Source: Coprinus comatus (Eukaryota > Basidiomycota > Agaricomycetes > Agaricales > Agaricaceae). Taken from it: a stretch of 64,000 nt of DNA. How positions within the stretch are numbered: the first letter of the stretch is position 1; each line of letters begins with the position of its first letter. The notes below the pieces were generated by a model. That model saw only the letters and a program-made list of their open reading frames with translations. It was not told where the DNA came from and ran no database searches. Shown in pieces: positions 1-64,000 of the stretch. The DNA lies in the NCBI GenBank assembly GCA_034638255.1, contig JAWPGT010000029.1, positions 1 through 64,000 of the forward strand, in the 5' to 3' direction. A program made the position numbers and the translations under genes.

Positions 1-49
1 CCCTAACCCCCCTAACCCCCCTAACCCCCTAACCCCCTAACCCCCTAAG
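1..49. repeat. terminal telomeric repeat array (CCCTAA with 3 to 6 C)
   Basis: The sequence opens with tandem units CCCTAA, then two with six C and three with five C, each ending TAA. Read from the other strand this is TTAGG followed by a variable G run. This marks the physical chromosome end, with the G-rich strand running outward to the left. The number of C residues changes from unit to unit, unlike a uniform TTAGGG array. The array stops at base 48-49 and retroelement sequence follows with no spacer. Confidence 0.95.
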
Positions 50-1384
50 ATGCTACAACCTATCGTTAAAAGTGCTTCTACCGTGATAACGGGCACTAAA
101 GATATGGTTATGAAGCTCAAACAGATTTCTCTTCCGTCTGCTAAGTTCGATAGCAGTAAAGGACTGAAACGGTTATATTTCATCTCTGGCGACGTCGTTG
201 CCTTCTACCCAAATATAAATATTGATAAAGCACATGAGTACGCTTATAACGCTTTAGAGGAATATTTGGCGTATGATGAATCTATAGATGTAACCGATGA
301 AGCACAAGTTCGCAAAGCAGCTGATACTTTGCTACTTTTTAGGGAGTGCTTGACAGTCACGGATAGTAATCTTCTTCTCAAATTCGACGGGAAATATTAT
401 AGACAGAATCGTGGTCTGGCAATGGGTATGGCATCCTCACCAGATCTTGCCAACATTTATGGTTGGCAACAAGAACGAGACAGTCCAATATTATCACACC
501 CCGATGTACCTTATTACGGAAGGTATATAGATGATTGTTTTGGCGTATGCTACGCAAGTAGTGCACAAGAAGTCTTAGAACTTTTCCAAAATAATATTAA
601 CTTCTACGGATGCGAGATCAAGTGGTCAGTATCGGACAGTCATATGACGTTTCTTGACTTGACGCTGTTCATTGAGAACGGCAGGGTTGAATGGAAGCCC
701 TACAGGAAACCACTGAACCACTTTGAACGAATCCCATGGATCAGCTCTCACCCGGAATATGTCAAACGCGGCACATTCTTAAGTGAACTGAGTCGGATAG
801 CCACACTTAGCTCTCGTATTGGTGATTACGCAGAGGCATGTAGAGAAGTCGCGGATATTTACATTGCGCGTGGTTATCCCCCTAGATTGATATCAACATG
901 GATAAGACAAAACTACCAAGTACGTTGGGATGCGCGGTATAATGAGAATACTGCTCCTTTGGCACCAGTACTTGTCCTCAAGTCTGAATACAATCTATCC
1001 TGGGATTATTTTAACGTTCAAACATTAGCAGAACGGATGAAGGCCGGATGGCGAGTAGCAATGCGCACAATCGCCTTCAGTGATAAGGAGCTATTAGCAG
1101 AGCTTCCTCCTGAAATCGCTGCAACCAAACCTGACTTATCTCTTCTTCGTGGTCCCCTTAGAAATAAGGCCCACCCAGAAGCTCATTCGTCTTCGATGAG
1201 TGATGCCCGTGTATACGGGAGTCTGTTACGTCTGGATAAGCTTGGTCTTCTTGATAGGCGAGTACTTATTAGTAAACGTCGTACAACACAACTAATCGAT
1301 CTTGTTTCGATTTGGAGAAAATCCGTTCTCGAGCGTCGTGACCGCCAAGTGCAATCAACACTTGACGACTGGGTTGTTCGTTGA
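50..1384 (+). CDS. Penelope-like reverse transcriptase, N-terminally truncated
   Basis: The 444-residue frame contains RT motifs in order: motif A (DVVAFYPNI, about residues 48-56), motif B (GLAMGMASSPDLANIYG, about 122-138), the catalytic YIDD box (159-162), motif D (MTFLDLTL, about 199-206) and the Penelope-type region around 218-235 with RKPLNHFERIPWISSHP. The FYPNI form of motif A and the conserved SSHP segment are typical of Penelope-like elements and not of LTR or LINE elements. The ATG at 50 is an internal methionine that happens to follow the telomeric array; the frame meets a stop inside the repeats just upstream, so fingers motifs 1-2 and any N-terminal domain are missing. The C-terminal 200 residues show no GIY-YIG endonuclease, matching the endonuclease-deficient class. 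The frame is open to a TGA with no lesions, which suggests recent insertion. Confidence 0.88.
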   Translation: MLQPIVKSASTVITGTKDMVMKLKQISLPSAKFDSSKGLKRLYFISGDVVAFYPNINIDKAHEYAYNALEEYLAYDESIDVTDEAQVRKAADTLLLFRECLTVTDSNLLLKFDGKYYRQNRGLAMGMASSPDLANIYGWQQERDSPILSHPDVPYYGRYIDDCFGVCYASSAQEVLELFQNNINFYGCEIKWSVSDSHMTFLDLTLFIENGRVEWKPYRKPLNHFERIPWISSHPEYVKRGTFLSELSRIATLSSRIGDYAEACREVADIYIARGYPPRLISTWIRQNYQVRWDARYNENTAPLAPVLVLKSEYNLSWDYFNVQTLAERMKAGWRVAMRTIAFSDKELLAELPPEIAATKPDLSLLRGPLRNKAHPEAHSSSMSDARVYGSLLRLDKLGLLDRRVLISKRRTTQLIDLVSIWRKSVLERRDRQVQSTLDDWVVR

Positions 1385-2281
1385 GGCCCTGAGCCTTTGA
1401 TGAAACTCTTAGTACGGCGGGATGCTTTCCATCCACAGGTTATGTCTATGCCCCCGGATTAAACACTTGCCGGGGAATAAAATAAGTGTAATACCATATT
1501 TGAGCATGGGTAGCAATATGATATGGTAGGCATGGACTTTATAGCTGGCGTCGTGTACGTCAGTCCGGTAATCAGCCCATTGATTACTGGGAGACCTGGG
1601 AATTCATCTCAATGGAACAGACGGACGTCTTAGGTGACGGACCACCTCTTCGGAACTTAACTGCTGAATTTAGTAAGCAGCCTATCTATAGTCGTGAAAA
1701 ATAGTCAGCTAATGAATCCTTGAAAGTGCATGCCCATTTATGATCTCTTACTGAGGGCATAATCCAGCTAGGAACTTTTGCGGTACGTACTTACAATACA
1801 CATGTGTCTCAGGCATACTAACCGTATGTCTCCCCCTAACCCCGAACCCAAACCGGTAACTGTGTGGTGCATTTACCGGCGGGCCGGGGGAGGTCACCTG
1901 ACAGGTCCCATCACGTGACTAACTTTCTATTGTAAGTACCCGCCTTTTCATGTCAAGTTGAAAAGATAACTAATTTGAGTTTGTATACAGTATAACAGCT
2001 TATGTCATGTAATGTTTCCCACGGTTGACCGTGGTTTTGGCTTAGGTAATATATTGTATATAATAAAAGTATTAGTCATCCTTTTATTATTTATTTTGTA
2101 GTCAGATTCCATCTCCGACCAATATTTCAAACTCCCCTTAAAATTAGTTATAAATAGTACTGAGTATTAATTAGGTGTAGATTATGTAAGTAGTTCACAC
2201 GTTCCTAGATTTGGTTGTCTCAGACAACGTCCTTTGGTATAATAAATCAATACCATTGGCTGGATTAGGTAAGATGATTGA
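1385..2281 (+). other. non-coding 3' region of the retroelement, hairpin-rich
   Basis: No plausible reading frame exists here. Short perfect hairpins are visible, for example GTAATCA...TGATTAC at about 1569-1588 and a CCCCGG...CCGGGG stem at about 1452-1477. A single telomere-like unit (CCCCCTAACCCC) lies at about 1832-1843. The region joins the RT stop to the ribozyme and presumably carries signals for RNA processing or target-primed reverse transcription; that role is inferred. Confidence 0.5.
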
Positions 2282-2337
2282 TAACCAAAGGTGCCTGATG
2301 AGCCTTATAAAGGCGAAACAGGGAGTTGCAGAGGTTT
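2282..2337 (+). ncRNA. type I hammerhead ribozyme of the Penelope-like element
   Basis: The conserved core is intact: CTGATGA at 2295-2301, stem II GCCTT/AAGGC at 2302-2306 and 2310-2314, and GAAA at 2315-2318. A minimal stem III follows (C2319 with G2325, loop AGGGA), then GTT at 2325-2327, which places cleavage after 2327. Stem I forms from TGC (2292-2294) with GCA (2328-2330) and, after an internal loop, AACC with GGTT. A very short stem III is characteristic of hammerheads carried in the terminal repeats of Penelope-like elements, which may act as dimers. Orientation matches the RT. The fold was drawn by eye; energy and activity are untested. Confidence 0.82.
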
Positions 2338-2396
2338 CCTCTGCACTTGTTGCACCCTCGGTTCGCTTCGCTCACCTCGGTTGCAAGTTAGGTTTT

Positions 2397-2418
2397 CCTA
2401 CCCCTAACCCCCTAACCC
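2397..2418. repeat. interstitial telomeric repeat at the retroelement 3' junction
   Basis: The tract reads CCTA, CCCCTAA, CCCCCTAA, CCC in the same orientation as the terminal array. It is taken as the remnant of the telomere onto which the retroelement was reverse transcribed. Confidence 0.85.
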
Positions 2419-3205
2419 AGATAATTAGGTAGAATTGCATATGCATGTGAGATGCGTTTTATTTCCAAGTATGCCCCATACTTGGAATAGCATATAGTTA
2501 GGTACAAGGAATAATACTATTAGGTTGTAGAAAAGTAGGTAGAATTGGGTAAAATAGCTCTGAGTCCAATGGTATGGCTAACACAAACAAGCAGATCAAG
2601 GTGAGAATCAATGCACTCAAAGTGTAAACCTGGATCATTAATATTAGAGATGTAGTCATCATCAATTTTTATCCTGTGCGTTCAGCTCAACAACACAATT
2701 GCCTGTTCACTCTTCTTCTCTCTTTCTAGGAGCTCCAGCTTCAACAGATGTAGTGTGTGGACAGGTTGACGATCGAAGGCATCTTCTGTGGCAAGTATAT
2801 TCCTGCGATTTCTTGCCTGTGTATAGGCTTCCTCTTGTGGGATACCACCATTGATGTTGTCTGGGTCTTTGTAGGCTTCCAGAATGAGCAAGACATCAAA
2901 AGGATCATGGAGAGTGTGTTCATCCATGCCATCCATGGGAGTAGGGAAGGAAGGGAATGTCCTAATTATATTCTATCAATAACTACACTTGTGGTTTGGG
3001 AAGAAGTACAACCTGACAGGACTTGGACTTTCTTCTAAGTGATGATGATACTGCCTCATGAAAGCAGATAGGACAGGCATTATAAGTAGAGGGATTGAGA
3101 TGATGATGGTTTTGTGATAAGAGATGGTTTTGTGATCGAAAAACTGATCTTTTGATGTGAGATTTCCCACGGGCATTCAAGCTAAATTGATTGATATAAA
3201 GGTAG
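2419..3205. other. subtelomeric spacer, no supported gene
   Basis: AT-rich sequence between the internal telomeric tract and the MAD1 gene. A minus-strand frame at 2682-2936 encodes 84 hydrophilic residues but has no recognisable domain, no convincing neighbouring exon and no start context, so it is not called. Confidence 0.6.
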
Positions 3206-5143
3206 TTAATTACTATTCCTCCTCTCCTTTTCCTTGTCCCAACATTCCAAGGTAACACTAGCCATAAAACCAGGCAAAGACTGTTCCCCTTCGATCCAAT
3301 ACCTCATCATCTCTGGTAAATCCTGAGGTCCACCATCTCCCTTTGCGACAAGTTGCATTTTCATACCACCTTCTTCCTTTGGTTGAAATACAAAGGAGGC
3401 ATTGAGATCGAATACAGAGGTAACTCTAACCTGACCATTCTGATAAAAAGCTAATTTTACGCCAAGGATTGAAGTGATTGCTTCTCTAAACTCTGCGGAT
3501 TTTGAAGCAAAGATTTGTTGTAATCGAACGAGTCTCTTTTCGCGTTGTTGAAGTGATTGTTGTAGTTGTTGATTTTCTTGTGATAAGATTTCTAGACTTT
3601 GTCTTGGAACCATGCCTTCTATGTTTTCGTTGACGGTGTTTGAAGGAGTGATGGATTCGAGATCTTTAAGTCGACGTAGGAGAGCTTCGTTTTCTGCTTT
3701 GAGTTTGTCGAGGGATTGTTGACGAAGATTGAACCATTGAGATTCTGGATTATCGGCAAGACATAGAACACGGGTTTTAGGAGGAATGTGTCTACCACCA
3801 GCTATTTCTCCTGATAGTTCGAATAGTTGTTGTTCAAGGTTCTCGATAGTTTCAAGATGAGACTCGACTTGTTTGGTGGACTCTTCGAGGGATTGTTTGA
3901 GAGATTCTGATTCTGCGAGTGCTTTTTCGAGATCTTCGTGCGATGCGGTGGGCTTGGGAGATTCGATTTGGGTGAGGAGAGAAGTGTTTGTGGATTTGTA
4001 TTCGTCGAGAAGGGATTCTAGGTGTTGGACGCGTGTTGATTCGTCGGGTAGTTCTACCTCGTTTTCGTAACTCTTGAGCATGGCGTTGAGGAAGGAGAGT
4101 TCTTTGTCGAGAGACTTGATACGTCCGTCTCGTCTGTGGATCTTGTCCTTGAGGAGTTTGATGGAGGAGGTGAGGGATTCGATGGTTGAGAGAGCAGAGG
4201 AGTGTTGTGACTGGAGATTTGCATGCTGAGACTCGAGGTGACGCAGAGTAGCGGTTGTTGAGCCGTGTTCCTCGAGGAGGTGTGCGTGGTCTAAACGGAG
4301 AGAGGAGAGAGTCTGTGTGAGATCGACGGTTGGAGTGGATGGCTGAGGAGTGTCTAGACGTCGTGCATCGAGTTCTGCCTGGAGCTGGGCAACATTGAGA
4401 CGGAGAGCATCTGTCACCTGAAGCTTTGCCTCGAGATCTCTGTTCTTTTCTCTGAGACCTGGACAGAAGTCTGCCTGTCGCGTAGAACGGTGAGTTCTCT
4501 GTCGAGACGTGTGTTTGTGGACTCGAGCTGACGGAGATAGTCTGCCTGGCGATGGAGTTCGTCTCTGACACACCCATGCCCTCGTCCTCTCTTCTTGAGG
4601 ATTGCAGACCGTCCTTTTCCTCCAAGGCGTGGTCTAGTTGGCCCTGAAGATCTATGAGAGCATCTTCGTGAGCCTGGGCCAGTTGGCGAGACTGTTCGAA
4701 CTGTTGTTGAAGAGAAGCGTTCTGAGCGTGAAGTGTGGTGATAGTAGACTGGTGCTGAGATATTGTGAGAGAAGAGGAGCGTTGGAGAGAGGAATGTTCG
4801 TCTCTGAGGTCAGCCAGGTCTTCTCTGAGTGCAGCAACGGTAGATCGCAGAGTTCTGAGCTCGGCATCGAGTGCTTTCTGGAGATTGTCAGCCAAAGTAA
4901 TTAATTCTGGATTTAAATCACCTTTTCAGCACGGTCAGCGTCTCTGGCCTTTGTGTGCTCAGCGTCTCTCTCAGCAAAGTAGCGACGGTCTCTCTCCAAC
5001 CTCTCGACTGCCATCTCCTTCTCCCTCAGCCTGCTCTCCAGCTCTATCTTGCCCGTCTGCAGCCCAATAATCTGTCGTTCGAGCGAGGTGTGTTGGCGTT
5101 TGGCTGCATTCTGCTCGAGCTCAGAGACTGCAGTGCGTTTCAT
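3206..5143 (-). CDS. MAD1: spindle assembly checkpoint protein MAD1
   Basis: MAD1 sits at nuclear pores and unattached kinetochores and recruits MAD2 to delay anaphase. Four exons (5143-4922, 4877-4610, 4541-4509, 4458-3206) give 591 residues in one frame, with introns of 44, 68 and 50 nt. Almost the whole protein is predicted coiled coil, as in the family. The C-terminal about 110 residues match the MAD1 globular RWD-like domain: KRLVRLQQIFASKSAEFREA, then TSVFDL, MKMQLVAKGD and SLPGFMASVTLE, aligning with the kinetochore-targeting head of other MAD1 proteins. The start ATG at 5143 gives a Lys/Arg-rich coil beginning MKRTAVSELEQ. It is somewhat shorter than human MAD1. It is transcribed divergently from the DUF262 gene with only 34 bp between the two start codons. 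Confidence 0.88.
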
Positions 5144-5177
5144 AAGAGACAAGAGGATACAAACAAGACACAACAGA

Positions 5178-7237
5178 ATGTCAGACTCGGACGACGACGA
5201 ATACCACGAATACTCCATCTCTGGCGCTCTCAAGCCTCCAAGAGCAACATCCTACACTGCTCAGGCTCTCTTTGGTACCTTTTCTCTCCTTTTTCTTTTC
5301 TTTTTCTCACAATTTATCAGACCAGATCGTCAGCAACGACATCGACCTCGAGCCAGAATACCAACGAGGTCGGTATCACCACAAAACGCGTCTTTTTCTC
5401 CTGCTCATCCTTCTGTTAGACGTCGTCTGGCCAGAGTCAAAGCAAATAGGCCTCATAGACTCCATCTTTCGCAACTACTACATTCCACCCGTCATCTTTG
5501 CAGTCACCGCACATGGAGATGGCTCAGAAACCCGTGTCTGCATCGATGGAAAACAACGTCTCACCTCCATATACCGTTTCATGCTTGGTCTCGTATGTCC
5601 TTGTTTCTCCGCTTGCCTTCCAACGCTCATTTTTTCCATAGATTCCACGTACGTTCATCTTACCTATGAAAAAAAAAATACACCTCTCACCAACAAAAAT
5701 AGACCACGACCGTACCATAGGTTCCAAACACTGGTATCAAGACTCGGTCTCCCACACCTCTGCAAAACGTCGCAACATCCTACCAGAACGTTATCGCAAA
5801 CTCTTTTGCAACAAACAAATTGTCTGCATCGAATATTCAGACATCACAGATCGCGACGAACGTGAAATCTTCCAACGCGTTCAGCTCGGAATGGCCTTGA
5901 CCCCAGCTGAAAAACTAGGCGTAGTCAAAACTCCACGAGCAGATTTCATTCGATACCTTCAAAATAGATTCTTCAACGACGACGATCCATCTCCCACCCA
6001 ATCAACCTCATCCACTACTTCCTTACTTTCTTGGGACAGATCAAGAGGAAACGACTTTAGATGTCTAGCCACTGCTTTATATTCATTCGACCGATACCAA
6101 ACCTCAGCTACACCTTCCTCTTCTACTCCAACTATCATCCTCACCCCAACCATCATGCAACTCGAAAAATGGTTAAGCGATAAAACCATACCCGTCGAAG
6201 AAGATTTGAGCATCCTAGTTTCAAACGCATTCGAAATCCTATCCTCATTACCCACCCCCTCTTCTCCATCACCATCATACACAAAACAACTCAAACGAGC
6301 AGTCAATCCACCCAAAATTGCTCCCATCGAATTCATCACTATCGCATTAATGGTTATCATCGTTCATCCCTTTATAGAACCAGAAGAGATTTTGAAGAAA
6401 GTTGGGGATATGAGAGAGAATGTTAGGAAGGAACATGTTGATATTCGAATGAATTCAAAGGTTGGAAAGACCTTGGCAAAGTTTGTTGAAGACCTTGTGA
6501 AACAATGTGGAGCATTCCAACATGAAAAGAATAAACCGAAACCCGAACTTAAATCCAAATCTCGAGCAAAAACAAAACCGAAACCGAAATCAACATCAAA
6601 ACCAAAACCAAAACCAAAACCTACAGCGAAAGGAAAGGAAAAGGAAAAGAAGAAGGTTGAAGTTGAAGTTGAATCGGAAGATGAAGAAGAAATCGATGAA
6701 CTAATGGAAGCTGACTCCGATCCACCTCCTTCTCTCGCTACTACTAACAACGCAACATCTCATCCTTCATCATCTTCATCACCTTCACCACTACTCGCAA
6801 GACAAAAACAAACCGTTCGTAAATCATCAGGAGGTCACGTCCCACGTAAAATCATTCGTCCAACTACTCCCGAATCCCCAAGTGCATCAACATCTGGTTC
6901 TGAAGATCAATCTGATGCCGATAGTGTACATTCAAAATCGAAATTGGGACCTGGAGGAATAAAAAGAAAGATATCGACGAGTGCGGAGGTTTCGGATAAG
7001 CCTGCTAAACTTTCTAAAACGTCTTGGTCTTCTACTCCAACTCCTACACCTAGCGCTAGTGTTGGTTTAGCTGCTATCAGACAAAAGAAAGCTTTATATC
7101 TACAAAAGATGGAATTGGAAAAGGCTGCAAAAGAGAAAGAGAAAGAGGGAATGGGAATGGGAATGGAAGTTGAAGAAGAAGAAAAAATTCGGGATGAGAA
7201 TGGAGTACAACGAGAAAAGGAACATAAAATTGAGTGA
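5178..7237 (+). CDS. DUF262 (GmrSD N-terminal-like, ParB-fold) domain protein
   Basis: Exons 5178-5274, 5321-5368, 5420-5592, an inferred 7-nt exon 5642-5648 and 5721-7237 give 613 residues. The DUF262 signatures are clear: EPEYQRDVVWPESKQIGLID, then IPPVIF, the core VCIDGKQRLTSI, and further on IFQRVQLGMALTPAEKLG. In bacteria this domain is the NTP-dependent nuclease half of GmrSD-type defence proteins; fungal copies are widespread and their role is unknown. The C-terminal half is low complexity: KPKP repeats, a Lys/Glu-rich acidic stretch (ESEDEEEIDELMEAD) and Ser/Pro-rich tracts, suggesting a nuclear protein. The 72-nt segment 5649-5720 is also open in frame, so an alternative 637-residue form without the last splice is possible. 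Confidence 0.85.
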
Positions 7238-7810
7238 TGATCGGGTTTTGTATACTTCTTGATCGTGTTTTTTTTTTTTTTACAAGTACCATTGCTCTCT
7301 TTTTTTTTTCCTATGAGATATAATTATGAAATTCGATTTCGACTACATACTATTTTTTAATCGTTACCTGTCCGTTTTCACAAAACTCTTTTTGTCCAAT
7401 GGTTTTTGTCGTTGATAATATCAATCATTGTCTGTCGTAAATATGATGCGATGATACGAACAGAAGTCATAACCTTTCGTTTTTCTTTTTGTTACTCTCT
7501 CTCATTGGGCTATTCAAGTTTCTTAATGTAAACGAACAACAGCTTGTTCGAAAACTTGTATCTAACGATAGGAACAACCCTCTCGTCCGAGAAAGTTGCA
7601 AATGAAATACTGCAGAAGTTTTTGGTATGGCGCACGCGTTGTTATTATATAAATTTATCAGACGTATGTTATGTTTCGAACGAAGGTGATGATTGATGTG
7701 AGAAAATTTAAGATGCAGTACGTCTTTCAGTAGAGTTAGTTAACCTATATTACACGATGCACTGAATTCTTCCAATCAAGTACATAACATAACAAAAATA
7801 TATAATTTAT
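7238..7810. other. intergenic, no gene seen
   Basis: Convergent 3' ends. The first 80 bases hold two T tracts that fit termination of the DUF262 transcript; nothing else is evident. Confidence 0.6.
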
Positions 7811-8667
7811 TTAACAACCATCGCCTCCGTCGTTATTAAGAACAGAGGGAAGTTGAGAAGCAATACAAGACCGAGGAACAAAGAACCAGATTACCTGACC
7901 ATATTCTGGTACTGTTGCCCGGACCATACTTGCAACCCTATCACGAGTGGAATATCTATAACCACCTCCACTAGTTGTAGCCATATTGAATGGAACCGGG
8001 TTTTGGAATGTTCCAGTTTGAAAGTTAGAATCCTACATTGTTGTTATTCATGGGATTACAAATTGAAGTATACGACTGGTGAGGGTGAACTCACCACGAA
8101 GTAATTGTAGAATCCCTGGCAGCCGGATAAGTTAAGGGGAACAACAATTGCTCCATTTCCTTGATGAGGCGGTGAATCAAAATCCCGACCAAAGTGGTTC
8201 CTATCGCATAGAGTTGATGCCGTAGCATCAGAGCAAGAAGATGCAATTCCCGTCACCCGTGAGTTGAGGTCTAAAGCCTATTTTCAAGCCATTATACATC
8301 ATATAGTAACCATTCCATTCTACGGTGCTTACGGATGGGACGAGCCAAGTACAAAAGTTTCCCCCAGTTCCTCGATAACGACCATAATGGTAGTTGGTGC
8401 TATCTGTGGACTCAACGTCGAAACGTTGACCTGCAATAGCAGTACCCATGACATAACCACATCGTTTATTAGCTATCCATCCACCAGCTGGTAACACCCC
8501 TGAATTGGAACAAGTGGCTGGTTTTGGGACGTTTCCTTTCATTCTACAATGTCACTTTTTAAAGGTCTACAACTTCCATGTAGCATCTTTTACGAACCAA
8601 TCAAAGTGTACTGGTTGATCGCCGATACAGTGGAGAAGAGAGAAAGGATTATAAGTGCTTGAAACAT
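7811..8667 (-). CDS. secreted orphan protein
   Basis: Four exons (8667-8594, 8543-8311, 8270-8095, 8032-7811) give 234 residues in one frame. The first 16 residues are a signal peptide (MFQALIILSLFSTVSA). The mature protein is Gly/Thr/Ser-rich with several Cys (in PATCSNSG, KRCGYV, NFCTW, SSCSD, TLCDR, SGCQG, RSCIA), ending NNDGGDGC, so it is probably disulfide-stabilised. I do not recognise a family. The upstream flavoprotein and this gene are about 1 kb apart and divergent. The 40-nt second intron is short but restores the frame with GT and TTAG borders. It could be a lineage-specific secreted or effector-like protein; that is a guess from size and signal peptide. Confidence 0.72.
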
Positions 8668-9601
8668 CAACGTCTGTGAGTTTGGATTGCTTGCTTCCTC
8701 TAGTAGAAAGGAGTCAGTATTTAGCCTATTGTCTTGAGTTGTAACCACGTGGGTTAGCCAAGACTAGGCAATTATGTAGTGCCATTATTTATGTACATGA
8801 TTGCCAACGAGCATATGCTACTCGAAGAAGGTTGTGGGGTGGAGTTCTGTATGAGAAAGGGAACCATGTCTACACAAAAAAAAATGAATGACTGTCACCG
8901 ATGTAGAGGTTTTCATATACAGATCCCTTTTGAGTTCGGTTAAGAATTGATATATTTAGTTGATTGGTTTTGCAGGTGATCTGTGTATTCGTCTTGAGGA
9001 ATTCTGGCCTCGAGTATCGTCGGTGTTTGCCGGTAATCGATAAAATTAGTATGTTTTCCGGGTTCCCACCCTTCACCCAAACTTCTCCATGTTCTGAAAA
9101 CCCGATATTGAACAAAGCACCTACCTATTCATCGATGCATAACTCAAACGCAATATAAATAATTCAAAAAATACCTTGCCATAAAAGACAAATGATGCTT
9201 TGGACCGGCACGATCATGGATGAACAATTTCTCTGCGGTGTTAATCCTGAGAGCGGTGAAATCTCGTGGGATCGATATCAGTATTTCAATGTGCACGGTG
9301 ATAGGCGCAGTAACCATGCCTTCCTGGCCAATGTGGTCCCTAGATCATGTGCGCTTACCCTTCTTACCCTTCCCAAACCCATCATTCTGTTATAGTATCT
9401 TTGTGTAGTAGGACTACATATACGAACCCCAACAAATGGAGAAGATGATGGGTTTAACCTGGAAAACAACAATTCAACAGGCCACATGTCATACATTAGA
9501 GAAGACCTTGCTTCTCAGAGAATCAGCTGAATGGTATGTCGATTCAGTCAGATGAAAGAGTAAGCCTGTGATTATTGTACGACACAAACAGGTCGTAAGT
9601 G
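8668..9601. other. divergent intergenic region
   Basis: About 0.9 kb between the start of the secreted orphan gene and the flavoprotein promoter. Small frames occur but none shows codon structure, splice continuity or a domain. Confidence 0.6.
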
Positions 9602-9609
9602 TATATATA
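9602..9609 (+). promoter_or_regulatory. TATA box of the flavoprotein gene
   Basis: TATATATA lies 55 bp upstream of the ATG at 9664, a normal spacing for a TATA-driven fungal promoter. Confidence 0.5.
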
Positions 9610-9663
9610 GTGCAAAAAATCTAGCTTCAAATACTAACCTTGCATAGCGTCAAGTCGAGCATA

Positions 9664-11916
9664 ATGCGCCAATTCGTAGCACTTGCTTGTGCTGGTACTT
9701 TGCTTTTTAAATCTGTACTTGGAGGTATGTGTTCGTCAATAAATGTCAGAATACAGTAGGTTGATATCTAAGGTCCACAGCGGAACCGTATAACACATTT
9801 GATGGTGAAGGATTCCCAGCATGTAATGCTGTATCAAAGGTGTACAGGCCTTCCACTGTCGACGAAATGGTTGCCATTGTAAAAGATGCTAGCAGCAAGA
9901 ACACTCCTGTTCGCGCCAGCGGTGTAAGTTCATCACACATCTACCTGAGTGAAAGTGTCTAACAATTAACACCTTAGAACGGTCACATGTGGTGTAAGTC
10001 GATGCGCTCGAAGTGAGTGTCTTGGCACTAACGAGGGGGAATTAGTCGATACCATGTGTAGAGATGACCCAAACACCATTATCATCAAAACGGACGCAGT
10101 GAATGGAATCTCGGATCTTCAATTGAGTAATGGAAAGGGCAGTGTCCTCGTAGAAGCTGGTGCTACCTTCCCTCAAGTGTATGTGCTTTTTTTATATAGA
10201 AAAGAAACACTTTCACATACAGTTTATCTAGTGCTGAATGGCTTCACCAACGTGGAGCTTCTTTAAGTTATACATTGGGTGAGCTCATCCCTTCGTAGTA
10301 ATAACTTTTGACCGATCTCTGACAATAACTCAAGTGAATTGGAATATCACAATTGGTAGGCTCAGGAGCAACGTTCGACTTGGAACTATATTCAAATGAC
10401 CTTCTTAGCTGGAGCTGTTGCTATGGGAGCACATCGATCCTCGCTGAAGGAGGATTCACAAGTCTCAGCAGGCGCGTTGGCTATGGACATTATTGATGGA
10501 AATGGTATACAGTTTCAAATGTTCCGACTGATAGACATGGAAGGATAACGTATTGCCCATTAGGAAACCTCGTTCACCTCGAAAAAAATCAAACTGATGA
10601 CCGCTGGCTCGCAGCAACTACCTCCCTTGGTCTTCTCGGTGTCATTGCTCGTGTCAAACTCGAGATTCTTGCAGACTTTAAGGTGTATGCTAATCAGGCC
10701 ATCGTTGACGAGGACAGGGTTTTGAATGGCGATATTTACAAAGAAATATCACCTTACGTGACAGCAAACTACTGGGTAATATTATTTACGTTTGGTCAGT
10801 TACATATTGCTGATTCCCTTGTAGTGGTGGCCCGGTGAGAGGAAGTTCCATTTGCGAACCTATGGTGTCGTTCCGACATGGATCCCAGGAGAAGCATTCC
10901 AGGTATGGTTGATTTAAGAAATGACGGTGATAGTGATCTTACGAATGTTGGAATAGAGCACGTTTTCAGTTACAGAACTCGAAGCTCAAGCTGCTTTGAC
11001 TCTTCTCCACAGTGGCCAGAACTTCAGTGCTCCCAACTTTGTGACGGAGGGAATTTTCTTTGGGCTTTGGTCGATACCCAACTTCCACGGTAAGCAATAG
11101 CAAAAGAAAAAAGTGATGTTTGTCGAGAAAATTAACTCAACGTGGAATTAGACAAGAAAACCGATCTCCCTTTGCTCCTCTTCCCAGTCGTTGGCTGGTC
11201 GTATGATGTTTTGATTGGAGGCCTTTACCCAGGCCAGAAGCCAGAGTGGGATTATGGCCTGCACGGCTCTACTCTCGAGCTCGCCGTTCCTATTCCTCTC
11301 GCGACGCAACTTTTGAAACGCGTGAGACAATTATTTGATGAGGCCGCTGCACAAGGAAAGGCTGTTACTTCTACATACCGAAGGTTCGTCTTAATGATTC
11401 TAGTGTCCATAGTAGTTCACTCAAATTTATACATGAATACAGTGGTATAAACATCAAATTCGGCAAACCTTTCGATAGTTTCCTTGGACAGACCACCGAG
11501 AGGGTCGGAAGCCGTACAGCGGATTGGTCCAAAGGAGCTATGATGTTCGATTTCCCAACCTTCAGACCTAATACCGGTGATCACCACCGTTATAACGAAG
11601 AATTCTATCACAATCTTGCAACTGTTCTCATTAACGAGGTGAGGCAAATCACTTTCGAGTGTACATAATAAAGCCACATTCTGACTCTTATTGATAGTTC
11701 CCTGTTCGTCCTCATTGGACCAAGAACACCCGTGGTGTCTTCCAACAAGCCGTCAAGAATCTCGATGAGGACGTACGTATTCAATTCGTTCTTCACGGTT
11801 CATACCAGTGTATAACTGTGCGTCTACAGAGCCTCAAACGATTCTCCGCTGTCCGTAAGCAATTTGATCCCAAGGGTATCTTCCAGAGCGCAGTTGGAGA
11901 AATCATTGGTGTTTAA
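9664..11916 (+). CDS. secreted FAD-dependent oxidase of the D-arabinono-1,4-lactone / L-gulonolactone oxidase family
   Basis: Members oxidise aldonolactones or sugars with FAD and release H2O2. The first exon encodes a signal peptide (MRQFVALACAGTLLFKSVLG). FAD-binding PCMH-type features follow: MVAIVKDASSKNTPVRASG then NGHMW, where the His is in the flavin-contact position, and later GAVAMGAHRSSLKEDSQVS. The C-terminal ALO domain ends with RPHWTKNTRGVF and RKQFDPKGIFQSAVGE, the typical catalytic-domain tail. About ten short introns must be removed; every junction I traced keeps the frame. Family members for D-erythroascorbate synthesis are mitochondrial, whereas this one has a secretory leader, so it is more likely an extracellular sugar or lactone oxidase. 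The ATP-grasp gene begins 225 bp downstream on the same strand. Confidence 0.85.
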
Positions 11917-12141
11917 TTCTCCTATGCAGTTCATAGTAAATAATAGCAGTGATTGTTTGTTCTATAATGCTGGTCTTCGCGAAGTCACTAGTATACTGAA
12001 ATTGCTGAGTCTACGAGAGTCTAAAATTTGACGTTGGTAGTAAAACACATAATCGATGACATCATTCCCTCCACCTTACTCGAATGTCACATTGAGTCGC
12101 TTAAACGACAAAATCCATCTCCCTTTTGCACGCTCGTACGC

Positions 12142-13574
12142 ATGTCAATGACAACACAAAAAACACATGATCCATTGAATATCCTCCTCACCAACGGAAG
12201 GTTTCCTGTAACATTGGACCTTGCTCGACAACTCAAGTTGGTTGGACATGCGGTATATGTTGTAGGTTTGTACTACATTTACCATGTTAGTTCCTATTCT
12301 TGATGCCGACTCGGTAATAGATCCAATGCACTACCATGTCTGCAAATTTTCAAGAGCTGTTAAGCGCTCATTCCATGTTCCTGCGCCGCACCACGACCCC
12401 GAAGGCTATATCCAAGGCGTAAAAGACGCAGTTCAAACAGCGAAGATTGATCTTATCATCCCAATGCACGAGGAAATTCTCTATCTTTCTGACGCAGCTA
12501 TGTCTGAACAAATCATCGCTGACAGATTATTCGCACCTCCTTTCTGTACACTACTACGACTTCATAACAAGTATGAATTCTCCAAGTTCCTTCAATCACA
12601 TGGTCTTGACGTTCCATATTCAATTCTGTGTACATCTTCTGCGGAAGTTGAGAAGCTAGATAGAACAAAGGAGTGGGCACTAAAGCCGGTTTACGGAAGG
12701 GCATCTTTGAACGTCTTCCACTTGGAACCTTCCAAGCCTCTTCCTCACTTTGGCGTCAACGGAGTCGAAGTGAATGATGACATTCATTATGTTGCTCAAG
12801 AATGGGTTAAAGGTGATCGATACTGCAGTTATACAGTACTTCAAGTGGGCGAGATAGTTGCCCATGGTGTCTATCCTGTACAAGATACCATAGATGGTGA
12901 GTCGTTACATTTATTACACCACTTTTCGAATCGTGACTGATGATACAGGATCTTCCTGTGTATACTTCGAATCGGTAGAGCATAACAGGATACTTGAATA
13001 CGTACGATGTCTTACCAAAGCGTTAAGTGGAGTATCTGGACAATTGGCATTTGACTTCGTGGAGACCAAGTCGACAGAAGGCGTACCTTCACGACTGGTG
13101 GCAATCGAATGTAATCCAAGAGCAACATCAGGCATACATCTATGGTCTGGTACTACAAAACTGGCGCTTGCAATGACATGCCGAAAATCAATGCGACTTC
13201 CACCACAAAATTTGGAAGCTTACAGGACCTTTGTAGAACCGGGAGCCAGACGCCAAGTTGCACCTGGAATGCTGATGTGGAAACGAACGAAGGGAGTAAG
13301 CGATAAATCGGCAGTAAAGGAGTATTTCTCGCATATGAAGAGGTTGGTTGGAAGTCGGGATGTTGTGTTTTCATTTCGGGATATCATGCCAACCTTGATG
13401 GAGCCGTTCCTTCTGACAACGTACTATGAAATTTGTCGGGAACAACATTTGAAGCTTCCTACCATGTTTCAGCATGACCTGACTTGGGAACCATCTGGGG
13501 AATATTTGCGCCAAGTCAGGGAATTACTTGTGGATAATAATTCCAAGAAACCAACACCAGCGTCGCAGAATTAG
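12142..13574 (+). CDS. ATP-grasp superfamily ligase (carbamoyl-phosphate-synthase-like)
   Basis: Exons 12142-12265, 12321-12896 and 12949-13574 give 441 residues. The N-terminal pre-ATP-grasp fold reads ILLTNGRFPVTLDLARQLKL followed after the first splice by VVDPMHYHVCKFS. Then come DLIIPMHEEILYLSD, LHNKYEFSKFLQSHGLDVP, EWALKPVYGRAS and, near residue 300, VAIECNPRATSGIHLW, whose E-x-N pair is the metal-binding end of the ATP-grasp active site. Such enzymes join a carboxylate (via acyl-phosphate) to an amine or other nucleophile; the substrate cannot be read from sequence. Upstream codons are open but no ATG precedes 12142 in frame. Its position behind a secreted oxidase suggests a small metabolic pair, which is an inference. 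Confidence 0.85.
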
Positions 13575-14049
13575 GGTATCGTCTTGCATTCCGGCCTTTC
13601 GTAGTCATATCTATATGTCGCAATAATAAGTACGAACTCACACGTATCAAATCTTGTTTTCATAGAAAAAATCTACTGAAGTTTGTGTTGACACAAAAGA
13701 CCATAATCTTCCATTGGCTTCTTTTGCTATTTACCATTAGGAAAGAAACACAATTCGTTGATTGATATATCAGAGTTATACAAGGGATTGAATATACAAT
13801 TGTATCAACAAATTGCTTGACGGTATAAAAGAGGAGATAAACTTGACAGAAGAAAAGAAATTGATAAAGTAATTTTTTTTACGCGTAAAGAATCTAACAG
13901 TCATAAAAGAGGATCAGAAAAGTAATACTACAACAGGAGTCATCAAAAGAATTCGAAAGGGGACATAACGTATTAAATCGAGTTTTTTTATAGTTTCATG
14001 AAAGGAATTGAGTTCATACCAGTTCATACCAGCCCTGCAAATCGTAAAT
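13575..14049. other. convergent intergenic, no gene seen
   Basis: AT-rich sequence between the 3' ends of the ATP-grasp and BTG-domain genes. Confidence 0.6.
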
Positions 14050-15237
14050 TTACGTGCGTGAAGCAATATCATGCCTCCACAAGCCAGCACCAGAGCCAGC
14101 GACGTGAATTTTGTTTTGTCGTTTACCCGAAGCCTTCTTTCCAACAATTGACGAACGGGATTTGGATGTTGAAGGAAGGGAGTGAGTTTTAGGGGAAGAA
14201 ACTCCGCCTCCCAGCATCACACCTCCAGTCAAAACAGTACTCTGACCTCCTTGGTACAAGTAACGTTGAACTGGTTTTTTATCTCCGTCAATGTCAACTT
14301 TTGGAGAGGTAGGCTTAGGAAGAGTAGTGTTACATTTTGAGGCAGCGGAAGAAGAACGAGAGATGGATTTTTTAGGTGAGGATACGGGCGAAGATGTAGT
14401 CGAGACAGAAGTGACACTGTCGTTGGAAGATGAATAGGAGAATATCGAGGAGGGAGAACTGGGGCGTGATGAGTCAGGAGATGAAACGGGAGAAGGGTAA
14501 CTGTGATCCTTTGCGAGCCTATGTAGGTGGAAGGATGATTGAGAATGAAAAATTTCCTCCTCGAGAGCCGAAAGAGGCGTATAGAATGAAGCAAGATTGG
14601 GCATTGGAGGTTTAGAAGTGTTGAACGTTTCACGGGTTGGTGTTGGAGAGATGAGGTTAGTATTCATTTTAGAGATTAAAGCGAATATTTCATCAGCTTC
14701 CGCCTTTTCATGTTCCGAGTCGAGAAGTTGCTGAGCCAGAGTCCTAGACGTGATAGACAAACGAGAAGACGTGCGAGAAGGGATATTATTCCTGACAGAT
14801 TGGCTGAACTTGCTGATCGGGACTGGCTTTTTTGACTCTCGTTCAGTGAGTGAAACGATGGGAAGGAAGGTTGGACGTGCAATGGGTGCCTTTCTCCAAA
14901 CGTAAACACGTTCTTGAGAACCAGCGAGTCGGAGTGCGACAGAGGTGCGTTCAATAGAAAGGTCGAATTCTCGGTCACCAAGGGCAAAGAACCAATCCGC
15001 CCAGTCAACGCTGGTGGCAATACACGCGGCATATATGGCACGAGGAGGGGTTGAAGCGTTGAGAGTGAGAGTCAAGTGAGCATTACGGATCCAAGTAGGA
15101 GTGCTGACGAGAGTGGAAAGGAGAATTTGCTGGAGCGAATTGAGAGTGGAAGAAGGATAAGTCAAAGTTAAAGGAAAAGTGAGGAACTTGATGGCCTCAA
15201 CCAAGCTGGTAGTAGCAGAAGCAGAAAAGGTAGACAT
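14050..15237 (-). CDS. probable BTG/Tob (anti-proliferative) domain protein
   Basis: Intronless frame. The ATG at 15237 is preferred because the sequence from there on looks like a folded domain, while the 120 upstream in-frame codons are compositionally unlike it. The first about 115 residues include SLVEAIKFLTFPLTLTYPSS, PPRAIYAACIATSVDWADW and FDLSIERTSVALRL, which follow the pattern of the BTG fold (conserved helix, YRCI-like strand and a WVDPGEV-like segment). BTG/Tob proteins bind the CAF1 deadenylase and promote mRNA decay. The rest is Ser/Thr/Pro-rich and probably disordered, with a long SSP-rich tract. The assignment rests on remembered family patterns, so it is moderate. Confidence 0.6.
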   Translation of the reverse strand: MSTFSASATTSLVEAIKFLTFPLTLTYPSSTLNSLQQILLSTLVSTPTWIRNAHLTLTLNASTPPRAIYAACIATSVDWADWFFALGDREFDLSIERTSVALRLAGSQERVYVWRKAPIARPTFLPIVSLTERESKKPVPISKFSQSVRNNIPSRTSSRLSITSRTLAQQLLDSEHEKAEADEIFALISKMNTNLISPTPTRETFNTSKPPMPNLASFYTPLSALEEEIFHSQSSFHLHRLAKDHSYPSPVSSPDSSRPSSPSSIFSYSSSNDSVTSVSTTSSPVSSPKKSISRSSSAASKCNTTLPKPTSPKVDIDGDKKPVQRYLYQGGQSTVLTGGVMLGGGVSSPKTHSLPSTSKSRSSIVGKKASGKRQNKIHVAGSGAGLWRHDIASRT

Positions 15238-15703
15238 TGATAGAAAATTCGTGAAGGGTTTGAGAGCGAATATATAAACTAGTAGATCGACCGGCGATGT
15301 TAGGAGTGTACGTTCGCTAAAGTGGAGTATATCAGCAATAAGAATAACTAAGAGATTAGAGATGACGAACATTAGAAAGCGTAAATAATCGAGCTGGGTG
15401 AGAGACACGCTTAAGCAAGAAGTAAACCTGTTGCGGGGGAACACAATCCAAAGCAAGATTCTTTTATATTCATCGAGGTGTTTACAGTACAATGAGCCGA
15501 TTTTTCTTTGGCCATTGTGCCTGCACCCATTGTCTTCACAATGATAACAACAAAACCTTTGGCTTCGCTTGGGCGCTATTGTTTTAATGTCACCCAACTG
15601 TCACAATGAAGTACGTGTCACGCACAGGGTCACGGACCGAAGAACAATTCAAAAACAATAATCCAATGATGTCCATCCGCCAATTTCAATTTGGTCAAGT
15701 ACA
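15238..15703. other. promoter region of the BTG-domain gene, no gene seen
   Basis: Spacer between two minus-strand genes. It stays open in the BTG-protein frame back to 15597, but the sequence looks non-coding. Confidence 0.55.
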
Positions 15704-18700
15704 TTAAATTGAGAACTTCTCATCAACTTCTCTTCGCTCGGTATCGACATCAACAACCCTTCCAGTAAGTCCACCAGGAACAAAAGTACCTATAATTGAT
15801 TAAGTGCGCTTGAACGAAGCTTAAGGCTAATTTTATTGTACCTTCTCGTAATTCTCTTTCAGCTGCACGACGATCCTTTGTCTTCGAGAATTCTCCGCTC
15901 GCTACAATTAACGGTGCATCTTCAAAGAGAGCATCCATTTCTGCGAGTCGGGTTGAAAGGTTTGAGTATCATAATCTGTTACCATCAGGAAATATATTTT
16001 ACCCTCTAACCGACGACCTGACGTTTCCTGAAGTTGGTTCGTTAGATAGTACTAAAGGGCATAGTAGCACAATTTGGACATACCGGGAAGAACAACCAGA
16101 TTACGAGAGCACTAAAAGAGGTTTAGTCGTCGCGATAGAATTCCGCGCCGGAACATCTTACTTGGTGTGTCCACAGATAGCGAAAACCAGATCTATGGGT
16201 GCCATTGAAAAGTAAATTTTGACAATCAAATTTACTGCGCAAAAGCTGCTATTGGTAACGCACAATATCTGAGACATCGTTAGTAACCATCCTTTCTCTC
16301 CAATTGCCAATAGTAAACGACATACCTCCAGCCAATAGCGCCAAAAGCCTTTGGTGTTACCTGCGCAATGAAGCTATTTTTTTTGTAAAAATCAGACCCA
16401 ATAGGCCCTCCGTGAGTATGCAGTACGACTCACAAGTTCGAGATCCAAGAGGAAGAACTTGTAATTGCAGTACTCTTAGCCCTTGTCCTCGTTGAGAAGA
16501 TTTCGGCAGGATAAGCCCATGACAAAGGTCCAATGCAAGAGCTAAAGAAAAAGTTGAATACCCAAGTCCTGTTGGCAAAGTTAAAATTGTCAGCCACATT
16601 TTAGATGACCCTGATAATACACTGCAACGTGCGTTACTATTTTCCAGCGATCCCATATTTAGGTTAATACTGTTAGTCAGTAGCAGATAAAATGTCTCAC
16701 TTATGAATATCTGCCATCTCACAATGAGTACGGTTCCGATAGAAGAATAGGATCACTCACATAATGTGCCTGAAAGAAGTATTCGCAGATTCTGTGAGCA
16801 CCACGACTCTACCGAAGAGTAAATCTAGAAGTCGTACCGCATCACTATTTACAAAATAGACCTATTAGACAGGGCCGAGACACTAGAAAAGTAGGCGACG
16901 CACTTGTGGACCGTGCCTGGCCACCTTGCCATGAGGATAGCTCCGACGACAAAGGAAAGACCTGAGACTATGTTACCGATTATTAATGGTCTCCTACGGC
17001 CCGTATGATCTACCCAAAGCACACAACAGGCTTCTCCAACTAAGGCTATAACACTGTTAATGGATTGGAACAACAGAATGCGCGTCGAAGAGAATCCCAT
17101 CTAGCGCCACCGGTGAGCTATGTAGTGGGCGATTAAATAACAGGGGTATCTCACAGTTGTGAATATCTGGCAGCTGTAATTAATATTGAGAAAGTTTTGA
17201 ATTGACATGAGAGGTACATACAAGGGTCGAATAGTATTGGATAGCGCTTACACCTGTCATCTGGACAGAGAACTGGAGAATGTACCTTTGCAATAGTATT
17301 AATAAATATCATTCACTCTGAAATATGATAATTACCCCAGGCTCAATCGACGAAAGTTACTTGGAACCGTGAAGAGTTCTTTCCACCTATAATAATTTCA
17401 CTCTATGAGAAATGTCAAGTCAAGTAAAAAGTCACTCACGTTGATTCTCCAATATCTTTCGACTTATTAACATCAGCCTTCATATCCTCTAATTGTGCGA
17501 GTACAAATGGGTCATTTATATCTCCCCTTGCGTGAAGTCGAGCAAGAGTGGCACGAGCTTCAAGAAATGGAATAACTCAATCGTTTCTATCTGATAACAT
17601 TAATGCCAACTCAAAGCAGCGTACCTTTATCAACAAAGCCTTTCTCCATCAACCAACGTGGCCTGGTGTGAACTCAAAAGTCAGTAGTAATAATCAAATT
17701 ATAACAATTACGCGTACGATTCCGGTAAAAACAACATGAAACATAATAACGGGATGGCGGGAACGATCTGTAAAATCCTTGGTTTAAGAAAATTCATTTC
17801 TACTTGTTTTTACTACACATACTTGTATCCCAAGAGGTACACGCCATTCAGCTTGGGTTCCTTTCAAACCAGCTGAGGTACCATAGGTCTTTTCTCATAA
17901 CATCTTCAACACATGTTTTGAATTGAATACATCATCTTACTTACGATCCATGATGCACAGAATGCTGAAAATTATCAGAATTGTTATGTCAACCTTACGA
18001 TAAATGAAGGGAGTATAACTTAATATACACACCGCCTATTCCCAGCATGAATTGTTGCAAAGTCGTCAGTCTTCCTCTAATACTCGGGTGAGCGATTTCG
18101 GCCTAATGATAACATTAACATTTGTGCCAGAAAATTCCTTGGAAATAAAGGATATCAATACATACCTGATAAAGAGGCGCAAGATCTGAAACGATGCCAA
18201 CACCATATCCTACAATTCATCGAATTGGTGTTGGTGTGCTCAAAATGAATGAATGGAGTGTACGAACCAGCAAAAAACCTTCCGGCAAGCATCATATCCA
18301 TATTTTTAGCCGCCGTCTGCAGTACACCTCCAACACTAGCTCCCTTTCTTCAATCAATGCGACTTTCTCAAAGAGGAGGAGAACTCACATGTATACAGCA
18401 GCTCCCAATTGAATCGTCTTTCTCCTTCCAAATCTATCAGCAACATATGCCACAATGAACATTCCAAAGAAACATCCCAGCACTATATAGTAGGCCATTC
18501 AATAACCATTGTCCATAAATTAGCACCCCGATACCATGAAGGTAACTGTAAGTGTACGACACGCACCAAAGATACTAGCAATCAATCCTTGTAAATCGGG
18601 ATTCTCGTATCGCTTCCCCATAGTTCTCTGGTCACAACCACGAGCACACGCACAAAAGATGATACAAAGCAAGAGACGTCAGCCATAAACTCGCAACGCG

Positions 18701-18927
18701 GTGACCAATGGCCCAAGAAAAATGAAATAAACATACTTGAAAATCAGGCGCCGGAAACACACCAGCAATAACTCCCAAATCATATCCGAAAATTATACTC
18801 CCCAAGCCTACATTCAACCATTTCGTATAAATATCATTTCTCCAGTATCAACTAATGAAACAAGAAATAAAAACGTACTAGCAAACAGGCCACACAACCA
18901 AGTGTATACCTTAGGAGGGAGCGCCAT
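15704..18927 (-). CDS. MFS sugar transporter
   Basis: A plasma-membrane proton-coupled sugar porter split by many small introns. The N-terminus (ATG 18927) reads MALPPKVYTWLCGLFAS, then LGSIIFGYDLGVIAGVFPAP, the TM1 signature of fungal hexose and related transporters. The centre has RPRWLMEKGFVDKG, the charged loop HARGDINDPFVLAQLE, and at about 16850-17100 the TM7-TM8 region with WVDHTGRRRPLIIG, the conserved D-x-x-GRR motif. The C-terminus, rebuilt from exons near 15704-16200, has FFPETSGRRLEEMDALFEDA, the PETxGxxLEEM signature that closes TM12. No lesion was found among the traced exons, although not every intron was resolved. It lies beside an arabinofuranosidase, consistent with uptake of released sugars. 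Confidence 0.85.
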
Positions 18928-19376
18928 CACTTTAAGGGTTTACAGAACGTTTCTCAAGTCGCTTAACAACACTGATATCCTGGGGGGGAATAGAGATAAA
19001 TCGCGAGTTATCCTCTCCATCTCCATACACAGCGTATTTAACCACTGGAACTGCAAGCGTGTACCTAAATTAACTCCATATCGACCATACTTGAATAGAT
19101 CTTTGAATTAAATGAGTAGCAAATGGCGGTTTGAGACGGTCCGGTGTATTTCCGTTTGTCATAAATTGAGCATGGGATCAGATTCTTAGACCTTGGGAAA
19201 TTGAGAGGTTTTTATAAAAGAAATCTCACGACTCGGACTCATTGTTTTGTATACAACATTATGCCCATTGATCGACTGTTGGGAGATAAGATGTTTAGTT
19301 CCTAGTGCTACATATTTTTTCCTTTTTGGTGGGGGTGCTGCACAGAATGAACTGATAAGTAAACATAAACGTAACT
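18928..19376. other. intergenic, no gene seen
   Basis: Holds the promoter of the sugar transporter and the 3' flank of the GH51 gene. No motif stands out. Confidence 0.55.
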
Positions 19377-22224
<2,848 letters not shown>

Positions 22225-23439
22225 TCATAGAAGTGGTGAATCTAGTTCCATCGATCTTTCCCCACCATCATCGTCTTCACACAGTAAATCCGCTGTGGGT
22301 GGCGAATGTGGTTTGTAAAGTTCCAATTCTTGTCGAAGTCTGTGGTTGAAATAAACGACAGGAGCCACGAGGTATACAAAGTATACATACCGCGCGCACT
22401 CATCTTCAACAACAGAGAGTCGTTGCTCAATTTCTGCCTGTTTGATGATGTCATGCCATGCCTCTCGTTCTTCCCGGAACTTGTTCATTTCGGTTAAAAG
22501 CTGTTCAATCTCCGGTCCAAGGTCTGTATCTGAGTTACGACATTAGGGGTGTATATCCAATACATGAATTCAACATTACCTTGCTCCTTCTTTCCCAAGT
22601 TACTATCCACTGGCCCTTCCTCCGTCTCATTCACACAAAATTCATTCACTTTCTCCCCCAATAGCTTGATTTCATCTTGCAGAGCTTCGTTCCTAGCATC
22701 TGTCAGTTCCAAGACGGCGATGGTTTCTTCCTCATTGATAGGTATTCGATCCACCTTGTCCGAGGGTGATTCCAGTTCAGGTTGGTTGTTACGTCTCAAC
22801 AGCCACTCAATCTCCTCCTCGCACCGACCAACTTGAGTTTCCAATTCTTCGATTCTTCGTTTGTTGTGTTCGTTATCCTCGCGGTGTTTTACACGTTCGT
22901 GAGCCAATTCTTTAGTCAACTGAGTAACAAGTGTTTGAGCATAGGTTGCTGTATCGTCGTGTGAGGTTTCCAGGTCAGGAAGAATGTTACTGGGTTCTAC
23001 CTTCCATTAGTGTAAGCACCAGAATAAGTGAGAGTACTTGAAACAAAACGCACGAGTAGTCTTGCTGATAGTCATTCGGTTTACTGGCCAACTCCTAAAT
23101 GCACCTTTTTCCTCTTCCACTCTTTCAACCAACTCCAAAACAACATTCCTCATATCATCTCTCTCTTCTTCTGCTTCCTGTGCAATTTTCTTCCAGGCTT
23201 TAGCTCTCCTTTTGGATTGTTCTAGTTTGTCTGTGAGTGTTGCTAGCGATGAGTCTTTAGATGATAGTAAGTCCAATGTGGATCGGAGTCGTGAGTGAAG
23301 GTTTGAAGCGAGTGATTGATGAGCTGCTAATTGAGCCTTAAGCGCTGCAATCTAGTATATTGTTCCATTAGATCAAGGAAAGTTGTGTAGGACAAAGCCC
23401 TTCTACCTCCTCGTCTTCTTTCTTCGACGCGCCCTCCAT
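22225..23439 (-). CDS. coiled-coil protein, function unknown
   Basis: Starts at ATG 23439 with MEGASKKEDEE; an intron then joins IAALKAQLAAHQSLASNLHS. Further exons carry heptad-rich sequence (LEQSKRRAKAWKKIAQEAEE, ELETQVGRCEEEIEWLLRRN, NEALQDEIKLLGEKVNEF) and the gene ends with a Pro/Asp-rich tail, MELDSPLL. The last intron (GTATGT to CACAG near 22325-22385) restores the frame. I see no globular domain, signal peptide or membrane segment. Cytoskeletal, spindle-pole or scaffolding roles would fit, but nothing in the sequence separates them. Confidence 0.72.
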
Positions 23440-23899
23440 GGTCGGGACAAAGGTATGTATCCCACTTATGTCAGCAAACGACGCCGTCCCCATCAAATCT
23501 CACAGAACTGAAATGTTTTATTATTTATACGGTTACCGTCTTTTAGGCGCCCGCTCCTATTCAATTTGCAACTTGAGCAAATATTTATTTATAATCGCGG
23601 AAGCACCTTTGTGCCATGCTAGGATGTCCCAAAGATCTTACCCAGCCACGACCCCGGAGTTGTATCGGACACGTGCCAACTAGACAATTCAGGGGTTAAT
23701 TTGGAATTTTGAGTTTCCAACTTACTCCGAACCACTCCAGATAATTCAGGTAAGTCAGGTATCCACCAGACAAACTAACACAACAATACCACACACCAAC
23801 TGGAATCTCCACTGTCAAGCTATAGAGGCGTTTTTCCGCGCTTCAGAAGGTCTCAATTTCAGCTCTTAATATTTTCTTGCAAACGACAGCTAGTATCAA
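23440..23899. other. intergenic between minus-strand genes
   Basis: Promoter of the coiled-coil gene and 3' flank of the DAK gene. No gene or repeat seen. Confidence 0.55.
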
Positions 23900-26170
23900 C
23901 TAACAGAATCCTTTAACAAATCCTTCCAGTAGCTTCGCAACACCAACAGCACCCGGATCTGGTGGTAACTCTTTCCTGTTACCAACACCTACATATGCAG
24001 CCCTACCCAGTCTCGGCTCCATACCTCTCGTCCTCTCAGCTCCCCTTATTGCTTCCTCTACAGCCAAAGGCAAATTTCCTCCAGACAGTAACAATACCTG
24101 ACAAAAAGGATCGAGCGAATCAATCAAAGTTCGATCGCCCGGCATTGCAGGTGTATGCTTCGAAAGTATTTCTAGAGCAGCCCGAGGAACGGTATGTGCG
24201 GAGATATCCGGTTGGGTTGCAAGGATATACGAGTATGCATTGAGATAGATTCCAAATACTAAAAATGATAATATTAGACGACAAAGGCTAACGCTGTGTA
24301 GAAAGAAGACAATGTCCGTACAAGCACCAATGGTTCCACCCATTGCATCCTCCAACACGGACGCAATTACCGCAACTATCTTTGAGTTTGATTGTGCATT
24401 CGTATCCTGGTCCGGTGATGGCTTTAAAATGGATTCATCTTCAAGTTTCGACAGTAAAGCTTTCAATCCATTCTCAGTCCATTCATCTTGGATAATTTCT
24501 TTCCGTGTTACTCACCTCTAGCCCCAGATGCAAATGTAATTCCACAATCTCCATCTCCAGCAATTGTATCATACTCTGTCAACTCATTTTCCACCTCTAA
24601 CACAGATCGACATGCTCCTTTCAGCCCGTTCTTCAAACTCGCCGGGATGCTGCTCAGTATAATATGTTCATGATCGTCAATAACATCGTATTGGTTATGT
24701 TGAAGATAATTGTTCTTGTCCTCTTGGGTGCCAAGAGGATCGAATCCGGGCCCATGTTTGCGTACGCCAGACCAGGAATAAGCATCCGTAGGAGCGTCAA
24801 GCAATGCATATGTATTTATTGGGTAGGTGAGGGCGTTATGAATGCGGGAGACATTCAAGAGAGATGCTGAAAATCCGGGAGCATTAAGTGACGTCATATA
24901 AGACGATTGATATATTCTTCTTGGATGAATATTTTCAGCACCTATAGTATGCGTGATTTCAACAACTCTAACACGAAAATCAATAATAAAAACATCTTAC
25001 GAAGTCCTTCAACAAAATCTGCCACTAACGCTCCCATTTCCAACTGCGATATTCCACCAAGATTATTGATAAATAACACTGTTTCCTCCCCTTCACCAAC
25101 AAATGTTCTTTCCGGTTCCGTGCTTCCCAATATAAGTCGAATCATCTCTTGTATAACTGATTTCGCATTCACCATCTTTCTTCTGCGAACCCCAGGTTCA
25201 TTATGTAAACCCAACCCAATCTCACATTCATCATCAGCCAAACTGTCCTCCCTTGCCGTATCCTGACTCTTATCATTATCCCTAGACTTAGTATTACGAC
25301 CTGGAACATGACAATGTTCTAAAGCAACTCCAATACTAGCGAGATTATCAACCACCAATTGACCATACTCGGATACCTCTTTCAATTCCACTCCACTTCC
25401 ACTTTCAGCCAATGCACCAAGAAGTTTACAAACCAAGATATTCCCAGCTAATCCTCTTGGACCAACAGCATGCTCCAAATGTTTATTGTTATCCTCCCTG
25501 TCCTTTGATTTATGTTTTTGTTTTTGTTGTTGAATAAGGGAAACGTCATCGGCTACAACTATACTTTCAATCTTGATTTCGGGAAACATCCTACGAGCTT
25601 TTTCAATAGCCAATCCGAAATTAAGTCTATCACCAGTATAGTTATTAATAATAACCAACACATCACGAGGCTTTTTGTTGTTGTTGTTGTTGTGCTTGTC
25701 ATGTATCTTGAATGAAGGTAAAGGTTCGCCTCCAATTTGTTGAGAATCGAGATCCATACTACTATTCCTATTCCAATCATCGCTACCACTATCATCAACA
25801 CCACTACCATTGAAAGCAGCGATATAGATAGTGTTGAGAATTTGTTTTGAACTTGGACTAGCGAATATTTCTCCGGAAACACAAGCTGTTAACATTCCAT
25901 TCCCAGTATAACCTACATGAGCTGGTTCATGACCTGCTCCTCCACCAGAGATAATAGCAACTTTAACATATTCAGATATGTTTGTGTTATACACAGTTTG
26001 AGAAGGCGTGTGACTTTTTTGTTGTTCGTTATATATATATCAATATCAGTTTCACTAACGCGACGGAATGGTAGAACTTACAGTTTAAGTGAAGGATTTA
26101 ATAATACTGATCCTCGTAAGGAATTGAGAACGAGTTTATCTTGAGTTGTGTAAAAGTGTTTTGAAGTCAT
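23900..26170 (-). CDS. dihydroxyacetone kinase (Dak1-Dak2 fusion)
   Basis: Phosphorylates dihydroxyacetone with ATP in glycerol catabolism and detoxification. ATG at 26170 opens MTSKHFYTTQDKLVLNSLRG. The DakK domain has SGGGAGHEPAHVGYTGNGML and EIFASPSSKQIL, the conserved glycine loop, and NYTGDRLNFGLA. The AVGPRGLAGNILVCKLLGAL segment follows the usual location of the substrate-binding His region. The DakL (Dak2) domain carries AGDGDCGITFASGARG, the D-x-D-x-x motif that coordinates Mg-ATP, and ends at TAG 23900. Length and domain order match eukaryotic single-chain enzymes. A low-complexity insertion with an Asn run (HDKHNNNNNKKPRD) sits before NYTGD, on a probable surface loop. Confidence 0.9.
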
Positions 26171-26485
26171 AGTAGAAAAGAAGAGAGAAGGTTCTTGAAC
26201 TATGGAGCCATGGGAGAGAAATGTTGTTTCAGCTGAAAGTTATATTTAGACGCTCCACTATCTCTCACACAAGGTCGACGTACTCAAGTGTAAGAAACTG
26301 TGTAAATTATCCATGGTGATTCTATTGTATATAAACGGATCGAAATTTGAGTAGAGTGATATTCATGATATTCTGGATAATGGATGAGTGGTGTTGAAAT
26401 AGTTCAGATATGAATGGGATGAGAGGTGGGTAATATACGAAGAAACTTGGTAACGAGAAATTGAAACCAGTCAGAAAAGTCCTAA
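26171..26485. other. intergenic between minus-strand genes
   Basis: 315 bp holding the DAK promoter and the ABC transporter 3' flank. Nothing distinctive. Confidence 0.55.
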
Positions 26486-29400
26486 TCACGATTGTTGCAG
26501 TGTTTGCAATTGAACATAAGCACTATAACTTCCACGCAACGCCAACAACTCATTATGAGTTCCGACTTCACTAACACATCCGTCCTTAATGAAATAACTT
26601 CATGCATCATTTTTAGTTATTACAGATAATATGATAGATCATTCAGAATAACTCACATCTTATCCGCATCTTGAATAGTTGAAAGTCGATGTGCAATGGC
26701 GATCGTTGTTCTTCCTCTAGCAGCTTCATCAAGTGCAGCTTGAACCACTTTCTCAGATGCGGTATCCAATGCAGAAGTAGCCTCGTCAAGAAACAGGATC
26801 TTCGGATTTCGAATGAGCGCTCTTGCAATTGCTATCCGTTCTATTTTGATGTTAATCAAATAGTAAGAAAACGAAACTTACAACGATGAAACATGAAAGT
26901 GTTGACAACTCACGTTTTTGACCTCCAGATAACTGGGATCCTTTGTTCCCAACTTGCGTCTCGAATCCACTGCAGGAGTAAAGTTAGAATTGTGTTTCTT
27001 TAAGACATTGTAGTATATGATCAACGTACTCAGGGAGACCTTTGATGAAGTCCAATATATTAGCTTTTTGACAAACTTCCTCAATCTCCTCTTGAGTAAC
27101 TTGGTCATGGGTTTAGTAGCACCAAGAAGTATATTGAACTTGATGGTTCCAGAATACAGTGTTGGTTCTTGTGAAACCAGTGCAACGTGTTTTCTGTACT
27201 CGAGGATAGGTAAATCAGAAAGATTCTGATTATCAATCTTGAACCACATTAGCTTTCTAAAGTCGAAGGTCGCATTGATAAAGCTAACCAGGATAGATCC
27301 AGATTGGATGTCATAGAACCGCTGAAGAAGCTGAATTCTAAAAATATAACAATCAACTTCAGTATATGGTCAAGAATATGTTTACGCACATAGTACTCTT
27401 TCCACACCCACTAGCACCAACGAACGCCACATATTGACCAGGTTCCGCCACAAAGTTCAAACCTTTCAAAACGGGAAGGTTCGCTCTTGTAGGATAACTA
27501 AAATGAAGATCTTTCGCCTCGATGCGTCCTTCAAGATGATCAATTGTCGCGGTTCCATTGGAAGGCGCCTCAATAGCCGAAGTTGAATCAAGGAGTGTGA
27601 TGATATCACCAGCGGCAGTCATTGCTGCAGATATATCGGGTGCGAACTGAAACATACCCCCAGCCTGAATGGCCCCTAATGTTGTGGTCTATCCTGATCA
27701 TCAATACCGAAATAACTAAAGAAATCATTCACGCTTACCAATAGACCCACAAATAGTTCAAATACAGTAATCTGGGACCGAGAGAAAAGCAAGGAGCCGA
27801 ACCAGAATACCAATGCAATGACAAAATACATCATTGCTTGTGCCAGTGCGTATAGGAACGTACTTATGGCACCAGTTCTGACAGCGCTTCTTAGAGGTTC
27901 AGCGAGACATAATTTGTATTCGTCTAAGCACCCGTCTTCACGCGTTAATGCAGCCACGGTTCGAATTGCAGAAGCTGCTTCACATGCAAGTTGCGCTGAT
28001 TTTTGATGAGCTTCTTTATCGCGCTCATCCTTCAGAACGAGAGCTTGCTAAGGAGAATGAGTGGTCACAATAACAATAAATATATCAAGCACATACAAGT
28101 CTGCTGTAGCCTGTCCAGAGTAGAATTGGAGTACAACCTAGAAAGAAATTTACATCTTACATCCATCATAAATTGAATTCTTGAAACGTACCTATTCCGA
28201 CTAAACCCACTTGCCAAACAAAGACAAGACCAACAATCATCCCGGCGGCAACTGTACCAAGCCCTTGAACAATACTGTTTGAAAAACAAACAAAAACTTG
28301 AAGCACGTCATTCCAAAGGGGTATAAATCAATACTCACGTTCCCAAAGTAATACCAGCCAGGCCATTGATTTTTCCAGGATCTCCGTTGATACGAGCAGT
28401 CAAAGTACCAGACTAGAGAGGAATTAAAAGTGGCTCAGAGGCTTAGTAATACTGATTTACGTTATTAGTCTCCTTATCAAAGAACTCGACTATTGCCAAG
28501 ACAACTTATGTAAAAGAAAACAAGTATATAAGTAACCAAACGCACCATCTTGTCGCATAACGGCTTGGAAAGTCAGCTTGCGGAGACTAGCTGTTAGTTT
28601 TGCAGCAGCGCTTGACAAATAGTAATTTTGCCCTCCCACAGTGAGAGCAGCTAAGATTGCTATTATGAAGAACCTTTATGGCTAATTTTAGTGATGATGA
28701 TTAGCCTATACCCAATATTACATACCATAACGCGTTTCTATCACCTTGGACGCGTCGTACTCTAGCATTCGGGTCAGCAAATCCATCAATACTTCGTGCA
28801 TACACAATTCCAAAAGCCGGATAGACAAGACCAGAAACTAGACAGAAATGTTAGGTTTCGGTGCTCAGTTTTATAAAAGCCAACATTAAACATACCAATT
28901 GACAACAACCAGCCAATAGCGAAACTCTTCCACTCCGTCTTGACCAACCCGAATATACGTCCAAATAGGTATTTCATGGTGTATTTGGGTTGGTCGTTCG
29001 AGATTTGTCCTGTATGTTGCTCACGTTTCTCTCCGGGCACGGCCTCTACATGGTACATTTCTTTGTCTGCCTTTTCCACCACAGACGATGTTACCGAAGT
29101 GCCAATTTGTGGTAGTACCGGTTGAGGCACATCCCCTCCCCTCTTTGCTTTTTTATACCCTGTGCCTCAATTAAACGGCTGTAAATACCTCCAAGATTCA
29201 TCAGCTCCTCATGACAGCCTTCTTCAACGAGTTTTCCGGAAGACATCACATATATCTTATCAGAATCCATGATGGTAGAAAGCCGATGTGCAATAGTTAT
29301 AGTAGTTCTCCCTGTAATATGTTAGATTTCTCAAGAATTAGTATATGAAGATTACAGACCTTTGGATGCTTTTGCCAAAGCATCTTGTACGATTTCTTCT

Positions 29401-31579
29401 GATTGAGTATCAAGGGCACTGGTTGCTTCGTCAAGTAACAGAATGCGTGGATCCGACACGATAGCCCTAGCAATTGCAATGCGTTGTTTTTGTCCCCCAG
29501 ACAACAACAAACCGCGGTCTCCAACGTTAGTATCATACCCATGAGGTAAATGTTGAATAAAATCGTGAGCATTCGCCTTGATACAAGCTTGCTTGATTAA
29601 ATCCAATTTCATTTCGTCAGAGGCAGATTGATGTGGCGTTCCAACGAGACCAAATGAGACATTCTGTTTGATAGTGGTGCTAAATAAAACGGGCTCTTGA
29701 GATACGAGTCCAATTTGTTGTCGAAGCCATTTCAGGTTGAGCGTTGTAATGTCATGTCCATCTATCTTGATTTCTCCATTTTGAACATTGTAAAACCGTT
29801 CAAGAAGAGCGATGATTGTTGATTTTCCCGAACCTGACGGTCCCACAAAAGCATATGATTTGCCTGCAGTGAAAGACATGGACAGGTTCTCAAGAACTTT
29901 CACATCAGGACGCGAGGGATATGAGAATGAGATGTCCTTGATGGTAATATCACCCGTAACAGACGTTTGTTTCTCTCCAGAGGTATTTGAGGAATCAATA
30001 GCAGGTACTCGATCAATGGTTGCGAAGATCTTGCCCCAGCTCCACGTGCTATTATGATGGCTACATAAAGATTCAGAGGTTATTCTGGCCCTCGTAAGTT
30101 ATGAAATGACTAACCATTTGCAAAAGGTGCGACAGCAGTCAAAGAAAGTGATCCGATAAAGATGGCGCTAAACACAGTCACAACATCCCCGACATCAGCT
30201 GATGGTAATGATAGTTAGACATGGGGTTGATGAACATTTTTAAATCGAACCAACACCCAGTCCTCGATTGATTAAAGTTGTTCCAAACGAAAATGCTAAA
30301 AGGAAAAGAAAGTTGTAATTCCAAATTGTATCAGATAATAGAAAAGCCCTTACCAAGTCCATAGGCAGCATAGTTGATGAAAAAGAATGCCGCATAGCCA
30401 GAACCTTGAGTAATGGAGTTCTTTATATCAAATTTCCCGGCCTCGGATACTTTACTGTCAAATAATTGACCAAGATTGTACCGAAGGTCGAAGGCTTTTG
30501 CGGTGCGCACTGTCGAGATTGCTTCTTCTGCTATACTCCCCGCACTAGCAACGTTATCGGTAGACATCCTGAGTTAAGAATTAGTAGCTGGAAATGTAAC
30601 AGAGATAAAGGACAAACTGTGTATATCGTGTCATAAACGATGCCATAACTCCTCCTGTAATCATAGTGGCTGGGAGTATGGACGTCATAGCAAGCGCAAG
30701 ACGCCAGGATTTGGTATATGCGATTACGAATCCGGAGATGAAGGCTGCTACGAAATGAGCCACCAATGTCACCTTTTCCGATATCCCTGTCTGTATAAGA
30801 TCTTGAAAGAATTAGGTTTCATTGAGTTAATAATAACGAAAGAACCTACGGGTATCGGACTGAATTCTAGTAGCAACTTCTCCAGCACCAATGTCATCAA
30901 AAAAAGCGATGTCTTGCTTCAAAACCGCTTCCAAATATCTCTCCCGAATGCGTTTGGTGATTACTTCACCTGTGTAAGCCCACGAGTACATATAGAGGAA
31001 CGAACATATAAGAACAATAATCCCTAACGTAGGAGTAATATAAATGTCAGAAAGGCATTTCAATGGAAAGTTTACTAAACCATACCGACAATGACGACAT
31101 ACAAGGAATTTAGAGCAGCGCTCCTGCGGAAGTCACGAGTGACACGTTCAAGATCCTCCTGGGAGGCTAACCCATTTTGAAAGAGGATGAGGGTAGTTGC
31201 AAAGGAGACGAAATCCAGGGATAGTTCTCCCATTAGTAATGCAAGTACAGGCTGTGGATTCGTTAGATGGTTATGGAATTGATATATACGAATGTTCACC
31301 TACTTCAGCAGCGCCTGCACCAATAGCAGCAATAAAGCCAGTGACATCAAGTAATATATCAAATGGGGTAGAGTACCTGAAATTTTTTGTATTTCTTGCT
31401 CACGGACAATCAATAAAGGACAAGTCCTCACCTAAATAGCGTGAAGAAGGATACAGGTATTGGTGAATCCTTCTTCGCGTCGTCTTTCACTTCAACTGTA
31501 CTCGCGAAGGTACAATATCCTTGTTACCCCCAGTGCTACTTCGAACCTGGGGAATATTCGGTTCTGCTGTCTCATTCAT
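26486..31579 (-). CDS. full-size ABCB-type multidrug / peptide exporter
   Basis: Two TMD-NBD halves, as in P-glycoprotein and STE6-like fungal exporters. The N-terminus after a first short exon reads [21 protein letters not shown]1 (about 29900-29150) has Walker [10 protein letters not shown], the Q-loop [10 protein letters not shown], signature [15 protein letters not shown], Walker [13 protein letters not shown] and the H-loop [10 protein letters not shown]. After a linker with TMD2, NBD2 (about 27560-26490) has Walker [26 protein letters not shown] across an intron, [12 protein letters not shown] and [13 protein letters not shown]; the stop is at 26486. Both catalytic sites look complete. 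Many 45-60 nt introns are present. The start is the least certain part: joining [17 protein letters not shown] to [10 protein letters not shown] needs an intron of only 32 nt. A decayed related fragment lies at 32700. Confidence 0.88.
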
Positions 31580-31926
31580 GTAAATTGAACGGGAAGGAAG
31601 TCGTGTCGACAAGGAAGCGACCAAAGCTGTTATATTCAGATATATTAATATCATGAAGCGAGGACTGAGTCACACGAGGGGCAACGCGGCGACACGCTTC
31701 CGAGATTGCATCACATCACTGTCAAAAAAGAGGTACACAATAGATAAATCTGGGGACCAAACTGAACTGCGGATGAAGAGGTGTCGTGTGAGATGCGTAC
31801 CTCTTGATTTCCGATATACTGATTCTGAATTGTGTGGTGTCGTATAAGCATTCAGAGAGCTCAAACGTAGGTGCAGACCGTGTGTTTTCATGTTATGTAA
31901 TGTTTAATAGCAGAGTTAATCCTTAC
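31580..31926. other. upstream region of the ABC transporter gene, no gene seen
   Basis: Small frames only; probably promoter. Confidence 0.5.
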
Positions 31927-31998
31927 TCCGTGTATGGTGTAACGGCTAACATTATCGTCTTTCACACGGTAGCTCGGAGTTCGATTCCTCGACCGGAA
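31927..31998 (+). tRNA. tRNA-Glu(UUC)-like, degenerate
   Basis: The A-box TGGTGTAACGG at 31934, an intact five-pair anticodon stem with loop CTTTCAC (anticodon TTC), and B-box AGTTCGATTCC identify a tRNA-Glu. The acceptor stem pairs poorly (TCCGTGT against ACCGGAA, about four of seven pairs) and the T stem has one mismatch. One extra base lies between acceptor and D arm. It may be a pseudogene or a diverged copy. No CCA or intron is present. Confidence 0.55.
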
Positions 31999-32699
31999 AA
32001 TATGTTTTTGTATGGTGCATATCACTTCGTCACTAACTATTTGTACAACTCATTTAACACATCAACTTAATATTTTTCTTATTCCTCTTACCAAACCAAA
32101 CAACTTAGATTAATGATATGAAGTATTTGGTTAGACAGATTTTTTGTATCTTCAAAATTGAAAAAAAAAAAATGAGACTTTTGAGCTGCATGACTATATA
32201 TGGGATGTATTACCATATTAGGAAGGACCCTCGATACCCCATACTTTTGTCCTACTTCTCGGAAACTCAACAATGTGCAAAAGCAAACTTTGATCAGCTG
32301 ACAGGCCCCGTTCCATATTCCATATATGTTACAAAGACCTCTCCAACATCATGCATTTTTAATAAAATAGAGAGTTTGTATTGATGCCTTGCCTAATAAA
32401 ACATCAGAATGCCCCAATGAAGCTCCTCCATTTATGTAAAGTAAACCTTTGCCTAGACTGGTATAAGATCAATCACAGGCGTTACACCCCAAGTCGATCA
32501 ACTGTATTCGATTTCGCCGTTTATTTTGAGTTGACATGCACCATTTCGATTTCGCCAGTTTAAACCATGCCACAACTCAGCACAACCTGGTTACCTTGTG
32601 GTTACCTAACAACATGCGAAACTCTTATGAGTCAATCCTATATTAACAAAAGATACATACTTGGTATCTATAAGACTTTTTTTTTTCAAATTTCCTCCA
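31999..32699. other. intergenic, no gene seen
   Basis: AT-rich sequence between the degenerate tRNA and the ABC gene relic. Confidence 0.5.
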
Positions 32700-32853
32700 C
32701 AACGCTATCATCGTCCTTTCTACCATCATGGATTCCGATAAGATATATGTGTTGTCTGCTGGAAAAATGGTTGCCGCTGAACAAGGCTGTCACGAGGAGC
32801 TGATGGATTTCGGAGGTGTTTCCAGCCGTTTGATTGAGGCTCGTCTGTGGTAG
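32700..32853 (+). pseudogene. relic of an ABCB transporter NBD1 C-terminus
   Basis: The frame through 32724-32853 encodes [17 protein letters not shown], then GCHEELMDFGGV and SRLIEARLW before a TAG. The intact gene at 26486-31579 encodes [29 protein letters not shown] and SRLIEAQ at the end of NBD1. The fragment therefore covers the H-loop and the 40 residues after it, in the opposite orientation to the intact gene. No Walker A, signature or membrane part is found nearby, so only a shred remains. The differences are mostly conservative, so it may derive from a lost paralogue and not from a recent copy. Confidence 0.8.
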
Positions 32854-33340
32854 AAAAGCAATAGACCATGTAGAAAGTTTAACTATTTGAACTATTTGAA
32901 TATCATGCAACATATGAGATTGACCATGACAAGACATCGAGAAACATGTAATCTATATCACCACAACGAGGGAGAGCTTCCAACTCTCATCAAAATATCA
33001 AAATCCCTGACAGAATACTAAGAATATAAATAGCTACTAACGCCCATGGCTAGATTACGCGGCAACAGTCTCGTTCGGCAGTTTATGTCGTTCATGTTAT
33101 AAATGAGATAAGCTAAAATTACGCTCCAGAGTCAGCAGGTGGATAGATAATTAGTCAGTTAGCCAATAAGATTCATTTGTTATGCTTCTTCGTCGCTGCT
33201 TACACCTGAGATTGAAAATTTGAAAGCTGAAGCTGAGTAATGAATTGATAAAAATAAATTAGCATATCGAAAGTGACGGAGATGACGCATTGACGCCCAA
33301 TCACTTGACCCAAATAGGTTTCTATTTCTCATCGAGATGA
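32854..33340. other. intergenic, no gene seen
   Basis: AT-rich sequence leading to the aldo-keto reductase promoter. Confidence 0.5.
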
Positions 33341-33347
33341 TATAAAA
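33341..33347 (+). promoter_or_regulatory. TATA box of the aldo-keto reductase gene
   Basis: TATAAAA is 43 bp upstream of the ATG at 33390. Confidence 0.5.
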
Positions 33348-33389
33348 GCAAAGACGACAAATCCTACTCAACCACCCATTACTACTACC

Positions 33390-35012
33390 ATGGCCGACAG
33401 AAAGACTTCCATGCCCTATGGTAAGAACCCTTATTGTACCATACCTCATTCACGCCTGATCCCATGCTCTTAGTGCGCTTGGGAAACTCGGGACTTAAAG
33501 TTTCCAAGATAATCTTGGGATGCATGTCATATGGCACACCAGTATGGCAAGGTTGGGTTCTACCTGAGGAAGAATCACTTCAACACATTAAAGCCGCGTA
33601 CGTGTGACTCTAAACAAGATTCCTGGCTCGTCTTCTAATATTTTGATCTAGATACGATGCAGGAATAAATGCTTTTGATACCGCCAATGTTCGTTGATTC
33701 ACAGCACGATTGATTTTCACTCACCAACTTTATTCTTGACAGACATACTCTAACGGTCTCTCCGAGGTTATACTTGGAAAAGCGATCAAGAAGTATAACC
33801 TACCTCGCGATGAAATTGTAGTCTTAACCAAAGTGTTCTTTGCTGTGGGACATACGCCAGCGGTATCCACCTATGCTCTAGGCAATCTCGACCAATCGGT
33901 TACGTTAATCAGCATGGTCTAAGTAGAAAGCACATTTTCGACTCTGTCAAGAAAAGCTTGGAACGTTTGCAACTGGATTATATAGATGTTCTTCAATGTA
34001 TGCGCTTTTCCAGAAATTGCTTATACATGTACTGACCAAAAATCATTGTAGGCCACAGGTTTGATCCTGAAACTCCTATTGCAGAGGTGGTGAGGTGTCT
34101 TCAGTTGAAAAACCTTGATATATGCACTAAATTCCTCACTCAGATGCAAGCGTTACATGACGTCGTCAAAGCAGGTTATGTTCGATATATTGGCATGTCC
34201 TCTTGTTACGCCTGGCAATGTACGTTATATATCATCTTGACCCTGAATCTTATTGACCAGTTTAATAGTCGCCGCAATGCAGAGTAAGTTGTGTAAAATT
34301 TCGTTCTATGAAAGAATGTTCTTAACAAAAACGTATAGACTATGCTCTCAACAACAACTTGACACCTTTTATCTCCATGCAGAATCATTACAATTTGATC
34401 TATAGAGAGGAGGAACGAGAAATGTTCCCCACACTCAAGGTACGGATGAATCTCTCAAGAAGTCGCTTTCTTATGGGGTCTTCTAGCATTTTAACGTGGG
34501 ATCTATTCCATGGTCCCCACTCGCCCGAGGCTTACTTTGCAGGCCTCTTTCTGGGTCTACTGTGCGCAAAGAAACAGACCGATTCCAGAAGAGCTATCCC
34601 ACCAATACGCCCGAAACGAAAGAAATCATTGAACGGTATGTCATGGATTCCATCCCCCAAGGTTGAATGGTACTAAGAGAGTATCAGAATCGAGGGAGTT
34701 GCTAAGAAAAGGGGTGTTAGTATGGCACAAATTGCTTTAGCGTGGATCATGAGCCAACCAGGTAGGTGGATCCTTTGTGTCAACAGATCAACTCGCATAA
34801 AACATACTTACATATCTACAGGCGTTACTGCTCCCGTTGTCGGTACCACATCATTGGAAAATTTAAATGATTTGCTAGGTATTTGTTGAAGTACTCTGAT
34901 ATTCCTGGGCATTTAGTTACTTCTTCCAGGAGCGGTTAATATCGAATTAACAACCGAAGAGATTCAATCGATGTCGGAGCCTTACAAGGCACTAGCTGTA
35001 CTGGGTCACTAG
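33390..35012 (+). CDS. aldo-keto reductase
   Basis: NAD(P)H-dependent reductase with a TIM-barrel fold, acting on aldehydes or ketones. Reading across about nine introns gives MADRKTSMPY-VRLGNSGLKVSKIILG, AGINAFDTANTYSNGLSEVI (catalytic Asp and Tyr), then VVLTKVFF with the catalytic Lys, SLERLQLDYIDVLQC-HRFD with the His, and AGYVRYIGMSSCYAWQ. The barrel continues with FISMQNHYNLIYREEEREM and IPWSPLARGLLCRPLSG, ending GVTAPVVGTTSLENLNDLLG. The four catalytic residues are present. The subgroup resembles fungal and bacterial YakC-like or norsolorinic-type reductases, but the substrate is unknown. All traced junctions are in frame to the TAG at 35012. Convergent with the BTB gene. Confidence 0.87.
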
Positions 35013-35201
35013 TAGTACCTATTAATATACTATTTTCCGACTGCCATTTTTTACTCTTGGGTAAAAGGCATCACATTTTTCGTCATCTTTCCCCTTTTGA
35101 GATCATAACGGAAATCTCACAATTCGAATAATTGTGTTGTTGTATCGTTTGAATTTGAATTTGGTGACAAGTTGTCAAGCGGTATATACGAAGAGTACAC
35201 T

Positions 35202-36242
35202 TTATAACCCAATCTGGTTTGGTAACAGATCCAAGCACTTCTTGATATGCTTAATAGTCCATCCTCGATCATAATATACCTTTCCACAACTCTCCTTCTT
35301 ACATTTCGAATCCCAGCATCTCTTGGATTCTTCCCATTCTCCTATGTTCTCCTTCAAAGGGGAAAATCCGCCACTGATGGATGCAAGCAAGGTTTCTCCA
35401 GATGGACATCTTTCCATTTCCCAAACCATCTTGTCTTTCAACTCTCTCCAGCTAGAATTATCCTCTTTCTCACCACAACCAGGACAAAAAGCGTTTGGCA
35501 AGTTCCCTGCCGCAAATAACTCGCTCGAGTGAAGAAGATCTCGGAATGCATCACGTCGACTACGGTGGAATTTGAGAAGTGTATATAGTGCTCTTGAAGG
35601 AAGTTCGTATAATTGTTGTTGTAAACTCGAACCGGAAGTTCCAGTTTGTGTTTCCATAGAATCCGTGGAGAGTAAATCAAGATTTAATGTTAATGTTGAC
35701 GCATATCTGACGACCTCATCCCAATTAAACCTCCAACCCAATCCATATAACCTGACAGGTTCCTTGATAAATGTAGAATTCGTACAACATGTACGAATGG
35801 TTGATAATGGTCCAGGTGTATCCCACTGTTCCAATATGGGAAGTATAGGTAATAGGTCTTCGAAAGATTGGAATGGTGGTGTTTCTAATCCAGATATCAT
35901 TTGTAAGACACGAAGAAGAGGAGTTGTTTCGTAATGGGTAGGTATTATTCCGCCAACATTCAGGTTTTGAGTTTGGGTTAGTTGGGGTTCAAGGTCTGAT
36001 TGAGATTCTTCAGATTTTGTGGTTGTTGAAGTGATAGCAGAAGAAGGGACAATGGTAGAGAAGTATCCTGAAGTCATGCGTAAGGTGAAATGTGGAATAC
36101 GGAAGAGAGTACCGTCGATGGAGGAAAGAATGATGTCGGCTTCTTGGTTGTTGAATTGAGGGTGAAATTGACCTTCATTTTGTGAAGAGTTAATGTCATT
36201 GGTGTGTAGGGGAGTGCCATGTGGTGGAAAGGATGAAGCCAT
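35202..36242 (-). CDS. BTB/POZ-domain protein of the Agaricomycete expanded family
   Basis: Single-exon frame of 346 residues. After a Gly/Pro/Asn-rich leader, the BTB core reads EADIILSSIDGTLFRIPHFT then LRMTSGYFSTIV, the usual strand-helix start of the fold (a D-hydrophobic start, H-x-x-L-x-x-x-S-x-x-F). A Ser/Thr/Gln-rich insertion interrupts the fold before TTPLLRVLQMISGLETP. The C-terminal half has ALYTLLKFHRSRRDAFRDLL and a Cys/His-containing region (FCPGCGEK, CWDSKCKKESCGK) that may bind zinc. Mushroom genomes carry dozens of such genes; partners and function are unknown. Confidence 0.75.
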   Translation of the reverse strand: MASSFPPHGTPLHTNDINSSQNEGQFHPQFNNQEADIILSSIDGTLFRIPHFTLRMTSGYFSTIVPSSAITSTTTKSEESQSDLEPQLTQTQNLNVGGIIPTHYETTPLLRVLQMISGLETPPFQSFEDLLPILPILEQWDTPGPLSTIRTCCTNSTFIKEPVRLYGLGWRFNWDEVVRYASTLTLNLDLLSTDSMETQTGTSGSSLQQQLYELPSRALYTLLKFHRSRRDAFRDLLHSSELFAAGNLPNAFCPGCGEKEDNSSWRELKDKMVWEMERCPSGETLLASISGGFSPLKENIGEWEESKRCWDSKCKKESCGKVYYDRGWTIKHIKKCLDLLPNQIGL

Positions 36243-36902
36243 CCCTAAGTGTGAAAGTGCAATGCTGAACGTTATGTGGTCTGGGGTAGTGTTGGGGTAG
36301 TGTCAGGGGTGATATGGGGATTGGGTAATCTGACCTGTCACTTGCCTTATGTAGTTTGCATCAAGGTTGCCTGGCTGAAGAAGACGCAAAACATAAATAA
36401 ATTAAGGTTTTTGAATCAAATTGTGGAGGTCGTTAAGGTAAGCGATGAGCAAGTTGGAGCAAAATACAATACTCACCCGGTGTTGTTTGTTAGAACTTTT
36501 GAATAAAGACTATGTAGTACTTTGTCTTTTACGACCAACGGTTATTTCCGGATTGTACAATTTGTGTTACTTATGTACACGCAGACTACACGTTCCGTCA
36601 CGCCAAGTTAAATTTGATGTGTAGATTTCAATCGTTTTTAGGATTTGTTGCGCATTCATTCGTCATGTTACATGAAGGGTGCATTCTGAGAAAACACCCG
36701 AGTTACTGGCGGAATAACGTTTGCGTGTGGTAAAAACTGGGGAGTGGGGAGATGAAGGGGAGATGGTACCTGTGTGTATGACGTTATCAACACGTGCTGC
36801 ACGACTGCCCCACGCCTGACGCGACTCAGGACACGATTCCTCATTAATTACTTTTTCAACCCCTTCATCGATATCAGAGGACCTTGTATTGCAATCCTCC
36901 CT
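36243..36902. other. divergent promoter region
   Basis: 660 bp between the starts of two genes. A CACGTG E-box lies at 36791-36796, 107 bp upstream of the plus-strand start. Confidence 0.5.
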
Positions 36903-37673
36903 ATGGATAACAACACATTCCATCAGAAAGAACAAAGAAACGATGCAGCACCGGCTACGTGTTCAATGGCAAAGTGTACGCGACCTATTGAGCCTCCCGA
37001 CAGTAAAAATAAAGTGTATAAGTGGTGCTCGGAATGCCGCGAGAAGAAGAGGCTTGAACAAGTCAAATATAAGTTGGCTAAACGGTCTGTAGGCGCGTTG
37101 GTAGACCAGCAGTTGAAACGACCGTTCAGTCCTACTCAGCAACAATTGCAGAAAACCAAAGTGAATCCTTATTCTCCCTACATATTCTTTTTACTAATAA
37201 CAATAACCTTTCAAGAAAAAGATTAAACACACACACAGTAAATACACAGAATACGCGAATGCTCCTCAGCTCCATGATGCTGTTAGAGCTACTCTTCTAT
37301 CCAGCACACCTTGCAATTTCAACGGCTGTTATTCCATTGTCGCCCATGAAGACATCGACAACGTGCAGCTTTCACGACAAGTATCCAGAGACCTTCGAGA
37401 AGAGGTCAAATTATTATTCTCGTGTGTACATTACTTGGTCCCACGTATATGATAAACTGAAGAGAAGCTTTTAGGAACAAAGCCATTAGATACACGAGGC
37501 AAGGTACTCACGTCGAAGGAATTTTCAATTGCACCTGCAAAGATGTTGCCAAAACAAAAACTCCATCTTCACCCAATGCAGCTTGTGGTGGTCTTGTTAC
37601 AGTCATTGTAGACGATGATATCTCTCACCCGCTAATAACGGGCCAGAAAATATTAGTGTCAATCAGACATTGA
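36903..37673 (+). CDS. small Cys-containing protein, function unknown
   Basis: Exons 36903-37160, 37216-37421 and 37475-37673 close as a 220-residue protein. Near the N-terminus two CxxxC-type pairs (CSMAKC and, 20 residues later, CSEC) followed by REKKR look like a zinc-ribbon or treble-clef-like knuckle with a basic tail. The middle is Gln/Lys-rich. The second half (SSTPCNFNGCYSIVAHEDID, LREEVKLLFS, GIFNCTCKD) has more Cys and reads like a folded domain. I do not recognise the family. A nuclear, nucleic-acid-binding role would suit the composition, but this is speculative. Confidence 0.65.
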
Positions 37674-38257
37674 TCTAGCTCTTCCCACCCATACCCGTAA
37701 TATATCTAATCTTACAATACCTGGTGTGTATATCATAATACGGAACGGAGTATCGCTTTCTCTGATTTTTTGTTGCTTCTTAAAGCTCCACTTGAGTTAT
37801 ACATGAGCTTGGAGGTGGATATCAATTCCTTCTGCTCCGTTCAAAGACCGAAAGATATCAAATAATTCAGCGCGGATTACATTTTTGTGTTTCTAGGATA
37901 GGAAGAACTACGCGATCTTGTGCAAATGGAAAAGTTAAATTGACTTTATGGTCAATGATCAAGGTAAACTCTATCAAGAAGTCGTTGGAGGCCGTGTCTT
38001 TTTCTTTTACTGTACCTAGCATTCCTGTGGATGGATGTCGATTCATCGCTCAACGTAACCTTGGTATCCCTGGGCCCGAATTTAGCACAAACGAATTAGA
38101 ATCAAAGAGCCCAACAGGTTAATGCTCACTGGTCGGTAATTCTTACCAGAGGATGATATCGTAAGTCTTTCCAAAAATGAAAGAAAAAAACAAGCCATAT
38201 TGATTCTTCTTGCCTCTAGAAGAGCGGAGGTTTCCTCATGATGCATTTTGACTTTAC
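37674..38257. other. upstream part of the first hydrophobin duplication unit
   Basis: No gene. From about 37838 the sequence is similar to the region starting at about 39279 (both begin GTTCAAAGACCGAA), marking one end of the tandem duplication. Confidence 0.6.
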
Positions 38258-38279
38258 GTGCGGTAGCGAAGGAGTTCCG
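38258..38279 (+). promoter_or_regulatory. conserved hydrophobin promoter block, copy 1
   Basis: A block starting GTGCGGTAGCGAAGG and ending TTCCG is identical in both promoters, 203 bp before this ATG, within otherwise diverged sequence. A transcription factor site is likely. Confidence 0.5.
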
Positions 38280-38460
38280 TACCTCCTCCTAGCCATGTCA
38301 ACTTGCGGTCCAAGGTGGAAAAGAAATGTGCTACTCCAAAATTATCCATCTCACACTGGGTATAAGAAGGGTACGACGCCCTATAGAGGATCCCTCAGTT
38401 CGAATACCACTTTCAAACTACAATCCACTCAACGTTTCCAACTTGACCCAATCTATAAAC

Positions 38461-39011
38461 ATGTTCTCCAAGATCGCCATTGTCATCTTCACTGCTGCCG
38501 CCTTCGTTGCCGCAGCCCCCGCTGATCCTGTACCAATCACCACTACCACTACCACCATCAACAAGTGCAATGTTGGTTCTCTTCAATGCTGTAAGTTCCC
38601 CCTTCATAATTACCGAGTACCAAAACGTTCGCTAACAATTCTATTTATAGGCAAGTCTGTTCAAAAGCCTGATTCTCAAGCCGTCCAACACCAAGCTGGT
38701 GTCCTTCAACTCGCCGCTGGAGCTCTTCAAGGCATGATCGGTCTTCAATGCAATCCTATCACTGGTCTCATTGGCGTTGCCGCTGGAGCTAACTGGTAAA
38801 CCGATTTCAGCTCACATCAGTATACAACGACCGCTAATTGTTCCTTTTTTTTTTCTTTTTCTTTTAGCAATGCCAACCCCGTCTGTTGCAAGGGCAACCA
38901 CGGAAGTGAGTATTTTACTGTCGTATCTATTTGTTTTGAGATTGGTGCTGATGGATAAAATTAGACGGTCTCCTCGCTGTTGACTGTACCCCCGTCAACG
39001 TCAATGTCTAA
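38461..39011 (+). CDS. class I hydrophobin 1
   Basis: Small secreted amphipathic protein that assembles at air-water interfaces and coats hyphae or fruiting bodies. Exons 38461-38590, 38651-38795, 38868-38905 and 38965-39011 give 119 residues. The signal peptide is MFSKIAIVIFTAAAFVAAAP. The eight-Cys pattern is C...CC...C...C...CC...C, seen in NKCNVGSLQCC, LQCNPI, WCNANPVCCKG and VDCTPVNV. The long loop between the CC doublet and the third Cys places it in class I. It shares exon phases exactly with its neighbour 1.5 kb downstream. Confidence 0.93.
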
Positions 39012-39759
39012 GCTAGTAGCACGTACTGCGTGTACTGTGTGGGGGCTTTGGAGATGGTAGTGGTGTTTGTTGAATAGTAGTAGTCTATGCATTCCCTTCT
39101 TTACTTTTTTCCAGCCTGTTGTATGATGTATGTAATAGACCCCAATGACCGATGACTGTAACTTGTTGTATCCTGTGACATTCTGGAAGTCAGCAATTAG
39201 ATTTCAACGGACTACTCAAAATCTACTTGAAACACACACGGGAATTGGAGCGAAAGAGGACTTTTTCTCTTTCTCCGTTCAAAGACCGAAGGATATCAGA
39301 ATCATCCGAACTTGTAGATTACTTCTCGGCTAGGGGTACTAACCCAGGAGGATAATGATGGATGTTTTACTTCTTGTAGTCGAATCAATTCGAAGTTCTC
39401 GGAGCACCAGCCTGACCGATGACATCTTAGTCATCCGTAAAACAGTTGAAGCCCGTTTTTTATTTCTACACTTAACATCATCACAGTAACACCATTGTTT
39501 CTATCTCTTGTTGATAGTGTTATATTTAGAACATCAAGTTGTGGCCTTCAGGAGTAGTTCAGGTGTGTAAATCTAACTAATAATAGAATTCATTTCGATC
39601 AAAGATCTTACTCAAACTTGGTCGTTTATGATGTTTTTAGTCGATAGCGATATCGTAATTCTTTCCAAAACCCAACTCAAATACGAGCTATAACGATTCT
39701 TCTTTCCTCTAGAAGAAAGTGGAGATAATTATCACATAATTCATTTTGATTTTACAAAA
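39012..39759. other. spacer between the hydrophobins
   Basis: Contains the 3' flank of copy 1 and the start of duplication unit 2 at about 39279. No other gene. Confidence 0.6.
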
Positions 39760-39781
39760 GTGCGGTAGCGAAGGAGTTCCG
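39760..39781 (+). promoter_or_regulatory. conserved hydrophobin promoter block, copy 2
   Basis: Identical to the block at 38258, here 226 bp before the ATG. Confidence 0.5.
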
Positions 39782-39985
39782 CAAAACCCTCCTCTCTTAG
39801 TCTATGGTGTTTATTCCGCTTTTGCGGTCCAAAAGTGGAAAAGAATAATGAACGCTCTATAATTATCTATCTTACCGTTGAGTATAAGAAGTGTACACTT
39901 CATCCATTGTAAGTTCCCCAGTTCGAATACTTTCAAACTACACTTGCCTCTTGCAACTTCAACGCTTTCCTCAATCTCTATCAAC

Positions 39986-40551
39986 ATGTTCTCCAAATTC
40001 GCTATTGTCGTACTTGCTGCTGCTATATTCGTCGTTGCGGCTCCCGCTGATCCTGCCCCAATCTCTACCACCACCACCAACATTAACAAGTGCAACGTTG
40101 GTTCTCTTCAATGCTGTACGTTCATTCCTCAACCCTTGGTTGTAAATATGAGAATGTTTAGAATGTTTGCTGATTAATTCGAATTTGAATAGGCAAATCT
40201 GTTCAGAAGGCCGATTCTAAAGCTGTTCAGCAACAAGCTGGTGTTCTTCAACTCGCTGCAGGAGCTCTTCAAGGAATGATTGGTCTTCAATGTAACCCAA
40301 TCACTGCTGTTATTGGTATTGGCGCTGGTGCTAACTGGTACGTTAAATTCCTATTATATGACTGCCAATTCTGTCTATAAGTTTAAATGTTAATTTTGTA
40401 ATTGTCTCTTAGCAATGCCAACCCCGTCTGCTGCAAGGGTAACCACGGAAGTGAGTATCTAACTGTGCACGAGAATTACTCTGAAACTAATTATGGATTT
40501 ATAGATGGCCTCCTCGCTGTTGACTGTACTCCCGTCAACGTTAACCTCTAA
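39986..40551 (+). CDS. class I hydrophobin 2
   Basis: Exons 39986-40115, 40193-40337, 40413-40450 and 40505-40551 give 119 residues, with exon sizes identical to copy 1 (130, 145, 38, 47). The signal peptide is MFSKFAIVVLAAAIFVVAAP. All eight Cys are kept. Differences from copy 1 are mostly conservative (for example Pro to Ala and Asp-Ser to Lys-Ala type changes in the loop, ending VNVNL in place of VNVNV). A TATA-like TATAAG precedes both genes by about 100 bp. Probably redundant with copy 1 or used at another stage. Confidence 0.93.
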
Positions 40552-41080
40552 ATGGAACTCCTCTTCTATCCATTTGAGTGTTCTTACTAGAAGAATAGTT
40601 GAGAGTTGGAATTGAAGAGTCGCGTGGTGTCAAATATATGCTTTCTCCTTGTTTCTGCTATCCAACCTGTTGTACGTTCTGTTATGTAGATTGATCGCTA
40701 GTATATGATATGATATGATATGTTATGTTGTATGACAAACTCCCGGATATGACAACTCTACTTCGAACTGTTGGAGGAACAACGAACTCTAACTTATGAC
40801 TAAACATTTTATTGAATAACATAGCTCATACTACAACTTAAAGCAGGAAATAGGTTTGAGCCTAATTGGGATGCACGAGAAATATTCAACACATGCTTCG
40901 CTTCCAATATTTTCAGGTCAAGAGATTGAAAACGGTTTAGACTACGCATATTCACTAGGCTAATCTCTTGTTCGAACTTAAAGTTCAAACATCATAGGAT
41001 TCCATAAATTATCAATATTTAATACCTACATAATACATCCTTTAAGAATATTACATACAATTAGAAGATTGATTTTTTTT
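40552..41080. other. convergent intergenic, short ATATG microsatellite
   Basis: A run of four to five ATATG-like units lies at about 40702-40730. No gene. Confidence 0.55.
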
Positions 41081-42285
41081 TTAAGAATAAACACGGATGG
41101 AAGCAAAGTCGAAGAAAGCGTTAGAGAACGAAGCAGGGTTTCTATTAACAAAATCAACACATGTAGATGGACAACCACTGTTTCCATAAACACTTCCAGC
41201 CCAATCACCACACAAAGTCAAGTTAATAATGATGTTATGTTCTTGGAAGAATTGACCCAAGTTACAACTGGTATTAGGGAAATAGGCAACGGGAGTACCC
41301 TGTAAAAGTTTTAAATAAAATTCGTTAATTTTACTGTCATTTCTTTTTTTTTTTTTTTAGTATAGACACGTACCCAGTTATCAGGGTTAACACTAGAGGC
41401 ACCATTCCTAATTTCATTGGGAACAGATCCAGAGTTACGAGGCCAGAAGAAGATCTTGATGTAAGTGGAAGCACGTTCAACAACAAACCAACCTCCACCA
41501 ATATTATTAAGTTGGGGACCATAACTATTGGAAGTTGGGAATCTAACACCACATCCAGCATTTCCATTAACCAGCCAGTTACAATCGAGTTGAGTGGAAG
41601 TTCCAGTTTGTGAACGAGAGGAAGGCATGGTACATCCTGCGGTAGTGTGAAGAGTTCCGGCGTTGGGAGATTGATCGTTAACACCCTCTAAGATATCAAT
41701 TTCTCCCTAAAATAAAGTATGTATGAGATCAGATAAATGAAGTCATGTTTCTTAGAGTAATCTTACGCCATTGGGCCAGTTGGATTCTTTGGTCTCCCAA
41801 ATGGCTGGCCAAGTTCCGCATCCTTGAGGCATGTGACGAACATCAAAGCTGAAAAGCAAAATAATGAAGAATGAAGATCAGAAAGCAAATATTATGGGTA
41901 GCTAGGGTTAGATACATACACAGCAACGTGATTGGTGAATGTCTTCCTTGACCTGATTCTGACAGAGTTCCTTCCAGAACCATTGGGGTTCAAGACCGTC
42001 TTGAAATCGGTGCGGAGAACGAAACTATTGGAAGATGCGAAGGTCAAATTCTGTGCGACGGCAGTTCCCTGATCGACATAGTTGCTAATAAATGGAATCA
42101 GTTTAGAGAATTATCTGAAGTGGTGCGATTAAAACGTACACTCGTCCATGGGTAGGATCTGAAATTGCTTGGAATTCGAAGAAGTTGTAGAACGCATTAC
42201 CAACCACGGTATCAGACAGAGGATAGTTAGCTGCAAAGGTAGTTGCAGTAAACGAAGACAAGAGCAGTACAAAGGAGGAACGCAT
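41081..42285 (-). CDS. GH16 endo-beta-1,3(4)-glucanase, secreted
   Basis: Cleaves beta-glucans of laminarin or lichenan type, in wall remodelling or degradation. ATG 42285 begins a signal peptide, MRSSFVLLLSSFTATTFA. Exons then give LSDTVVGNAFYNFFEFQAIS, DPTHGRVNYVDQ, the strand RIRSRKTFTNHVAV and GTWPAIWE. The catalytic motif GEIDILEGVND is complete (nucleophile and acid/base Glu in E-x-D-x-x-E) at about 41690-41720. Downstream are TMPSSRSQTGTSTQLDC, GGGWFVVERA and the tail FDFASIRVYS before the TAA at 41081. This is the basidiomycete laminarinase-like branch. Six introns, all in frame where traced. Confidence 0.9.
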
Positions 42286-43346
42286 ATTGTCAGTAAAGTT
42301 GAAACTTGAGAGGAGGGTGATCCTTTGAAGGGGAGAATGTGCTTGGCCACTTATGTACGGTTTGTAGATGCTGAAAATCCAAGGCGGTATTGAAATTTGA
42401 ATGTGATTAGACGTAGCATGCCCAATTGTATGATACACATGAGGTATAAGGTCACACAACGACCACGAGAATGGATTTCTCAACCTCATCATACTTCTGT
42501 TTCAGAAAAGCACCGCTTAACAGATTGAGAGTGTCCCTCTATTGGGTCAAAATATGGGCGAGGGGTTAGTGTTGGTATGGAGAAAGCTAATCTTGAGTAC
42601 AACGCACATGTACATGTGTAGCACTACACACCAAAGTTGGACGGAACCCAAGTAAACGGCGCAAGAAGTAATTGAGACGCATATGCTTCAGTTACTATGC
42701 TGAACTCCGAAGTGTTCTGAATTCGAAGTGATATGTATATGCGGTTGTGTATCCATGTGCTTTGGATATAAACGCCCAATTTAGTTGTGACGAAGGTGAA
42801 TGTAACAATTCAGAACAATACCAAGGCTCTCGACGAGTGCTCAACCACGTGCCACGTGCCAGTTGCTGCATGAGGAGCGTCATTATTTCTTTCGCTTCGA
42901 TTATGGAAAAAATATTTTTATATTGTGTTGCTTGGAACGTGTGGTCTTGCCGAACTGTTTAAATGTTCAATCATCACCATCGTGATCTGAAACACATATG
43001 CCTTGTCAACTCTAATTATGTACTACGGGAAAACTGGAGTAACGTGCCCCCTAAGATTTCCCGACATCTGAACACCCGCTGAACACAGTTGTCATGACCA
43101 TAATGTCCCACCCGATGTACCTATCGAAAAGTTTAGTCCATGGACTCTACTATCAAGGCGTTAAGAGACTTTCTCAAGGAATCTACCATCCCAAGTTTGA
43201 CTCAAACATTATATCATGTTACAGTGAATGACTGGCAAGCGGGACGGCCGCGGCTGGAGAGCACACTTATGTGTCAAGAATTAAGCTATTAACTCCGACG
43301 GATCAGATACCCTGACGTTAGTAGTTACTACAAGTGTTCTTTTGAG
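42286..43346. other. upstream region of the GH16 gene
   Basis: About 1 kb without a gene. A doubled CACGTG (about 42846-42857) lies near 560 bp upstream of the GH16 start. Confidence 0.5.
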
Positions 43347-43354
43347 GATATTGA

Positions 43355-43795
43355 AGGACCCTGGAAAATCCCTATAGGAGCCTGGGTCCCGGGTTTTTGG
43401 ACTCCTTGTCCGCACAAACATCACCTGAAATTGCCAATTTTTGTCCGTTTTTGGGTCCGGTTGGCACATTTTGTCCGCACACAGTAGATCCGGCGTCAAA
43501 AATACCAAAAAATAAATTACCAAAAAAGCCAAAAAAAAAAAATCAACTAGCTCTTTATGGGTTAGTTTATGTTATTAACAGGTTATAGGTTGCCTCAGTA
43601 GCACCTCCTCATACCCAAATATATACCAGGTGAACATTGAGCGGTAATAAATAGTAGATATTGGCATCTTCTGGCATCTGGCCTCCCCTTGAAATTACCC
43701 ATTTTTTCCCATCTTCGGACCCGGCCTGACGGCCGGATTTTCTCATTTTTGTCCGTTTGGGGACCCAGCCTCCCATAGGAATTTTCCAGGGTCCT
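43355..43795. mobile_element. hAT-type MITE (441 bp, 8-bp target site duplication)
   Basis: Ends are terminal inverted repeats of about 36 bp starting AGGACCCTGGAAAAT and, at the right end, the reverse complement with three to four mismatches. The element is flanked by the perfect direct repeat GATATTGA (43347-43354 and 43796-43803). An 8-bp duplication is characteristic of hAT transposases. The interior encodes no transposase and contains A-rich sequence plus repeated TTTTTGTCCG and GTCCGCACA blocks, so it is non-autonomous. Confidence 0.88.
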
Positions 43796-43803
43796 GATAT
43801 TGA

Positions 43804-44268
43804 ACATTTCGAGTTTCGAGTTATGTCCATGTGGAAACCCTGATTCCAGGAGAAGCGTTGGTTGGTCAATGGTATGTACGTAGTAGCCACCTTAGCAAGG
43901 AAATGATGGATACAACTTAATTCCGACCAAGTATCGATGATGCTTGGAGCTTGAAGCTTCGAAGGCGGTAATATGATACCCCACACGAACAGGTTGTCGG
44001 AGAACCCTCTCTAGACTTGAATTACATCAATAAAACCGTGTTTCCTTGTAAGTAATTCGACTTCAATTCGACATCCTTCTTTGGCAAATGCGTTAATAAA
44101 TATGAAGTCATGCAGGGGTGACGGTGTTCCGTTGCCTTACGTACCTCTTGTGTGTGTCAAAAATGCAGGGTTGAGCACCCGCGTGGAAAGAACCTTTTTC
44201 AACTTTCTTTTGTGGTGACAGCGTCTTTTTCTGGATTAGGCCCTCCGAACAATTGGTATATTCCGAAC
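43804..44268. other. intergenic, no gene seen
   Basis: Sequence between the MITE and the membrane-protein gene; no feature recognised. Confidence 0.5.
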
Positions 44269-45487
44269 ATGGTATCAGTTCAGTAAGTTGTTTCACTCTA
44301 CATAACCAATGTGCTATCTAGCTTACTCTCTGAATCAGTCATGGCATTCGGAAACTTCTAGTTGTTCTCAATTTTTTCCTGTTCTGCATTTCGGCGCTTA
44401 GACTTGACGAAGTGTCCTTTTGGGACAATGCTATTAATGACGAAACCAAATACCCGCACCCTATGGATATCCTATTCGTGTCCATGGTTCGCGAAAACAA
44501 CGACCCAACACGAGTAGATTTGGTTCTTCACAATTTGGATAGGGGAAATTCGACAATCGGTCTGTCCCACTTGGATCCTACACGAGATGCGGATGTTGGT
44601 TTTGAAATTCCTTGGGTACCTCCTGGGTGAGTTCTATACCACATGTTCGAATGCCGGAAGATTCTAACATGCCATTTAGGAATTTTCAACTACGTATCGT
44701 TGGTACAGTGGAGTACGTCATTCTGTCCCGTTTCTACAATGCCCTCCTGGTTACTTATACTACATCTTTTGTGCAGCAACAGCCGGGCTCTGAATCAGTC
44801 CAATATCTTCCAAATCTATGCCATTGGGGCTACTCAGTCTATACCCTCACCAGAGTCGACTCTGTGAGTACCATTGTATTGTTATTGTTCCATCTCTAAT
44901 TATAGACCAGACCTCCTATCACGACATCTAATGCCTCTAATGACATTTCATCTACCATGACCTTGTCGTCAGCAACCAGCACTGTTGATTTGACTGTAAG
45001 CAATCCTCAAAGAACAGGTTCAGTAACCCCAGATCACACAAGCGTGATAGTTGGGGCAACAATAGGAAGCGTAATCTTCGTAATCATGGTGTTAATAACG
45101 ATTTTCCTCATCTGGAAGCGCCTCAAAAACACAAGAGACATCACAGTGCGGCCAGCGTCACCTTCCGACGTAGAGCGAAAGCCTTTCGACTCAGACATGA
45201 TGAATCCAAGCATACCAAGTACCTCTGCAGGCACAGAGGGAGCCGCATCTATAGCCGCTGCACGTGCAGAACGCTTAAGAAGAGAAAGAGAGAGGTTGGA
45301 TAAGGAGATAGCTTCGTTGGAAGGAGCAAACAGGCGTTCCTTGACTACGGAACTTAGTAACCATCGATCTAATACAAGGGAAGGTGGGGTTTCGCCTGCT
45401 ACAGATGTGGAAGCACAACTTCAAGGGTTGAGAGATCAAGTTAGGCGACTAGAAGAGGCCTTCGATGCCCCACCGCGGTATCATTAA
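44269..45487 (+). CDS. single-pass membrane protein with signal peptide
   Basis: A 14-nt first exon (44269-44282, MVSV plus two bases) joins 44339 to give HGIRKLLVVLNFFLFCISAL, a signal peptide. The ectodomain contains DILFVSMVRENNDPTRVDLV and FEIPWVPPG, spliced to NFQLRIVGTVE, looking like a beta-sandwich. A Ser/Thr-rich stalk precedes a transmembrane helix (VIVGATIGSVIFVIMVLITI) followed by WKRLKN. The cytoplasmic tail has an RAERLRRERERLDKEIASLE coil and ends APPRYH. This architecture (secreted fold, Ser/Thr stalk, one TM helix, charged tail ending PPxY-like) is common in mushrooms, with no known function; PPRY could recruit WW-domain proteins. The start exon is inferred from splice phase. 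Confidence 0.75.
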
Positions 45488-45535
45488 AGCGGATGCATGT
45501 AGAATCAAATTAAGTAGCCTATTTATAGACCGTGC

Positions 45536-45541
45536 CACGTG
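45536..45541. promoter_or_regulatory. CACGTG E-box upstream of the TypA/BipA-like gene
   Basis: A CACGTGAG element 58 bp before the start codon, similar to those before STN1. A bHLH factor site is plausible. Confidence 0.35.
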
Positions 45542-45598
45542 AGCGAATATTTTGGTTTTGACGCGTTGTGAAAATTAATTTCGCAAATAAGGCAAGTG

Positions 45599-47857
45599 AT
45601 GCTCTGTTTTGCACTGCGCACTGGTCGACGACGCCTTCCCTCTTGTTGGAGCTTGAGGGTCCATAGTGTTCGCTCCTACTCCGTCCAAAATCCTGTAGTA
45701 CCAGAACGCATTCGGAATATCGCAATTATTGCTCATGGTATGTCCTCATATTCACTTGCACTTTTTCCGAGTCACAAACCGAAACTTTAGTCGATCATGG
45801 AAAAACTACACTCGTTGATCAATTGTTACGACAGTCTGGGACTGTAAAACAACTATCAGCCAACGAGCAGCTTCAGCAAACTCCATCTGCGTCTGCTGTC
45901 GCTGATGCAGGTATCGAGGATGGTTTCGTCACCCGGGTAATGGATTCAAACGACCTTGAACGCGAACGTGGAATTACTATTCTCTCAAAATGTACAAGTA
46001 TCAACTACGACGGAAACCTCATCAACATCGTCGATACACCTGGACATGCGGATTTTGGTGGAGAAGTGGAACGTATTATGAGCATGGTGGATGGTGTTGC
46101 TTTGGTCGTTGACGCGTCAGAGGGCCCTATGACACAGACGCGGTTTGTTTTGAGTAAGGCTTTGAGCAGAGGTTTAAAGTGCGTTTTCATTCTACTCGTA
46201 CCACATTTACCTGCAGCTCATGAATTCTACAGACCTCTAGTTGTCATAAACAAGGTCGACAGACCAGCATCTCGTGTTGCTCAAGTTGAAAGCGACCTAT
46301 TCGACCTGTTCGCTACTCTCGGCGCAACAGATGAGCAAGCAGATTATCCCTTGGTCTATGCCTCTGCTAAGCAAGGCTGGGCATCCAACTCAACTATACC
46401 GGAGACAGAAGCCAATATGAAACCATTGTTCGATCTCATTCTTTCACATGTCCCACCTCCTACACATCTCACAACTGAGGGTCCATTCTCTATGCTTACA
46501 GTACAAATAGAGAATGACCCATACCTCGGTGTCCTTTACCTCGGTCGTATTCAAAGTGGTACTCTTAATATCGGTGATACCCTTCTCGCAATCGATGCTG
46601 AGGGTAAGAAGGTCGGCGACGGAAAGGTTAAACGTATTCTCGGCAGGAGAGGGTTAGAAAGAGACGAGAAGACTACAGCTGGTGCTGGCGAAATTATTAG
46701 TGTGGCTGGTATTAAAGGCGGAGCTGTAAATGTGACATTGGTGCATCCCGATGGCTGGGGTGAAGATGGTCCACAACCCCTTCCTGTACGTTTTCACAAT
46801 ATCGGTAATTACTCTCGAATAATTAATTTAAAACTTTTTTTTAGACAACACCTATTGACCCACCTACCATTTCGATTTACATTTACCCTAACGATTCGCC
46901 CCTCGCTGGTAGAGAAGGAAGCAAACTTACATCGCAACTAATTCGGGAACGTATCCTCAAAGAAGCTCAGACAAACGTCGCATTGAAAGTACTCCCAGGT
47001 CCTTCCGCCGAATCCGTTGAAGTTCGAGGACGTGGTGTTCTTCATCTCGGTGTCTTACTTGAAACTCTCAGACGTGAAGGTTTCGAATTAAGTGTTGGTT
47101 CTCCTAAAGCTGTTATGATTCCCAATCCGGACGCAACAGAAAAGAAGGGCAAAGCAAGCATGCTTGAACCCGTTGAAGAATGTACCATTATCGTTACAGA
47201 GGCATATGCTGGAACTGTTGTGGAGAAGCTGACTATGAGAAAGGGTGCAATGATTTCTTATGATACTGGTTCACATGGTGAAGGTGAAGGATGGGTAAAG
47301 ATCGTTATGGAAGTACCTGCTCGTGGTTTAATCGGATATCTTGCCGGAGAATTCAAGAACGATGTTCATGGTCAAGGAACATTGAACCATATCTTTAAGG
47401 GATATGAACCATACCAAGGAGAAGTGGACACTGGTAGAAGAGGAAGTTTGATTTCCATGATTGATGGTACAACTTCGGCATATGCAATGGCTCCACTACA
47501 AGCTAGAGGAACTCTATTCATTCAACCAGGAATTCAAGGTTCGTCTAATTGTCTTCATGCCGACTTACGCTTATTGATTTCATTCCTTTAGTATACCCCG
47601 GAATGGTCATTGGAGAAGCCGGAAAAACGCAAGATCTTTACCTCAATCCTTGTCTCAAGAAACAACTCACAAATATTCGTGCCGCTGGAGCCGACGAGAA
47701 GATTGTTTTGGGTTCACCGAGGATTATGACACTAGAAGAAGCACTAAGTTACATGAGCGATGATGAAATGGTAGAAATCACACCAAAGAATATCCGCTTA
47801 CGAAAAGTTATCCTTGATCCTTCAAAACGGATGCGAGGCGGAAAAGGACGAGCTTGA
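45599..47857 (+). CDS. mitochondrial TypA/BipA-like translational GTPase
   Basis: Ribosome-associated GTPase of the EF-G/LepA class, involved in ribosome assembly or stress translation in bacteria. The start ATG 45599 gives an Arg/Ser-rich mitochondrial leader ([16 protein letters not shown]). G1 is split by an intron: IIAH joins [13 protein letters not shown]. The switch region is [14 protein letters not shown]3 is [17 protein letters not shown]4 is VINKVDRP. Domains II and III follow, then [20 protein letters not shown], a TypA/BipA signature that distinguishes it from LepA, and [19 protein letters not shown] near the end. Four introns. All G motifs are intact. Confidence 0.9.
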
Positions 47858-48428
47858 AGTTTTCTATTTTTAGCATCATTCAATTTTTATTCGTCGTTTG
47901 TTCGCCCCCCACGAAGCGGGCAAGCTCAATTTATTTGATATATTCAATATTTATACTTGCATAGATACATAGATACATAGATTTGTTATTCTATCTACTA
48001 GTACTTAACATAATACCCCCCTTCTTAGACTCAAAAGGGTTCATTAAGTCTGTGCGATTGGACAACGACAGTTAGCCATTCTTGGATAATAACAATAACA
48101 GCCATTGACTCGGACTAGTGAATGGCAGGTGCATTCGGTGGCCATCTTGTCCGGTCACACGAGCAATACTGATGAGCCATAGCATTGGAGGAAAAAGAAT
48201 TCACAAACTCACTATATTGTGTGCTCTCACGCTCGCGATTGAACCCAAGTGACCCAAGTGGTAGTCGTACCGTTGAGCCATCGTGGCGATCAAGGGATCT
48301 ACTTAGGATGTCATTGTATTCAGGGTGACGTAGTATGGGTGCAGAACTTTAGGCCGTATCCGAGTCTTGACCGGTGTGCGTTCTTCTACAGCGGAATGTG
48401 TAGAGCATCGTAGAGGGTTGTTGCGAAT
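47858..48428. other. intergenic, no supported gene
   Basis: A GATACATA-type short repeat occurs at about 47962-47985. A tRNA-like D-arm sequence on the minus strand near 48225-48290 does not fold and is not called. Confidence 0.5.
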
Positions 48429-48456
48429 CACGTGAGTCATTAAGCCCAGTCACGTG
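48429..48456. promoter_or_regulatory. paired CACGTG E-boxes before STN1
   Basis: CACGTG occurs at 48429-48434 and 48451-48456, 22 bp apart and 30-57 bp upstream of the first ATG. Confidence 0.45.
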
Positions 48457-48485
48457 ACGCTCAATTACGTACGCACACGACCCGA

Positions 48486-50910
48486 ATGTATCAACTTCGA
48501 ACCTTGACCACAATCCAGTCACTTTACAGTGTGTGGTATACTTCATACTACTCACTACCCGGTTCTCCGACCAACGTCCGGAGGGGGATACGATACATGA
48601 GCTCTGTAACAACAACAACGAACAACTCGAACTCGAACGTGAATACGAAGAAAGCTCAATTATCAAGAGCTGGAAGCATATTATTGCCACCAAAGAAACG
48701 TAGACGCTTGTCTTTGGAAGACAACCATACCCATACCTACGATAACTCCAACGTTGACAAGAGCGAGAACGTGAAACTGGATATCCCTCATCAACATTCA
48801 TTGAAGGAGTTATGGGAGTGGACGTTGAATTCTGCCTCGATTGCTAAATGTTTTGTCAGAGATGCTTTAGTCATGTCTGAAGCTCAAGATAGTTGGTCCA
48901 ATTCCCTTTTGTTTTATGTGCGAGTGTTTGAATTTATTTCTTTAGATTTTGATTTCTATTTTCTGGGAAGTGTACCGTGTCGTAAGGTAGAAATATGTGC
49001 ACTTGTTGTTGGTATTCAAGTGTTTGAAAAGAAAATTATCTATACTGGTATGTCCCTTCTTCTCTTATTCCTTTGTCGTTGGTAGTGTAAGTCTTATAAT
49101 ATCACTAAACGTGATTCTGTAGTGGACGATGGAACATCTGTAATTGAATGTGTACATACACCATCTCAACAACAGCCACGAGAGGCCATGACTATGATTA
49201 AGACTTCGGAACCTCACAAAGCTCCGAACCCATTACCCCTTTTAAGACCCATTACCCGAATTGGAGGAGTTATTAAAGTTGTAGGGAGGGTTGTTAGGAA
49301 GTTTGAGACGAGAGCGGTTTTGGTTGATCAAATATGTACGTGATTAACGGGAGACCGTGTTTGATCTGCTTGACTCGTTTAGAACAGCTACTTCGAATCT
49401 CGGCGAACAGCTGAAATATTGGAAGATTGTGAAGAACCTACATGAGGCGTGTTATTCAAGACCCGGACCTTTTGCTATTCCTTCTCATATATATCAAGAA
49501 CCACATAATGAGACACCCAAAAAAGGTGGCGCTTGCGCAAATGGAGTGACGTATGAACCGCCTTCGTCACCTGTGGTTATTCCATCCAGTCCTGGAACGG
49601 TTACAGCCTCTAGTCCAATGACAAATCCTGTCAAACCCAATCCTATCTTCCAGGTAAATCCTCTCGCATACCTTTAATTTAAAATGCTGACTACTTTCTT
49701 TCTTTGTTAACTATAGTCACCTCCTAAACTACGACATCCTTCACGACTACGTTCACATAATCTAACGGCTACTGCATTTCGATTATACGTCAAACACTTC
49801 ATCGATAATGCTCCTGATGACTTGTTTTCGGATACCGAGTCCGACAACGATGATGACGACTGGGACGGTAACGGTGACGATGACATAAACTTTCTCCCAA
49901 GTAATCAGTTGGCTCGACATATGTCTCCGACGCCTTCAAAAGCATCAACATCGAAATCAAAAGCGACATCAATGTCAAGTCAATACGGACATGAAGTCGA
50001 ACGTGATAACAATATGACTCCTCGACCGAAAGATAAACATTATATTCCTAAACCCCCCACGAAATCTGCGAAGATGAAGAATGGCCAAAAGATGTATAAA
50101 GGATTCACTTTGTCGTATCTCAGACGCATACCTGAATTATCTCTTATGGCGAAACGAGTGGTTAAACAAAAAGCTCGAGAAATGATTAAACAACAACAAG
50201 AGCAAGGCACTGTCCATCCGAATTCAAGTTCAAGATCTACAAAGGCCTCGTCGTCCTCTTTCTCCTTGACATCGAAATCCCAATCGAAATCCCAATTATC
50301 ATCTTCCTTATTCAAAATTAGCAAAGCATCACTTACCTCGAAGAAAAAACGATTATTCCAATATGCGATTTGTGAATTATTGAGAGATGGAAGCATTAGT
50401 TTGTGGGAAGGACCTAAAAGAAAGTGTCTTTTACCAAATTCTGCTAGTGCCAATGGTGCTCGCATGTTATGGAAATTCAATTCCACGACGATGTCAATGG
50501 CGAATACAAATACGAATACGTCGTTATTCAGTAATGCTACTTCAAGCACCACTACGTCGAAGAATATATTCAACGAAGATGAAAATATGGAAATAGAAGA
50601 TTTATCTGAACCGGAATCAGATGAAGAAGCATATATATCAACAAAGCCTGAAATATTATCAACTTCGATCGAAAGCGCATTAAAAGGACTAAAAGAGAAA
50701 GAAGAACATGAATTGGTAACGAAAGTGGGTAGAAGGAAAAAAGAGTTGAGGGGTGTTGGATGGACTAAAGAAGAGATTTTGGCATATATGAAAAGAGATG
50801 ATAGGTGGGCGTATATTGGAGAATGGAATGTTGGGGATGCTTTGGAGTGGATGGAAAGAGAAAAGGTGTCGTGGAAAGCTGTTGGTGATAGGTGGCTTTT
50901 GACGGAGTAA
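48486..50910 (+). CDS. STN1: STN1-like CST-complex telomere-capping protein
   Basis: STN1 binds telomeric single-stranded DNA with its CST/TEN1 partners and recruits DNA polymerase alpha for C-strand fill-in. Exons 48486-49047, 49123-49335, 49388-49653 and 49717-50910 close as 744 residues; an alternative ATG at 48597 gives 707. The N-terminal OB fold starts at about residue 160: GSVPCRKVEICALVVGIQVF, then YTVDDGTSVIECVHTP and ITRIGGVIKVVGRVVRKFET, followed by SNLGEQLKYWKIVKNLHEAC and FAIPS, matching the strand order and W-containing helix of STN1. The C-terminal half has RHPSRLRSHNLTATAFRLYV and helical KKKRLFQYAICELLRDGSIS, a possible winged-helix region, with acidic and Ser-rich linkers. 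A nuclear localisation signal PPKKRRRLSL is near residue 75. The assignment rests on motif pattern, not a search. Confidence 0.78.
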
Positions 50911-53514
50911 AGAATAAAAAAATTAAGTGAAGGTGAAAGTGTGGTACTGTGTTGCGAGGATCAGCTTGGGATTTTGAACCTTGATTTCTTGGTCTGTTAT
51001 TTTTTTGTTGCATTTGCATTTCTTTGATATCAACAATTACGCATTAATCTTGTACATGTATGCATAGTATTTATCGTATTCTTTTACTCGTGATTGCCAG
51101 ATTATACCTCTAATACTCTCTCTAACGGACTTTCATGTCCAGGAAATGAACTCATGAGCATAACCACTGTTTGATGTATTCTTCCCAAAGTAGCTACTGA
51201 CTGACATAGTCCGTGAAATAAGAGTACATCGCTGTTCGTTGTTCATATTGCCTATTTTCTTTATTCCTTCAGCTCACGAGACCACTCTTACCCTTCCTCA
51301 TTTAAACCATTGAATACACCTAGCCCTCCGACTCAGACTCCCGACCTCCTAGAAGCTTATGGGCAGTTCGAACTGGTATCGCTAGTATTAATACTTACTG
51401 AAGAATCTGTTTGTCTATCATCCGATCCACCACCCCCAGCTCTGTATATCACTATGTGCACAATTCTCCTTTCGAAGTACCGAAGTGGCGGACTAAGCAA
51501 TAGCCGAGATTTTCAGGAGGTTGTCCCCGGTTTCCGGACATACATGATTGTCGCTGAAGGCCCAAATTAGACATGGTTGGGACGAGCAAAGAGCAGGGTC
51601 CGGTCATTTCCCTGAAGAAATGCCCTGATGGCTTCTTTGAGGAAGCAATAATAGATTGTAGAAATGTTGAGGTGAGGTTGTGCATGCATTACATTTTATG
51701 TATGTAAGTACAGATAAGTATGTTCGAAGCTCGCATAGTTCCTTGTTCGCTGGTGCTGCTCACTGCTTCTATAAAAAGGAATGTACCGTATTTAATATTG
51801 GAGTGAATTTTTATGCTCTTATTTTTGTTCCACTCTCGTAGGAAATGGGTGTTTGGAACAGTTAATCGAGACTGATAAAGATAAGGATAAGGGTAAGTCA
51901 CTAGGTAGTTAGTGTATGATATAAGATTCCTGGGAAATGTGGTGGATAATCATTGACAAGACGTTATTGCTGTAGTCTTTCCATAGCCAACCTCAATGAT
52001 AGACTATAGTTAATGAACAAGGATTTGTGACCCCACAACAAGAACAGCCTAATCGAAGTCGAAAGCACAAATTACTAGTAAGATAAAGAGAACAGAAACA
52101 GTAGCTGAAGGATGCCAATCGGGGTTGGGTGACGATCGTAACGCAAGGAAACTAGTACGGGGGCAATTTGTCGTTTTCTGTATCTGTATGGGCATTCATT
52201 CCGAGCTCCCATTATATTTATATTGCGAGAACTACTTACCATCAACTTACCATCCCATGCGCCTAGGTTCAATGATAAAATTATGTTGTATATATGCTCA
52301 AATTATATTTACCTTGCTCCTTATGCTATTAATAGATTGGTCACAACCGTTTTTTTTGATCCTTCGCGAGAATGATACGTCTTTCTCATTGTTTCAACAA
52401 CACAACATAATCGAGTACGTTCTCCGTTGTCGAATAATATATAGTACATTGTGGTGTTTGTTAATGAAACTTGTTAGGTTACGGAACATGTACCATGTGT
52501 CCGGTGGTTTCTCACCGATAGAAGCAAGTTTTCGCTGTTTTCAACAAATTAGTCGAAAGTAACATGACTCATGAACAGTCAGTGAATATGGGACTGAAGG
52601 GCACTCATATAGTTATCTACCTTCATGTCATCCTCTACCACTTACGCATATACTCAGCTAAACCCTGAGCACGACCATGATTCGATTCCGACGGGTGATG
52701 AACAGGGACATGAGTTAGAACGACAACAATCTTCAAGCTGGTATAGGGTATCGTAAGGGTTTAGAGAGTTTCGAGAGATGAATACTGGATTGCTGTTGAT
52801 CGTGGCATCCCAGATATTCTTTACGTTTATGAATCTTTCAGCAAAAACGCTGAATGGGATAGATACTCCAATATCTCCCTTACAAGTATGTTCTATTGCT
52901 TGGCGACTATGGATTGACGTTAATGCTAATGTATTTGAATCGCGTTCACCATAGCTCGTCCTATTCCGAATGGTATACCAATCTCTGATCTCATACATTT
53001 TAATTTCGCAGGTAATGATAGTGAATTACATATATCTGTTCAATTACTTACATGTAAGTCCCGTTTGCGATTATTCGTCTTCAAAGATAGTTAATATAAT
53101 GAAGTTTTTCATCACACAACAAATATAGGCTGAGCGATCATGCTCTAGGCACGCACGCACCGCCGAACAACTTGAATATTTACTACATAATTGTATCGAT
53201 GTCACTGGTTGATTTACTGCGGACAACTCCTGGGCGGTTCATCTCATGTAATATCTCGTATATATATGTTGTAATAGGCCGCCGAGAAGGGAGACTTATT
53301 ACAACAATTTACTAACACCAGTATACATTATACTCAAACAATTGGATGCAGATACACTGTTAGGAAAATAAATAAAAAATCATAAAGTCCAGAAGTATGT
53401 ACTGAATTCGATATACAAAGAAAAAAGAAAAGAAAAGAAAAACTCGAATCTCCATCCTACAAATGGAGAAACACAACCCCTGTCAAACTACGAAACACCC
53501 GATTAACTTATCTC
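50911..53514. other. 2.6-kb gene-free interval
   Basis: Frames in this interval lack codon structure, splice continuity and domains (the longest, 145 codons at 52125, is not gene-like). A purine-rich tract (AAAGAAAAAAGAAAAG type) lies at about 53418-53442. No transposon ends were recognised. Confidence 0.55.
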
Positions 53515-55496
53515 TTAAACAGTGTATCGGAAGAACTAAAAATAAACAAGTCCAAAGTCAGAATACCAAGATGATGGAGGGGTTAAAGCGAAAACTTACT
53601 GATGCATTATCTCCCTTGTTGCGTTCAGAGTTCTTCATCTCATCAGAATAATCATCCAAAGTCAAACCTTGTGCTTTCATCTCACTATCACGCCTAGCAT
53701 TCTCACGTACGAGATACAAATGCATGTAGAGACTTAAACACATACTCATGGTGACCATACCAAGTAAGAGACCGTGGCCGGAGAAGTAACGAGGAGAATC
53801 GACAGCACGGAAGGAGAAACCTGAGATGACACCACCAAGATTGCCGAAGCCTAGTAAAAAAGAAAAGAAAAAGTTTGAAAGACAGCACTTATCAGAAAAA
53901 GATAGTAAGTACTAACCGACATGCATGGCAATTCCAACAGCACGCTTCGTAGCACCACCAATGTTGTTTCCATTCCATGCAACACCCATTGGTACATTGG
54001 GATAGATACTGGAGGTTAAATTAGAACTCTTGACACGACGAGGGAACTTGGCAAAAAAGAAGCTTACCCAGCCACCGCAAAGAACGTTCCAATATATTGT
54101 ACCACGGGTTTTTCGGTTGCAATTAACATAGTGAATCCAATGATAGTAACGAGGCAAAAGAAGATCATGTAAGGTCCTCGTTTCTTCGACTTGTCAGCAG
54201 CATAACCGCCGTAGATGGTTGCAACACAGCCAAACACATATGGGGGTACACTCATGAGCTGAGACCTCTCATTGCTGTATTTCATGCCGCGAATGATAGT
54301 GGGGAGGAAAAGGGAGATCGAATACAGGGGAGTGTAGATGCCTGTTGAGAGTAATGGTGAATATCATTTTGTTTGGTTGTTATCTTGGAAGATAGATAGA
54401 CAAACCAATTGTAATAAGCATGTGCACATAGATCTTCCAATCCTTGACAGCATCCCAGAAATAGCGCATCGAAAATTCATCTGCAAGCGAACTACGATCC
54501 TCCTTCAGGCGAGCCTTGACCTCAACCTTCTCTTCCTCTGAGAGGAACTTAGCGCTATAAGATAAATCATTAATTTCAGGACAATTTGAAAAAAAGCATT
54601 GGTACTGTGACGTACGTATCTGGACTATCGTTAACAGCCCATTTGGTGAAGATTGCCACGATTATGGTAACAAGACCTTCCAAAATGAAGATCCAGGCCC
54701 ATCCCGGTTTTCCAGCAGTACCGTGCATTTCGGAGATACCACGAGCGAGCAAGCCACCGAAAGCTCCAGCAAGAGTAGCAGCCGAGAAAAAGATGGCCAT
54801 GCGGAGACCACATTCATGGCGCCTATACCAAAGGGTAATGTACCATGTAACACCAGGGAAAAGACCACCTTCAGCGATACCCAGCGCCATACGTGCGAAG
54901 AGTAGGCCTGTAAAATTCGTCACAAGACCCATCAATGTCATGCCTAGAAATAGATCCTAGTAGTTAGCAACATATATGCAAGCATGAAATTGGAAATGAC
55001 GTACAAACACCCCAAGTAGTCATCATAATACAGAGCCATAGGGAAGGGCTCGTTCGCTTCATCATGATATTACTGGGAATTTCGGCCAGGACATACCACG
55101 GGAAGAATACAGCGAGAGCAATCTATAGAATGCGCCACCAATGTTATCAATAACGGAATTTATACGACATAGTAGACGGATGGAAGCTAGCCTCACATTG
55201 TAATCAAGTCCCGCCATTCCTAGGTCCTCCTCTAAACGTGCCAAGCGAGCATTGCCGATATTGGTGCGATCCAAGAATGATAGACTTTAGTGGATGGTAT
55301 GAGTTAACAGCACTGTGGCAATGCAATTTAAAGCAACCTACAGATAGAGAAGTGAAAGGAACGGAACGATATTCCAGTCCAACTTCCGCAAAAGCCGGGC
55401 AGTTCTACCCTGGTCGAATGCCCTCGACTCGAGAGTACTTGGCGATGGTACATCACGAATATGCTGAATTTCAGCCTTTTCGTTCTTATCTGACAT
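53515..55496 (-). CDS. MFS anion:cation symporter, Dal5/allantoate-permease-like
   Basis: Transporter of the family importing organic anions such as allantoate, nicotinate, pantothenate or biotin precursors. The first exon (ATG 55496) encodes MSDKNEKAEIQHIRDVPSP and, before TM1, RLLRKLDWNIVPFLSLLYL, which an intron joins to SFLDRTNIGNARLARLEED, the DRxNIGNA signature of the family. Downstream are GLLFARMALGIAEGGLFPGV and ITLWYRRHECGLRMAIFFSA, then TIYGGYAADKSKKRGPYMIF in the second half. The last exon after KNSERNKGDNAS is FFRYTV with stop at 53515; the longer read-through to 53558 would be an unspliced intron. About twelve TM segments in all. Confidence 0.88.
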
Positions 55497-57110
55497 GGTT
55501 ACAGAAACTCAGAGGGTCTGTTGGAAAGAAAAGAAAAAAGTTGGGATGGAGTTGGGGGGAATAATGTTATACTGCCCTATGTACATAAGACCTCTCTTAT
55601 ACAACGGGGACCAAACCTAGGGGAGCAATCAGGGTCAATAGGTCTTGTCACTTTTGGTAAACGCTTGTGGTAGTGGATCTGGTGATTAAACAGTTCCCGC
55701 CTTGGCAGATGGATGGATTTACGATTTGGGCTGAATTTGAGCAAAGCGCTGAAGATTACTATTGCATGCCGAGCAAAGCATACGCACCATGAGTCTGTGA
55801 CAGGTACGAAGGGCATTTTGTACAGTAATACGGGCGCAAATTTCGGGTTTGATGGTGTAAGCTGGTGTAAGTGTTCAATGCATCGAACGAGCTAGTACAT
55901 TTATATTCCGCGTGACAGGTTCTTCATCGACATCAGCGCAAAAACACTTCCCCTTCCCTGAAGGACTGAACTACCCTCATTTACGCTATCCTTCATGTCC
56001 TACCAAATCACATCTATTTAGTGCTCTACTGCCGACCGAGAAGATTGCGAGGAAGCTGAAATAACTTGAACTAGGTTTGAGATGTGTTACCGTTACTCAA
56101 TAATTAATTTACGGAAGCGAACTTAAAAAATAAACCTATTTTATTTATATCTATAGAATCCCGAAATGGGAGAATCTGACCGACCCTATGTTTCGGTTGC
56201 TACACTGTGGAGCAGGTACATACTTCTTTGCCAATTTCAAGCTATGCGGTTTACAACCCCCAACTTTCGGACTGGCTTTACATCTGTTACACTCCGTTTT
56301 GCATATTCCTGAATGGTATATAGGGGCTTCCTTCCGATACAAAGGAGTCTGAACGGCTCTCACAGAAGTCCGTCAGCATGAAGTAAAACGCAAAAAAATA
56401 CATCATAAGGTGCATCACCTGAGCGTTCTACTCCGAACTCGAACTCTTGGACCTAAGGCCTCTGATCTGGTAGGATAGGAGCAATGTGGATTGGGCATCT
56501 TGGCATTGATACTTGTATGCCCATTTCACCCAAGTTTTCGCCTATCAATCCTGGGGTGGAATTTGATCGCTCGTTAACCTTTCTTCCACACCATTGATCA
56601 ATCAGATTTTTCAAACCCAGTGTTCATTTGTAGTCAACCCTCCGGAAGTCTATGATAATTTACCCTTATGAGCGCCAGCCACCATATATGCTGCGTAACA
56701 AGCTTGGGCGCAAGTACATTATTGGGCTGAGATGTGTCTCATGTTCTTATCAAAACGTTTCCTGTGCGTTTTCTGTAAGTCTGCTCCAAAAATAGATGCC
56801 AGGGGAGCGGGTCAACAAAGATCCACTTGTGGACTCGTTAATGCCAAGAGGATACATCGTGACGAATTTAGCTCCTATATGGAGAAAAACCCCAGGAGAC
56901 GGAGCTCCCCTTGGTATTATTTTTTATGTTCATCCCGCTCGTTTAAATATAGCACTTACATTCACAGTGCACAGACTTTTATGTTAACGGTAAAACCGCG
57001 GAAATCGTTCAAATCAATTGAGTCAACATAGAATTATGGAATAGGGACGATAGAAATTAGACATATGTATATAATGTAGCCCTCGACCCAGATTTTAACC
57101 ACCATAACAA
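55497..57110. other. 1.6-kb gene-free interval
   Basis: No frame with domain, leader or splice continuity. A minus-strand 70-codon Cys-containing frame at 56151-56363 is not supported by neighbours. Confidence 0.5.
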
Positions 57111-58276
57111 TCATACCGGTTCACTTCTCTGATTCCCATTGACATCGCATCCTTTCTCCCCCTTTCTTTGGTGTATATGTGCACGGTCAGCTACTTCACC
57201 AAGTATACGCTCCCTCAAAACAATCAGATATCGAACAATAACGAACAGAACAACCTGACCAACAGCAATTCCGACGATATATGCAACTAAGATAGCACTT
57301 TTACCTTGTGGGTTGAGGAAAGAGTATGCTAATCATGTGTAGAATGCCCGTCAAGTTCCCCATCAAGTAAAAATGAATACGTATGCCAATCAGATATTCA
57401 AAGTTGGTGTGAGGTAGACAAAAAAAAAACTAAGCGATTGGTTGCACATCAAAATAATTTTCACTCACTATAAAAGCCCTGCGTAGCATGGGTGAGGTAC
57501 GCAACGCCTAGATATGCCCCAAGAACGATAATGGTGATGGGGAGTTGGATCCATGGTAGAGGAGGTAAATTCGTGAAGAATAACTCGCACAAGACGAATA
57601 CGAGGTTCAGGATGTGTTGAGTAATATTTCCCCATGCTATTATAAGGCAATTTGTGAAGTATTTTAATAGATTTTTTTTAGAAAATAGTCAAGTAAGAAC
57701 GTACCATCGTATGCTGTTATGAAGCTCGCTGGAGATGAAAGTAACGCCCAGTATATGACAGTCACGATGATCGCTATAGTTAACAAGCCAAAAAAAAAAG
57801 GCCGGGAGATTAGAGATCAAAGAAGAGTTCGGTTATGTTTTGTGAGGGACTCACGAAATGTAGCTATTGTGCAGAAGAGCGATTCATGAAGGAATTGTAA
57901 CACTTTCGACCACGATTGGAGTGGATATCGGAATCCGTTTTTCGCGGCTGCAGTATCGAAACAAAGTGATTGAACTGCAGAAGCAAAGAACCAAGCCGTA
58001 ATTCCCACAAATGACAGATGGGTAAAATACGCGAAGTATCTATGTGCGAAAATCGTCATGATTTAATCAATGAAGTAATCCAACACCCAGTGGTACTTAC
58101 GCATCCGCTTCATCAAGCCTGACACCTTCCCACACCAAACTGAAGATGGTTGTAGTTAGTGCATATATACCGAACAAGAGGCGCAAGTATCCTAGAAGGC
58201 GTGGTGATAACAAATATGAAGTGACGTATTTGCAATTAGCGTCAAAGACCACAGTACTAGAGCCGACAGGCTACAT
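57111..58276 (-). CDS. multi-pass membrane protein, tandem copy A
   Basis: Exons encode hydrophobic segments YLRLLFGIYALTTTIFSLVW, then VRLDEADAYFAYFTHLSFVG, WFFASAVQSLCFD, FLHESLFCTIATF, AIIVTVIYWALLSSPASFIT, LNLVFVLCELFFTNLPPLPW, ITIIVLGAYLGVAYLTH and AILVAYIVGIAVGQVVLFVI, about seven helices, with a basic tail ending RSEPV. The family may be related to FAR-17a/AIG1-like membrane proteins, but this is uncertain. Copy B lies 345 bp upstream with the same layout. The ATG that aligns with B's start (58274-58276) is followed directly by TAG, and I find no other in-frame ATG before the first helix, so the start is unresolved or the gene is disabled. The rest is open. Confidence 0.65.
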
Positions 58277-58620
58277 AGTCTGGTTGTGAAGCTGATGTTG
58301 GTCAAGGGGTTGGTGAAGGTGTGAGCTCGCTGAGCGCTGAGCGCTTAGACGCCTCTCTTCATTTGTGTTGTTTCCGCGTGACCCAGTTTCTCGGGAGCGG
58401 TTAGCGCGCGTTGACCTTCGTGGCGGTGACAAGTAACACCCCCGAGAAGTAAAATTGGTCTCAACTCGAAATAAATCTTACTACTACCATCAGTGCATTC
58501 AGTATGCATAAGCTTTTATATATAACATATAATCCAGAGAATGATAACAGGGAAACCTTCATTATAGCTATTTCCAACCATAACCATGCCCCCCCCAGAT
58601 AAATCAGAATCCGACTTTGA
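58277..58620. other. spacer between the tandem membrane-protein genes
   Basis: Contains an AGCGCT/GAGCGC palindromic cluster at about 58335-58350, otherwise plain. Confidence 0.5.
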
Positions 58621-59679
58621 CTATCTTCTTGTGGATACTAGAAAATCATCAATAGTTGAAACGTTCTTGTAATTCGGACCTTTCATCTCATGAACATGAG
58701 AAACTTTGCCTCCATTTGCTTTTTTAACAAGTTTCTCCTTCAACACGAGTAGATATCGAACAATCACGAAAACGACGGTTTGACCAACCGCAATTCCTAT
58801 AATATATGCTGGTAGAAGAGAACCTGTCTTCTTGGGATTGAGAAATTCATACGCTAAAATAAAATAAAATAAAGAAAGAATAGTTTTCTTTTTCGAAAGA
58901 CCAACTTACTATAAAATTTTAGTGTAGCATTGGTAAGATAAGCAACACCTAGATATGACCCAAGAGCGACCAATGTAACAGGAAGTTGAACCCATTTAAG
59001 TGGTGGAGCATTTGTAATGAATATTTCGAGAAGTGCGAAAACTGTGTTCAGTATATGCTGAGATATATTCGACCAAGCTATTTACAAACAACATTGGGAT
59101 TGTCAGAAAAGGGTGGTAAACAAGCACACTAAACGAACGTACCAACGTAAGTTGATGCAAAGGTAGCTGGGCTAACAATCAACCCCCAATATACGACACT
59201 GACGATTATGGCTGGAAATAAAGAAGAGGCGGTTGAGCTGGTGCATAATTGATTCCGGGAATGTCACGTACGGAAAGTGGTTATTGACGCGTAGAGCGAT
59301 TCGTGGAGAAATTGGGCTATTCTAGGCCATCGTTGCAAAGGGTAACGAGATTGTTTGTTGGCAGAGAATGCGAGGGTATGAATCCCGGATATGACGAGGT
59401 AGGCTGAGATACCGATATAAGAGAGGTGGGTGAAGTATGATAAATATCTTGTAACGTAGGTACATTAGTTATGTTGACCATCGTGCTGCAGACCAATGCA
59501 TACTCACCTATCAGCCTCATTGTATCGAACACCATCAATAACCCAGCATGTGATGGATGTCGTTAGCGCATATGCACCTAGTAAAAGACGTATAGATCCT
59601 AGAGTTTTCTGGCAGAAATCAGGTAAGAGGTGACATGTTTGTGCTCAGAATCAAACACAACAGTGGATTTTCCTGTCAT
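58621..59679 (-). CDS. multi-pass membrane protein, tandem copy B
   Basis: Paralogue of copy A. The start exon (59679-59662) encodes MTGKST; a 53-nt GT-CAG intron then gives KTLGSIRLLLGAYALTTSI. Following parts match A segment by segment: YFTHLSYIGISAYL, SRYPLQRWPRIAQFLHES, AIIVSVVYWGLIVSPATFAS, HILNTVFALLEIFITNAPPL, VTLVALGSYLGVAYLTNAT and PAYIIGIAVGQTVVFVIVRY. The tail is longer and hydrophilic, ending DDFLVSTRR. About seven TM helices, no signal peptide needed. No enzyme or transport motif recognised. Confidence 0.75.
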
Positions 59680-60133
59680 TGGGAACTAAGGCAAGGGGGG
59701 AGGGAAGTAGATAGACAACAACAACGTTGTACTTCCATCTTTTAGTACAGCTTTTGATGTTGATGGGCTAACGATAGTGTGTCAAGAGCCCTTCTTTTCT
59801 TTGATTTTCGTATAGGGCAGTACGCTGGGCGTTGTCTAGGCAGTAACCGCAAGAGAAATTGCAAGTAGATGTCGAGTTTTGGAAAGGGGTCTTTATCAGG
59901 GAGGACCACACAATGAGTATAAAGGCATATCATTTTCGCGTGTTCTGTGTTGCGATGACGGCAAGATGACGGCCATCTCGGAAGTTGATGATTTGATGCC
60001 TTAAACATGAGCAAGACGTCAGACATTAATGAAAGTAACTGAAAAAAGGGCGCAGATTGCAGAATTCTGGATGGTTAAATAAATGAGAACAGTTAGAGCG
60101 GAAATAGGTAGAAACATAATATAAAAAAAAGAA
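59680..60133. other. intergenic, no supported gene
   Basis: A 94-codon minus-strand frame at 59742-60026 has no homology clue and is not called. Confidence 0.5.
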
Positions 60134-60225
60134 TCCGATCTACCTGGCTCGAACAGGTGACATTGAGATGAACTCGTGATGTATCAGATTACAGTCTCAC
60201 GCTCTTCCAACTGAGCTAAGATCGG
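60134..60225 (-). tRNA. tRNA-Tyr(GUA) with intron
   Basis: The seven-pair acceptor stem is CCGATCT with AGATCGG plus discriminator A. The D-arm TTAGCTCAGTTGG and T-arm CCTGTTCGAGCCAGG are normal. The anticodon stem TGAGA/TCTCA encloses CTGTAA, giving anticodon GTA. A 19-nt intron follows base 37, the position where eukaryotic tRNA-Tyr genes carry their intron. Transcribed away from the lectin gene. Confidence 0.92.
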
Positions 60226-60314
60226 ATGCGAGGAAAGCCTATATCTATGCTGCCAGCCCCTCGTCAGGCTTCTGTAGCTACTAAACGGTATACGAAGTGC
60301 TCTACAATACGCAG

Positions 60315-60350
60315 TGACGTCATGCTACTTTTCAAGGCCTAGTATATAAA
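60315..60350 (+). promoter_or_regulatory. CRE palindrome and TATA box of the lectin gene
   Basis: TGACGTCA at 60315-60322 is a perfect CRE/ATF site. TATATAAA at 60343-60350 is 68 bp before the ATG. The combination suggests stress- or cAMP-responsive bZIP control, which is an inference. Confidence 0.5.
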
Positions 60351-60417
60351 GTGAATTCATTCATCCTCTCCCAACTCATCTCATCCTATTACATCTCTAA
60401 CATCTAATTATTCTACT

Positions 60418-61144
60418 ATGTTCTATCCCACTCACAAACACTCTAAAGGTCTTCGACTCTGCATATATCTACTACCGACACTATCTCTTGTTGTCGCTGC
60501 ACCTATGGGCCTTCAATCTTCTGCGCAGATATGGAGTTCAAGATACAATAATATTCAGCGGGCAGAAGGAGCACGGTTCTTTCAACTGCACCCCCATTAT
60601 GATTCAACCAAGTGTCTGGATGTCCGCGGAAGTGTTTTTGAAAACGGTACTCCAGTGGACATGTACGTTAATCGAGCTCAATTACAGTCCACTCTCTCAA
60701 CTTATTCAACGTGTATCAAGCTATGATTGCAATGGTTCCCCTGCACAACTTTGGTCAGTTGCGCCAGGTGCCACCAAGTTGAAGGTTGCTGGACAAAACT
60801 TCTGTTTAGACTCTGGATCCAGTAAGTAGATAAGTATATGCGGGTGATTAAAGTTGTCGAGGCGGGAAATTTGTTTGCAGATCCAGTCAATGGAACAAGA
60901 ATGAAGATCTGGACCTGTTGCGATGACCTAGTACCTGCGCAGACCTGGTATTATACAAACGATAAGAGAATTGCCCTCAAAGACCAGGGTTCGTTCTTCG
61001 TTTATATGTGCATATATTCACATTGGATAAAACTAAACAGGAAAATGTCTGGACCTGACTGACGGAGAGTCGGAAAATTATAACGCTGTACAACTATGGC
61101 AATGCACGGACCAGAATACCAACCAAATATGGACGGTCTATTAG
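60418..61144 (+). CDS. secreted ricin-B-fold (beta-trefoil) lectin domain protein
   Basis: ATG 60418 starts a basic N-terminus and hydrophobic leader (LCIYLLPTLSLVVAAP). The single beta-trefoil carries the sugar-binding repeats: STKCLDVRGSVFENGTPV then YDCNGSPAQLWSV, NFCLDSGS with GTRMKIWTCCDDLVPAQTWY, and KCLDLTDGE with AVQLWQCTDQNTNQIWTV, with Q-x-W in each unit. Three short introns. It is a stand-alone lectin with no catalytic chain attached, a type used by fungi for glycan binding. The stop at 61142-61144 lies 55 bp from the convergent methyltransferase stop. Confidence 0.87.
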
Positions 61145-61199
61145 ACTTTAGGTACGGCGGAACTGTACGGTAGCAATGCTTCGGACAAAATAATATCAC

Positions 61200-62087
61200 T
61201 TATGCAGGACAACGGTGAAGTTTCCACCCATGTACTGTTGCGCGTACCGTCTCGTCACCAGAGTCCCCGGGGAACATAGGCTTCTTAATTATAAGTGCCA
61301 AGTAAATAGACGAAGTTAAAGTGAACGAACCTCATATTTTTCTTCTACAATTCGCTCCGTAATCCATCCCCTACCTCGAGCCTTCTCGAAGAACTCCATA
61401 TCGCGATGTGCCAGATGAGGCCGGTGGTGGGAGTAAAACACAGCGACAACTGCTGTGGGATCGTTCGAGATAGTTTGCTCACAGGTGGTGAGAAGTGCGT
61501 CATGTTGTGAGTGGTTGAATATCAGATCCGAAAGAATGATGACATCAAATGTACGATTTTCTTTGGGAAGAAAGTCTAGGAGAGGCTGGGTGTTTTTTCC
61601 CCAAATATAGCCATGGACGACGATTTTATCCTGTAACTTGCTGTGTATATTGACCGTTATGTTATGCTGGATATTGTCTAGGAGGGGTTTATCGGGATAA
61701 TCTGTGACGACGACTTTGGTTGCACCTGTCAGGACTGCAATTAGACTAGGGAGAGCACCTCCGGCCCCAAGTTCGAGGACGCTGCGGTTCTCGCACATCT
61801 TGGATGATTCTAGGTGAGCAGCAAAACAACGCGCGGCATTCCATCTATGCTGAATGAATATAAGACAAAAAAGTTATCAATATATCAAACTGACAAATGG
61901 TGTGCCCATAGTGGGTGATTCCCCACAAGCGTAATCTCAAGTTGTTGGGATGATGAAGTACATGTATATGTTGATGCTGTTGGGGGTGGGGTTAGAGGAC
62001 GGGTTGGTTCCTGGGTGGTAAGTCAGTAATTGGGTATGAGCAGTGTGTAGTACTGACTGGGAAGAGGGTATCAAGGTCAAAATCCAT
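61200..62087 (-). CDS. EFM7: EFM7/NNT1-type protein methyltransferase
   Basis: Class I SAM-dependent enzyme of the METTL21-like group; yeast EFM7 methylates the N-terminus and nearby Lys of elongation factor 1A. Exon 1 is MDFDLDTLFP, then EPTRPLTPPPTASTY, QLEITLVGNHPLWAHHL, WNAARCFAAHLESSK, and the SAM-binding motif I SVLELGAGGALPSLIAVLTG. Motif post-I is VVVTDYPDKPLL and the active-site region is DVIILSDLIFNHSQHDALL. After EEKYE a 49-nt intron leads to KPMFPGDSGDETVRATVHGW and the TAA at 61200. The unspliced frame would end early with EVRSL. The family-typical tail supports the spliced model. Confidence 0.85.
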
Positions 62088-62602
62088 TGTGATTGAGTGC
62101 AAGAAAATATTATACAGGTACTGATCGAGATCGGTAAATCTCATCTTATCTAGAAGCTCGGGTTTTTCCGATGTGAATTGGGTGACATCTAATCTAATCT
62201 GGTGGCTGTGAACTCGAAAAGTTGAACTTCCTGACATAGTCTAAAAGGTGAGACTAACATGCACTTGACTCGCCATAACCAATTAATTTGTTGCGTTATT
62301 TACAGCCTCACTGATAGATCCATGAATATGTGATGTACTCAGAACTTCTGATTCGTAGCTATGTTCTTTCTAAACCGGATTTCGTTCTACAACAACTCCG
62401 CACAAAACATCCTAGACGTATGGGAATATGTGAGAGTTAAACTAACAAGTCTGATATACGACAGACCTTTGTTATGAATAATTCATCCGAGACATACAAC
62501 CTCCTTTCTAGCCTAGTACATTCAGTCTGAGCCAAGTTAAGTGGCTTTGTCGTCCGAGACACGCAACCTCCTTTATATCGCTGTCTTTCGCCGCTGTGTG
62601 GG
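62088..62602. other. divergent promoter region
   Basis: Between the starts of the methyltransferase and glycosidase genes. A GAGACACGCAACCTCC-like short direct repeat occurs at about 62490-62575. Confidence 0.45.
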
Positions 62603-64000
62603 ATGTTAACCAGTTCAAGAATGTTACTAACGTCCGTCCTGATCTTGATCTTTGTGCAGACAGGGGTCCCTCAAATCTTGAGTGACGCCCAAGTTGCAAT
62701 TCTGAGTGCCCGACTCGCTGAAAGTGCACTGAAGAGGTCTCGTCTTTATCTTCTTTTTTTTGTCTACAACAACCTCACTCATTTTGCTTTAAGCTGGGAA
62801 CTTGGTACACGCGCACAAACTATTCTCGAACTCAACGCGACATCTCTTTCTGTGCATTCGGTTAATCCTCTTCCACCCAAATTGAATACTTCTGATCCTA
62901 CTTGGATCAAATGACCCGATCATTTTTTAACATACCGAGACGAGTTGTAAGCAATAGAGGAGCTGCCAATAAACACACCATAGGACCACAACCTCTCATG
63001 CCAGATGGAAGTGCTGCGGATCCGGCATCAATAGGAACGAGCGTTTTATTAGCAAATTGGACGGGTCAAGACAGAGGGAATACGAGCTTGGATTATCATG
63101 GTGCTGCAAAGGATCAATTGGATTACTTGCTTTATCGAGTACCGAAAACCGCGGATGGCGCAATTTCACATCGAGTTTCGGAAGTTCAGCTCTGGTGATT
63201 ATACCACTTTCTATCTCTTAATGAGTTCGTGTTCGTTTGGATTAAATCAAAACTCCTTTAGGAATGATTTTGTGTATATGTACCGCCGTTCCTTGCGTAT
63301 TATGGTGTACTCTCAGGAAACCAGACTTTGGTGATGGAGGCATATAATCAGATCAAGCTGTATCGTAACCATCTACGTGATTCACGTACAGGAATGTGGA
63401 AACACGTCGTTTTGGGATCGTATGGAAACGATTATGGTTATTGGACTACAGGTACGTTTCCTTGGATTTACACAACACTACTGTCTCTGACGAAATATTT
63501 CCAAGGAAATGGCTGGGCAGCAGCAGGAATGTTACGAGTTTTAAGTACCATACGAAACTCGCAGTACGAAAATTCCATGAGATCACAACAAAACGATTTG
63601 GCAAAATGGGTGAAGGAAATCCATGACGGAATTTTTCCTCACCTTGTTTGTCTTTTTACTTTTCCTTCCAAGTACATTGTTCTAATTGATAAATTATTGT
63701 ATTAGGACACATCGGTCTATATGTGGCCAAACTATGCTAACAGACGAGCTTCGGATTCAGGAAATTTTTATGACGCATCTGGAACAGCTTTATTGGCTAG
63801 CACTGTGTTTAGGGGTGCGATCATGCTAAATCAATATAAGCATGTTCCAGCTGCAGAGAAAATTAGGCAAACGTTGTTCTCACTTTCTTCAACTTCGAAA
63901 TCTACTAGCAATACCACCTTCGATAATTATAAACATTTTACTACTGAAGGATGGCTTCAACCTGTCGTAAATCCTTGGTCCTATGGATCTCAAGGTTCTG
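62603..64000 (+). CDS. secreted six-hairpin glycosidase (GH105-like), partial, with probable frameshift
   Basis: Signal peptide from ATG 62603: SRMLLTSVLILIFVQTGVP. Later exons give DPASIGTSVLLANWTGQDRG, GAAKDQLDYLLYRVPKT, GAISHRVSEVQLWNDFVYM and, across an intron, GNDYGYWTTG joined to NGWAAAGMLRVLSTI. These resemble the alpha6/alpha6-barrel unsaturated glucuronyl or rhamnogalacturonyl hydrolases. At about 63280 the expected YM-V-PPFLAYYGVLSGNQ requires one more base: the DNA reads TATATGTACCGCCG, so the frame breaks by one nucleotide. No GT-AG intron I tried repairs it. The gene continues past base 64000 with the frame DTSVYMWPNYANRRASDSG and TEGWLQPVVNPWSYGS. It may be a pseudogene or contain a sequencing error. 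Confidence 0.72.

Follow-up and report, generated by a model that had tools for sequence, protein, structure and literature searches.

A 5′-truncated copy of an endonuclease (EN)-deficient Penelope-like element (PLE), very probably captured at a broken or eroded chromosome end and then capped by telomerase, lies at the start of the window, the stretch of DNA analyzed here, which corresponds to bases 1 to 64,000 of contig C29. Judged by its sequence, the segment from 45 to 2398 is a 5′-truncated, EN-less PLE located between two telomeric stretches. The terminal telomeric array, of the C-rich strand, consists of (CCCCCTAA)n repeats at positions 1 to 48, the last 4 nt of which (45 to 48) also match the element. 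Identity to the longest paralogue therefore begins at 45, and not at 50 as in the original prediction, because CTAA fits both the array and the element. The 3′ part of the reverse transcriptase (RT) gene (45 to 1384) reads without interruption from where the element is truncated down to its stop codon; the open frame (41 to 1384) encodes the later part of the RT and contains DVVAFYPNI and GRYIDD, with the motifs FYPNI and YIDD. It is followed by a 3′ untranslated region common to the paralogues (1385 to 2282), a putative hammerhead ribozyme motif (2283 to 2363), and the conserved 3′ end of the element (2364 to 2398; final bases GTTAGGTTTTCC), 2398 being the last element-specific base of this copy. 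The predicted contact of the 3′ end with a second telomeric tract was confirmed: 20 nt of C-strand repeats (2399 to 2418) lead, through a filler of 14 nt (2419 to 2432), to subtelomeric sequence (2433 to 2501) common to contigs C66 and C103, both of which run on upstream there without the element and without telomeric repeats. All of these features are on the plus strand, except the filler and the subtelomeric sequence, to which no strand was assigned.

Fold comparison of the RT gave telomerase as the closest match, with a small lead over group II intron RTs (16.6 for the fifth row and 16.4 for the next). The fold matches also included viral polymerases and further RTs, which were read as reflecting a shared palm fold. 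A phmmer search against solved structures returned only two matches, both weak and unrelated. Among the matches listed (120 of 239), the best named relatives were two Leucoagaricus proteins with 53% identity, a value that fits ordinary inheritance. The host is most likely a mushroom of the Agaricales, since a TypA-like protein encoded in the window shows 81% identity to a Leucocoprinus protein, 79% to a Macrolepiota protein, and 74% to a Cyathus protein over 67 to 78% of the query. The midpoint-rooted tree of 78 proteins related to the RT placed the query in a clade of 11 rows (support of 100) together with the two Leucoagaricus proteins and eight others. No GIY-YIG domain was found in the frame of the window, in either of the pieces into which the frame of the longest copy is broken (this copy may lack a 5′ part), or in the precomputed domains of the relatives (120 of 239 listed, many partial). 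The single GIY-YIG domain scored genome-wide (C100:31288-31530) occurs with NUMOD1 in a homing-type frame and was, as such, rejected as the endonuclease partner of the element; C100 may be a mitochondrial contig. The prediction of a Penelope-type RT without GIY-YIG is supported: the RT is telomerase-like, as in EN-deficient PLEs, and the domain was not found with the element.

Copies of the element and their telomeric caps

A DNA search of the genome (35.7 Mb in 134 contigs) located the element in at least 13 places, corresponding to at least 12 copies since both places on C20 belong to one copy carrying a 59-bp internal deletion; a pair of tandem copies on that contig was rejected. The examination of copies and flanks agreed with the original prediction, as all 12 copies found were at most 14 kb from a contig end and 11 had the 5′ end pointing to the nearer contig end. 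The remaining copy (C73) is in the reverse orientation, with no telomere listed for its contig end, and counts against the capture that we favor. In any draft assembly, repeats accumulate at contig ends, which is another point against it. In six of the 12 copies (C29, C20, C66, C47a, C74, and C37), a terminal telomeric array directly caps the element, at a position that differs from copy to copy. The association of the PLE with telomeres is thus more than chance, because at least 12 copies are present in the genome and six are telomere-capped at six truncation points. Location at chromosome ends, with the 5′ end outermost and a telomeric cap, is the arrangement of EN-deficient PLEs. At least 19 contig ends bear telomeres, including those of C103 and C37, and the element is the outermost nontelomeric sequence at six of these; the array was of the C4-9 TAA type at all 19 contig ends compared. 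Genome-wide, 112 telomeric places were scored, of which 100 were listed, 11 of the other 12 are held by C95 and C103, and 1 is unlocated.

The 3′ end of the element was the same in 11 of the 12 copies, the C37 copy being devoid of a 3′ end, which also speaks against the favored capture, and two copies (C47a and C47b) were stacked in the same orientation on C47. An intact complete RT gene was seen in none of the 12 copies: the C29 and C20 copies begin within the gene, and the frame of the longest copy (C49) is broken once. This longest copy is ~3.8 kb, its 5′ end is joined to another repeat, and no giant units or accessory genes of the Terminon type were seen. The C29 and C49 copies are 99.8% identical over 2.36 kb.

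At the six caps, element and array overlapped by 4, 3, 3, 5, 2, and 0 nt, the last value (C37) being scored 0 owing to a nearby substitution. The mean of 2.8 nt exceeded the 1.2 nt obtained for all element positions under the most favorable register (P 0.004), a result weakened by the fact that five of the overlapping letters come from C47a, where the element is itself telomere-like. Such overlap is as expected if telomerase healed ends offering a few matching bases. The 5′ truncation itself could result from arrested reverse transcription or from erosion of the end after insertion. Exons of a telomerase reverse transcriptase (TERT) gene were found on C10, encoding the RNA-binding domain, together with an open frame containing GIPQGSILSSLL, which we read as a TERT RT motif. 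Ordinary telomere synthesis is expected since these exons are present. The host thus has a separate telomerase gene, and the copies give no evidence that its telomere maintenance depends on retroelements, the layer proposed in the original prediction.

Other sequences were noted in the subtelomeres. A second repeat, on C117 (L014:3900-5258) and in 23 places in all, has a fixed boundary ending in GTAGGTAGAAT and variable other ends; on C117, C66, C55, and C49, it is joined to PLE ends, with both sequences running the same way, and it may likewise be an element that attaches to chromosome ends. A third repeat, found at L009:1189-1822, C20:2510-3191, C31:864-1240, and C73:52-303, has its boundary at GTTAGGT. 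Near position 1242 of C31, telomere-like stretches are disposed head to head (TTAGGGGG/CCCCTAA), resembling the scar of a chromosome-end fusion. On C49, a helicase frame (L031:77-2056, minus strand; DEAD and Helicase_C domains) overlaps the edge of the terminal telomere; it may be a counterpart of the RecQ helicases that PMC7473861 describes in Agaricus subtelomeres. Related subtelomeric frames, all on the minus strand, are located at L037:1713-2945, L034:204-1103, and L014:3632-4180, the first two having GGQHRRDAV in common.

State of the chromosome end at the 3′ junctions

The joints are a readable record of where an EN-less element meets the chromosome. For 9 of the 11 three-prime junctions (C29, C20, C117, C49, C66, C28, C47a, C55, and C73), a related subtelomere on another contig runs unbroken across the place of attachment into different, nontelomeric DNA, and these surviving stretches allow us to infer what the end was like when the element was captured. 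Among the loci compared, a part of the genome, no such relative was found for C47b and C74, a further point against the favored capture. The C117 and C73 junctions lie within repeated arrays and carry less weight; the nearest relative of the C73 flank is C31, whose sequence beyond the joint is a telomere-like inverted junction. Between the end of the element and the chromosome, all 11 junctions contain ~4 to 20 nt of C-strand telomeric letters, 20 nt being retained in the window. From these comparisons, most ends appear to have already been trimmed back into the subtelomere when the element was captured. The short tract would be either a brief addition by telomerase or a copy of the RNA tail. 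The tail variants TAACC, TACC, and AACC were considered as subfamily marks and rejected; the 3′ tail seems to be made at the joint because the nearly identical C29 and C49 copies have different tails.

At the nine junctions, the chromosome is cut back within the subtelomere with only these few telomeric nucleotides left, so the joints do not show attachment to an intact overhang of the telomere. They suggest that the ends were broken or eroded, and not protected by an intact telomere, when the element was captured. It is conceivable, if rather unlikely, that the element entered intact telomere tips through the G-rich overhang and that recombination afterwards removed or shortened the telomere beneath, so that only short tracts stayed behind. 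Such a history would account for the C-strand letters present at every junction and for the length kept in the window, and passages of PMC12477314 and PMC6431247 describe attachment of Terminons to G-rich overhangs. However, the tracts are far shorter than the terminal arrays, which, although truncated by the assembly, are up to 110 nt long, and the subtelomere's own ACCC is enough for the C55 joint. The attachment at telomeric G-overhangs proposed in the original prediction thus stands for an oriented insertion at the end without a repeat of >6 nt but not for an intact overhang, given the nine cut-back junctions. No direct repeat of >6 nt was present in any of the six copies with two nontelomeric flanks; shorter repeats may occur. 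Neither mark of canonical EN-containing Penelope elements, a GIY-YIG domain or a target-site duplication of >6 nt, was therefore found.

In this genome, the subtelomeres are composed, mosaic-like, of blocks that they have in common, and copies might have multiplied chiefly through recombination of subtelomeres and break-induced copying from one chromosome end to another instead of fresh reverse transcription. We consider this quite improbable, since the 11 junctions differ in what immediately follows the constant end of the element and the 5′ ends vary from copy to copy, whereas copying of neighboring blocks would tend to bring flanks along. Recombination between subtelomeres could nonetheless have moved some of the copies. 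That the telomere joints are assembly chimeras, as the location of the array at a contig edge might suggest, is scarcely credible for six ends with six distinct truncation points.

Capture at a broken or eroded end would proceed as follows. The telomerase-like RT would use as primer the G-rich strand, whose 3′ end is exposed, and copy the element RNA from its 3′ end (GGUUUUCC) toward its 5′ end, so that the added DNA has the 5′ end of the element on the outside. In the presumed order of events, the truncated end would then be extended with repeats by telomerase. The putative hammerhead would trim the element RNA. This mechanism builds on features that are read directly from the DNA, i.e., position, orientation, variable 5′ truncation, a fixed 3′ end, telomeric caps, the lack of direct repeats of >6 nt, and related subtelomeres reading through the joints.

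A putative hammerhead motif at the 3′ end

The motif was seen by eye in the 3′ end of the element, after which a descriptor was written with the core CTGANGA plus GAAA and helices I, II, and III. Scanning of both strands of the window revealed exactly one match (2295 to 2351; helices of 5, 5, and 4 bp), and the same descriptor gave one loose match in 200 shuffled windows and none with equally long helices. In the predicted structure, on the plus strand, the core consists of CTGATGA (2295 to 2301) and GAAA (2315 to 2318), helix I pairs 2283 to 2294 with 2352 to 2363, helix II occupies 2302 to 2314, helix III occupies 2319 to 2349, and cleavage is expected at 2351/2352. A fold constrained to the hammerhead had 5 plus 4 bp in helix I, 5 bp in helix II, and 5 plus 8 bp in helix III, with an energy of −29.5 kcal/mol. 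The free minimum-energy fold (−31.7 kcal/mol) is 2.2 kcal/mol lower and pairs CCUG with CAGG, closing the core; free folding did not produce the hammerhead core, the tertiary contacts of which are left unscored by ViennaRNA. Compared to shuffled sequences, free folds were more stable for 81 nt (z of −3.2) and 85 nt (z of −3.8) and less clearly so for 128 and 134 nt (z of −2.0 and −2.5).

An Rfam search over 11 loci with E values up to 1 gave no match, and a search over 201 bases matched the type III hammerhead model with 14.8 bits, far below the cut-off of 48.5. The assignment thus relies mainly on the descriptor scan because the Rfam match stays under the cut-off. A scan of viral contigs provided no relatives for covariation. 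The core is unaltered in 8 of the 12 copies (C29, C49, C20, C66, C47a, C28, C117, and C74). It has changes in C47b and C55, is cut away in C73, and is missing from C37.

The strand resembling the 3′ strand of helix I occurs a second time at 2373 to 2384, within the conserved 3′ end, and competes for helix I in the longer fold; with two competing folds, the RNA may, speculatively, switch between them. Sequence beyond the predicted cut is included in 11 of the 12 copies, indicating that the template RNA was not cut at this site. The putative ribozyme may instead, we infer, trim RNA from upstream copies. We entertain only tentatively a broader reading, in which the element would be a break-seeking end healer, acting mainly on ends that lose their telomere within the subtelomere and offering telomerase a new end, and in which a complete single-unit hammerhead, with helix III, would process the RNA without the dimer that the minimal hammerheads of PLEs require.

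Comparison with known systems

We take the closest kind to be the EN-deficient PLEs of fungi named Coprina, which were reportedly described by Gladyshev and Arkhipova in 2007. The C29 element is a well-preserved, recent, and diverged member of the known EN-deficient kind in another mushroom.

Association of EN-less PLEs with telomeres, in fungi as elsewhere, has been in print since 2007 (cited in PMC3846280). According to a passage of that source, EN-deficient PLEs, including those of fungi, prime from exposed chromosome ends, either deprotected telomeres or double-strand breaks, and then gain telomeric repeats at the truncated 5′ end. Break capture is thus not a new proposal, and the present joints are evidence for it. 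The element shares with the fungal PLEs of that passage a PLE-type RT without GIY-YIG, location at chromosome ends, telomeric repeats on the truncated 5′ end, and presumably priming at deprotected telomeres or breaks; it differs in its new host and in its diverged sequence (53% identity to Leucoagaricus, the best named among the matches listed). In Agaricus bisporus, PLEs are likewise linked with telomeres; the present work adds an analysis at the level of the joints, none having been noticed in the relevant passages (PMC7473861).

Terminon 3′ ends contain a hammerhead and reverse-complement telomeric letters, as stated in part of PMC6431247. Like the Athena and Terminon elements of bdelloid rotifers described there, the present element has C-strand telomeric letters after a 3′-terminal hammerhead motif, recognized here by sequence only, as well as 5′ truncation by telomeric repeats and head-to-tail arrays; giant units and accessory genes like those of Terminons were not seen. 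Unlike telomerase reverse transcriptase, for which the host has a separate TERT gene, the element is mobile and would copy its own long RNA.

The hammerheads of PLEs and Terminons are minimal, lacking helix III or tertiary loop contacts, in the account given in a passage of PMC7761336. In contrast, the present motif has a predicted long helix III (5 plus 8 bp in the constrained fold) and does not conform to the minimal type I form. For one lizard PLE, a passage of PMC11167929 indicates that hammerhead cleavage is dispensable for insertion in vitro. Among the titles and abstract openings surveyed, we noticed no description of hammerheads in PLEs of fungi, and we do not claim priority. Together, these comparisons suggest two additions to the known picture, namely, joints that favor capture where the end was broken or eroded, and a putative hammerhead motif fuller than those described for related elements. 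The complete helix III of this motif, if real, would make the action of a PLE ribozyme testable on one short RNA.
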